Shown here: in pieces, positions 1 to 33,918 of the stretch
How positions within the stretch are numbered: the stretch's first letter is position 1
How the letters are laid out: each line of letters opens with the position of its first letter
Assembly (NCBI GenBank): GCA_017305555.1
Contig: JAFKKM010000056.1
Location: 1-33,918, forward strand
Source: Hyphomicrobiales bacterium
Lineage (GTDB): Bacteria; Pseudomonadota; Alphaproteobacteria; Rhizobiales; Xanthobacteraceae
Length of the DNA stretch: 33,918 nucleotides
Reading direction: 5' to 3'
Made by a program: the position numbers and the translations under genes
Notes under the pieces: model-generated
Databases searched by the model: none
The model's input: the letters and a program-made list of their open reading frames with translations, nothing else
Told to the model about the DNA's origin: nothing

Positions 1-232
1 GGATCATGGGGCCTCAGATTTTTTTGGGAGGGTGTGAACCTAGGTCGGGCGGCGGCGACGAAACGCGGCTGGGACCAACATTTCAGCATCGATTCATTTC
101 ACCCAGCGCAGTTGCCTTTGTAGCGCCGCCAATCGTAAAATCGCATACAAGCGAAAATATCGGGTCAGGCGCGTGCCACCAACTATTCGTCGAACGTAAA
201 TAGCTCCTTTGTCGGGACAACCTTATTGAAGG
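1..232. other. Left-edge non-coding DNA
   Basis: I see no convincing gene here. A plus-strand open frame at 6-203 has no ribosome binding site and no recognisable motif. There is no tRNA-like sequence and no match to the tRNA-Arg remnant at the right prophage end, so the left attachment site is not in these bases. This is probably phage DNA downstream of the late operon terminator, but a phage/host border cannot be excluded. Confidence 0.5.
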
Positions 233-263
233 TAAAACGCCCGCCAGCGCTAAGCTGACGGGC
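233..263 (-). terminator. Rho-independent terminator of the late operon
   Basis: Read on the minus strand, GCCCGTCAGC (263-254) pairs with GCTGGCGGGC (248-239) as a 10-bp stem with one G-T wobble and a 5-nt loop. It is followed by GTTTTACC. It lies about 70 bp after the stop of the last minus-strand lysis gene (331-333), as expected for the end of the late transcript. The T tract is short, so termination efficiency is uncertain. Confidence 0.7.
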
Positions 264-330
264 TGGTATCCACGACGAGCCGCAAGGCTGGTTATGGATG
301 CTCTCCGTCCAGCCTGCCATTTTTCTTTCT

Positions 331-636
331 CTACCCCACGTACTCGCCATCGACGCCGTGATGGCCTTTGACCCAGCCGACGCCTTTCCGCAGATCGCGA
401 ATGTCGGCTTCGATCCGGGCAATCCGCGTGTCGGCGTTGTCGAGCCTGGTTTCCGCCACAGCCATCTTCGTCAGGATGCCGGCCATCTGGCGTAGCTCGT
501 ACTGGATGCTGGTGACGTCTTCCTTGAGCCCGGTCACGGTGTTGCGGAGCGTAACGAGGACGGACAATCCGCCGATGAGAATGACGACAATCTGAACCAG
601 ACTGCCGACTGAGATCGTCCAATCGATCGCCATCAT
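331..636 (-). CDS. Membrane-anchored coiled-coil protein of lysis cassette
   Basis: A protein of about 101 residues starting at one of two adjacent ATG codons (636 or 633), preceded by AGGGG. Residues ~7-30 form one hydrophobic helix (ISVGSLVQIVVILIGGLSVL). The remainder is charged and heptad-like (about 35-85), suggesting a coiled coil. It is the last gene of the late operon, 8 bp after the 3-TM holin gene. Single-TM plus coiled-coil proteins occur commonly beside phage holins and may act as holin partners or accessory lysis proteins; no specific family is recognised. It lacks a lipobox and a proline-rich stretch, so a spanin is unlikely. Confidence 0.65.
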   Translation of the reverse strand: MMAIDWTISVGSLVQIVVILIGGLSVLVTLRNTVTGLKEDVTSIQYELRQMAGILTKMAVAETRLDNADTRIARIEADIRDLRKGVGWVKGHHGVDGEYVG

Positions 637-644
637 CGCCGCCC

Positions 645-1037
645 CTATTTCTTGATAATTTTTGCGACGTTCTCGAACGTCCGCTTGCCGAAGTAGAACG
701 CAACGATCAGATTTGCCGTCGTCTCGATCCAGCCGCTGAGCGGATCGGTCGAGCCGAGCCCGAGCACCTTGTCGAAGATCAGGAGCTTGCCGACGTAGAT
801 GGCGACGGCGTACCCCATCAGCTTTTCCGGCTCGTACCACTTGCCGATCTGCGCGATGCGAAGCGCGTTCTGCGCCTCGATCTCGGCCCGCTGCACGTCA
901 AGTTCACGCTGCGCCAGATCGGCGGCAATCCGGTCCTTGTCATTCCCGGCCGCGAGCTTGGCCTTGTAGCCATCGATCACAGCGCCGACGATTGGTCCCG
1001 ACAGGAGCGAGGCAAGCCAGGAGAGGATCGCCGTCAC
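645..1037 (-). CDS. 3-TM holin-like protein (GTA holin type)
   Basis: About 130 residues starting at GTG 1037, whose GTG overlaps the TGA stop of the upstream gene (GTGA), indicating translational coupling. An upstream in-frame start (1094) would overlap the neighbour by 60 bp and is less likely. The protein has a hydrophobic N-terminus (ILSWLASLLSGPIVGAVIDG), a charged helical middle rich in Asp/Arg/Glu (about 25-65), and two further hydrophobic stretches (about 70-88 and 105-117). This layout, including the IVGAVIDGYKAKL N-terminus, resembles the 3-TM holins of alphaproteobacterial phages and gene transfer agents. It would form inner-membrane lesions releasing the lysozyme encoded two genes upstream. 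Family call is by pattern recognition. Confidence 0.75.
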   Translation of the reverse strand: MTAILSWLASLLSGPIVGAVIDGYKAKLAAGNDKDRIAADLAQRELDVQRAEIEAQNALRIAQIGKWYEPEKLMGYAVAIYVGKLLIFDKVLGLGSTDPLSGWIETTANLIVAFYFGKRTFENVAKIIKK

Positions 1038-1234
1038 TTCGCCCACCCGAACTTGCGCGCCATCCAGTAATAGCCCTCGCTCGCCAGAGCACACAGCGCG
1101 GCCCCGCCGTAGCTGATAGCCGCGACCAGATCAGGGTCGTCGAAAATGCCGGTATCGGTTTGGGCGAGGAAGCCCCGCGCCGCAAGATAGCCGCCGAGAT
1201 ACCGCAAGCCGATGCGAATGAATGGTCCCATCAT
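1034..1234 (-). CDS. Small membrane protein in lysis cassette
   Basis: A 66-residue protein starting MM (1234 or 1231), overlapping the lysozyme stop codon (1231-1233) and ending in a GTGA overlap with the holin gene. Two weakly hydrophobic stretches are visible (IRIGLRYLGGYLAARGFL and LVAAISYGGAALCALASEG), so two membrane passes are possible. The tight coupling between lysozyme and 3-TM holin suggests a lysis role, perhaps a second holin or an antiholin. No characterised family is recognised, so function is inferred from position only. Confidence 0.65.
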   Translation of the reverse strand: MMGPFIRIGLRYLGGYLAARGFLAQTDTGIFDDPDLVAAISYGGAALCALASEGYYWMARKFGWAK

Positions 1235-1896
1235 TTCCTCCCGAACAGTTTTGCAATGGCCATGAAAAAAGCCGCCCAGGCGGACGGCGGTTGAACGGTC
1301 TGTGTTGGCATGGGGCTAGGCGGGCCAGCCGTGGCCGCTGGTGAGTCTTTGGGCTTGGCTGGCGCGAAGTATTTGGACACGTCCAATTCGTATCCACGGC
1401 TATAAATCGGCTTGTGGCTGGCGCTCACCGGGAACACCAAAACCTTGCCGTTGGACGAGTAGATGCCGGATTTGAACAGCCGCTGCTCCTTGTCGCGGCG
1501 CTCCGTAATCTCTGGCGGCTTGTGGTAGAGGCTGAACGCCTCCCCGATTTGCTGGGTGGTCCTATCCCGACATAGGTTAGCCAGATTGCCGGGCCCCACG
1601 TTGTAGCAGAACGAAACGAGCGCATCGAACTGCGCTTGGTTCAGCAGGTTGCTACGGGCCAACGGGAGCGCCCGCACTGGCGCAACGTATGCCCCAATCC
1701 GGTCCTTGAACATCTGAATGGCCTGATCGATGGTGATATTTCCCATGGTTTTAGGGTCTTTCCCATCGTACTTCGTGATGCCGACGCCGATGGTCCACAC
1801 CCCGACGCTATCGAGGTAAGGCGACAGGCAGACGCCCTCATGGCTCATGATCTCGATGAGCCCTTTGGTGGAGATGTCACGGACGCCATCGGCCAT
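1231..1896 (-). CDS. Phage lysozyme, T4-like (GH24) endolysin
   Basis: A 221-residue muramidase cleaving peptidoglycan at lysis. The start at 1896 has GAGGA nine bases upstream; a longer in-frame reading to 2022 has composition unlike protein. The T4-lysozyme catalytic pattern E-x8-D-x5-T is present as Glu20 (SHEG), Asp29 (YLDSVG) and Thr35 (WTIGVG). The segment FDALVSFCYNVG (about 98-109) is the conserved GH24 helix. Residues from about 180 are a Pro/Ala/Ser-rich linker ending in a short amphipathic/hydrophobic tail (AWAAFFMAIAKLFGRK), possibly membrane-interacting. No N-terminal signal or SAR segment is seen, so export probably depends on the holin genes immediately downstream. Confidence 0.93.
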   Translation of the reverse strand: MADGVRDISTKGLIEIMSHEGVCLSPYLDSVGVWTIGVGITKYDGKDPKTMGNITIDQAIQMFKDRIGAYVAPVRALPLARSNLLNQAQFDALVSFCYNVGPGNLANLCRDRTTQQIGEAFSLYHKPPEITERRDKEQRLFKSGIYSSNGKVLVFPVSASHKPIYSRGYELDVSKYFAPAKPKDSPAATAGPPSPMPTQTVQPPSAWAAFFMAIAKLFGRK

Positions 1897-2099
1897 AGGT
1901 TCTCGTCCTCTGAATTGGAGGTTGGTCTGGTTTGGTTGGTGTGGTAGGCAGGTCGCGTGGTGACGGCGTGATAACCGGCCCGCAAGGCAGCAGAGGTTCC
2001 CCGCTAGGCCGGGTGGCCCCACGAATAAATCGCTAGAAGCAGCGCGGAGTCATGATCCGTGTGGCGGTCAATAATGGGGGTCAGCACCTCTGCTGCTGA

Positions 2100-2142
2100 T
2101 TATCAACCACCCGGCACCAGCCGGGCAGCGCAGAGGGCTGCC
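2100..2142. other. GC hairpin before the small plus-strand gene
   Basis: CCCGGCACCAGCCGGG (about 2110-2125) is a perfect 6-bp inverted repeat with a 4-nt loop, lying between the lysozyme gene and the small plus-strand gene. No T tract follows on either strand, so it is a weak terminator candidate; it could also be an mRNA structure. Confidence 0.3.
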
Positions 2143-2355
2143 ATGAGTCGATTGTTCCGTCGATTGCGGAGTCTTGTTCTCGGATCGAAGTGGGAAGTGG
2201 TTGCCGTATCAGAACCGACACATTTGATATCCGGCGAAGTCGTTGAACGAACATGGGTCAAGCGGCGCATTAACCCTCACACACTCAACCCGGAATACAC
2301 CTCGGCCTCTCTCGAAGAGGCGGAAGCAGCGCAGTTGACGTGGGCGATCAGATAG
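2143..2355 (+). CDS. Small hypothetical protein, opposite strand to late operon
   Basis: A 70-residue protein on the plus strand between the tail fibre and lysozyme genes. The chosen ATG (2143) has GAGGG about six bases upstream; an earlier in-frame start at 2059 lacks a good site. The first 15 residues are basic (SRLFRRLRSLVLGSK), followed by a mixed, protein-like sequence with an acidic end (SLEEAEAAQL). No family is recognised. Its strand, unlike all nearby late genes, and its position at the fibre/lysis junction, a common site for accessory genes, suggest a moron expressed from its own promoter. It could also be a chance open frame. Confidence 0.5.
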   Translation: MSRLFRRLRSLVLGSKWEVVAVSEPTHLISGEVVERTWVKRRINPHTLNPEYTSASLEEAEAAQLTWAIR

Positions 2356-2370
2356 CGCCGTCGGCGCCAC

Positions 2371-3957
2371 TCAGTCGTAAAAACCGGTGCCGACACCGGC
2401 GGCATCGCCGGGAAAGTAATTAGGATCGCCGCTTTGCGTGTGAATGATCGCGGTCGAATCCACGTTGTATCGTTTGCCGTAGCAGGCCCCGGAGAATATA
2501 CCGCCCTTGTGATCGATGAAGCCGCCATAACGGCTGTTAGCGAAAGCGCTGAAACCGGGCGCGTTCGAAAGCGTGACAGTATAGTTACTTTCACCGTCGA
2601 TGTAGCCGCCGATCACGACGGACAGATGGTTCTCCGCGGAACTGGTGATCTTGTAGTTCGACCGGATCAGAATCTGACCTTGACCAGACGCGTACATGTG
2701 AGCGCCGACCGTAACGCTGTAATCCATGTCCAAGGAACCGATCACCGTTCCGTTGTCGACAGCGGCAACGGCATGAGTGTTCAGTGAACGGAGTTGCATC
2801 CCTGTAATGCTGAAAACCGCTCCGGCTTGTCCCAAGATGGCGATCCCGCCGGAGCCGTCGCGCACCGTGCGACTTCCGTGGTTGGTCACGTCGCCCTCGA
2901 TCGTCAAATCATATATATCGCGAACACCCTTGACCTTCGAGGTGGCTTTTAAGATGCGATATTCACTTGTCGTGGCGGCCATCTTGATCTTCAGATTACA
3001 TTCGTTCGTATCGAGCAGCAGGGCGCGCCGGTAGGCTTCGTTCAACGTCCACACAGCTTTGGTCGGGAATAGCCCGCTGTTGGCATCGTTTCCGTTATCG
3101 TTGTCGACGTAAATGACCGTGTTGCCGCCGAGCTTGACGTAATCCGGACGCCGCATCGTGAAGTAGTTCGACCCATCGCTGACGATCACGACCGATTGAT
3201 GAAACCCGACATAGACGATGTTCGTCGAAGAGCCATCAAGTCCCGCGCCACCTGAAACACCGATAACGAGCGGCTGGGAGTCGGCGTTGTAGATTTCGAG
3301 CCGCGTTTTGTTCGGCAGGATTGCCCCGGGCGCGCCAGGAAGCAGATCCGCCATAGGTGCGCCGGCGTTGGATCGGATGAGAAACAGATTGTCGTCACCC
3401 ACCGTGAACGCATGGTTTGCGCCCGCTATTGCCGATGGGGCAACAGGTACGCCGAGATTGTAACGCGCTACGGCCGGGCTCGGCACATCAGATAAGTTTG
3501 CGCCAGGCTGCAGGCCGTATGGCGACGAGATGGACACCCACAAGCCGGATTGCTTTTCCCACGTCTTGCCAGTCGACTCTTGAAAGGCAATCTGAAGCTC
3601 GTTGCCGTATGACGGATCAGGCTCGGTTTCAGTCGGCCCAACAAAGAAAAAATAGCCGGCCTTATTCGTCGCTGCGACGATGTCCTTCACATCTTCCGCC
3701 ACTTGCACATCATCGAAACGACGAGAGGCGTTCTGGTAGATCACGTAGCTGGCGCCAGCCGCGGTCGGCCCCGTCCACGCCGTAATCGTCAACTGAGTTG
3801 CTGACACGACGTCGACGATACGGGCCATGACGCCAGCAATGATAAAATCATCGCCTTCCCGCGCGTTGCCCCCGGTCCAGATCGTGCCGGCACCAGCGAC
3901 AGTCGTGCCGTCCGCATCAACGGAAACGGTCCCGGTCGAATAGCTTGGTAGTGCCAT
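2371..3957 (-). CDS. Tail fibre / tailspike-like protein with beta-helix
   Basis: A 528-residue structural protein. The N-terminus (MALPSYSTGTVSV, with GTIWTGGNAREGDD) resembles the virion-attachment start of many phage fibres. Near residue 280 the segment IYVDNDNGNDANSG plus TLNEAYRRALL is the classic lead-in to a pectate-lyase-like right-handed beta-helix, and the remainder is rich in short Gly/Asn/Ser/Thr beta repeats. It therefore probably forms a trimeric receptor-binding fibre or tailspike. No catalytic residues for a glycan hydrolase can be assigned by eye. It lies just downstream of the tail tip gene and a 74-residue protein, with a 1-bp separation from the latter. Confidence 0.8.
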   Translation of the reverse strand: MALPSYSTGTVSVDADGTTVAGAGTIWTGGNAREGDDFIIAGVMARIVDVVSATQLTITAWTGPTAAGASYVIYQNASRRFDDVQVAEDVKDIVAATNKAGYFFFVGPTETEPDPSYGNELQIAFQESTGKTWEKQSGLWVSISSPYGLQPGANLSDVPSPAVARYNLGVPVAPSAIAGANHAFTVGDDNLFLIRSNAGAPMADLLPGAPGAILPNKTRLEIYNADSQPLVIGVSGGAGLDGSSTNIVYVGFHQSVVIVSDGSNYFTMRRPDYVKLGGNTVIYVDNDNGNDANSGLFPTKAVWTLNEAYRRALLLDTNECNLKIKMAATTSEYRILKATSKVKGVRDIYDLTIEGDVTNHGSRTVRDGSGGIAILGQAGAVFSITGMQLRSLNTHAVAAVDNGTVIGSLDMDYSVTVGAHMYASGQGQILIRSNYKITSSAENHLSVVIGGYIDGESNYTVTLSNAPGFSAFANSRYGGFIDHKGGIFSGACYGKRYNVDSTAIIHTQSGDPNYFPGDAAGVGTGFYD

Positions 3958-4182
3958 TTATTGAGCCTCCACGGGAACGGCAACAACGGGCTGCGTTCCG
4001 CCCTGTCTCACAACATTGACCGCGACCGGCGCAGGCCCAACCACGGCAAAATCACCGAAGTGCTGGCTCGCGATGCGAATGGCAAACTCCGATGCATCCG
4101 CCTCGTTGTCGAACATGCCGAAGCACCGTTGCGATCCGCCGTCCTGAGACAAATCGGTTCGCACGACGAAGTAAAACCTCAT
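3958..4182 (-). CDS. Small hypothetical protein between tip and fibre genes
   Basis: A 74-residue protein with start at 4182, two bases past the stop codon of the tip gene (4185-4187), and stop abutting the fibre gene start. It begins MRFYFVVRTDLSQDGGSQRC and has a central EADASEFAIRIASQHFGDFAVVG, ending with a valine/proline-rich tail. The compact alpha/beta look and tight coupling argue for a real tail-associated protein, such as a fibre adaptor or assembly factor. No named family is recognised. Confidence 0.65.
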   Translation of the reverse strand: MRFYFVVRTDLSQDGGSQRCFGMFDNEADASEFAIRIASQHFGDFAVVGPAPVAVNVVRQGGTQPVVAVPVEAQ

Positions 4183-4184
4183 CG

Positions 4185-7100
4185 TTATCTCCTGAAATCT
4201 TCGACAAGCATCGTGCAGTAGTAAAGGTCAGCAAACGCATTTGAAGCACTGTCGTCTGTCGCCTTCACATTGCGTAGCGTGAACGTATTCGTTCCTGCCG
4301 CGAGGCCCGTCTGCACGTGTTTGATGGTGAACGGCTGATAGAGTCGGTATGCGCCACCCTCAATAACGCAATCCCAATAGAAGCGCCGGACGTTCGTTCC
4401 GTTGATATTCAGTTGCAGAACGACCTTGGCGTCAGTGATGCTGTTGCCGCCAAGAGGTTTGATCCATTGACCGCATATCGTGACGATGGCCGTTCCCGAC
4501 CGAATATCGACACTCTCACCATTGAACACGTAAATGTCAGAGTTGGCGGATGTGATGGTGACCGGTTCATTGTTGTAGAACGGCTTCACATTCGAAACCG
4601 CGTTAGCAATGATCTGATCGATACCGACGCTATTGATGGCGAGCTTTGACGTGTTCACCGACAATGCGTCGAGCGTGACCGTCGTGATCGCGCCGGCCTG
4701 GATCATCCGCGTGATGACACCGCCATCGACGAACATGTCGCCGCGCAAGACTGACTTTGCTACACCGTTGACATTAGCGATTGTGTAGACCGGCACAGGA
4801 TCGCCGCCCGCTGCATCCGGAAACGTCACATAGAAATTGTTCGCATTTATCGCGAACGACGACGTGTCGTTGCTGTCGGTAAACAGAACAATCCCAGCGA
4901 CGCTACGCCGGCCAAGACTATCGACCGTTACCCCAATTGCCCATTTGCCGGCGGCGTAGCCGTCGAGTTGCGCTATTGAGGCCGTATGTCCGGATACTTC
5001 TGACGTGATCGATCCGGACGGTCCGATCTTCGCGGTGACCTCATCACTCAGTTCTCCAACCGCGACATGCGCGTCGGCCGCGACTTGCGCCGTCTGGTTT
5101 GCCTGACCTTCCGCACCATTGGCGCCCGCGAACAGCCGGCTGATATTCTCGGCCATAGCGGCATCGGCATTTGCTGCTGTGGTCTGGACGCTTTCAATCA
5201 AGGCCTTGTTGGTGCCGTACAGCGACGATTGCTGCGACCGGACCTCTTTCTTGTCAAGAAATGTTCGCGAGAGCGCCTGAGCGAGATTCTTGTTTGTGAT
5301 CGCGAGTTGCTTCCAGACGTCAGTGAAATTGTTCTCCATGATGGAAGACTGCTGACGGATCGCCTCGTTGAGCGAACCCCACGCTACCGCATTGGACATA
5401 ATCTCGATCGTCGGAGCTTCGACGGAGACCTGTGACCATGGGCCCGGGAACTGACCGACCGCCTGCACTCGCAACGTCAGCCCGCCCAGCGTCACGAACT
5501 TCTCGAACTTCGTATCGGTGCCCTGATAAACCTCGACCCACGAATTGCCGGCGTCGTAGCTGACTTCGGCCCGATAGTAGAACGCGCCGGCCGTCGGAAA
5601 CCAGCTTGCAGTCAGCTGCGGCTCGGCGACACCCTGACCGAACCGAGCGTTAAGCCCGACAATCAGCGGCGCACTGTCGTTCTTTGGGAACTGTCCGATA
5701 GGCAGGATTGGCGGATCGCCGAGATCTGTCGCGTGGACCCGCTCATCGTCGATGACGATGGAGAGCGTGAACGTCTCGCCGTTCGGCTGGCCGGTTAGGA
5801 CCTTGACGAGCTTGGACTGGTTGTCCGCTGTGCCGAGCGCATAGGTCGGATATTCGCCGCCGTCGGCGCGTAGCAGCACGTTGTCGAGCGCGATGCCCTG
5901 CTGACTCTCAACCGTCACTAGATCACCGCCGTCCAAGACGGCGAAGTTGTCGTTGTCGCCCCTGCTGACGCGGATCGGCCCGAACTCCTTTCCGTTCGGC
6001 CGGCGCAGCCGGATATAGTGCTGTTCTCCGACAATCCATTCCGGCGCCGGATCGAGCGACAACGTGAGTCCGTCTCTTGCGGTGACGACGCCGGCATAGC
6101 CGTAGTCTTGCGGCAATTCCGATTGCAGGCGCAGCGTCTGCCCCATCGTAATGGCGCGGCCCTCGTACTCGCAGCCGATCGAGCCCGCTTCGCGCCGATA
6201 GATGGAGCAGAGATAATAGAACGCACATTCGCGGTAGGCATGATTGCGGTTGACGATGCCGTTGACGCGCTTGGTTTCCGGCCGTGTCGCCGTGAAAATC
6301 TCGGTGTTTGGCGGATACTGGACGGTCGCCGGCAGCCAGGTGTTCTCGTCGATGTATTCGATGATGACCGCGTCCGGGTCTTCCTCGCCCAGCATCGTGT
6401 AATCGAAGGACGTGCTGTCGCGGACGATCTCGCGATCGGTCAGCATCATAGTCGGGACCGTGTCCCATTGGTCACGCACCAGCGACAGCGTATCGCCCAG
6501 CCACATATGCCGCGCGCGCGACGGGATCAGCGCAGTGTCGAACGCCTCCGGTACGGCAATGGCCGACTTGAACACGTAGTCGAAACTGTCGCCGCGCGAG
6601 GCGCAGCCGGCGGCGTGATTGACGATGGCATTGACGTCGGTCTTGAAAACCTGCACCTCGGCGCCGTACTGCGCGTTGGTAGCCATATCGAGCAGCGCCC
6701 ATGCCGGGTTTCGCGTTGCCTGAAGCACGAACTGGCCCGCGACCGCATCCCACACCGGCAGTTTGCGTGTGCCGGTCACACCGAACTTGAACGAGCCTTG
6801 GGTGGTCTCGGTCGCCTTGATGCGGATGGCGATCGTCGAAACCGGGAAGATATTGTCGCCGCGGAGATAGGCGCGGAGCCCGGCCCAGACCACCTCAGCC
6901 GCGCCCTTGTTGTCGGCCGGCACATCGGTCGTGCGGCGGAAGCGGACCTGGTACCGCCCCTCCGGACAACCCACCAGCAGCGTCTCGCGGATCGGCGCGC
7001 GCGAGGCATACGACCGCGTGACCGAACCGAGTTGCACCCAATCGCCGATCGGCGCGCCGGCATCGTCGACCGCCTGCCGCTCCGCAACGACCGTGACGCT

Positions 7101-8138
7101 AAAGCTAGTCGTCTCGCCTTCATCATTCGTGGTGTAGCAGCCGGCCGGAAAGACGTAGTCGACGGCGATCTGATATGCCTCCGTCTCAGGTGCGTTCGCG
7201 ACGTAAGGACCGATCCAGCTATAGTCATGAGGAAGTTGCTGGCCGCTGACCTCATCGGATTGCGTGACGTTGACCGGAAAGAGTGTCACCGGTTCATTCG
7301 GCTCGTAGAACCTAATCACCGCTGACGAGAATGCTGGCAACACGCCGTCGACCGGATTCCAGAACGGTGTGTCGCTAATCGACAGCCCTTCGTAGTCCAT
7401 GCTGCCCATGGTGGTGGACAGCAGCACGTTCAAATATTGATCATTCCCTTGATATTCACCCCAGGCCGTGGCTGAGAGGTCGGAGTAGTCCTTCAGCCGC
7501 CCGTACCAGACCGGCAGCGGCTGTCCGAGTCGCGCACGATTGCCCTGCACCGACGCCGTGTAAATCTGATCGGTCGGCGTTCCATCGTTGGTCGCGCCTT
7601 GTTTGGGCGCCACCAGTGCATTGACAAGTAGCGCGCCACCGAGGCCGATCGCGGCGGTCGCCAGACCGGACGCGATCGTGAACGCTGTGGTGCCCGCCGT
7701 GAAGCCGAGCCCGCTCGCCACCATGCCGCCGAGCGGGCCGGCGAACGCCGCCACGGCGATCATCGCGACCAGGCCGAGGACCTGCTTGCCCTGCTTGCCG
7801 TCGCCGCGCGGAAACGACACGAACCTGACATTGTCGTTCGCGGCGATCTTGGTCCGGCGCCAATCTTTCCGCAGGACGGCCTCTCCATTGACCTCAAGGA
7901 TCGTCGGAAGACGCTTGCGGAATTGCCAGCCGTAACGCGGGTCACGATGAGCCCAGCCGGTCCGGCGCAGGAACGTCGTCACCGTCTCGCCCTTGCGCGG
8001 GACCGCCTGCGCGATCTCGAGGCCAGGCGCGACGACATGCAGCACCGGTCGACGCACGGACGCGCCACGCCGTTCACGGCGCGCGCGGGAGCGCTCTACC
8101 GGCATCTTGGCCGGGAGTTTCGGGAGAGGTGCGTGCAT
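4185..8138 (-). CDS. Tail tip / host-specificity protein (gpJ-like, gpI-like N-terminus)
   Basis: A 1317-residue tail tip protein equivalent to lambda gpJ/TipJ. Residues ~30-110 look like a beta-grasp domain (LHVVAPGLEIAQAVPRKGET, then ILEVNGEAV and NVRFVSFPRG), followed by a Gly/Ala-rich hydrophobic region (about 118-180; VLGLVAMIAVAAFAGPLGG), features found in lambda gpI and in fused TipJ proteins. The central part (about 190-800) has the gpJ hallmarks LPVWYGRLKDYSDLSA and YLNVLLSTTMGSMDYEGL, fitting the hub domains. Fibronectin-like sequence follows, then a DUF1983-like C-terminal fibre part (TASIAQLDG, KWAIGVTVDSLGRRSVAG). It forms the cell-contacting end of the tail and should determine host range together with the fibre encoded next. 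Confidence 0.9.
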   Translation of the reverse strand: MHAPLPKLPAKMPVERSRARRERRGASVRRPVLHVVAPGLEIAQAVPRKGETVTTFLRRTGWAHRDPRYGWQFRKRLPTILEVNGEAVLRKDWRRTKIAANDNVRFVSFPRGDGKQGKQVLGLVAMIAVAAFAGPLGGMVASGLGFTAGTTAFTIASGLATAAIGLGGALLVNALVAPKQGATNDGTPTDQIYTASVQGNRARLGQPLPVWYGRLKDYSDLSATAWGEYQGNDQYLNVLLSTTMGSMDYEGLSISDTPFWNPVDGVLPAFSSAVIRFYEPNEPVTLFPVNVTQSDEVSGQQLPHDYSWIGPYVANAPETEAYQIAVDYVFPAGCYTTNDEGETTSFSVTVVAERQAVDDAGAPIGDWVQLGSVTRSYASRAPIRETLLVGCPEGRYQVRFRRTTDVPADNKGAAEVVWAGLRAYLRGDNIFPVSTIAIRIKATETTQGSFKFGVTGTRKLPVWDAVAGQFVLQATRNPAWALLDMATNAQYGAEVQVFKTDVNAIVNHAAGCASRGDSFDYVFKSAIAVPEAFDTALIPSRARHMWLGDTLSLVRDQWDTVPTMMLTDREIVRDSTSFDYTMLGEEDPDAVIIEYIDENTWLPATVQYPPNTEIFTATRPETKRVNGIVNRNHAYRECAFYYLCSIYRREAGSIGCEYEGRAITMGQTLRLQSELPQDYGYAGVVTARDGLTLSLDPAPEWIVGEQHYIRLRRPNGKEFGPIRVSRGDNDNFAVLDGGDLVTVESQQGIALDNVLLRADGGEYPTYALGTADNQSKLVKVLTGQPNGETFTLSIVIDDERVHATDLGDPPILPIGQFPKNDSAPLIVGLNARFGQGVAEPQLTASWFPTAGAFYYRAEVSYDAGNSWVEVYQGTDTKFEKFVTLGGLTLRVQAVGQFPGPWSQVSVEAPTIEIMSNAVAWGSLNEAIRQQSSIMENNFTDVWKQLAITNKNLAQALSRTFLDKKEVRSQQSSLYGTNKALIESVQTTAANADAAMAENISRLFAGANGAEGQANQTAQVAADAHVAVGELSDEVTAKIGPSGSITSEVSGHTASIAQLDGYAAGKWAIGVTVDSLGRRSVAGIVLFTDSNDTSSFAINANNFYVTFPDAAGGDPVPVYTIANVNGVAKSVLRGDMFVDGGVITRMIQAGAITTVTLDALSVNTSKLAINSVGIDQIIANAVSNVKPFYNNEPVTITSANSDIYVFNGESVDIRSGTAIVTICGQWIKPLGGNSITDAKVVLQLNINGTNVRRFYWDCVIEGGAYRLYQPFTIKHVQTGLAAGTNTFTLRNVKATDDSASNAFADLYYCTMLVEDFRR

Positions 8139-8143
8139 GTCGA

Positions 8144-8554
8144 CTAGTTCGTCTCGAAAAATCTTAGTTGCCGCCAGCCTTGCTGACGGAGTGCAAGCGG
8201 CGTCTCAAAGCAGACGCCCGCATGTTCGTCGCAGTGGATGATCTTGCCTTCCGGCTTCATCCAGACGCCGATGTGTCCAGGTATCCGCAGGTGCGCCATG
8301 AGGCACAAAGCACCGTCCTGAGCAGCAACAAGACCACCCGGCCCTTCCGGGACTTCGCACCAGTTGGCGCGCTCACCGTGACCGTCGAAGGCTTCCAGAA
8401 CCCAGCGCTTGGATAGGTCGGCCGGCACGGACACGGCGGGCAACATCCGGCCAAACAGTTCGCGCTGGACATGACAGGCGAAGTCCCAGCAATTGCCATC
8501 GCGCCACGACCACGGCTGGCCGATCAGCGCGGCGAGGAAATCGGAACGGATCAT
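8144..8554 (-). CDS. NlpC/P60-family tail tip peptidase (gpK-like)
   Basis: A 136-residue protein of the NlpC/P60 papain-like cysteine peptidase fold used by lambda gpK-type tail proteins, either for peptidoglycan penetration or tail tip assembly. The candidate nucleophile is Cys22 in GNCWDFACHVQ, with candidate His94 in IPGHIGVWMKPEG and a further polar His107. Its ATG overlaps the stop of the upstream gene (ATGA), and it directly precedes the gpJ-like gene, the usual gene order. Length matches single-domain phage NlpC/P60 proteins. Confidence 0.85.
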   Translation of the reverse strand: MIRSDFLAALIGQPWSWRDGNCWDFACHVQRELFGRMLPAVSVPADLSKRWVLEAFDGHGERANWCEVPEGPGGLVAAQDGALCLMAHLRIPGHIGVWMKPEGKIIHCDEHAGVCFETPLALRQQGWRQLRFFETN

Positions 8555-9078
8555 CCCGGCAACAAGCTCCGGAATTGCGTGGTCGTGTAGTTGCAGTTGG
8601 AGCGCGGGAAACGCTTGTTCTGGAGGTTGCCGACCATCAACGTTCCCTCGAGCGTGGATCCCTTCATCGTCACCTTCGACAGCCTGAACACCACGGGACC
8701 GTAAGCGGGCTCTGTCAGGTCGCTGCCGAGGTATTCGCGATAGGTCACCTTGATGTCGGCCCGGATCGCCATGGCCGCCTTGATCTTTGGCACCAGTTCA
8801 CGCTGGACGTTGTCGACCGACACTTTGCATTGCGGCGGCTGCCCCTCGCGCCGCTCCGGATATCCAGATTTGAACGGACAGGCGATGTGGTTGACCATCT
8901 GGCCTTGGTTGACGTCGGCGCCGGCTTCGATGCCGAGCAGAACATCGTCCGCAACATTCGCGACCATGTAGACCGGCTGATCGAATGTGGGATGCTCGAA
9001 CTCCAGCGTGCAATATTCGACGTCATCGGGCGGACAACTCGCGTTGGCCTCCAGCATTGCCTCGGAATGCGTCGGCAT
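8551..9078 (-). CDS. Distal tail protein, DUF1833-like (gpL-like position)
   Basis: A 175-residue protein whose N-terminus has the LEFEHPTFDQPVYMVAN pattern of DUF1833/phage minor tail proteins. Four or more cysteines are present (for example SCPPDD, EYC, IACPF, QCKV, SNC), which could bind metal or an iron-sulfur cluster as in lambda gpL; this is inference. It is translationally coupled on both sides (1-bp overlap upstream, ATGA downstream) and sits between the gpM-like gene and the NlpC/P60 gene, where gpL-type proteins lie. Confidence 0.75.
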   Translation of the reverse strand: MPTHSEAMLEANASCPPDDVEYCTLEFEHPTFDQPVYMVANVADDVLLGIEAGADVNQGQMVNHIACPFKSGYPERREGQPPQCKVSVDNVQRELVPKIKAAMAIRADIKVTYREYLGSDLTEPAYGPVVFRLSKVTMKGSTLEGTLMVGNLQNKRFPRSNCNYTTTQFRSLLPG

Positions 9079-9446
9079 CAGCCATAAACCCGCAACTGCA
9101 TGGTGACATCAGTAACGTCGTCGGTGACGGCGCTGTACTGGAGCGGGCTCGACAGATTGAACTGGCAGACCTTGTTGGCAAAGGCCGCACCGGTCCAGAT
9201 ATCCGCCCGAAACCTACCGGTCCCGCCACCCAAGGTGTCGCTGAACCATGTCTCGAAGGTTGCAAGATCCGCCGCCTCGAAACGGATGGTCTGCGACACC
9301 AACGCGACCTGGTCGCCGGGACGCCGCCGCTGGCGGACGTTGCCCTGTTCCATCTCGGTGATGATCGGTCCCGGCCCCCACGGCTGCCGCTTCCAGCTAT
9401 CCGCCTGCGGCGCGTTCGGGATCGTCGGCCAATTCGGCAATGCCAT
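9078..9446 (-). CDS. Minor tail protein (gpM-like position)
   Basis: A 122-residue protein. The ATG at 9446 overlaps the tape measure stop (TGATG); a GTG one codon upstream is also possible. The sequence opens ALPNWPTIPNAPQADSW and contains FEAADLATFETWFSDTL and RFRADIWTG, patterns common in the small tail protein that follows the tape measure in alphaproteobacterial siphophages. It likely joins the distal tail around the tape measure C-terminus, as lambda gpM does. Assignment is from position and general pattern. Confidence 0.75.
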   Translation of the reverse strand: MALPNWPTIPNAPQADSWKRQPWGPGPIITEMEQGNVRQRRRPGDQVALVSQTIRFEAADLATFETWFSDTLGGGTGRFRADIWTGAAFANKVCQFNLSSPLQYSAVTDDVTDVTMQLRVYG

Positions 9447-11974
9447 CACCGACCTCCGAAGCCGACCGCGCGAGCCTGCATGGCGCGCGAGGCCCGACCG
9501 TCGGTCGCAGCATCCTCGACCATCACGTCTTTCACCGCATTGGCGAAATCGATCATGATGTCGCGGTCACCGTTCGGACGATCCTGCTGGGTGATCTTCG
9601 GCGTGCCCGGCGCGCCGTTGATTGTGATGCTGACGTTTCCGCCGGCCGATTGACCACGCGGGATGACCCGCTCACCACGCTGAAGGATTGCAGGGACCTC
9701 GTCCGGCATCAGGCCGGCAATACCGCCACCATGGTAACGCGGCGCGCCATGGAAGACGGCCGGATCGACGGAGCGCGAGGTGGCAGGATTTCCAACCAAG
9801 CCGCCGGAATGGAAAAGACCGCCCGTTGTCATCGTTGAAAAGCCCGTGGCACTCATGGACTGCGCGGCCGACACGCCGGACCATCCGAGACCAAGGAAGC
9901 CTCCGACCATTCCAGACGCAGCCTGCAAGGACCGCATCAGCGGAATGACGATGTAGAGCTTGATGATCATTTCCTGAATCGCGCGAGAGAATGACTTCCA
10001 CATGTCCGCTGCGCCCTGCCCGACAGATTTCGTACCATCGGCAACATCCGCAAGCGCCGTCACCATCGTTCCCGACATCGACGACGACACGGTACTAAGC
10101 GCCGCGTTCGTCCGCAGGCCGGCGGCTTCGACGCTGCCGAGCGCCGTGGCGACGTCCGGATAGATACCGCGAAGCTGCTGCGCGATCTGGACGTCATCCG
10201 GCGATAGAAGCGCCGTCTGCCGACCGAAACGGATATTGTCGTTCGCTGCAGCCCGCGCGGCCGTCTCCGTCGCGCGGCCGACCTCCGCCGCCCATTCTCG
10301 AATCTTTGCCTTGTCCTGATCGGTGAGAACCTGATGGTTGCGGACCGCTTCATTGAGGCGGTTCTGCTCAGCCGTGAAAGCTGCCGCCGCGCCGGCGCTC
10401 ATGCCGAACGTTGCGGCCTGCACATTGGTGGCATCGGCCTGGGCGCGCATTTGCGTGACACCCAACGCATTCTCCCGGGCGAGAGCCTTAAGTGCGACCT
10501 CCTCGCTCGCGGTAATGCGCACACCGTTCAGACGCGCCTGCGCCACCTGCAATTCAACAGACCGCACTTGGTCCGCAACGCCAGCCATTTGAGAAAGGAT
10601 GCCAATGCGCTGCTGTTCGAGACCCATTGTCGCAGAGAGCGCGTTCTTATCGACGCTGCCTTTCGATGTCTGGTCGCCCTTGAATGTGGTGCTGACGGCG
10701 CCGTAAAACTCGTCCGCTTTCGATTGGGTTAGGCGCGTTCCGACGTTATCCTGCATCGAGACGCGAAAGACATTTCCGGCAACATCCGGACGCAGCGACT
10801 GCGGCAGATAAGACGCAATCTTGATAAGCGCCGCAGTGCCCTTGCTCGACAGATCGTCAAACCAGCCAAAGACGTCGAGGAACAGGCGGTTCCAGCCGAG
10901 GCGAAGATTGGTAATCGCACGGTTCCACGACTCGTCAAATTGGCGAGCTCGGGCCACCATGTTGTCGTTTGCCGCCCCACCGAACTGAGTCGCCGCGTCC
11001 TTCGCCCGTCGGATGCCTTCCGCGCCGTCGGACATCAGGCGAACCCACTGCATGGTCGCGGGAAGGCCCATTTGCTGGAGCAAGACGAGCCGCTGCTGAT
11101 CGCTGGCCGCATTCTTGATAATATCGGCGCCAGCCTCGATCGCGCTGTTGAAGTCGGTCGCGCTCTTACCATTGGCCCGAAACACGGCCGCCAATTCGCC
11201 GAGACCATGCTGTGCTTCGTAAACGCCAGCGCTGAACTGCTGAATCCCGTTGACGAAGTCGTTCTGACCGATACCTTTGAAGGATGCAGACGCTTGCAAC
11301 TTCGCCATGCTGCTAGACGCCGCACCGGCCTGCCGAGAAACGTCATCCAGCGCGAGGGCGAACGACTTCCAACTCGCGAACGCCGCAAATGCCGCCGCGC
11401 CGATCGCGACCAAACCTAGCGCCATTAGCCGAACTGGCGTCAGCACCGCCGCTACCTGCGAAGCAAAGCCACGCAACGAACCCTGCGATGACGTAAAAAT
11501 ATCGCCAATCTGACTGCCCTGCTGAAACAGGACGGTAAGAGGGCTTTGACCGCCGGCAAGCGAGACGCCGACGTCCTGGGCTTGCCGTGACAGGTTAATC
11601 AGTTCGTGCCGCGCCAGACCGACTGCGCCAGCGTTATCGTTCGCGGCGCCGGTCACCTTCTCCATGCGCTGGCGCGCCGCCTCCAGAACCGCGTTCGCCC
11701 GCTCCTGCAGCACCGGATTCTGCGATACTGCGGCATTTACCTGCCGCTGGACCTTTTCGTAATCCTGCTGTGCACGCACCTGCGACACATACCGGCGCTC
11801 GATGCTCGCAAATCGGGTTTCCAGCGACAGCGTCGCCTTCTCGGTCTGCTGCGAGGTGACCGCGACGTTCTGCTGCGCGTCCGACAACTCGTCGAGCTTC
11901 GTCGTCGCGGCATCAACGCCGGACGTCGTCGCCTGGATCGACAGGCGCCGCACAGCCTCTTGAACAGTTGCCAT
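9446..11974 (-). CDS. Tail length tape measure protein
   Basis: An 842-residue protein, the longest of the tail genes after the tip. The N-terminal 150 residues are heptad-rich and coiled-coil-like (SIQATTSGVDAATTKLDEL). Residues ~165-230 include a conserved tape measure motif (SLAGGQSPLTVLFQQGSQIG) and a hydrophobic segment (LMALGLVAIGAAAFAAFASW). Further hydrophobic and Gly-rich stretches occur near the C-terminus. It sets tail length and enters the cell envelope at DNA ejection. Start overlaps the upstream stop by one base. The pentapeptide AANDN occurs three times. Confidence 0.92.
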   Translation of the reverse strand: MATVQEAVRRLSIQATTSGVDAATTKLDELSDAQQNVAVTSQQTEKATLSLETRFASIERRYVSQVRAQQDYEKVQRQVNAAVSQNPVLQERANAVLEAARQRMEKVTGAANDNAGAVGLARHELINLSRQAQDVGVSLAGGQSPLTVLFQQGSQIGDIFTSSQGSLRGFASQVAAVLTPVRLMALGLVAIGAAAFAAFASWKSFALALDDVSRQAGAASSSMAKLQASASFKGIGQNDFVNGIQQFSAGVYEAQHGLGELAAVFRANGKSATDFNSAIEAGADIIKNAASDQQRLVLLQQMGLPATMQWVRLMSDGAEGIRRAKDAATQFGGAANDNMVARARQFDESWNRAITNLRLGWNRLFLDVFGWFDDLSSKGTAALIKIASYLPQSLRPDVAGNVFRVSMQDNVGTRLTQSKADEFYGAVSTTFKGDQTSKGSVDKNALSATMGLEQQRIGILSQMAGVADQVRSVELQVAQARLNGVRITASEEVALKALARENALGVTQMRAQADATNVQAATFGMSAGAAAAFTAEQNRLNEAVRNHQVLTDQDKAKIREWAAEVGRATETAARAAANDNIRFGRQTALLSPDDVQIAQQLRGIYPDVATALGSVEAAGLRTNAALSTVSSSMSGTMVTALADVADGTKSVGQGAADMWKSFSRAIQEMIIKLYIVIPLMRSLQAASGMVGGFLGLGWSGVSAAQSMSATGFSTMTTGGLFHSGGLVGNPATSRSVDPAVFHGAPRYHGGGIAGLMPDEVPAILQRGERVIPRGQSAGGNVSITINGAPGTPKITQQDRPNGDRDIMIDFANAVKDVMVEDAATDGRASRAMQARAVGFGGR

Positions 11975-12687
11975 TATCGATCCTTAAACGACACGCGGAT
12001 GGCCGGCGTCGTCACTGCGGAGCCAGCGACCCGGTCCTGACGCTGCTTTTTGTCGTAGCGCCACTCACCCCTCTTCGCGTTCCAACGGCGCGACCGCTGG
12101 TCATGCTTCAGCCGGTAAGCGCCGATCTGCTCTTCGTGCGTGAACGTGATCTTTGCGATGTTGCCGAAACGAGCCTTGGCGTCCTTATAGGTCCGCTCAT
12201 AGATCCGGTTCGGCACCTGAATTAAGAAATCGCGGCCACTCTTAGTTTTCCCAACCTCGAGCCGCCGGGCATACGGCACCAGATTTGCGAACACGAATTC
12301 CGCGGCGTTCGGGATCTGCTCGCCTAACGCAATCTCGACGCCATCGGCGAATAGCGCGTGACCCTTTCGGTAGGCCCCCGACCGGCGCGGCGATCGATCC
12401 AGCAACGTTTGCCCGATCCATGCCAGAACATCGTTGCCGATGTCCCATTCCGCGATGATCCGACCGTTTGGCTGCACGGATTCCAGATCGGCCCCGGCCC
12501 GGCCATCCACGGTGACGACCTTCGGCGGCAGCCGGCCGAGAATGCGCCGGTTCGCGTCGTCTGTTTCCGCGATCGCACTGCGCGCAAAGTCTGCCACAGC
12601 CTTGCTCTGAGCAGCCGGCGACAGCATCTCATTGACGATGATGCTGACGTCCTTTGCGATCGGTTCGATCCGGGTTCTTACCGGCAT
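11974..12687 (-). CDS. Hypothetical protein between tail chaperones and tape measure
   Basis: A 237-residue protein starting at 12687, inside the end of the frameshifted chaperone gene (59-bp overlap), and ending with a 1-bp overlap on the tape measure start. Content is mixed alpha/beta, with a basic C-terminus (KHDQRSRRWNAKRGEWRYDKKQRQ region, about 195-220). I do not recognise a family. Its fixed place before the tape measure suggests a tail assembly or structural role. Confidence 0.75.
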   Translation of the reverse strand: MPVRTRIEPIAKDVSIIVNEMLSPAAQSKAVADFARSAIAETDDANRRILGRLPPKVVTVDGRAGADLESVQPNGRIIAEWDIGNDVLAWIGQTLLDRSPRRSGAYRKGHALFADGVEIALGEQIPNAAEFVFANLVPYARRLEVGKTKSGRDFLIQVPNRIYERTYKDAKARFGNIAKITFTHEEQIGAYRLKHDQRSRRWNAKRGEWRYDKKQRQDRVAGSAVTTPAIRVSFKDR

Positions 12688-13473
12688 CTTTTGCCTTCTC
12701 TTCGAGGATGGTGGCCCTGCGGTGCCCGAGCCGGATGAGCGTGAGCGCGTCCTTCGGATCGAGGTCGATGCCGCGCAAGTCCGACCAGGCGCGCAGCCCT
12801 TCCCATGTGATCAACGCCGGGCTGAAGCCGCTCGACGAAATGCCCATCGATATCTCGAGGAAATCCACCCAGAGGTATTCGAGCGGCCACGGGAAGTCGG
12901 GCTCATCGTCCGGCGCCGTCTTCGGCTTGCGTTTCAGCCGCGCCCATTGTCGCGCGGCCGAATCCTGATGATCGCCTTCGGACGCGCCGTCGGCTAACTG
13001 GCGGCTTCGGCGGAACTGGTGCTCGGCGTAGACGAAGAGGTCGGCGACGAGCGCGTCATAAAATTTGCGGCATCGTTCGCCGCCACCCATACCTGCACGA
13101 ATAGCCAGTTCATGCCGGGCACGGCGTAAAGCTCAGCCGCGTTGTCGGCCGTGCACGGCACGTTAATCACTTCACGCGTGGCTGGATCGACGAGGTGCCA
13201 CGCCTTCGTCAGTGCGGCGCACTTCTGGATGTTTTCCTCGAGCTGGTCGCCGGGCTCGGCCATGCCGTTACGGCTCTTCATCGCCTTGCGGCGCAACGCG
13301 GCGCGCTGGTCCTTGTCAAAGGCGCGGCCGGCGTCGCTGTCGGTCGAAAGCACGTCAATGAACGCCTTGTTGCCGTCCTTGTCGACGATGGGAAGGTCCG
13401 TGATCTGGTCGATGATCTCGACCCGGAAGGTCTGGGAAACGTTCGCCGCGAGCGCGGCAAATTTGGAGGACAT
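12629..13473 (-). CDS. Tail assembly chaperone, -1 frameshift product (gpGT-like)
   Basis: Translation of the chaperone gene starting at 13473 can shift by -1 at the heptamer A AAT TTT (minus strand, 13066-13060), moving from the shorter frame (stop 12994) into a frame that runs to 12629 and gives about 281 residues. After the shift the sequence is clearly protein-like (FYDALVADLFVYAEHQFRR, then PWPLEYLWVDFLEISMGISS). The extension would recruit the tape measure and tail tube, as lambda gpGT does. The frame arithmetic works exactly (846 nt with one base read twice). Confidence in the shift is high because of the canonical XXXYYYZ site and the gene's position between tail tube and tape measure. 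Confidence 0.85.
12994..13473 (-). CDS. Tail assembly chaperone, unshifted product (gpG-like)
   Basis: The zero-frame product is 159 residues. AAAGGA precedes the ATG at 13473. The first ~137 residues carry conserved-looking content (FRVEIIDQITDLPIVDKDGN; MNWLFVQVWVAANDAANF). After the slippery site, the last ~20 residues are a low-complexity Ser/Thr/Pro tail, typical of sequence not under functional constraint after a frameshift site. The gpG-like form is expected in excess over the shifted form during tail assembly; both are absent from mature tails in the known systems. Confidence 0.85.
   Translation of the reverse strand: MSSKFAALAANVSQTFRVEIIDQITDLPIVDKDGNKAFIDVLSTDSDAGRAFDKDQRAALRRKAMKSRNGMAEPGDQLEENIQKCAALTKAWHLVDPATREVINVPCTADNAAELYAVPGMNWLFVQVWVAANDAANFMTRSSPTSSSTPSTSSAEAAS
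13060..13066 (-). promoter_or_regulatory. Programmed -1 ribosomal frameshift site AAATTTT
   Basis: On the minus strand the heptamer reads A AAT TTT in the zero frame of the upstream chaperone frame, fitting X XXY YYZ. Slippage re-pairs the two tRNAs on AAA and TTT in the -1 frame. It sits at the very point where one reading stops looking like protein and the other begins, within the gpG/gpGT position of the tail operon. Confidence 0.85.
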
Positions 13474-13589
13474 AGGATTTCCTTTGGCGGAAGGTGGAGC
13501 GGGGCCGCCCGCCAGCGGCCCCGTCCGATCGCGATGACCCGGCTCATGGCGAGCCGAGCAGGTTTCCCCGTAGCGGCGGGGAGGATGGA
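13474..13589. other. Three hairpins between tail tube and chaperone genes
   Basis: This 116-bp gap holds three inverted repeats: a 9-bp stem CGGGGCCGC/GCGGCCCCG (13500-13508 with 13515-13523), a GGCTC/GAGCC stem near 13541-13555, and CCCCG/CGGGG (13566-13570 with 13577-13581). None is followed by a T tract in the minus direction, so they may be mRNA processing, stability or attenuation structures rather than full terminators, separating the highly expressed tail tube gene from the chaperones. Confidence 0.45.
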
Positions 13590-14849
13590 TCAGGCAGCGA
13601 TCTGCGTGTCGACGATCTGGATGGTGGTGGCGTCGATGCCGGGCGCTCCGGCGAACTTCAATGCCTGGAACGGCAGCGTCACGGCCTGCCCGCCCTCGCC
13701 CGACGTCGCAACGTCGGCATCCGACAGTTTGATGCGCGGCAGCAGGATGGTCATTGCCGGCGTGTCGGGATCGCTCTCCGTAGTGAGGTAGAGCAAGATG
13801 CTGATCTCATCCTCGTCGGTGAACGCCTTGATCAACTCAGCATCCTGAAAGAACGCAGTGATCTGGCCCGTGACGTTGGCACGGCCGAGAAACACCTCGG
13901 GCACGAAATTCTGACCGACGACAGCTTCCGAGGACGGATTCAGGTTCAACTGGATATTGACGCCGGTGATAACGCCTTGCGTAACGCCATTCACGCGCAC
14001 CAGGCCGTTCACCGCGGCGAAAATGCCCGTTGTCGTCTCGGCGGTCGGCGCTGCAAAGTACGGCGCCGCCGGACGTCCCTCGAGCCCATCATACAACTGC
14101 ATGTTCCGGCCCATCACCGGAAACTCGATCGTCGACATGCCGGAGGCCGGCAGCTGCATGGTGAAGCCACCGATGCGGCACTCGGTAAAGATGCGCGCGA
14201 CATCGATATCTTCGTTGAAAATCTCGAACGCGAACTTGCGACTGACGTGGCCGGTCGAAGGCGCCGAGAGTCGTTTGCCGACCGTCGCCAGGCTGAACGC
14301 GGTGTCAGCGGTCATATCGGTCGGCGGCGGATAGACCTCCATGGTGCGATTGCTCGCGCCCGAGAAGCCGAGCGCGATGAAATTGATACCGGAATCGCCG
14401 ACAACCGACGTGTCGGTGAGGCGGAAGACGTGACCCACGCGCAAGCCGAGCGCAACCGGATCACCGCCGCCGAATGTCAGCGTGGACGCATCCTCATCGG
14501 CTGCAACACTGGTCAGTTGCACCTCGGTCAGCGCAACCGCCGCCTCCCATGTCCCTCGGAGAGACGCTTCGAACAGATCCGCATAGGTCTGCGGCGACAG
14601 TTCGCCGGAAACCGAGCCGGTAACGCGACGCGTACCGTGCCGGAAATCGGCAATCTGGCGATCGTTCCGGACCTCATTGGACTGGTAGGTGTCTTTCGCC
14701 AGTTTCAGCGTCGATGCGACACGACGCAGGATCTGCCCGCCAGCGCCGCCGGGATCGGTCGCGATATCCGGTTCCGCATTCGCGGTAATGACGCCAGAAG
14801 CGTACTTCTTGTAGGACACGCGGGCGGATACGCCTTCAGCAAGCGGCAT
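13590..14849 (-). CDS. Tail tube (major tail) protein
   Basis: A 419-residue protein between the tail terminator and the chaperone genes, the expected place for the major tail protein. Start ATG 14849. It is beta-rich and Gly/Thr-rich with few cysteines, opening MPLAEGVSARVSYKKYASGV and containing YQSNEVRNDRQIADFRHGTR, a pattern I associate with the tail tube family common in rhizobial and pseudomonad siphophages. It polymerises around the tape measure to form the DNA conduit. It is longer than lambda gpV, consistent with an extra surface (Ig-like or decoration) domain or a duplicated tube fold. Confidence 0.87.
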   Translation of the reverse strand: MPLAEGVSARVSYKKYASGVITANAEPDIATDPGGAGGQILRRVASTLKLAKDTYQSNEVRNDRQIADFRHGTRRVTGSVSGELSPQTYADLFEASLRGTWEAAVALTEVQLTSVAADEDASTLTFGGGDPVALGLRVGHVFRLTDTSVVGDSGINFIALGFSGASNRTMEVYPPPTDMTADTAFSLATVGKRLSAPSTGHVSRKFAFEIFNEDIDVARIFTECRIGGFTMQLPASGMSTIEFPVMGRNMQLYDGLEGRPAAPYFAAPTAETTTGIFAAVNGLVRVNGVTQGVITGVNIQLNLNPSSEAVVGQNFVPEVFLGRANVTGQITAFFQDAELIKAFTDEDEISILLYLTTESDPDTPAMTILLPRIKLSDADVATSGEGGQAVTLPFQALKFAGAPGIDATTIQIVDTQIAA

Positions 14850-14882
14850 GGTGGTTCTCCGTGATGGAAGGTTGCTCGGCGA

Positions 14883-15338
14883 TCAGCCGATTTGGTCGAA
14901 ATGCAGGTCGATCTCAGCGACCGCGCATTGGTAGTTGTTCACCGGGCTGCTCAGACCGGACACTGAGATGCTCGAGCCTTCGCCGATCGGGATGACATCG
15001 GCCGCACCACAAGACACGGCGGCATCGCGGTAGCTGCGGAGCCGCGCAGCAATCAGTTCGGCGTTCTGCATGACCCGATCCGCCGCGCCATCGGCAAGCG
15101 CCGGTTCAAAGACATATGCTTCGACGGTCCCACGGTTGCGCCACAGGTTGAGCCCGCGACCGCCTCCGAAGCCGGCCGGACCGCTGCCGGAGCCCTCATT
15201 GTTGAAGACGACGAACGCAAAAGCCGCAGGTTCATCTGGAAGCGGCGGAATAACGTCGCCTTGCCAATAGATCGGGAAACCCACGACCCCGGAAAGCCGG
15301 GCCTTCAACGTGCTCCGCGCGTCCACAGCGGTTGTCAT
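14883..15338 (-). CDS. Tail terminator protein (DUF4128-like)
   Basis: A 151-residue protein with the start overlapping the upstream stop by one base. It begins TTAVDARSTLKARLSGVVGFPIYWQ and has RGTVEAYVFEPALADGAADRVMQNAELIAARLR, consistent with the alpha/beta fold of lambda gpU-type terminators and the DUF4128 group. It caps the tail tube and forms the joint with the head. Position just ahead of the tail tube gene supports the call. Confidence 0.75.
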   Translation of the reverse strand: MTTAVDARSTLKARLSGVVGFPIYWQGDVIPPLPDEPAAFAFVVFNNEGSGSGPAGFGGGRGLNLWRNRGTVEAYVFEPALADGAADRVMQNAELIAARLRSYRDAAVSCGAADVIPIGEGSSISVSGLSSPVNNYQCAVAEIDLHFDQIG

Positions 15339-15661
15339 TAGCCGCCTGCCTGAATTTCAAGGGCGATCAGCGTGCCGCCGATCCGTCGCGTGTTGTCATC
15401 GACAGCCTTGATGCGCTTCACCTTGCCTCGCACTACGGCGGAATCATTCGTTATCAGCGGCAAGCGGTCGCCGAGCGTATCGACCAGCGCGATGATCTTC
15501 ACGTCGCCCTGAACGATTGAGCCGACCAGCTCGTCCGGCTTATAGCCGACGACACGCGCCCGAACGGTAACGTCCGGAACGCCGATGCGACGAATGATGA
15601 CGTCTTCACCGATTTCCGCGAGGAATGCACGATGCTGGGCGAGCGCCTCGGCCGCGTTCAT
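15338..15661 (-). CDS. Head-tail joining / neck protein
   Basis: A 107-residue protein whose ATG overlaps the connector stop (ATGA). Strand-rich middle: DVIIRRIGVPDVTVRARVVGYKPDELVGSIVQGD region (about 19-52), then PLITNDSAVVRGKVKRIKAV. This reads like the small beta-barrel head-closure/joining proteins of HK97-like phages. It would seal the portal-connector and provide the tail docking surface. Confidence 0.7.
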   Translation of the reverse strand: MNAAEALAQHRAFLAEIGEDVIIRRIGVPDVTVRARVVGYKPDELVGSIVQGDVKIIALVDTLGDRLPLITNDSAVVRGKVKRIKAVDDNTRRIGGTLIALEIQAGG

Positions 15662-16287
15662 GCGAACACCCGATAGGTGGAGAGCAGCGCAGCCACGGCG
15701 GCATCGATCGCAGCGCCGGCGTTACCGCCGACGATGTATTGTTTCGTTCCGATGCCGTCGACGGTGTCCTGGCTCAGGAACAGGTTGCGTTCCGTCAACG
15801 ACCGCAGAGCGGACGCCTGCAACGCGATCGCCGAACGGATCGGTTCCGGCACGTCCTCGGGGTTGTCTCCGTAGCCGGCGACGAACTCGATCATGACAGC
15901 GTCAGCCGCGCACCGCGTCGCGGGCCAGGACCTTCCGAAGGCCGGGACGATGTACGGCGCCGCACCCTGCACGATCTGATAGTCAGAACTATCCAGCTCT
16001 TGCTGCGTGCCCGCGCTGTCGACGTAGCGAACGACGCTGACGTCCTGCAACGGCGGCACCGGGATGCGAATGTAACTGCAGGGAAAGCCGTCCAGCGAAC
16101 CCTGCCAAGTCTGCGTAATAAATGCCCGTCCGAGCCACCCATCCCGCCCGTCGATCATCTGCCGCGCCGCCTTGATCAGCGCGTCGGCGATCTCATCGGC
16201 CATTTCCGATCCGATGTTCAGCCGCGACTTCAAGTCGGCCGCCGACAGCGGCTCAAGTGCGGGAGGGGTGACAAGGACCAGGCGCAT
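15658..16287 (-). CDS. Head-tail connector (HK97 gp6-like, phiE125 gp8 family)
   Basis: A 209-residue protein opening MRLVLVTPPALEPLSAADLK followed by RLNIGSEMADEIADALIKAAR and WLGRAFITQTW, the recognisable start of the gp6-like connector family. The C-terminal half has VPEPIRSAIALQASALRSL, another conserved helix. It forms the ring beneath the portal. Three bases separate it from the upstream gene, and it overlaps the neck gene by ATGA. Confidence 0.85.
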   Translation of the reverse strand: MRLVLVTPPALEPLSAADLKSRLNIGSEMADEIADALIKAARQMIDGRDGWLGRAFITQTWQGSLDGFPCSYIRIPVPPLQDVSVVRYVDSAGTQQELDSSDYQIVQGAAPYIVPAFGRSWPATRCAADAVMIEFVAGYGDNPEDVPEPIRSAIALQASALRSLTERNLFLSQDTVDGIGTKQYIVGGNAGAAIDAAVAALLSTYRVFA

Positions 16288-16290
16288 CGA

Positions 16291-16656
16291 TCACTCGTCG
16301 ACCAGAACGTGGAACGTGCCGGCCTTGGCGTTGCCGCCCGCAGCCACGACGATCTTCACGCGGTCGCTCGCGATGGCGATCTTATCGAGCACACCGACGC
16401 CGCCGGCCGCATACAGAGCGGCCGCACCGTCCTGTCCATGGGTCGCCGCGCGTGGGTAGAACACAGCGGACGCGTTGACGTCCGATTTGGCGAGGATGCT
16501 CTCTCCGGTTGCCTCAGACGTGATGGTGAGGTCGACGCCATCGGCGAAGTCAGTCTTCACGTAATGGATGCTGTGGATCTTGCCGGCAACGCGCGGGCTG
16601 TACGCCGTTGCGCTGCCGTCGGCGGCCGTGGTGACCGGCACTTTGTATCGTCGCAT
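16291..16656 (-). CDS. Conserved phage structural-module protein, unknown function
   Basis: A 121-residue protein with hydrophobic/beta-rich content: KIHSIHYVKTDFADGVDLTI, then GESILAKSDVNASAVFYPR and DKIAIASDRVKIVVAAGGN. I recognise it as a protein frequently found after the major capsid gene in siphophages of this gene order, but its function is not assigned. A decoration or head-stabilising role is possible and purely positional. Confidence 0.7.
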   Translation of the reverse strand: MRRYKVPVTTAADGSATAYSPRVAGKIHSIHYVKTDFADGVDLTITSEATGESILAKSDVNASAVFYPRAATHGQDGAAALYAAGGVGVLDKIAIASDRVKIVVAAGGNAKAGTFHVLVDE

Positions 16657-16716
16657 GGGATATTCTCCAGGTTGGACGCTGTGCGCCGCTGATGGATGAT
16701 GGTCCGCGTCGGGCGA

Positions 16717-16898
16717 TTACTTTTCGTCCTTCGCCTTCTTGTCGGCCTTGTTCGCGGGCGCGGGCTCGGCCTTGTTTTGCGGTGCCGGTTCATCAACTCG
16801 CCGCCAGCGAACTCGCTGCACTCGAACACCTCGCCCGGCCGAATTGTGTCCGGCCGAACTGAACTGATGTGAAATTGATCCAGAGCACGAAGTTGCAT
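16717..16898 (-). pseudogene. Small gene after major capsid, apparently frameshifted
   Basis: The ATG at 16898 has a strong ribosome binding site (AGGAGAGATCAG). Its frame gives a protein-like start (QLRALDQFHISSVRPDTIR, then GEVFECSEFAGGELM) and then degenerates into Arg-rich sequence. The -1 frame takes over at about 16793 with DEPAPQNKAEPAPANKADKK and stops at 16717. Joined, the two parts would make about 60 residues. I see no X XXY YYZ heptamer at the junction, so a one-base deletion or a sequence error is the simplest explanation; a non-canonical programmed shift is possible. In similar phages a short protein with a Lys/Ala/Pro-rich tail occupies this place. Confidence 0.6.
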
Positions 16899-16968
16899 CT
16901 GATCTCTCCTGACGTGGTCCGAAAAGGAAAGCGTCCCGCATTTCTGCAGGACGCCATTCGATCACCCG

Positions 16969-18324
16969 TTACGCCGCCAGCGCCGCCGTGAAGGTGCCCT
17001 TCACAAAGGCTTCCGGCCGATACACTGCCAACGCCAAGCGCTCTTCCGCGCGGATCGTCACCAGGTTCTTCCGGAAGTTGTCGCTGTCTTCCGTCGAAAT
17101 CTCGACGTTGGCTTCCTCGCGATCGAAGATCTGCGCGCCCAACTGGAACGCCCCCGCGAGGAAGGTGTCGACGGTCATCGCCTGTGTTTCGACCACCGGG
17201 AGACGCCACAGGCGCGGTTCGCTGCCGCCCTGCGGATTGGCGAATAGGTAGGCGCCGTCATCCGTCTTGGTCAGTTCGATGTCCGCCCAATCCTTGGGGT
17301 TCATCGTGATGCCGTTGGCCGGATACTCCGCGAGAGCCGCCTGCAAGATCGCCAAGCGGATGACGTCGATCTTGGTCAGGTTGCCCGCCGCCGTCGGGAT
17401 GATCGGAGCGGCATAGGCGGAAGCCTGAGTGTAGATGCCGTTCAGATCGGTGCCGGTGCCACCGCCATTCAGAAGCTGACCTTCCTCGACATACTGGAGC
17501 CCGTAGCGCAGCCGGCCGTCGATGTAGGACATCAACTGCGGCACATCGTCGAGAATCTGCTTCGTTGCCAGCACCCAATGGGCGACGGTCGTGACCGACG
17601 TGGTCATGATGTCGAACTTGATGTTCGACTGCGGCTTGGTGGCCGTGCCATCCTCCGCGACGGTCGCCGCCGCATTGGTGAAGCCGGTTTCCTTGACGTA
17701 CTGGATCGCGTTCGACGAGGTCGAGCCGGGCGTGAGCAGGTCACGGATCGTCATGCGACGCTGCGGCGGCGCCACGATGCCGGGCAGACGCTGGGGTACG
17801 ATCAGGTCGCCGGCCGAACCGTCCGCATCGGTGGTCAAGCCGGAGATCACCGCCTTGAGGCGGACGCTGACGGTACCGCGCCCAGGCTTGGACTTCAGGA
17901 ACTGCTTGACGTCGGCGTGTTCGACGAACTGCTCACCCACCGACTTCTGCCGTTCCGGGCCGCCACCGGCGCGGATCGTGACCATCTTCTGCTCGATCTC
18001 GGTCATGCGCGCCGAGAGTTCGTTGTGCTTAATCAACGCATCGTCGGCCGACTTCTTGGTGTCCTCGGAGATCTTGCCAAGGTTCTTCAGTTCAGTCTGG
18101 GTGGTTTCGGCCGACTTCTTGACGTCGTCGGCTGCGGTCTTGAGCTGAACGGCAAGGTCGCCGATCTGTTTTTCGAGCGCCGCGACGCCGGCACCGGCCT
18201 CGGCCATATGCACACCGAGGCTGTGGGCATGGGCCACCGAACTGAAGTCGAAGCCGAGCACGACGACGCACGCGACTGCGATGATCGCGGCGCACACCGC
18301 GAACGGAAGGTAACGATTGGTCAT
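16969..18324 (-). CDS. Major capsid protein, HK97 fold, with N-terminal hydrophobic segment
   Basis: A 451-residue major capsid protein. Residues ~45-120 are a charged coiled coil (VAALEKQIGDLAVQLKTAAD), typical of the scaffolding delta domain removed by the prohead protease encoded upstream. The mature part includes TTSVTTVAHWVLATKQILDD and YVEEGQLLNGGGTGTDLNGI, hallmark HK97-family sequences. Unusually, the ATG at 18324, which has AGGAAA about nine bases upstream, adds a hydrophobic stretch at residues 6-25 (LPFAVCAAIIAVACVVVLGF) ending in an AHA motif, like a signal peptide or membrane anchor. An internal Met40 at 18207 would remove it but has no ribosome binding site. Confidence 0.92.
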   Translation of the reverse strand: MTNRYLPFAVCAAIIAVACVVVLGFDFSSVAHAHSLGVHMAEAGAGVAALEKQIGDLAVQLKTAADDVKKSAETTQTELKNLGKISEDTKKSADDALIKHNELSARMTEIEQKMVTIRAGGGPERQKSVGEQFVEHADVKQFLKSKPGRGTVSVRLKAVISGLTTDADGSAGDLIVPQRLPGIVAPPQRRMTIRDLLTPGSTSSNAIQYVKETGFTNAAATVAEDGTATKPQSNIKFDIMTTSVTTVAHWVLATKQILDDVPQLMSYIDGRLRYGLQYVEEGQLLNGGGTGTDLNGIYTQASAYAAPIIPTAAGNLTKIDVIRLAILQAALAEYPANGITMNPKDWADIELTKTDDGAYLFANPQGGSEPRLWRLPVVETQAMTVDTFLAGAFQLGAQIFDREEANVEISTEDSDNFRKNLVTIRAEERLALAVYRPEAFVKGTFTAALAA

Positions 18325-18335
18325 TGTGGGGTTTC

Positions 18336-19025
18336 CTAGCTGTGAGAAATGGAGCGCAACGAAGCAATGGCTTCGCTGACCGCGGACTTGATCGCCTCTC
18401 CGCCGTCGGACTCGCTCCGAACAGCCTTCGCATAGCCGACAGAGGCGATCTGCACGGCCATGGCTTTGGGGACGCCTGCCTCGCGCAGGACGTCCTCGAA
18501 CTCTTTGATCGACGGCGGGTCGCCGTCACGAAGACGACGGGCGAACTCGGACATCATGCCATCCGCCTTCACCGCATCGACGCGGGCGCGGATATTCGCC
18601 GGAAAGGAGACGATCGACGCCTCCAACAGGTTAAGCTTCACGAGTTTGCGCGGGGTCGCGCCGTCCGACGGCTCAACATCGACTTCGCGATAGCCGATCG
18701 ACATTCCCTGGATGGCGCCGGCCTTGAGCATGATCAGCGCCTCGTCGGCGCGGCGAACGCCTTTCAGCAATTGCCCCTTTGCATAGAGACCCTTGCCGTC
18801 GTCGCTCATCTCGTGCCAAACACCAATCGGCTGATCCGGATTGTGCTGCCACAGCATCAGCGGATAAGTCCCTTCCCGCTTGTGCTTCGCCAGGCTGTCC
18901 GAGAACGCGCCCGGCATGACGGCTTCGTTGTAACTGTCGCGGACGCCGAACACCGAGGCGTACCCCTCGATCTCGCCGGCGTCGCCGGCAGCCTTGACCT
19001 TGAAGGCAAAATCTTTCGTCTTCAT
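18336..19025 (-). CDS. Prohead (maturation) protease, HK97 gp4-like, S78 family
   Basis: A 229-residue serine protease that cleaves the delta domain of the capsid protein and itself inside the prohead. Candidate catalytic residues are His61 (LWQHNPDQPIG) and Ser109 (GAIQGMSIGY), in the usual spacing. The opening GEIEGYASVFGVRDSYNEAV is typical of the family. It overlaps the portal stop by ATGA and precedes the capsid gene by 11 bp, the standard HK97 order. Confidence 0.93.
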   Translation of the reverse strand: MKTKDFAFKVKAAGDAGEIEGYASVFGVRDSYNEAVMPGAFSDSLAKHKREGTYPLMLWQHNPDQPIGVWHEMSDDGKGLYAKGQLLKGVRRADEALIMLKAGAIQGMSIGYREVDVEPSDGATPRKLVKLNLLEASIVSFPANIRARVDAVKADGMMSEFARRLRDGDPPSIKEFEDVLREAGVPKAMAVQIASVGYAKAVRSESDGGEAIKSAVSEAIASLRSISHS

Positions 19026-20383
19026 GCCGCGTCGTCCCTGTCGAGAGGCGGGCCGCCGTTGTGGCCCATCATGGATTTCATCTTCGCCTCGATAAGCGAG
19101 TCCACGTCGCCGCCGAAAAGCATGTTCATGAGTGCGGAACGAAGCTGCTGTTCAGGCGACGCGCTGGTCACCTTGCCGAGTTGATCCAGCGGAACGAGGT
19201 TTGACTGCACCGTGAGAACGTCACCGCCGGGCATCGGCGGCTTGTTGTCCATCGCTCGGCCCTCGTTGCGGGTCAGGTAGCCATTCTGACCGAGCGACGC
19301 GAGAAGCGCGGCGCGGCCGACGCTGTCGGCCCGGAACAATCCCTCGAAGAGAAATTCGGCATAGACCTTGCCGCGCTCGGCCGGCGGGAGCAGGCGTTTC
19401 TTGATGGCCTGCTCGATGCGCGTGAGATATGGCCGGAGCCCCAACACATACCAGCCGAGCATGATCTGCTCGATGCCGGAGCCCCACATCGTCTGACCTT
19501 GGGCTGCGTGCCCAACCAGAACGGGCGGGATGCGAAGCCAGCGGCAGAGATCCTCGATACTGAAACGCCACGTCAAAAGCATTTCCGCATCCTTCGGCGG
19601 CAAGCTCACCGACTTGACGTCAAAACCATGCTCCAGCAGCCCCGCATTCAAACCCTCGCCGCCAAGATACGGTTCGATGAACGCGGTGCGGAAATCCTTC
19701 CGCTGATCTGACGTCATCGCCTTGCCGCCCGGCGGCTGCGTGAAGAAAATCGAGTTCTTCATGCCGTTGCGGAAATACGTGCCGGCAGATGCCGCGATGG
19801 CTTCGGAGAAGCCGAGGCTTTCACGCGCGTAAGCCAACGTCGACAAGCCACCGCCCTCGCCGTCGTCGCCGAAGCCGCGGATATGGAAAACGTCGTCCTC
19901 CGTCAGATCAATGTATCGCTTGCCGCGATGCGTAAAGGTGTAGCGAAGAATGCCGGACTGATCGCGCCGACGCTTCATGTTGTTGGGATCGGCCGACAAC
20001 TGCGTCAGCGAGATGATCGAACTGTCGCCACGCTTGGCCTTCAGCGAGTACGCATTGCCGTGAACAGCGAGGTCGACGACGACGCTTTCCCAGAACTCTG
20101 CTGCGGTCTGATCCGAGTTCGGACTTTCGTGAACGAGGTTGTAGAGCCAGTGCTCGGCGTTCGGCTTCTTGCTGCCGTCCGCCTGCTTCTCGTACACTGC
20201 GCACGGCAGTGCGCCGATGGTCTCGCCATACAGCCGGACACCAGACCACCACGTCGAGATACGCAACGCACCATCGGCGCCAACGTCATAGCCCGACCAT
20301 GCATCACTCTTGCCGCGACGAGAATTTTCCGGGTCCTGCACCTTGAGCGCAGGTTTCCGCCACCACCGGGAAAGCCAATTCAT
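19022..20383 (-). CDS. Portal protein, HK97 family
   Basis: A 453-residue protein forming the dodecameric DNA gate. Family features: LRISTWWSGVRLYGETIGAL (about 40-59), LYNLVHESPNSDQTAAEFWE (about 84-103), and FSIEDLCRWLRIPPVLVGHA (about 280-299), a conserved core motif. The C-terminus is acidic (MMGHNGGPPLDRDDAA). The start lies directly after the large terminase stop codon. Gene order terminase-portal-protease-capsid is canonical. Confidence 0.95.
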   Translation of the reverse strand: MNWLSRWWRKPALKVQDPENSRRGKSDAWSGYDVGADGALRISTWWSGVRLYGETIGALPCAVYEKQADGSKKPNAEHWLYNLVHESPNSDQTAAEFWESVVVDLAVHGNAYSLKAKRGDSSIISLTQLSADPNNMKRRRDQSGILRYTFTHRGKRYIDLTEDDVFHIRGFGDDGEGGGLSTLAYARESLGFSEAIAASAGTYFRNGMKNSIFFTQPPGGKAMTSDQRKDFRTAFIEPYLGGEGLNAGLLEHGFDVKSVSLPPKDAEMLLTWRFSIEDLCRWLRIPPVLVGHAAQGQTMWGSGIEQIMLGWYVLGLRPYLTRIEQAIKKRLLPPAERGKVYAEFLFEGLFRADSVGRAALLASLGQNGYLTRNEGRAMDNKPPMPGGDVLTVQSNLVPLDQLGKVTSASPEQQLRSALMNMLFGGDVDSLIEAKMKSMMGHNGGPPLDRDDAA

Positions 20384-22261
20384 TTAGCGGGCCGCCAAGG
20401 CATCCTGAAGCCATTCATCATAGTCAGGTCCCTTGTCTTCCGTCATGAAGGCGGCACCGGTCGCCATGGCGATCGTCACAATTCCGTCGATGCGACCGCG
20501 CGATTTCTTCTTGTCAAAGCAGCGGTTGTCTTGACCGTCGGTGTCGGTCTTGGCATTGCCGGCGCACATGGTGGTGACCGGCGAGGCGTCGATAACGATC
20601 TCATGGTCGAGGATGACGTCCTCCAGCTTCTCGATGGAGGTCGGCATAGTGAGTTGCCGATCCTCGAAGACGCGCCGCTTTCCTTGATTGTGCCGAACCA
20701 GCTTCAGGCCGACACCTTCCGGCTTGCCTGGCCCCTCGAATAGCCAGACCGGCAATCCGATGTCCTCGCAGGCATTCATAAAATCGGCCATGCCGGCCGG
20801 ATCGAACGCGAGAAACTGCACATCGTGCTCGGCGGCGATCTTTGCGACTTGCGCGGCCGCGAACGTCTTGTCGATCGTCGATCCGTCGACGGCGGTGAAG
20901 TCGATCTTTGGATCTTCCGCCCATTCGACATACGACGCGAGATCGCGGCGCGCTCGGTCCTTCAAGCCCTTCTTCGTCGTCCAGTACCAGGTCTTGACCT
21001 GCAACGGCCGAAGCGCCTCGTCTTCGTTGTTCGGATCCGGCTCCCAGGCTGCTGATAGCGCGGTCAGGTCGTTCTTCTTCGACAAGTCCAGCGAGAGCCA
21101 GCAACGACGGCCCTTCAGCTTCTGAGGATCGACCCTTCCCTGAACGTCGAGCCACGCCTGCTCGTCGTCCATCCAGAACTCGTCAACGCCCGTGGGTATG
21201 CCAAAGTAAAGGCGCTTGACCGACAGTGCGGTGGACGCCAGCTGCTTTGCGGTATTGACCTCGCCGCGGATGTTCTCGATCGGGAACGTGATGCCGAGCG
21301 CTGGCAGCGCCTTCTTCCAGCAATCCTCGTTCTCGAAAACCCTTTCGTGGTCTTTCTTGTCGACGCGCGCGATGAATGCGAACGCCTCGTCGTCTTTGAC
21401 CTTTCCGCTCAGAACGGCCTGGTAGAACTCCGAATACTCGGTCCCGACCAGTTGCGTTGACGCTGGCGTATTGGTTCCCAACAACATGATCGCGTCGCCG
21501 GGCATCTTGGCAATGGCGCGCTTCCAAGTCTCAATCGAGTGATTGTTCTTGAACTCGTGGATTTCGTCCGCCAGCACTGCCACCGGCCTTGGACCCGAGA
21601 TCGCCTCGCCGTTCGCGAGCGCCTGAAACTTCGAACCGGTCTCCGGATGCTCAATCTTCCATGCGTTGTCGCCCTCGCCTCGGATCAGAACTTCGCCGCG
21701 GCTCTCCAGCGTGTCGGTCTCATCTTCCTCGGCCCCGGGAATATTCGCCCGGCACATCGCCACCGCATCCTTGAACAGAACGTTCGCCGTCGCCTTGTCC
21801 TGGCCGATCGAATAGACCTCGGCGCGCGGGACGCCGTAATAACCCATCAGGCAGATGCCGACGCCGCCCATCATCGGCGACTTCGCTTGGCCCTTTCCCG
21901 TTTCAAACCATCCACTTCGAAACCGAAGCCTGCCGCTTGAAGTGACCCATCCGAAGAGCGAGCCAACGGAGAACATATGCCAGGGCAGAAGATCGAATGG
22001 ATGCCCGGCTTTCGTTCCGGCCGTGATCGACAGCACCGCCGGGAAGAACCCAACAACGCGCGCCGCCTTTTCTTCGTACCTCCAGAAAATGCCGCACTTC
22101 TCGCCGTCGACAATGTCGCGAAGGTGCCGCTCACCGGCATAACGCTGGAGATCGCCGGCTATCAGCCTTCCGTCGACAAGATCGCGCGCGAACGCCGTGA
22201 CCGGATCATTTGGGTACTGCCTTGAGATAGTTATCCGCGGCGCGCGGGGCTTTCTTGGCAC
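20384..22261 (-). CDS. Terminase large subunit (Terminase_1 type)
   Basis: A 625-residue packaging ATPase/nuclease. The Walker A region is GKGQAKS at residues 122-128 and Walker B with the catalytic Glu is VAVLADEIHEF (Asp232, Glu233). The C-terminal nuclease begins at LSLDLSKKNDLTA (Asp392), with the second acidic site probably in LAFDPAGMADFM. The opening DPVTAFARDLVDGRLIAGDL is typical of the family that pairs with P27-type small terminases. The proposed start is GTG 22261, overlapping the small terminase gene by 56 bp; a later start is possible but would cut conserved N-terminal sequence. Confidence 0.95.
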   Translation of the reverse strand: MPRKPRAPRITISRQYPNDPVTAFARDLVDGRLIAGDLQRYAGERHLRDIVDGEKCGIFWRYEEKAARVVGFFPAVLSITAGTKAGHPFDLLPWHMFSVGSLFGWVTSSGRLRFRSGWFETGKGQAKSPMMGGVGICLMGYYGVPRAEVYSIGQDKATANVLFKDAVAMCRANIPGAEEDETDTLESRGEVLIRGEGDNAWKIEHPETGSKFQALANGEAISGPRPVAVLADEIHEFKNNHSIETWKRAIAKMPGDAIMLLGTNTPASTQLVGTEYSEFYQAVLSGKVKDDEAFAFIARVDKKDHERVFENEDCWKKALPALGITFPIENIRGEVNTAKQLASTALSVKRLYFGIPTGVDEFWMDDEQAWLDVQGRVDPQKLKGRRCWLSLDLSKKNDLTALSAAWEPDPNNEDEALRPLQVKTWYWTTKKGLKDRARRDLASYVEWAEDPKIDFTAVDGSTIDKTFAAAQVAKIAAEHDVQFLAFDPAGMADFMNACEDIGLPVWLFEGPGKPEGVGLKLVRHNQGKRRVFEDRQLTMPTSIEKLEDVILDHEIVIDASPVTTMCAGNAKTDTDGQDNRCFDKKKSRGRIDGIVTIAMATGAAFMTEDKGPDYDEWLQDALAAR

Positions 22262-22652
22262 GCTGAACCTTCGTTGCCTTGCCGCGGCGCACCGGCGCGA
22301 TTCCTAGCTCGGCTTCGGCGACGCTGATGTCCTGAGCGGCCTGCCGCATCACGGACCAAAATGGATTCCATTGACCAACCTTCGCCTTCTTGCTCGTCGG
22401 CGCGAGGATGGCGCCCTTCTCGGCGACGTGGCGCGCGGCGCGCTCGTACTGCACTCGAAATTCGACGAGCCGCTTGATCGCGTGCCCGTTCGAAACTGCC
22501 AGCGTGCCGGCATCGCGCAATTCGCGCACAACGACGCCCCACTGGTCATGAGCGATGGCGAGATCGTCATCGTCCGCAAAGATCGTTCGCCAGTCCGGTT
22601 CTGGAGGCAGGCCATCGTTGCCGGAAATGGCCGTCAGATCGGGATTACTCAT
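22206..22652 (-). CDS. Terminase small subunit, P27 family
   Basis: A 148-residue DNA-recognition subunit of the packaging motor. Features: DDLAIAHDQWGVVVRELRDA (about 28-47), YERAARHVAEKGAIL (about 69-83) and NPFWSVMRQAAQDISVAEAE followed by LGIAPVRRGK, which match the P27 family layout (N-terminal HTH-like part, oligomerisation helices, conserved LG-x-P-x-R end). The C-terminus is basic and may contact DNA. It lies directly upstream of the large subunit. Confidence 0.88.
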   Translation of the reverse strand: MSNPDLTAISGNDGLPPEPDWRTIFADDDDLAIAHDQWGVVVRELRDAGTLAVSNGHAIKRLVEFRVQYERAARHVAEKGAILAPTSKKAKVGQWNPFWSVMRQAAQDISVAEAELGIAPVRRGKATKVQRAKKAPRAADNYLKAVPK

Positions 22653-22780
22653 CCGTTTTCGACCTCAAAACCCGATCATCCCCCCATCTGGAATTTCTTT
22701 TCGGTGCGAATGCACCTCCCAGCGCGGTAGCCGCCTCCCAGACGCCTGAGTTTCGACCCACCCCTCCCCATCGGGGAAAA
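22653..22780. other. Non-coding gap between HNH nuclease and small terminase (candidate cos region)
   Basis: This 128-bp stretch is strongly purine-rich on the minus strand (runs such as GGGGAGGGGTGGG and GGGAGG) and contains the inverted repeat GGTGC-GAAT-GCACC at 22703-22716. In HK97-like phages the cos or terminase-binding site lies next to the small terminase gene, so this is a candidate. I cannot identify the nick positions from sequence. Confidence 0.35.
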
Positions 22781-23155
22781 TCATTCTCCGGTGCGATGAC
22801 GGGCATTCCAGGGGTGGTTGGGATCGATTGGCCTTCCATTCACGTCGGTGCCGATCACATAGCCTCGGTTCTCTTCCGCCTTGATGGTGGAGTCGTGGTG
22901 CTCCTTGCACGCGCTCTCATGATTGGCCGGATCGACGAATAACGACCAGTCGCCCTTGTGCGGCTTGCGGTGGTTGACGGTGGTGGCAGGCGTCGTCTTG
23001 CCCTGAGACAGGCAGCGCTCGCACAGTGGCTGTCGCGCCAGTTGCTGTTGCCTCAGTCCGTCTCGGCCGCGCCATATCGCCAGATCGTACAGCTTGCGGT
23101 GTGGTGATCGCTCACGACGGAGCGCGTCACGATCTCGGCGAGATTGCGAGGCCAT
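22781..23155 (-). CDS. HNH endonuclease
   Basis: About 124 residues from ATG 23155 (136 from a GTG at 23191). The HNH core runs from LCERCLSQGKTTPATTVNHR through PHKGDWSLFVDPANHESACK to EHHD: a CxxC pair, the NH of VNHR, an Asn in PANHES, a second Cys and HH. Phage HNH nucleases beside the terminase are required for cleavage and packaging in HK97-type cos phages. It is the first gene of the head module and the first minus-strand gene after the plus-strand island, so a late promoter may lie immediately upstream (23156-23281). Confidence 0.88.
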   Translation of the reverse strand: MASQSRRDRDALRRERSPHRKLYDLAIWRGRDGLRQQQLARQPLCERCLSQGKTTPATTVNHRKPHKGDWSLFVDPANHESACKEHHDSTIKAEENRGYVIGTDVNGRPIDPNHPWNARHRTGE

Positions 23156-23191
23156 TTGGTTTCTCACATCGCGTCTTTCAGTCGCAAGCAC

Positions 23192-23281
23192 GTCGGCTTG
23201 TAAAGCAGACCTTTGGCACTAGCTTGAGCCTGTAGACGGTGAAACACACCGCACCACCCAAAAAATGAAGGGAGAGAAGCA
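23192..23281. promoter_or_regulatory. Divergent intergenic region (late module / DUF982 gene)
   Basis: A 90-bp space between the divergent HNH gene and the DUF982 gene. Promoters for both must lie here or further away. I find no clear -35/-10 pair. The only obvious signal is the strong GGGAGAGAAGCA ribosome binding site of the DUF982 gene. A sigma-54-like TGGCAC was considered and rejected on spacing. Confidence 0.35.
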
Positions 23282-23632
23282 ATGGCCGACCGGCCGTTTC
23301 GTAATCCTTTGCTGGCCAAGCTAGACGGAACCAGCCACTACACCGTTCGCAGCGCGTGGGAAGCGCTGGAATATCTCCTCCGCTATTGGCCCGGACCCCG
23401 AGACCGATCCTACGAAGTCGCGATTCAAATGTGCCGCGACGCGGTGGATGGCTGGATACCAGCCGAGCGAGCGCGCGAATGCCTTAAACACGCTTTGAAT
23501 GCCGCCGGGCTGGCTATCGCTAAACCGCGGCGGACTCCTCGAAAGCAGAGGGTCTCGCGCTTCAAGCGGCCGGCACCAATCGGCAAGGCATCTAGTGACC
23601 CACCCCGAACCGGAGGATTAAACCATGGCTAA
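23282..23632 (+). CDS. DUF982 family protein
   Basis: A 116-residue protein on the plus strand, opposite to its phage neighbours. Residues ~18-62 show the DUF982 pattern: HYTVRSAWEALEYLLRYWPG, then YEVAIQMCRDAVDG. This small family is abundant in Rhizobiales chromosomes and plasmids and has no known function. After residue ~85 the sequence becomes Arg/Lys/Pro-rich. Strong GGGAGAGAAGCA site before the ATG; 8-bp overlap with the following 43-residue gene. It looks like a host-type accessory (moron) gene lodged between early and late operons. Confidence 0.8.
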   Translation: MADRPFRNPLLAKLDGTSHYTVRSAWEALEYLLRYWPGPRDRSYEVAIQMCRDAVDGWIPAERARECLKHALNAAGLAIAKPRRTPRKQRVSRFKRPAPIGKASSDPPRTGGLNHG

Positions 23633-23756
23633 AGGTGCGCGGCGCGGAAACCGCGAGATGAAGAAACCGAAGAAAGAAAAGCCCAAGGTGATCGCCGCGG
23701 CTCCAAGCATGAAAGGGCTGATCCAGTCTGCGTCACCAAAGGGCGGCAAGAAGTAA
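23625..23756 (+). CDS. Small basic protein, 43 residues
   Basis: Starts at ATG 23625 with CGGAGGATTAAACC upstream, overlapping the DUF982 stop by 8 bp, so the two are co-translated. It begins MAKGARRGNREMKKPKKEK and ends SPKGGKK; about a third of the residues are Lys/Arg. I recognise this type of short Lys/Pro-rich protein (MAKG-x-RGNRE-x-KKPKKEK) as frequent in Bradyrhizobium-like genomes, but no function is known. Nucleic-acid binding is possible by charge alone. Confidence 0.75.
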   Translation: MAKGARRGNREMKKPKKEKPKVIAAAPSMKGLIQSASPKGGKK

Positions 23757-23945
23757 AATCAAGCCGCGTCTAGCCCCAGCTTGGCGCGGCGTTGTATCCT
23801 TCCAGTCTGTGATCCAGACATAGTTGTCCATCGCGGCAACGCCATTTCGTTGCCCAGCGGAAAGGATGAACCACGTCGCTGTTGGGACGACACAATGCTG
23901 ATGATTTGTCTTGGTGTATACCCGTAGAACTACGGGATCGTGATG
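23757..23945. other. Convergent intergenic region with a perfect 16-bp palindrome
   Basis: Between the 3' ends of the plus-strand island and the minus-strand NusG-like gene. CCCGTAG-AA-CTACGGG (23921-23936) is a perfect 7-bp inverted repeat with only two central bases. The short loop and lack of a T tract favour a protein-binding operator over a terminator. The shape would suit a LuxR/NarL-type HTH dimer, and the phage encodes one at 24346-24597, but this link is speculative. Confidence 0.45.
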
Positions 23946-24353
23946 CTATTTGAAGCGCGCTCGCTTACTCGGACGCGGTTTCCGACTTTTGCGGCGTCCG
24001 CTGCGCGAACCACTGGCAAGGCAACCCTCGAACCGGTTATGGGTGCCGGCAGCATGATCGAGTACGATCTGTGCCATTTCGCCGCCGTGAATCTGGGCGA
24101 TTTTCTCACCATCCATTAGCACATCGATAACGTCATCAATGTTTCGCACTGGTGGCCAGTCATCGCCATTCACGCGGAAGAATACGTAGCCGGGTACTGC
24201 CGCACGCTCAGCGGCAGACGCTCGACCACCAGATACCCACGACCGAACATAGGTCGGCAGGAAAGCACCGCGATTACCCTCCTCAAGCTTTGCGCGGACA
24301 ATATGCTCTCGGCCAGTCAACGTCCGACAAGCAGCCCAGAATTGTTCAGCCAT
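23946..24353 (-). CDS. NusG-like (NGN domain) antitermination protein
   Basis: A 135-residue protein starting at ATG 24353, which overlaps the LuxR-type gene by 8 bp. The NusG N-terminal domain is visible: FWAACRTLTGREHIVRAKLE (strand plus helix), NRGAFLPTYVRSW, and AVPGYVFFRV (residues 52-61), then NIDDVIDVLMDGEKIAQI. The usual C-terminal KOW domain is missing; a basic tail (residues ~114-135, rich in Ser/Arg/Lys) replaces it. It would bind RNA polymerase and alter elongation or termination. As the last gene before the late module it is a good candidate for the late-gene antiterminator. Confidence 0.82.
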   Translation of the reverse strand: MAEQFWAACRTLTGREHIVRAKLEEGNRGAFLPTYVRSWVSGGRASAAERAAVPGYVFFRVNGDDWPPVRNIDDVIDVLMDGEKIAQIHGGEMAQIVLDHAAGTHNRFEGCLASGSRSGRRKSRKPRPSKRARFK

Positions 24354-24597
24354 GAATCTCTTCCTTCTCGGCCGAAAGGGAAATGCGGGCCAACCCCACT
24401 GCATTCCGCACGCCCATTTTGCGGAACACTTCGGCGCGATGTTCCTCAACAGTCCGAGGACTGATGTCGAGGCGCGCCGATATCTCCTTAGTGGAAAGCC
24501 CGAGAACAAGCAGATCGCAGACGTGCCGCTGCCGCTCCGTCAATCCTTGCCGCGCTGCATCAATCGGCTGCCCCGCGATGGTCTTATGCTCCGGCAA
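24346..24597 (-). CDS. LuxR/GerE-type helix-turn-helix regulator
   Basis: About 83 residues if translation begins at TTG 24597, which has GGAGG six bases upstream; longer readings to 24810 are compositionally implausible and overlap the TSCPD gene throughout. The LuxR C-terminal domain is complete at residues ~18-72: GLTERQRHVCDLLVLGLSTK, EISARLDISPRTVEEHRAEV, FRKMGVRNAVGLARI. There is no receiver or ligand domain. It overlaps the genes on both sides (14 bp and 8 bp). It likely activates a phage promoter, with late genes the obvious target; the palindrome at 23921-23936 is a possible site. Confidence 0.82.
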   Translation of the reverse strand: MPEHKTIAGQPIDAARQGLTERQRHVCDLLVLGLSTKEISARLDISPRTVEEHRAEVFRKMGVRNAVGLARISLSAEKEEIHG

Positions 24598-24901
24598 TGC
24601 CGTCCTCCGTGAGGTGATCGATGATGGCGCCGACGATCGCCGTGGGGTTGCCGGCGCTGTCGCGTGAAATGGCGCGCTTGATGGTTTCGAGCGGCGTCCC
24701 GTGCTGTAGGGCCAACGACAGCACCACCGCGGCATCGCGCGCGGTGGCCTGCACGTCTTGCCCGGTCTTGCCGCCGTCGATGAAGACCTCGCCGGGCGTA
24801 CCGTCAGCATAGAAGCCCACCGTCACGTAGAACTGTTGATTCCAGAAGCGGATCGGGAATGTTTCCGAGGCGCGGCGTTGCGGAAGAATTTGGCGGGTCA
24901 T
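24584..24901 (-). CDS. TSCPD-domain protein (ribonucleotide reductase C-terminal-like)
   Basis: A 105-residue protein from ATG 24901, with a GAGG site in the upstream gene's stop region. The body matches the TSCPD domain found at the C-terminus of B12-dependent ribonucleotide reductases and as a stand-alone protein: FYVTVGFYADGTPGEVFIDG, GKTGQDVQATARDAAVVLSL, ALQHGTPLETIKRAI. No large reductase subunit gene is present in the window. It may act with a host NrdJ-type enzyme or do something else in nucleotide metabolism. Translationally linked to the LuxR-type gene (14-bp overlap). Confidence 0.75.
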   Translation of the reverse strand: MTRQILPQRRASETFPIRFWNQQFYVTVGFYADGTPGEVFIDGGKTGQDVQATARDAAVVLSLALQHGTPLETIKRAISRDSAGNPTAIVGAIIDHLTEDGIAGA

Positions 24902-24909
24902 GCCAAGCC

Positions 24910-25299
24910 TCACGCGATCCAAAGAATTTCGCCGGTCGGGGATTTCAGGCCATCAAAGTTCTTGTCGATGATGAATGAGCGCCAAGACGACCATTGACCG
25001 TTTTTCGTCGAAGCGTACTCCGCGATCTGTTCAAGCTGTTCAGGGTGGAGCGTTGCCGCCAGCTTTCCAGCCTTTCGCAGTGCTTTACGCAGCCCATACC
25101 CGATAGGGTCCGAAAGATAGAAATCGCCGCGATCGACAGCCTCTGAAAGCTCTGCGAACGTATACGCCTTGATCGAAGCAGCCGATCCCTCGCCGCTTCG
25201 TCCAGCTTCATGGACTTCAATCTGATTGAGCACCACGATCATCGCCTCAGCGATCTGCTTCGCGTGACCATCAATAGTCGGAGTAATCTGACGAGACAT
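24910..25299 (-). CDS. Hypothetical early protein
   Basis: A 129-residue protein starting at 25299, inside the last 29 bp of the helicase gene, so coupled to it. Helical, polar content: DGHAKQIAEAMIVVLNQIEV (about 10-29) and GYGLRKALRKAGKLAATLHP (about 67-86), with SWRSFIIDKNFDGLKSP near the end. No family is recognised. Company suggests a DNA replication or host-takeover role, by position only. Confidence 0.65.
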   Translation of the reverse strand: MSRQITPTIDGHAKQIAEAMIVVLNQIEVHEAGRSGEGSAASIKAYTFAELSEAVDRGDFYLSDPIGYGLRKALRKAGKLAATLHPEQLEQIAEYASTKNGQWSSWRSFIIDKNFDGLKSPTGEILWIA

Positions 25300-26773
25300 A
25301 TCGACCCTCGCTGAGTTTGTAGTTCATCTTCAAAAGACACGGATAACCAAGTTCGTCGAACCGCGCCTTGCGGTGATAGAAATCCGCCTCGGTCTTGCGG
25401 CCGGTTTCATCAAACATCTTCGGCCGGTGGACGACGAAGCCTTGATCGACCATGTTGTCCCAGTTCTTCGAACCGGAAATATCTTCAAGCAACGGCGGAT
25501 GATTCTTGCGATCTCCACCCATCTTGGCCGGATGCGCGAGGATCTGCACATGCACGTTCATGTCGTGCGCGAACGCGTGGAGATTGCGAAGGCAGCGACC
25601 GATGTATTCGGTCTCCGTCTCATCGCGGGCGCGAGAGGCCTCCATCCGGTTCCACGGATCGGCCTGCACGATGCGGGCTCCGTGGCGAACAACGGCCACC
25701 TCCGCCTTGTCCAGAAACCATTCGAGTGACGGGTTTTGTTCTGGATGCACGACAAACAAATAGCGATCGTCGATCCATTGATCCGCCTTCTTGTGCTCGC
25801 CGAACTCCATGTCCTTTTCGAGCTTGCCGGTCAGAAGCGTGCGGAGGATGCGGCGATAGTGCGGCTTCGGTCGCGTCTCGAATGACGCGATGCAGGCAGG
25901 GACGCTGTACTGTTTAACGACCTGAAACCAGATTTGAGCCCACATCGCCGTCTTCCCATGCCCTGGGTGACCGGTAACAACGCTGAGCGTTCGTGGCGCG
26001 AGCCTGACCTTGCTCTCCCATTCGGCAAAGCCTGGATTCCACAACACAAGCTGCGGCGGGTCGGGTAGTTCTGAAAGTCGATATAACCCCTCTATCGGCC
26101 ATGGCTGGGCGCCGTTGGTGATCAGATCAAGCAGATCCTGCGCGCCATCCTTGCGCAGCATGTCGTTGGCATCCTTGATGCCGTCCGGCCAATCGACGAA
26201 GTGAAACCGTGCCGCACCGAGCAGCCGCACCATATCCGCCCGCAAGGCATGACCCGGACTATCCGCGTCGCCGCACCAGATGAATTTCTTCGCACGACTT
26301 AACCCGGCGCGTAGTGCGTCCTGCACGTAGTCGTAGCCGCGTTGTTCTTTCGGATCATCGGCGGGACGCTCCTTCGCGCCGTTCGGCACCGACAACACGT
26401 ATTGCGGCGGGACACCGGCTTCGACCAACGCACACGCATCGAGCTCCCCCTCGACGATGAACACTCGCGCCATGTCACCTTGCAAAACGGCATCGAGATT
26501 CCAGAAGCACAGCTTGAAGCCGCCGCCAGCAACGAACGCTTTTTCCGGATACGCTCGCGCCTTCCAGCCCTCGCGATACTGGAAGAACACGCCCGATCGT
26601 TTCTGGCCCACGTCAGGAAAAAATACGGTACCTGAGCCGACGGGCAGACGAGCCAAAGTCGCCTCGCTCAGACTTCGCTCGCCGCGCGCCCAAGCGACCG
26701 CGTCCGGGCTCATCGTCGAAGACCGCACCTGAGAACCCGCAGTGCCAGCAGTTATAAATTCCGGAGCATTCAT
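25271..26773 (-). CDS. TOPRIM primase / DnaB-type replicative helicase
   Basis: A 500-residue T7-gp4-like protein lacking its zinc finger in this frame. TOPRIM motifs: VEGELD (107-112) and GDADSPG (168-174), with DAND at 201-204. Helicase: Walker A GHPGHGKT at 268-275, then RARDETETEYIG and VQILAHPAKMGG-type RecA-fold segments (about 385-430). Residues 1-20 look out of frame; sequence conservation seems to begin near Met21 (MSPDAVAWARGERSLSEATL). The missing zinc-binding part is encoded one base out of register immediately upstream (26613-26906), so a +1 shift, a natural gene split or a frameshift error is implied. Confidence 0.88.
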   Translation of the reverse strand: MNAPEFITAGTAGSQVRSSTMSPDAVAWARGERSLSEATLARLPVGSGTVFFPDVGQKRSGVFFQYREGWKARAYPEKAFVAGGGFKLCFWNLDAVLQGDMARVFIVEGELDACALVEAGVPPQYVLSVPNGAKERPADDPKEQRGYDYVQDALRAGLSRAKKFIWCGDADSPGHALRADMVRLLGAARFHFVDWPDGIKDANDMLRKDGAQDLLDLITNGAQPWPIEGLYRLSELPDPPQLVLWNPGFAEWESKVRLAPRTLSVVTGHPGHGKTAMWAQIWFQVVKQYSVPACIASFETRPKPHYRRILRTLLTGKLEKDMEFGEHKKADQWIDDRYLFVVHPEQNPSLEWFLDKAEVAVVRHGARIVQADPWNRMEASRARDETETEYIGRCLRNLHAFAHDMNVHVQILAHPAKMGGDRKNHPPLLEDISGSKNWDNMVDQGFVVHRPKMFDETGRKTEADFYHRKARFDELGYPCLLKMNYKLSEGRYVSSDYSDY

Positions 26774-26906
26774 CGATCTTCACCGAAAGGCATCGGTCGG
26801 TTTTCTTTCGTCTAAGGTGGCTGCACTTGGGACAGGTGACGCGTTGCTCTCCGGACCTGTCCCGCACCCGGATGCCGCGATCTGCAAGCAGCTTCGCTAT
26901 TGCCAT
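26613..26906 (-). CDS. Primase zinc-binding domain (T7 gp4-like), split from helicase frame
   Basis: A reading of 97 residues from ATG 26906, overlapping the upstream DUF1376 gene by 10 bp. Residues 1-66 are a primase zinc ribbon: TCPKC (Cys25, Cys28) and YNCWHCGFSG (Cys53, Cys56), preceded by AIAKLLADRGIRVRDRSGEQ. From ~residue 68 the sequence turns into Arg-rich material overlapping the helicase gene in another frame (26613-26773). In T7-type proteins this domain is fused to the TOPRIM/helicase, so this may be the 5' part of one gene joined by a +1 shift near 26710, or a truncated stand-alone zinc finger. Confidence 0.8.
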   Translation of the reverse strand: MAIAKLLADRGIRVRDRSGEQRVTCPKCSHLRRKKTDRCLSVKIDECSGIYNCWHCGFSGAVFDDEPGRGRLGARRAKSERGDFGSSARRLRYRIFS

Positions 26907-27643
26907 GTGACCCCATAGTTCGCCTGTTCCTTGCGCTCGACCGCATCGGCATTCGCTTTCGCTAGCCATCGCGAGACTGGGAAGAACCACTTGCCGTCAC
27001 GCGGCGGATTTTCGGTGTAGTAGTCGTCAGCCGCCTGCAACTCGGCGCGGAGGTCTGGGATCGCCTTGTACGAGGCGCGCCACTTGTCCAAGCTGTCCTT
27101 CGTCAGGCGGACGGTGTTGCCTTCGAAGACGTAGGATTTGCCAGCAGGACGTTCAGGCGCAACAAAATTTGGAAGCTCGTCGGCGGGCGCGGAGGCGCCC
27201 CCTTCTTTTTTCTTTCTGAGAATATGAGCATCTGAGACTGGTTGGTTCTGTGAACCAACCCATTCATGATCTAAGGCGCTGTTTTCGTTATTAGAGGCTC
27301 GTTTTTCAGCCGATTTATCTCCGCCTTTTCTTCCATTTATCTCGAATTTTTCGGCCTCTTTTTTCTCGGATAAATTTTGCCGGTCAAACCGAGGATTGGA
27401 GATTTTACCGTCGTTCACAGTGATCTTGCCGCGGTCAATCAGCGTCTGCTTGATGCAGTTAAAGCGCCTCGTTGAGCAGCCACAGATGCGGGCAAGCTCT
27501 TTGCCGTCGTCGACGATCGGAGCATGTTTCAGATAGAGCAGGTCGAGCAACGTTGAGTAGACGCCCTTCTCTTCAGCCGACAGATGGACTGTCCCAGCGA
27601 TGAAATCGGCAGGAAATCGTTTGTACCAAGGGCGGCTGCTCAT
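26897..27643 (-). CDS. DUF1376 replication-initiation-type protein
   Basis: A 248-residue protein from ATG 27643 (TAATG overlap with the previous gene). Residues 1-45 match DUF1376/YdaU-like phage proteins: SSRPWYKRFPADFIAGTVHL, SAEEKGVYSTLLDLLYLKHA. A winged-helix-like part follows (ELARICGCSTRRFNCIKQTL). The middle is Lys/Glu/Asn-rich and flexible; the C-terminus contains SLDKWRASYKAIPDLRAEL and GKWFFPVSRWLAKANA. Such proteins occupy the lambda gpO position and are thought to load the helicase at the phage origin. Position directly before the primase-helicase fits. Confidence 0.82.
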   Translation of the reverse strand: MSSRPWYKRFPADFIAGTVHLSAEEKGVYSTLLDLLYLKHAPIVDDGKELARICGCSTRRFNCIKQTLIDRGKITVNDGKISNPRFDRQNLSEKKEAEKFEINGRKGGDKSAEKRASNNENSALDHEWVGSQNQPVSDAHILRKKKEGGASAPADELPNFVAPERPAGKSYVFEGNTVRLTKDSLDKWRASYKAIPDLRAELQAADDYYTENPPRDGKWFFPVSRWLAKANADAVERKEQANYGVTWQ

Positions 27644-27834
27644 TAGCGTCCGCCTCCGTGAATGCGACGCCGCACTTCGGCATCCGGCACGAACTCCGCC
27701 AGCCAAGCCGACCATGCACGGCCGGCAGCGAAGCCGTCATCGATATCAAGGGTCGCCAGCGCCTTGTTCTGAGCGGCTATAAACTCACGCCAGAGCCGCT
27801 CAGGCTGCGTCTCCATTCGCTGAACGGACGACAT
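27643..27834 (-). CDS. Small early hypothetical protein
   Basis: A 63-residue protein starting at ATG 27834 in a TGATG overlap with the HTH gene; a TTG one codon earlier is also possible. Content: RLWREFIAAQNKALATLDI then DGFAAGRAWSAWLAEFVPDA, predominantly helical with several Trp. Ends RRRIHGGGR with the stop overlapping the DUF1376 start. No family is recognised. Confidence 0.7.
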   Translation of the reverse strand: MSSVQRMETQPERLWREFIAAQNKALATLDIDDGFAAGRAWSAWLAEFVPDAEVRRRIHGGGR

Positions 27835-28061
27835 CAATGTGCCTCCCGTTCCGACGTGGATGAAACGACCTTGCCCAGCTTCGCCGCCGCCCAGCGGTCG
27901 AGATCATCGACATGGTAGAGCGGGATGCGGCCGACGTACTGCATGGGAGGCCCGCCACCGATGGTGGCGAGCTTGTTGAGAGTGGCAACGGCAATGGGGA
28001 TGCCGTGTTTCTCCGCCAGATAGGCCGGCACCTGTTTGCGACGAAGGCGAGGGTTGCTCAT
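27834..28061 (-). CDS. HTH (excisionase/MerR-like) DNA-binding protein
   Basis: A 75-residue protein with ATGA/TGATG overlaps on both sides. The sequence RRKQVPAYLAEKHGIPIAV followed by TLNKLATIGGGPPMQYVGRI and YHVDDLDRWAAAKLG has the layout of the winged HTH_17 (excisionase-type) domain: recognition helix, a GGPP wing-like turn with the common pattern P-x-x-x-GR-x-x-Y, and a C-terminal helix. It could be the excisionase, or a regulator or replication accessory. Placement in the early operon, away from the integrase, fits either. Confidence 0.75.
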   Translation of the reverse strand: MSNPRLRRKQVPAYLAEKHGIPIAVATLNKLATIGGGPPMQYVGRIPLYHVDDLDRWAAAKLGKVVSSTSEREAH

Positions 28062-28396
28062 GCCGGCACCTGCCCGTCCTGCTTGATCTGTTCGATCTCG
28101 CGATGCGCCCTGTCCAGTTCCTGCGTGACGTTACGCAAGGCTTGCTCCGCGCGTTCAGCGCGGATGATGTAAATCGAAGCACCCTTTGCCACCGCCGACG
28201 AGACACTATCCGTGTCGGTGGCAAGTTTGCGAGCAACGTCCCGCGCGATCCATGTGAGCGAATCCACGCGGTCCTGCGGACGATCTCCCGTTTTGTCATG
28301 CGGAAGGTTTAGTTGTTCATCCACAATCGCTTCGAGCAGATGATACAGATGCCAGATATCGGACTGGATATCGTCAAGCGTTGGCGCGGTGCTCAT
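28058..28396 (-). CDS. Hypothetical early protein with C-terminal coiled coil
   Basis: A 112-residue protein, ATGA-coupled on both sides. N-terminal half: DIQSDIWHLYHLLEAIVDEQ and QDRVDSLTWIARDVARKLAT (helical). C-terminal half (about 75-108) is heptad-like with AERAEQALRNVTQELDRAHR then EIEQIKQDG. No family is recognised; likely an oligomeric protein. Confidence 0.65.
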   Translation of the reverse strand: MSTAPTLDDIQSDIWHLYHLLEAIVDEQLNLPHDKTGDRPQDRVDSLTWIARDVARKLATDTDSVSSAVAKGASIYIIRAERAEQALRNVTQELDRAHREIEQIKQDGQVPA

Positions 28397-28638
28397 GCTG
28401 CACCTCGTGGACCAGACGCGAATGCCGTGCGAAACCCGTCCCTGATCGCTTCGGCGTGATCCTGAATTTCCAGGATCAGCCGATACATGCCTTTTTCGAC
28501 ATCTTCATCGAGTTGGGCTCGCGATGTTGCTTCCAGCAGAGCGATATACTCGACGACTGACAGGATGTCGTTTTCAAGCCGGAAGAAGATTTTGCGCGGA
28601 TCGTCGTTCGGGGCCTCGCCTGAATTGAAGGTGCTCAT
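28393..28638 (-). CDS. Small hypothetical early protein
   Basis: An 81-residue acidic, mostly helical protein, ATGA-coupled to its neighbours. Segments: NDDPRKIFFRLENDILSVVE and YRLILEIQDHAEAIRDGFRT. Its composition and helix pattern resemble the next gene downstream, and they may interact, but no family is recognised. Confidence 0.65.
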   Translation of the reverse strand: MSTFNSGEAPNDDPRKIFFRLENDILSVVEYIALLEATSRAQLDEDVEKGMYRLILEIQDHAEAIRDGFRTAFASGPRGAA

Positions 28639-29114
28639 GCGGCACCGCCGATCTGGTGACGGTCATTGAAGCGAGCCGTCGCCTCGTCGGCGGCAGCTTG
28701 CGCGGCGATGACGACGAGATCACCGAGATCGTCTTGCATGTCGGCTTCGAACCCGACGAGCAGATGCCCCCTGCACTCCATTTCGTCGCCGGTGGATGGC
28801 GAGGCCGACTTCGCGACGTTGGCAATCGCCTGCTCGTAATTGAACAGCCACTCCGTGACGTCATCCAGAGCCTTGCCCGCATCGTTGTGGTTATGTGTCC
28901 CTTCCTCCCAGAACCGGGGCTGACATCGGATCGCGCCGGCGACAGATGCCGTCAGGTGCAGGGCATCCCGCAGGGATAGCAGGTCACGCATCGAAAGAGC
29001 GCGCAGCGCACCAAGGTTGATCGTGCAGGTCAGTGGACCGCAAGGCGCCTGCGGATCACGTTTCGCCGGGATTGCATCCATGGCCGGCAAGGTGCTATTC
29101 TTGGGCTTCTTCAT
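28635..29114 (-). CDS. Hypothetical early protein
   Basis: A 159-residue protein starting at 29114, preceded by TGAGGAAAGCCG, which contains the stop of the RHH gene. Contains LGALRALSMRDLLSLRDALH (about 34-53) and DDVTEWLFNYEQAIANVAKS (about 83-102). No family is recognised. As the second gene of the operon starting at the RHH gene it should be among the first expressed on induction. Confidence 0.65.
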   Translation of the reverse strand: MKKPKNSTLPAMDAIPAKRDPQAPCGPLTCTINLGALRALSMRDLLSLRDALHLTASVAGAIRCQPRFWEEGTHNHNDAGKALDDVTEWLFNYEQAIANVAKSASPSTGDEMECRGHLLVGFEADMQDDLGDLVVIAAQAAADEATARFNDRHQIGGAA

Positions 29115-29123
29115 CGGCTTTCC

Positions 29124-29303
29124 TCACAGGGTTGGCTGGTTTTCAAGGCGCGGCGAGATGGCAGTCTCGGCCGCGCCTTTTGCTTTCATCCGCTCCCGAA
29201 TGGCGCGGACGATCTCGGAATTTTGGGAACTGGCGTTCTCCCGGGCCTCAGCCTCGATGAAGGCTTTGGCGTCGGCGGGAAGGCGTAGGGATGTGGCGAT
29301 CAT
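29124..29303 (-). CDS. Arc/Mnt-like ribbon-helix-helix repressor, 59 residues
   Basis: A very short gene from ATG 29303 to TGA 29124; an in-frame stop lies just upstream (29319-29321), so the start is unambiguous. MIATSLRLPADAKAFIEAEA is the strand and first helix of an RHH fold and SSQNSEIVRAIRERM the second helix, as in Arc/Mnt family proteins (compare S-x-N-S/A-E-I-V-x-x-I). It is the first gene of the minus-strand early operon and diverges from a second RHH gene across an operator-rich 120-bp gap. It probably regulates that region and itself, like a Cro-type or Arc-type early repressor. Confidence 0.85.
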   Translation of the reverse strand: MIATSLRLPADAKAFIEAEARENASSQNSEIVRAIRERMKAKGAAETAISPRLENQPTL

Positions 29304-29423
29304 GTTCGGCTCGGCAAATCATTAACCATGCCAATAATGCCAACTTGGCATATGATGTCAAGTCGGCATCATTCCAACTTGGCATTAGGTGTTTATAAAT
29401 CCGCCAGAGGCGCTGGAGTGACC
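29304..29423. promoter_or_regulatory. Divergent promoter region with three 15-bp operators
   Basis: Three near-identical palindromes are seen: ATGCCAACTTGGCAT (29337-29351, perfect), ATGTCAAGTCGGCAT (29355-29369) and ATTCCAACTTGGCAT (29371-29385); centres are 18 and 16 bp apart. On the minus strand TTGACA (29361-29356) and ATTATT (29338-29333) form a promoter with a 17-bp spacer for the 59-residue RHH gene; the first operator fills the spacer and the second overlaps the -35. On the plus strand TATAAA (29394-29399) is a likely -10 for the larger RHH gene, with the third operator at its -35. Binding by one or both RHH proteins is inferred. Confidence 0.8.
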
Positions 29424-29909
29424 ATGGCCAAACCGGGCGACGACTACCAAGGAAATGATCCTCGTTATCCAAGCCAGCAGCAGGATAGATTCATCGTCCG
29501 GTTGCCGGATGGTATGCGCGACGATCTCAAGGTCGAGGCGGCCAAAAATGGCCGGTCGATGAATGCTGAAATCGTGTCCAGATTGGTGGAATACGACAGT
29601 CTAAGGAAGCAAATTGAAATGCTTCATCTGAAATTAGATCGAGCTCAGTTGAGCCGCGATCTTTTGCAGAAGGAAATGGCGGACGTTAGCGACGATCGCA
29701 AGCAACTAGCCGTGATGCGTATTCGTTATGATGAGCAGTCAAACATCGTAAACCAATTAATTTCGATTATTGCTCAAGCAACATCTGCGGACCCGCACAT
29801 TATGCAGATGCTCGCAAACGCGATACGAAAAAATGAGAGCAGCCCAGTCGCTAGTGAGATCGCGAAGCACGTCGAAGCTCGCAAAGGCACCAAGTCTAAG
29901 AAAACCTAG
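29424..29909 (+). CDS. Arc-family ribbon-helix-helix protein with coiled-coil, 161 residues
   Basis: Start ATG 29424, with GGAG seven bases upstream; an upstream in-frame reading would run through the operators and is rejected. Residues ~19-53 form an Arc-type RHH domain: DRFIVRLPDGMRDDLKVEAA then NGRSMNAEIVSRLVEY. Residues ~55-110 are a heptad-rich coiled coil (LRKQIEMLHLKLDRAQLSRD) and the tail is basic (KGTKSKKT). As the only rightward gene at the switch, it is the best candidate for the lysogenic repressor maintained in the prophage, in place of a CI-type protein. The P22 Mnt/Arc immI region is the closest known analogy. Confidence 0.85.
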   Translation: MAKPGDDYQGNDPRYPSQQQDRFIVRLPDGMRDDLKVEAAKNGRSMNAEIVSRLVEYDSLRKQIEMLHLKLDRAQLSRDLLQKEMADVSDDRKQLAVMRIRYDEQSNIVNQLISIIAQATSADPHIMQMLANAIRKNESSPVASEIAKHVEARKGTKSKKT

Positions 29910-30109
29910 ATACTCCCCCGCTGGGGGGATTACCCCGCCGGGTCTCGTTTCCAGAAACGACTCCCCACCGATGAGCAAACTTCTAGCCGAGAAGTTTCGT
30001 TCGCTCGGAAAACTCAGCATAGCGCCGGCGCTGACTTGAGAGATCAATAATTTGCATGGTCGAGCTGGATTGAAGGGGGGGGCGAGACAAACTCGACCCC
30101 CTGAAAGGT
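29910..30109. terminator. Convergent terminator region between RHH and Myb/SANT-like genes
   Basis: Two hairpins lie here. CCCCC-GCT-GGGGG (29915-29927) is 5 bp after the RHH stop. GGGGGGCGAG...CTCGACCCCC (about 30077-30101) is close to the end of the minus-strand gene and has one G-A mismatch. Neither has a long T tract. The first also resembles, at 14 of 17 bases, the palindromes at 30965 and 31008. Apart from these I see no gene. Confidence 0.45.
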
Positions 30110-30733
30110 TCACTCATCCTTCCAGTCAATCACCAACTCCCCACCGAAGAACTCCACGGCCTTCTTGATGTGCCGGATGTTGACGTAGTCCTTCCGCTTG
30201 TTTCGTTTCCGCATACCGTTCTTGCAGAAATACCCGCCGGACTTAAGTTCGTTGTCGAGCGCTTCCAGAGAGATGCCATCTTCCCACGCGCGTAATCTGA
30301 CAGCGTCGAGCAGTGGAATGCGATAAACTTTCGGCCGGTGCCTCGCTCGACTGAGCTCATTGTTAGCGAGCCCGATGTATCGGGCTCGGCCCTGTACCGC
30401 AGCTCGCGAACGCCCCGGTAACATCAGCGATATTTGACGCCAGTTCAGCTTCGGGGTGTGCTCCCTGAGAATGCGATCCTCCTCCGGTGTCCAGTTTTTC
30501 TGTGACTTAAAGGAGCATCCAAGCTTCACCCGGCGCGCAATTAGAGCATTACGCGTCCGCCTTGGAAAAAGGCGCATAATCTCGCCAATTGGCCTATCCC
30601 TGCTCTTCAGAAGGAGAGCATCCTCTTCTTTCGACCAAAGAACGTGCCCGAGCGGTGTTCTTCCTTCGCGCTGCATTCTCTGGCGCGAAGCCTTAGCAAG
30701 AAAGGCTGAACGGGAAAGAAAGCTGATATCCAT
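30110..30733 (-). CDS. Two-repeat Myb/SANT-like DNA-binding protein
   Basis: A 207-residue protein, start ATG 30733 with GGGAG upstream. Two Myb/SANT-like repeats are visible: WSKEEDALLLKSRDRPIGEI with FPRRTRNALIARRVKLG (about 33-72), and WTPEEDRILREHTPKLNWRQ with LPGRSRAAVQGRARYIGL (about 81-122). Each begins W-[ST]-x-EED and ends in a basic recognition helix. The rest (YRIPLLDAVRLRAWEDGISL, then KRNKRKDYVNIRHIKKAVEF) is basic and unassigned. It is probably a phage transcription or replication regulator expressed in the lysogen or early, facing the palindrome-bearing non-coding region at its 5' end. Confidence 0.75.
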   Translation of the reverse strand: MDISFLSRSAFLAKASRQRMQREGRTPLGHVLWSKEEDALLLKSRDRPIGEIMRLFPRRTRNALIARRVKLGCSFKSQKNWTPEEDRILREHTPKLNWRQISLMLPGRSRAAVQGRARYIGLANNELSRARHRPKVYRIPLLDAVRLRAWEDGISLEALDNELKSGGYFCKNGMRKRNKRKDYVNIRHIKKAVEFFGGELVIDWKDE

Positions 30734-31242
30734 CGATGTCTCCCAAAAGCGCGGAATGCGCCGATGGGATTTGCGTTAGCGGCGGCGACACGACGACACG
30801 CTGTCAAGGGATATCCTCTCAATCCCCGCAAACTGTCCTGCGCAGGGCCGAAAGAGGGGAAAGGGCCTGATAACAAAATTGCTACAGATCAAACGGTCGG
30901 ATCTTCCGCATTCCAAACCCGAAAAGCGCGGATCGATTATTACGACTTCCTCGTAAAACTAGCGCTCCCCCGTTTTGGGGACCTCAAACCACCAGCCGCT
31001 AGAGTTTTCCCCAAAACTGGGGAGAACTGATCAGGCGGACAGGAAAGGGCCCACGGCGCGTTGCCGTGCAAAGTTCCCTTGACAGCCGGGAAAAGCCTTT
31101 CGTAGGAACCGATTCCGCTTATTGACTTTTAACGAATATCCCCGATATTCAGCGGTGAAAAGTCGTCCCGCTTAGCCGAACTGTCCCCGGACGGGGTGCG
31201 TGCTTGGCATTCGTCAAGATAGGCGGCGGGACGCAACCCCTT
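30734..31242. promoter_or_regulatory. 509-bp non-coding region with palindromes
   Basis: No convincing gene. Two copies of a 17-bp palindromic element in inverted orientation are present: CTCCCCCGTTTTGGGGA (30965-30981) and its reverse complement with one change, TCCCCAAAACTGGGGAG (31008-31024); centres are 43 bp apart. GAATATC-CCC-GATATTC (31134-31150) is a perfect 7-bp inverted repeat, overlapping a possible plus-strand -10 (GATATT) 16 bp after TTGACT (31122-31127). A TTGACA also occurs at 31079-31084. These are typical of operator sites near a phage immunity or integration region. Promoter assignments are tentative. Confidence 0.55.
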
Positions 31243-31854
31243 TCAGCGAAAATCCCAAATATCATCAATCTTTGGCGCGAGCATCTTGCGCCAGCGGTCA
31301 GGCGTCGATCGATCCAACCGGTAGGAGCGAGCGATCGCCCCGGCGCACATGTCGGCAAGCTGGACCAACTCATCGCTCCGCGAATCCGAGAACACTACCT
31401 TCTTGATTGCGCCCTTCTCGGTATGGCGCCGCAGATACGATCCCAACTCCTTCTTGAAAACACGTTCGCCCGAACCATCAATGACGACGCGCGCATCCTT
31501 CAGGAGGCCGTTGTCGAACTTGAGCATCGATTTGACGAAGAAGCTGTAGAACGCCTCCTTGTCCGATCGAAGATGTGGGCTGTAAATTTTCTCCTTCTGA
31601 ATGACGATCGCCCTGACGCAAAAATCAAACGGCAGGACGGTTTCGAAGAAGAGGTCTCGGACAGGGTCGCGGCTGCCGCTGAATTTGAACTCAGGATAGA
31701 CCTTGTTCGTGGCAGCGGCTTGTTTGATCGACGCCTGCACAAGCTTGGCCTGCTCTTGGTCGCGAAAAGCAACAAGGCAGACCACAAATGCCGGCGTAGA
31801 TCCTTTGGTGAGCTTGAAGCCGGGATCACCCGACTCATCAATGAAAACAAGCAT
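31243..31854 (-). CDS. DUF3800 family protein
   Basis: A 203-residue protein. The DUF3800 hallmarks are all present: LVFIDESGDPGF at the N-terminus, with the conserved DES; ARVVIDGSGERVFKKEL in the middle; and SDELVQLADMCAGAIARSY near the C-terminus with QLAD. These acidic motifs resemble those of RNase H-like nucleases and a nuclease activity is often proposed, though not established. The start codon lies 7 bp after the integrase stop, so the two are probably co-transcribed. The place beside the integrase is typical of accessory genes. Confidence 0.85.
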   Translation of the reverse strand: MLVFIDESGDPGFKLTKGSTPAFVVCLVAFRDQEQAKLVQASIKQAAATNKVYPEFKFSGSRDPVRDLFFETVLPFDFCVRAIVIQKEKIYSPHLRSDKEAFYSFFVKSMLKFDNGLLKDARVVIDGSGERVFKKELGSYLRRHTEKGAIKKVVFSDSRSDELVQLADMCAGAIARSYRLDRSTPDRWRKMLAPKIDDIWDFR

Positions 31855-31860
31855 CGCCTA

Positions 31861-33129
31861 TTATGCAGATGCTCGCCCAGGAAGTTCAATCACCTTCCCA
31901 CCCTTGCCCGTCATCTGCCGCCAGACTTCACCCGCGACCTTGTTAGCAGCGGCAACCAGCACTGTGTCGAGCCGATGGACATAGCGGCTCGTGATCGTCG
32001 TACCGGCGTGGCCCAGCAGCGCGCCGATGGTGTTGTCGGAATAGCCTAGATCACCGGCGACGGAGGCATAGCTGTGTCGCAGCGTGTGAGCCGTCACCTC
32101 ATTGAGGCCCGCCGCTTTCATGATGCGCTTGATTGCTCCCGGCAGTCCACCATAGAAGCCCGTCTCGCCGCGACCGGCAGGAAGCACGAAGCGGCCGTCC
32201 GACGACAGACCATCCAGAACGTCGAACGCCGGCCGCCCGACTGGACGCACCGACGCGCCTTCCTTGCTGTCTGCGAGGCGGAAGCAACTCCCGGGCTTGT
32301 CGACCTCGCTCCATTTCAACGCTTCGATCTCACCACGACGGCAACCCGTCAACGCCAGCAGCCAGATTGCAGCGATAGCCTGCGGCGGTTCTATTTCGGC
32401 CGTATCCGTCAGCGTCGAGCCAAGCGCCTTGTATTCCGCCGCAGTTAGCCGTCGGTCGCGTTGCTTATCGGCTTGCAATTTCACACCGCGAACCGGATTG
32501 TCCGGACGTATGTTCTCCGAGATCGCGAAGCTGAAGATCGACCCGAGAAGACCAGCAGTGCGAGACGCGGCGCCGGCGCCGCCCTCCACCACCGATTTGC
32601 CCCGCAGCTTCTTTGTCTTCGCAACGAGCGACGTTTTGCCCACAGTCACATCGCGCACGAAACGAGAGACATCTGATTGAGTGATGTCGATCGCCAGCCT
32701 GGTGCCAAGCAGCGGCTTGATGTGCCGATCAATGCGGCTGCGATCCGTCACCAGCGTTGACGCCTTTTTAGGAAGGCCACGCTTACCCATAATCAGCCCG
32801 CGCTCGGCCGCTTCGAGATAGTTATCGCATAGATCGGAAACGGTGAGCGACTTCCGGCGGGTCGCCTTGTCTTCGGCTGGATCTTCACCGCGCGCCACGT
32901 CGCCGAGAACGATCTTCGCCTGTTTGCGCGCTTCCTCGACAGTGAGTGCACCGTAGTTGCCGATCTTCACGCGCCGCGTTCGACCACCGGCGCGATACTG
33001 AGCGACGAAGTTCTTCTTGCCACTCGGCCACACCCGAATGCCGAAGCCGGAGATGTCATCGTCCCATACGAAGTAATCAGGTTCGCCAGCAGAGAGAGCA
33101 TCGACGTATCGTTTCGTGAGCTTTGCCAT
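31861..33129 (-). CDS. int: Tyrosine recombinase integrase
   Basis: A 422-residue integrase from ATG 33129, with AGGA eight bases upstream; a longer in-frame reading (to 33252) runs through repeats and is rejected. Residues ~5-80 form a DUF4102-type arm-binding domain (YFVWDDDISGFGIRVWPSGK). SAM-like core-binding domain about 95-205. Catalytic residues: Arg264 (TGCRRGE), Lys289 (DSKEG), His348-x-x-Arg351 (AHTLRH), His374 (LLGHAG) and Tyr383 (SRYVHR). It catalyses integration at the tRNA-Arg site 180 bp upstream and excision. Four AGGAAGCA repeats precede it. Confidence 0.95.
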   Translation of the reverse strand: MAKLTKRYVDALSAGEPDYFVWDDDISGFGIRVWPSGKKNFVAQYRAGGRTRRVKIGNYGALTVEEARKQAKIVLGDVARGEDPAEDKATRRKSLTVSDLCDNYLEAAERGLIMGKRGLPKKASTLVTDRSRIDRHIKPLLGTRLAIDITQSDVSRFVRDVTVGKTSLVAKTKKLRGKSVVEGGAGAASRTAGLLGSIFSFAISENIRPDNPVRGVKLQADKQRDRRLTAAEYKALGSTLTDTAEIEPPQAIAAIWLLALTGCRRGEIEALKWSEVDKPGSCFRLADSKEGASVRPVGRPAFDVLDGLSSDGRFVLPAGRGETGFYGGLPGAIKRIMKAAGLNEVTAHTLRHSYASVAGDLGYSDNTIGALLGHAGTTITSRYVHRLDTVLVAAANKVAGEVWRQMTGKGGKVIELPGRASA

Positions 33130-33159
33130 TTTCGATTCCTGCAACAGGGCAAAAGTCTC

Positions 33160-33191
33160 TACAGGAAGCATATAGGAAGCAGTAGGAAGCA
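33160..33191 (+). repeat. Three tandem integrase arm-type repeats
   Basis: TACAGGAAGCA (33160-33170), TATAGGAAGCA (33171-33181) and AGTAGGAAGCA (33181-33191) are tandem, about 10-11 bp apart (one helical turn). A fourth copy, TACAGGAAGCA, is at 33278-33288, beside the tRNA remnant. Spacing and position between the integrase start and the attachment core are as expected for arm-type integrase binding sites; they may also autoregulate the integrase promoter. Confidence 0.75.
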
Positions 33192-33277
33192 AATTCCAGC
33201 AAAGTTCCGTATAACCGTTGCCTTTCGAGAAAACAGAAAATGCCTGTAACACAGCCGTTAAGTCAACGATGGAAGCC

Positions 33278-33288
33278 TACAGGAAGCA
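33278..33288 (+). repeat. Fourth integrase arm-type repeat
   Basis: TACAGGAAGCA is identical to the first tandem copy (33160-33170). It is 24 bp from the tRNA remnant, on the opposite side of an 87-bp spacer from the tandem set, a layout typical of attachment sites where looping brings integrase arms together. Confidence 0.7.
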
Positions 33289-33311
33289 CCGGAAAATCCA
33301 ACCATTTTGCG

Positions 33312-33356
33312 CTCCGAAGGCAAAGGTCACACGTTCGAATCGTGTCGGGTGCGCCA
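33312..33356 (+). other. attR: 3' remnant of tRNA-Arg(CCG)
   Basis: The sequence from the anticodon loop to the 3' end of a tRNA is present: loop CTCCGAA with anticodon CCG (33314-33316), T arm ACACG-TTCGAAT-CGTGT (33329-33345), acceptor strand CGGGTGC (33346-33352), discriminator G and an encoded CCA (33354-33356). Upstream there is no D arm and no 5' acceptor strand, so this is not a complete tRNA gene. It is the copy of the target tRNA end left by integration; the reconstituted intact tRNA should lie at the left prophage end, outside the window. Confidence 0.85.
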
Positions 33357-33647
33357 TTTCATTTCCGGTGGAAGCATCCCAGGCTTGGCCTGAGGATCGG
33401 CACGCGACCGGCGTGAAAGCAACACCTCGGAACAAAGCCACACGGCTCTTTCTGTTTCCGCGACACAGAAAAAGACTTCCTTCTGATTGTGCGCCGTCTC
33501 AGCTTGCCGCGAATGCGCGCTGCCGCCGTTGCCGCACCCCAATCCACAGCCGACCGCAAGACCGTAGCGCGACGCGGAATCTTCCGGCTAAATGGCACGA
33601 CAAGAAGAAGCTGCCGAGTCTATCGGGAGCCTTGAGGGGGATAACGA
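33357..33647. other. Host intergenic region downstream of tRNA
   Basis: About 290 bp of host DNA between the tRNA end and the TRAP gene. No gene, terminator or promoter is evident beyond the GAGGGGG ribosome binding site at its end. Overlapping open frames here run through the tRNA remnant and are not convincing. Confidence 0.5.
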
Positions 33648-33918
33648 ATGGGCGCGTTACCGCAACTCTCCCGACTGTTATCGGCAGTCGAGTGGGGGCT
33701 CTCGACCCTAGCAGCTATTGCGATGTTCGCGGTGATGATCACCGTCATACTTGACGTGACCATGCGTTACGTCTTCGCTGCGCCACTCGCGTGGTCCTAC
33801 GGCCTCATCTCGCTCTATCTCATGGTCGCCGTGTTCTTCCTCGCGCTCGGCGATACCTTGCATCACCATGGCCACATTGCCATTGACCTCCTGCAGCCGC
33901 ATATGCCGGTGCGACTGC
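33648..33918 (+). CDS. TRAP transporter small permease (DctQ-like), partial
   Basis: The first 90 codons of a host gene, cut by the window end. GAGGGGG lies upstream of the ATG. Residues ~14-38 are a transmembrane helix (WGLSTLAAIAMFAVMITVIL), followed by DVTMRYVFAAPLAWSYGLI, then a second helix and HHHGHIAIDLL, all typical of the four-TM DctQ subunit. It pairs with a DctM permease and a DctP binding protein to import carboxylates such as C4-dicarboxylates; the other subunits should follow downstream. The substrate cannot be told. Confidence 0.88.
   Translation, partial: MGALPQLSRLLSAVEWGLSTLAAIAMFAVMITVILDVTMRYVFAAPLAWSYGLISLYLMVAVFFLALGDTLHHHGHIAIDLLQPHMPVRL

Follow-up and report, generated by a model that had tools for sequence, protein, structure and literature searches.

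Which proteins keep a prophage silent when two divergent genes for ribbon-helix-helix (RHH) proteins stand between its integrase and its early operon? The earlier note on this DNA had proposed that such an Arc/Mnt-like pair, in place of a CI/Cro-type pair, may take the primary lysogeny decision. We examined this proposal in the window, meaning the whole stretch of DNA analysed, which is a complete contig of 33918 bp within a 5.17-Mb assembly, and in related loci from viral records and genomes.

The RHH gene pair, its gap and its prophage

The contig carries a tailed-phage prophage whose genes are read chiefly on the minus strand in the order integrase, accessory genes, RHH pair, early and replication genes, NusG-like and HNH genes, small and large terminase, portal, capsid, tape measure, tail tip and lysozyme, and it breaks off just beyond the lysis genes (Table 1). 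A dead prophage with a switch that no longer works is a very improbable reading of this contig: the element is known only as an assembly contig with its left end unseen, but the frames for both terminase subunits, portal, capsid, tape measure, tail tip, lysozyme, helicase and integrase are full-length and family-matched. Neither Pfam nor PHROG gave a match at E ≤ 1 for the second gene of the early operon, and the overlapping NusG-like and LuxR/GerE-type genes at the operon's end possibly serve antitermination and late control. Separately, ARAGORN called a tRNA-Gly (ccc) at 23311-23392 on the minus strand, within a plus-strand DUF982 frame of 116 aa.

Both RHH proteins, here called ArcS and MntL, exceed the Pfam Arc cut-off of 20.4 bits, which bears out their recognition in the earlier note as divergent Arc/Mnt-like proteins of 59 and 161 residues. 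MntL consists of an N-terminal Arc-type domain with the ribbon RFIVRLP and a long, helical-looking C-terminus, judged by eye to be a heptad-rich helix beyond residue ~58. Its sequence matches in the Protein Data Bank include AmrZ (3.7e-8) and Mnt (0.0023); a match to the TprA model (4.1e-11) reaches 43 of 150 bits, far under the cut-off. Both proteins carry the PHROG label 'partition protein'.

Table 1. Features of the RHH locus and of the surrounding prophage, in window coordinates
Feature	Coordinates	Strand	Evidence and remarks
Small RHH protein ArcS, 59 aa, heads early operon	29124..29303	-	Pfam Arc E 2.1e-4, 21.5 bits
Large RHH protein MntL, 161 aa, proposed lysogenic repressor	29424..29909	+	Pfam Arc E 8.5e-13, 48.4 bits
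Additional half-site ATGCCAA	29328..29334		sequence
Operator 1 (predicted), ATGCCAACTTGGCAT	29337..29351		0 mismatches to ATGCCAANTTGGCAT; covers early-promoter spacer and part of -10
Operator 2 (predicted), ATGTCAAGTCGGCAT	29355..29369		2 mismatches to ATGCCAANTTGGCAT; covers early-promoter -35
Operator 3 (predicted), ATTCCAACTTGGCAT	29371..29385		1 mismatch to ATGCCAANTTGGCAT; covers weak -35 region of large gene
Early (small-gene) promoter TTGACA-16-CATTAT	29334..29361	-	10/12 consensus matches
TATAAA, likely -10 of large gene	29394..29399	+	sequence; -35 weak, within operator 3
Second early-operon gene, 159 aa, no family	28635..29114	-	directly after ArcS also in L074 (44%) and L232 (46%)
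Conserved small gene, AlpA/excisionase-like in location and appearance (name inferred)	27834..28061	-	Pfam HTH_17 only E 0.17
Replication genes: DUF1376 protein, primase-like part, DnaB/Toprim helicase-primase	25271..27715	-	zinc ribbon only E 0.18
NusG-like protein and overlapping LuxR/GerE-type protein, end of early operon	23946..24810	-	Pfam
Tyrosine integrase, large-RHH side	31861..33252	-	Pfam Phage_integrase 1.2e-14, Arm-DNA-bind_3 1.9e-17

The 120-bp gap between the two genes (29304-29423) holds three palindromes exactly where the earlier note had placed them. That note had also put a minus-strand promoter beneath them, and its place stood while its register shifted by one: the best elements are TTGACA at 29361-29356 and CATTAT at 29339-29334 with a 16-bp spacer, and not ATTATT at 17 bp. 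The plus-strand TATAAA is present as claimed, accompanied only by a weak -35. A promoter scan of the region returned four promoter-like sites against 0.8 expected and did not list the plus-strand TATAAA.

The number of palindromes in the window is weakly unusual at most, because 7 of 100 shuffles also reach three; allowing up to three mismatches to ATGCCAANTTGGCAT, the window has three matches against 1.02 expected. What is remarkable is their clustering inside 49 bp. The repeated-dyad score of the gap is 24, compared with a maximum of 13 over 2000 dinucleotide shuffles (0/2000 as high) and of 15 over 400 stretches of 120 bp drawn at random from the window. No sequence in the assembly other than sites 1 and 3 comes within one mismatch of the palindrome.

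The earlier note had seen no CI-, Cro- or LexA-like repressor in the window, and the searches agree. HTH_3 and Peptidase_S24 gave no match on the contig at E ≤ 0.1, a Pfam scan of 28 window proteins found neither domain, and a LexA-type HTH model matched the LuxR-like protein at E 0.028, under its cut-off. The note had further allowed for a canonical repressor in the left part of the prophage; the window is the whole contig, ending just outside the lysis genes, and no such gene was found on it.

Divergent RHH pairs in other phages and their company

Divergent RHH pairs are common and not peculiar to this phage. A Pfam Arc search of 198 genomes of the family found such pairs in seven genomes beyond the window, tblastn with the window proteins added G182, and a profile built from seven small RHH proteins retrieved 69 viral and 78 genome loci. 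Viral contigs searched with the 161-aa protein or the 159-aa second-gene product alone gave no relatives, and phage records contained no DNA match. Together with the window and nine others, the 147 profile loci make 157, of which 144 hold a divergent pair with <450 bp between the domains; as 147 were retrieved through the small RHH protein, and most of the others because they were paired, this fraction measures how often a small RHH gene has a partner. The gaps comprise 126 distinct strings drawn from viral and genome loci that overlap, and by eye at least three loci are present twice in opposite orientation (L059/L182, L065/L157 and L067/L129).

The multi-operator arrangement, whose conservation in homologous prophages the earlier note had suggested checking, recurs in these gaps. 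Repeated dyads occur in 107 of the 126 (p ≤ 0.05 against 60 shuffles), with at least three sites in 61; this dyad detector was used in place of a strict palindrome detector that missed many sites (at least three in 37 gaps, two in 38 and none in 51). About 20 gaps, mostly from Rhodobacteraceae (L191, L195-L215, L217, L218), share nearly one operator, GTGGCACTGTGCCAT, and beyond the small gene two loci of this GTGGCACTGTGCCAT type (L205, L210) carry a 343-aa integrase-like gene, a layout resembling that of a small integrative element. One record titled Bacillus subtilis (L166) carries an RHH pair that resembles the alphaproteobacterial ones, and its contig may be misassigned.

A close studied parallel is immI of phage P22, where the divergent genes mnt and arc have operators between them, separate ones for Arc and for Mnt; the window likewise has divergent mnt-like and arc-like genes with predicted operators in between. 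In the available portions of PMC11016777 and PMC7549136, the two P22 RHH repressors divide the work, with the lysogenic Mnt repressing arc and ant and the lytic Arc inhibiting mnt and moderating ant. The window pair could by analogy be a secondary module that tunes early genes while the primary repressor belongs to another family (candidates are the LuxR-like gene at 24349-24810 and the Myb-like gene at 30113-30733) or lies beyond the contig's left end. We rate this reading as rather unlikely.

Several observations lean toward a secondary module. P22 immI, the studied example, is called dispensable in the accessible text of PMC11016777, yet its deletion reduces the frequency of lysogeny, and the window encodes other DNA-binding proteins. 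Among the 28 viral records of at least 30 kb with a small RHH gene, taken from the 69 and including one without an RHH partner (L130), 24 also have an HTH_3 match at E ≤ 0.01, above the cut-off in 22; not every such match is a phage repressor, because the records may include host flanks. Because an HTH_3 protein so often coexists with it, the RHH pair may be secondary in many of these phages, as it is in P22. The immI type itself is recognisable in Paracoccus and Salmonella phages, where the pair lies among tail genes and adjoins an annotated antirepressor, and in a Klebsiella phage, where it adjoins a Bro-N protein and the tape measure gene.

The window differs from this type in position and content. 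P22 immI is secondary and controls the antirepressor of C2, whereas the window pair sits at the boundary of integrase and early operon rather than in the tail region and faces the integrase and the replication operon. Its palindrome is present in three copies, the searches turned up no CI-like gene, and antirepressor-like queries, which in 14 of 126 loci match genes that follow the small gene, gave no match behind its arc-like gene.

Relatives with the window's gene order sharpen this comparison. The integrase lies on the large-gene side within 3.5 kb in 11 of 126 loci and on the small-gene side within 4 kb in 49, and in three of the 11 (the window, L074 and L145) replication genes follow the small gene as well. 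L225, L227 and L229 came from a scan with the excisionase-like gene and L232 from one with the second early gene; the order integrase, large RHH, small RHH, replication genes is found in the window, L074, L145, L225 and L232. Homologs of ArcS, 72-81% identical over the matched part, adjoin a large RHH gene in L074, L143, L145, L225 and L232, and the excisionase-like gene has homologs in L074 (77% identical), L112 (67%), L145 (65%), L183 (49%) and L059 (38%). HTH_3 and S24 matches are absent from the window, L074 (30580 bp), L225 (33170 bp) and L232 (30871 bp), as also from L075, and L074, L225 and L232 further show no homolog of the Myb-like gene beside the integrase.

In L227 (34151 bp) and L229, a large RHH gene alone fills the slot between the integrase and the excisionase-like gene, which likewise speaks against a secondary module. 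In L227 the single HTH_3 match is marginal (23.5 bits) and falls in an 85-aa frame towards the opposite end of the record; L229 has an HTH_3 match of 16.2 bits, under the cut-off, and another RHH frame 5 kb away; neither gave an S24 match in the genome search. L112 is a counter-example that combines the excisionase-like gene and an RHH pair with a CI-type HTH_3/S24 protein; the genome search detected its HTH_3 domain but overlooked its S24 domain, which scored 23.8 bits in a direct scan, so S24-negative genome searches carry little weight. L145 was considered as a fully CI-free relative and dropped, having a weak HTH_3 frame of 22.9 bits (23.5 with neighbours) 16 kb off the pair and a late region that seems incomplete; it also has an S24 match 42 kb from the pair. 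Finally, L045 (G159) suggests that the repressor slot can be filled by either type, because the gene opposite its small RHH gene, across a palindrome-like gap, encodes an HTH_3 protein (27.5 bits) and not a large RHH protein.

The position of the integrase raises a further alternative, that the pair governs only integration and excision, through int and the excisionase-like gene, as the switch of an integrative element rather than of the lytic programme. The integrase counts above fit this idea, as do L183 and L182, small elements with an integrase, an RHH pair and an excisionase-like gene that, like two Roseobacter loci, have little else recognised nearby. We consider it improbable, since the genes that follow the small gene on its strand lead on into replication genes in the window, L074, L145, L225 and L232. 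A Mesorhizobium element (L143) has integrase, large RHH and small RHH in this order, followed by protease, capsid and tape-measure-like genes; the searches recognised neither a replication gene in it nor a terminase match nearby, and it might be a satellite or a remnant.

Taken together, the relatives without an HTH_3 or S24 match, the slot occupied by a large RHH gene alone in L227 and L229 and the exchange of repressor type in L045 make a primary role for the large RHH protein likely in phages with the order integrase, large RHH, small RHH, replication genes, with the small RHH protein as an optional partner. The proposal that a pure RHH pair is the primary lysogeny switch is thus supported in part: the pair occupies a CI/Cro-like slot between integrase and early operon, its three predicted sites lie over divergent promoters and the window, L074, L225 and L232 have no HTH_3 or S24 match, but such pairs are common elsewhere and mostly accompany an HTH_3 match in the long records.

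Correspondence between ribbon residues and operator sequence

Operator sequence varies widely between loci, and we compared this variation with the DNA-contacting ribbon residues of each protein. The test set comprises 66 loci with large RHH domains <85% identical to one another, leaving out 19 gaps without significant dyads, poor ribbon readings (8 listed), even-centred operators and domains at least 85% identical. A high-scoring small-gene promoter is present in 37 of the 66 loci, and an operator falls in its spacer in 32 of these 37, over its -35 in 10 and over its -10 in 16, an overlap counted without a control; over all 66 loci, small-gene promoter scores are only mildly above those of shuffles (median p 0.12). 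In the window, the S-centred register of the operator places A, T and A at positions 2, 6 and 7, the commonest letters there among the 66 operators. The reversed reading, with TTGGCAT inward, was set aside, as the S-centred register gives C at position 3, as in 59 of 66 operators.

Operator similarity follows the large protein. Loci that resemble each other at the two variable contacts in the large protein's ribbon also tend to resemble each other in their operators (Mantel r 0.44), and the correlation persists when the remainder of the domain is controlled for (partial r 0.38, p 0.0005, the floor of 2000 permutations), compared with a partial r of 0.13 (p 0.049) for that remainder. The corresponding values for the small-protein ribbon are r 0.08 (p 0.0245) and partial r 0.06 (p 0.077). 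Leave-one-out prediction of half-site triplets was right in 39 of 62 cases from large-protein contacts (shuffled mean 9.3, maximum 25) and in 20 of 53 from small-protein contacts (shuffled mean 7.8, largest of 500 shuffles 20). The small protein thus appears to have some signal toward the operator, weaker than that of the large protein, and the possibility that the palindromes belong to the small protein alone was not adopted, as these statistics favour the large one.

The resulting ribbon-operator code seems partly readable. Contacts K-V/I-R go with GGC in 13 of 14 loci, K-M-R with GTC in 10 of 11, K-L-R with ATC in six of seven and Q-K-R with ACC in all seven, while Q-I-R is mixed, with five triplets in seven loci. 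The K-V-R entry agrees with the AmrZ-DNA complex, in which, by the accessible part of PMC3325190, Lys18, Val20 and Arg22 read two GGC half-sites. Four loci outside the 66-locus statistic, two of them with even-centred registers, also conform: L227 (K-I-R/GGC) and L229 (K-M-R/GTC) match the code, and L225 (Q-I-R/CGC) and L232 (Q-N-R/AGC) fit too, but from mixed precedents, the agreement of L225 moreover being non-independent, as its large protein resembles that of L076.

The large-protein ribbon of the window, R-I-R, occurs at no other of the 66 loci, and the code therefore does not predict the window operator directly. Because operator sequence follows the large-protein ribbon across loci, by a code consistent with AmrZ, the 161-aa protein probably uses the window palindromes as its operators. 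We are less sure that the 59-aa protein binds them; its contacts are A-S-R, different from those of its partner. Small and large contacts differ in 51 of 66 loci and are the same in 15 (shuffled mean 2.6, maximum 8), and in those 15 an operator shared in the manner of CI and Cro is likely.

A candidate lysogeny switch and its known relatives

As a somewhat favoured reading, we propose that the prophage has an RHH-built lysogeny switch in which the 161-aa protein acts as lysogenic repressor and the 59-aa protein as its early partner. The 161-aa protein would form dimers, probably joined into tetramers by its tail, and contact the palindromes through its β-ribbon. Occupancy of operators 1 and 2 would block the promoter of the 59-aa gene and with it the early and replication operon, and occupancy of operator 3 would let the 161-aa protein limit its own synthesis. 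The 59-aa protein, as the first early product, would most likely damp the divergent promoters during lytic growth, like Arc of P22 or Cro of lambda.

This scheme has the outline of the lambda switch, in which two repressors, CI and Cro, share operators OR1-3 between divergent genes with the early operon on one side: the window also has two proposed repressors, three predicted operators and a flanking early operon. Unlike those of lambda, the proteins have the RHH rather than the HTH fold, and no S24 domain was found.

Other RHH regulators resemble the locus in part. In SSV1, the available text of PMC9608457 and PMC5569661 describes the RHH protein F55 as occupying repeated sites at early promoters and at its own promoter and thereby maintaining the lysogenic or carrier state, so that RHH control of lysogeny would be common to both systems; F55 is a single 55-aa protein of an archaeal virus that binds direct tandem repeats, and that text describes no divergent RHH partner. 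AmrZ and TprA of Pseudomonas aeruginosa, named RHH relatives of MntL by sequence, are a cellular regulator and an activator of an integrative and conjugative element (PMC8565334, as far as its text is accessible), neither of them a phage switch. In 12 of 182 Pf prophages an inserted Arc-family gene removes the repressor C gene, but Pf is a filamentous phage, unlike the tailed phage of the window, and the accessible part of PMC7549136 leaves the mechanism open. An Arc domain is also predicted in YosL of SP-beta, for which the portion available of PMC10516654 proposes a role as activator of the lytic cycle. In the literature searched, in which subscription papers are thinly covered, we recognised no divergent RHH pair described as the sole switch of a tailed phage. 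This is slender evidence for the novelty suggested in the earlier note, and RHH control of lysogeny as such has a precedent in SSV1 F55. The window switch is likely a variant of Mnt/Arc control in a primary position.

A broader reading, for which we judge the case evenly balanced, is that a class of alphaproteobacterial temperate phages relies on RHH proteins only for lysogeny, with a large RHH repressor, several operators that cover divergent promoters in the manner of lambda OR and, as an optional partner in Cro's place, a small RHH protein, and that their immunity types diverge as two or three residues of the ribbon change in step with the operators, by a code readable from sequence. If this is true, Mnt/Arc control, which in P22 forms a second immunity region, would be the main switch of a phage group, and a three-operator logic would have been made from a fold other than that of CI and Cro. 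The ribbon-to-operator code suggests immunity groups that may be predictable from sequence and can be tested singly, and it would offer naturally matched repressor-operator pairs for studying how specificity changes in genetic switches.
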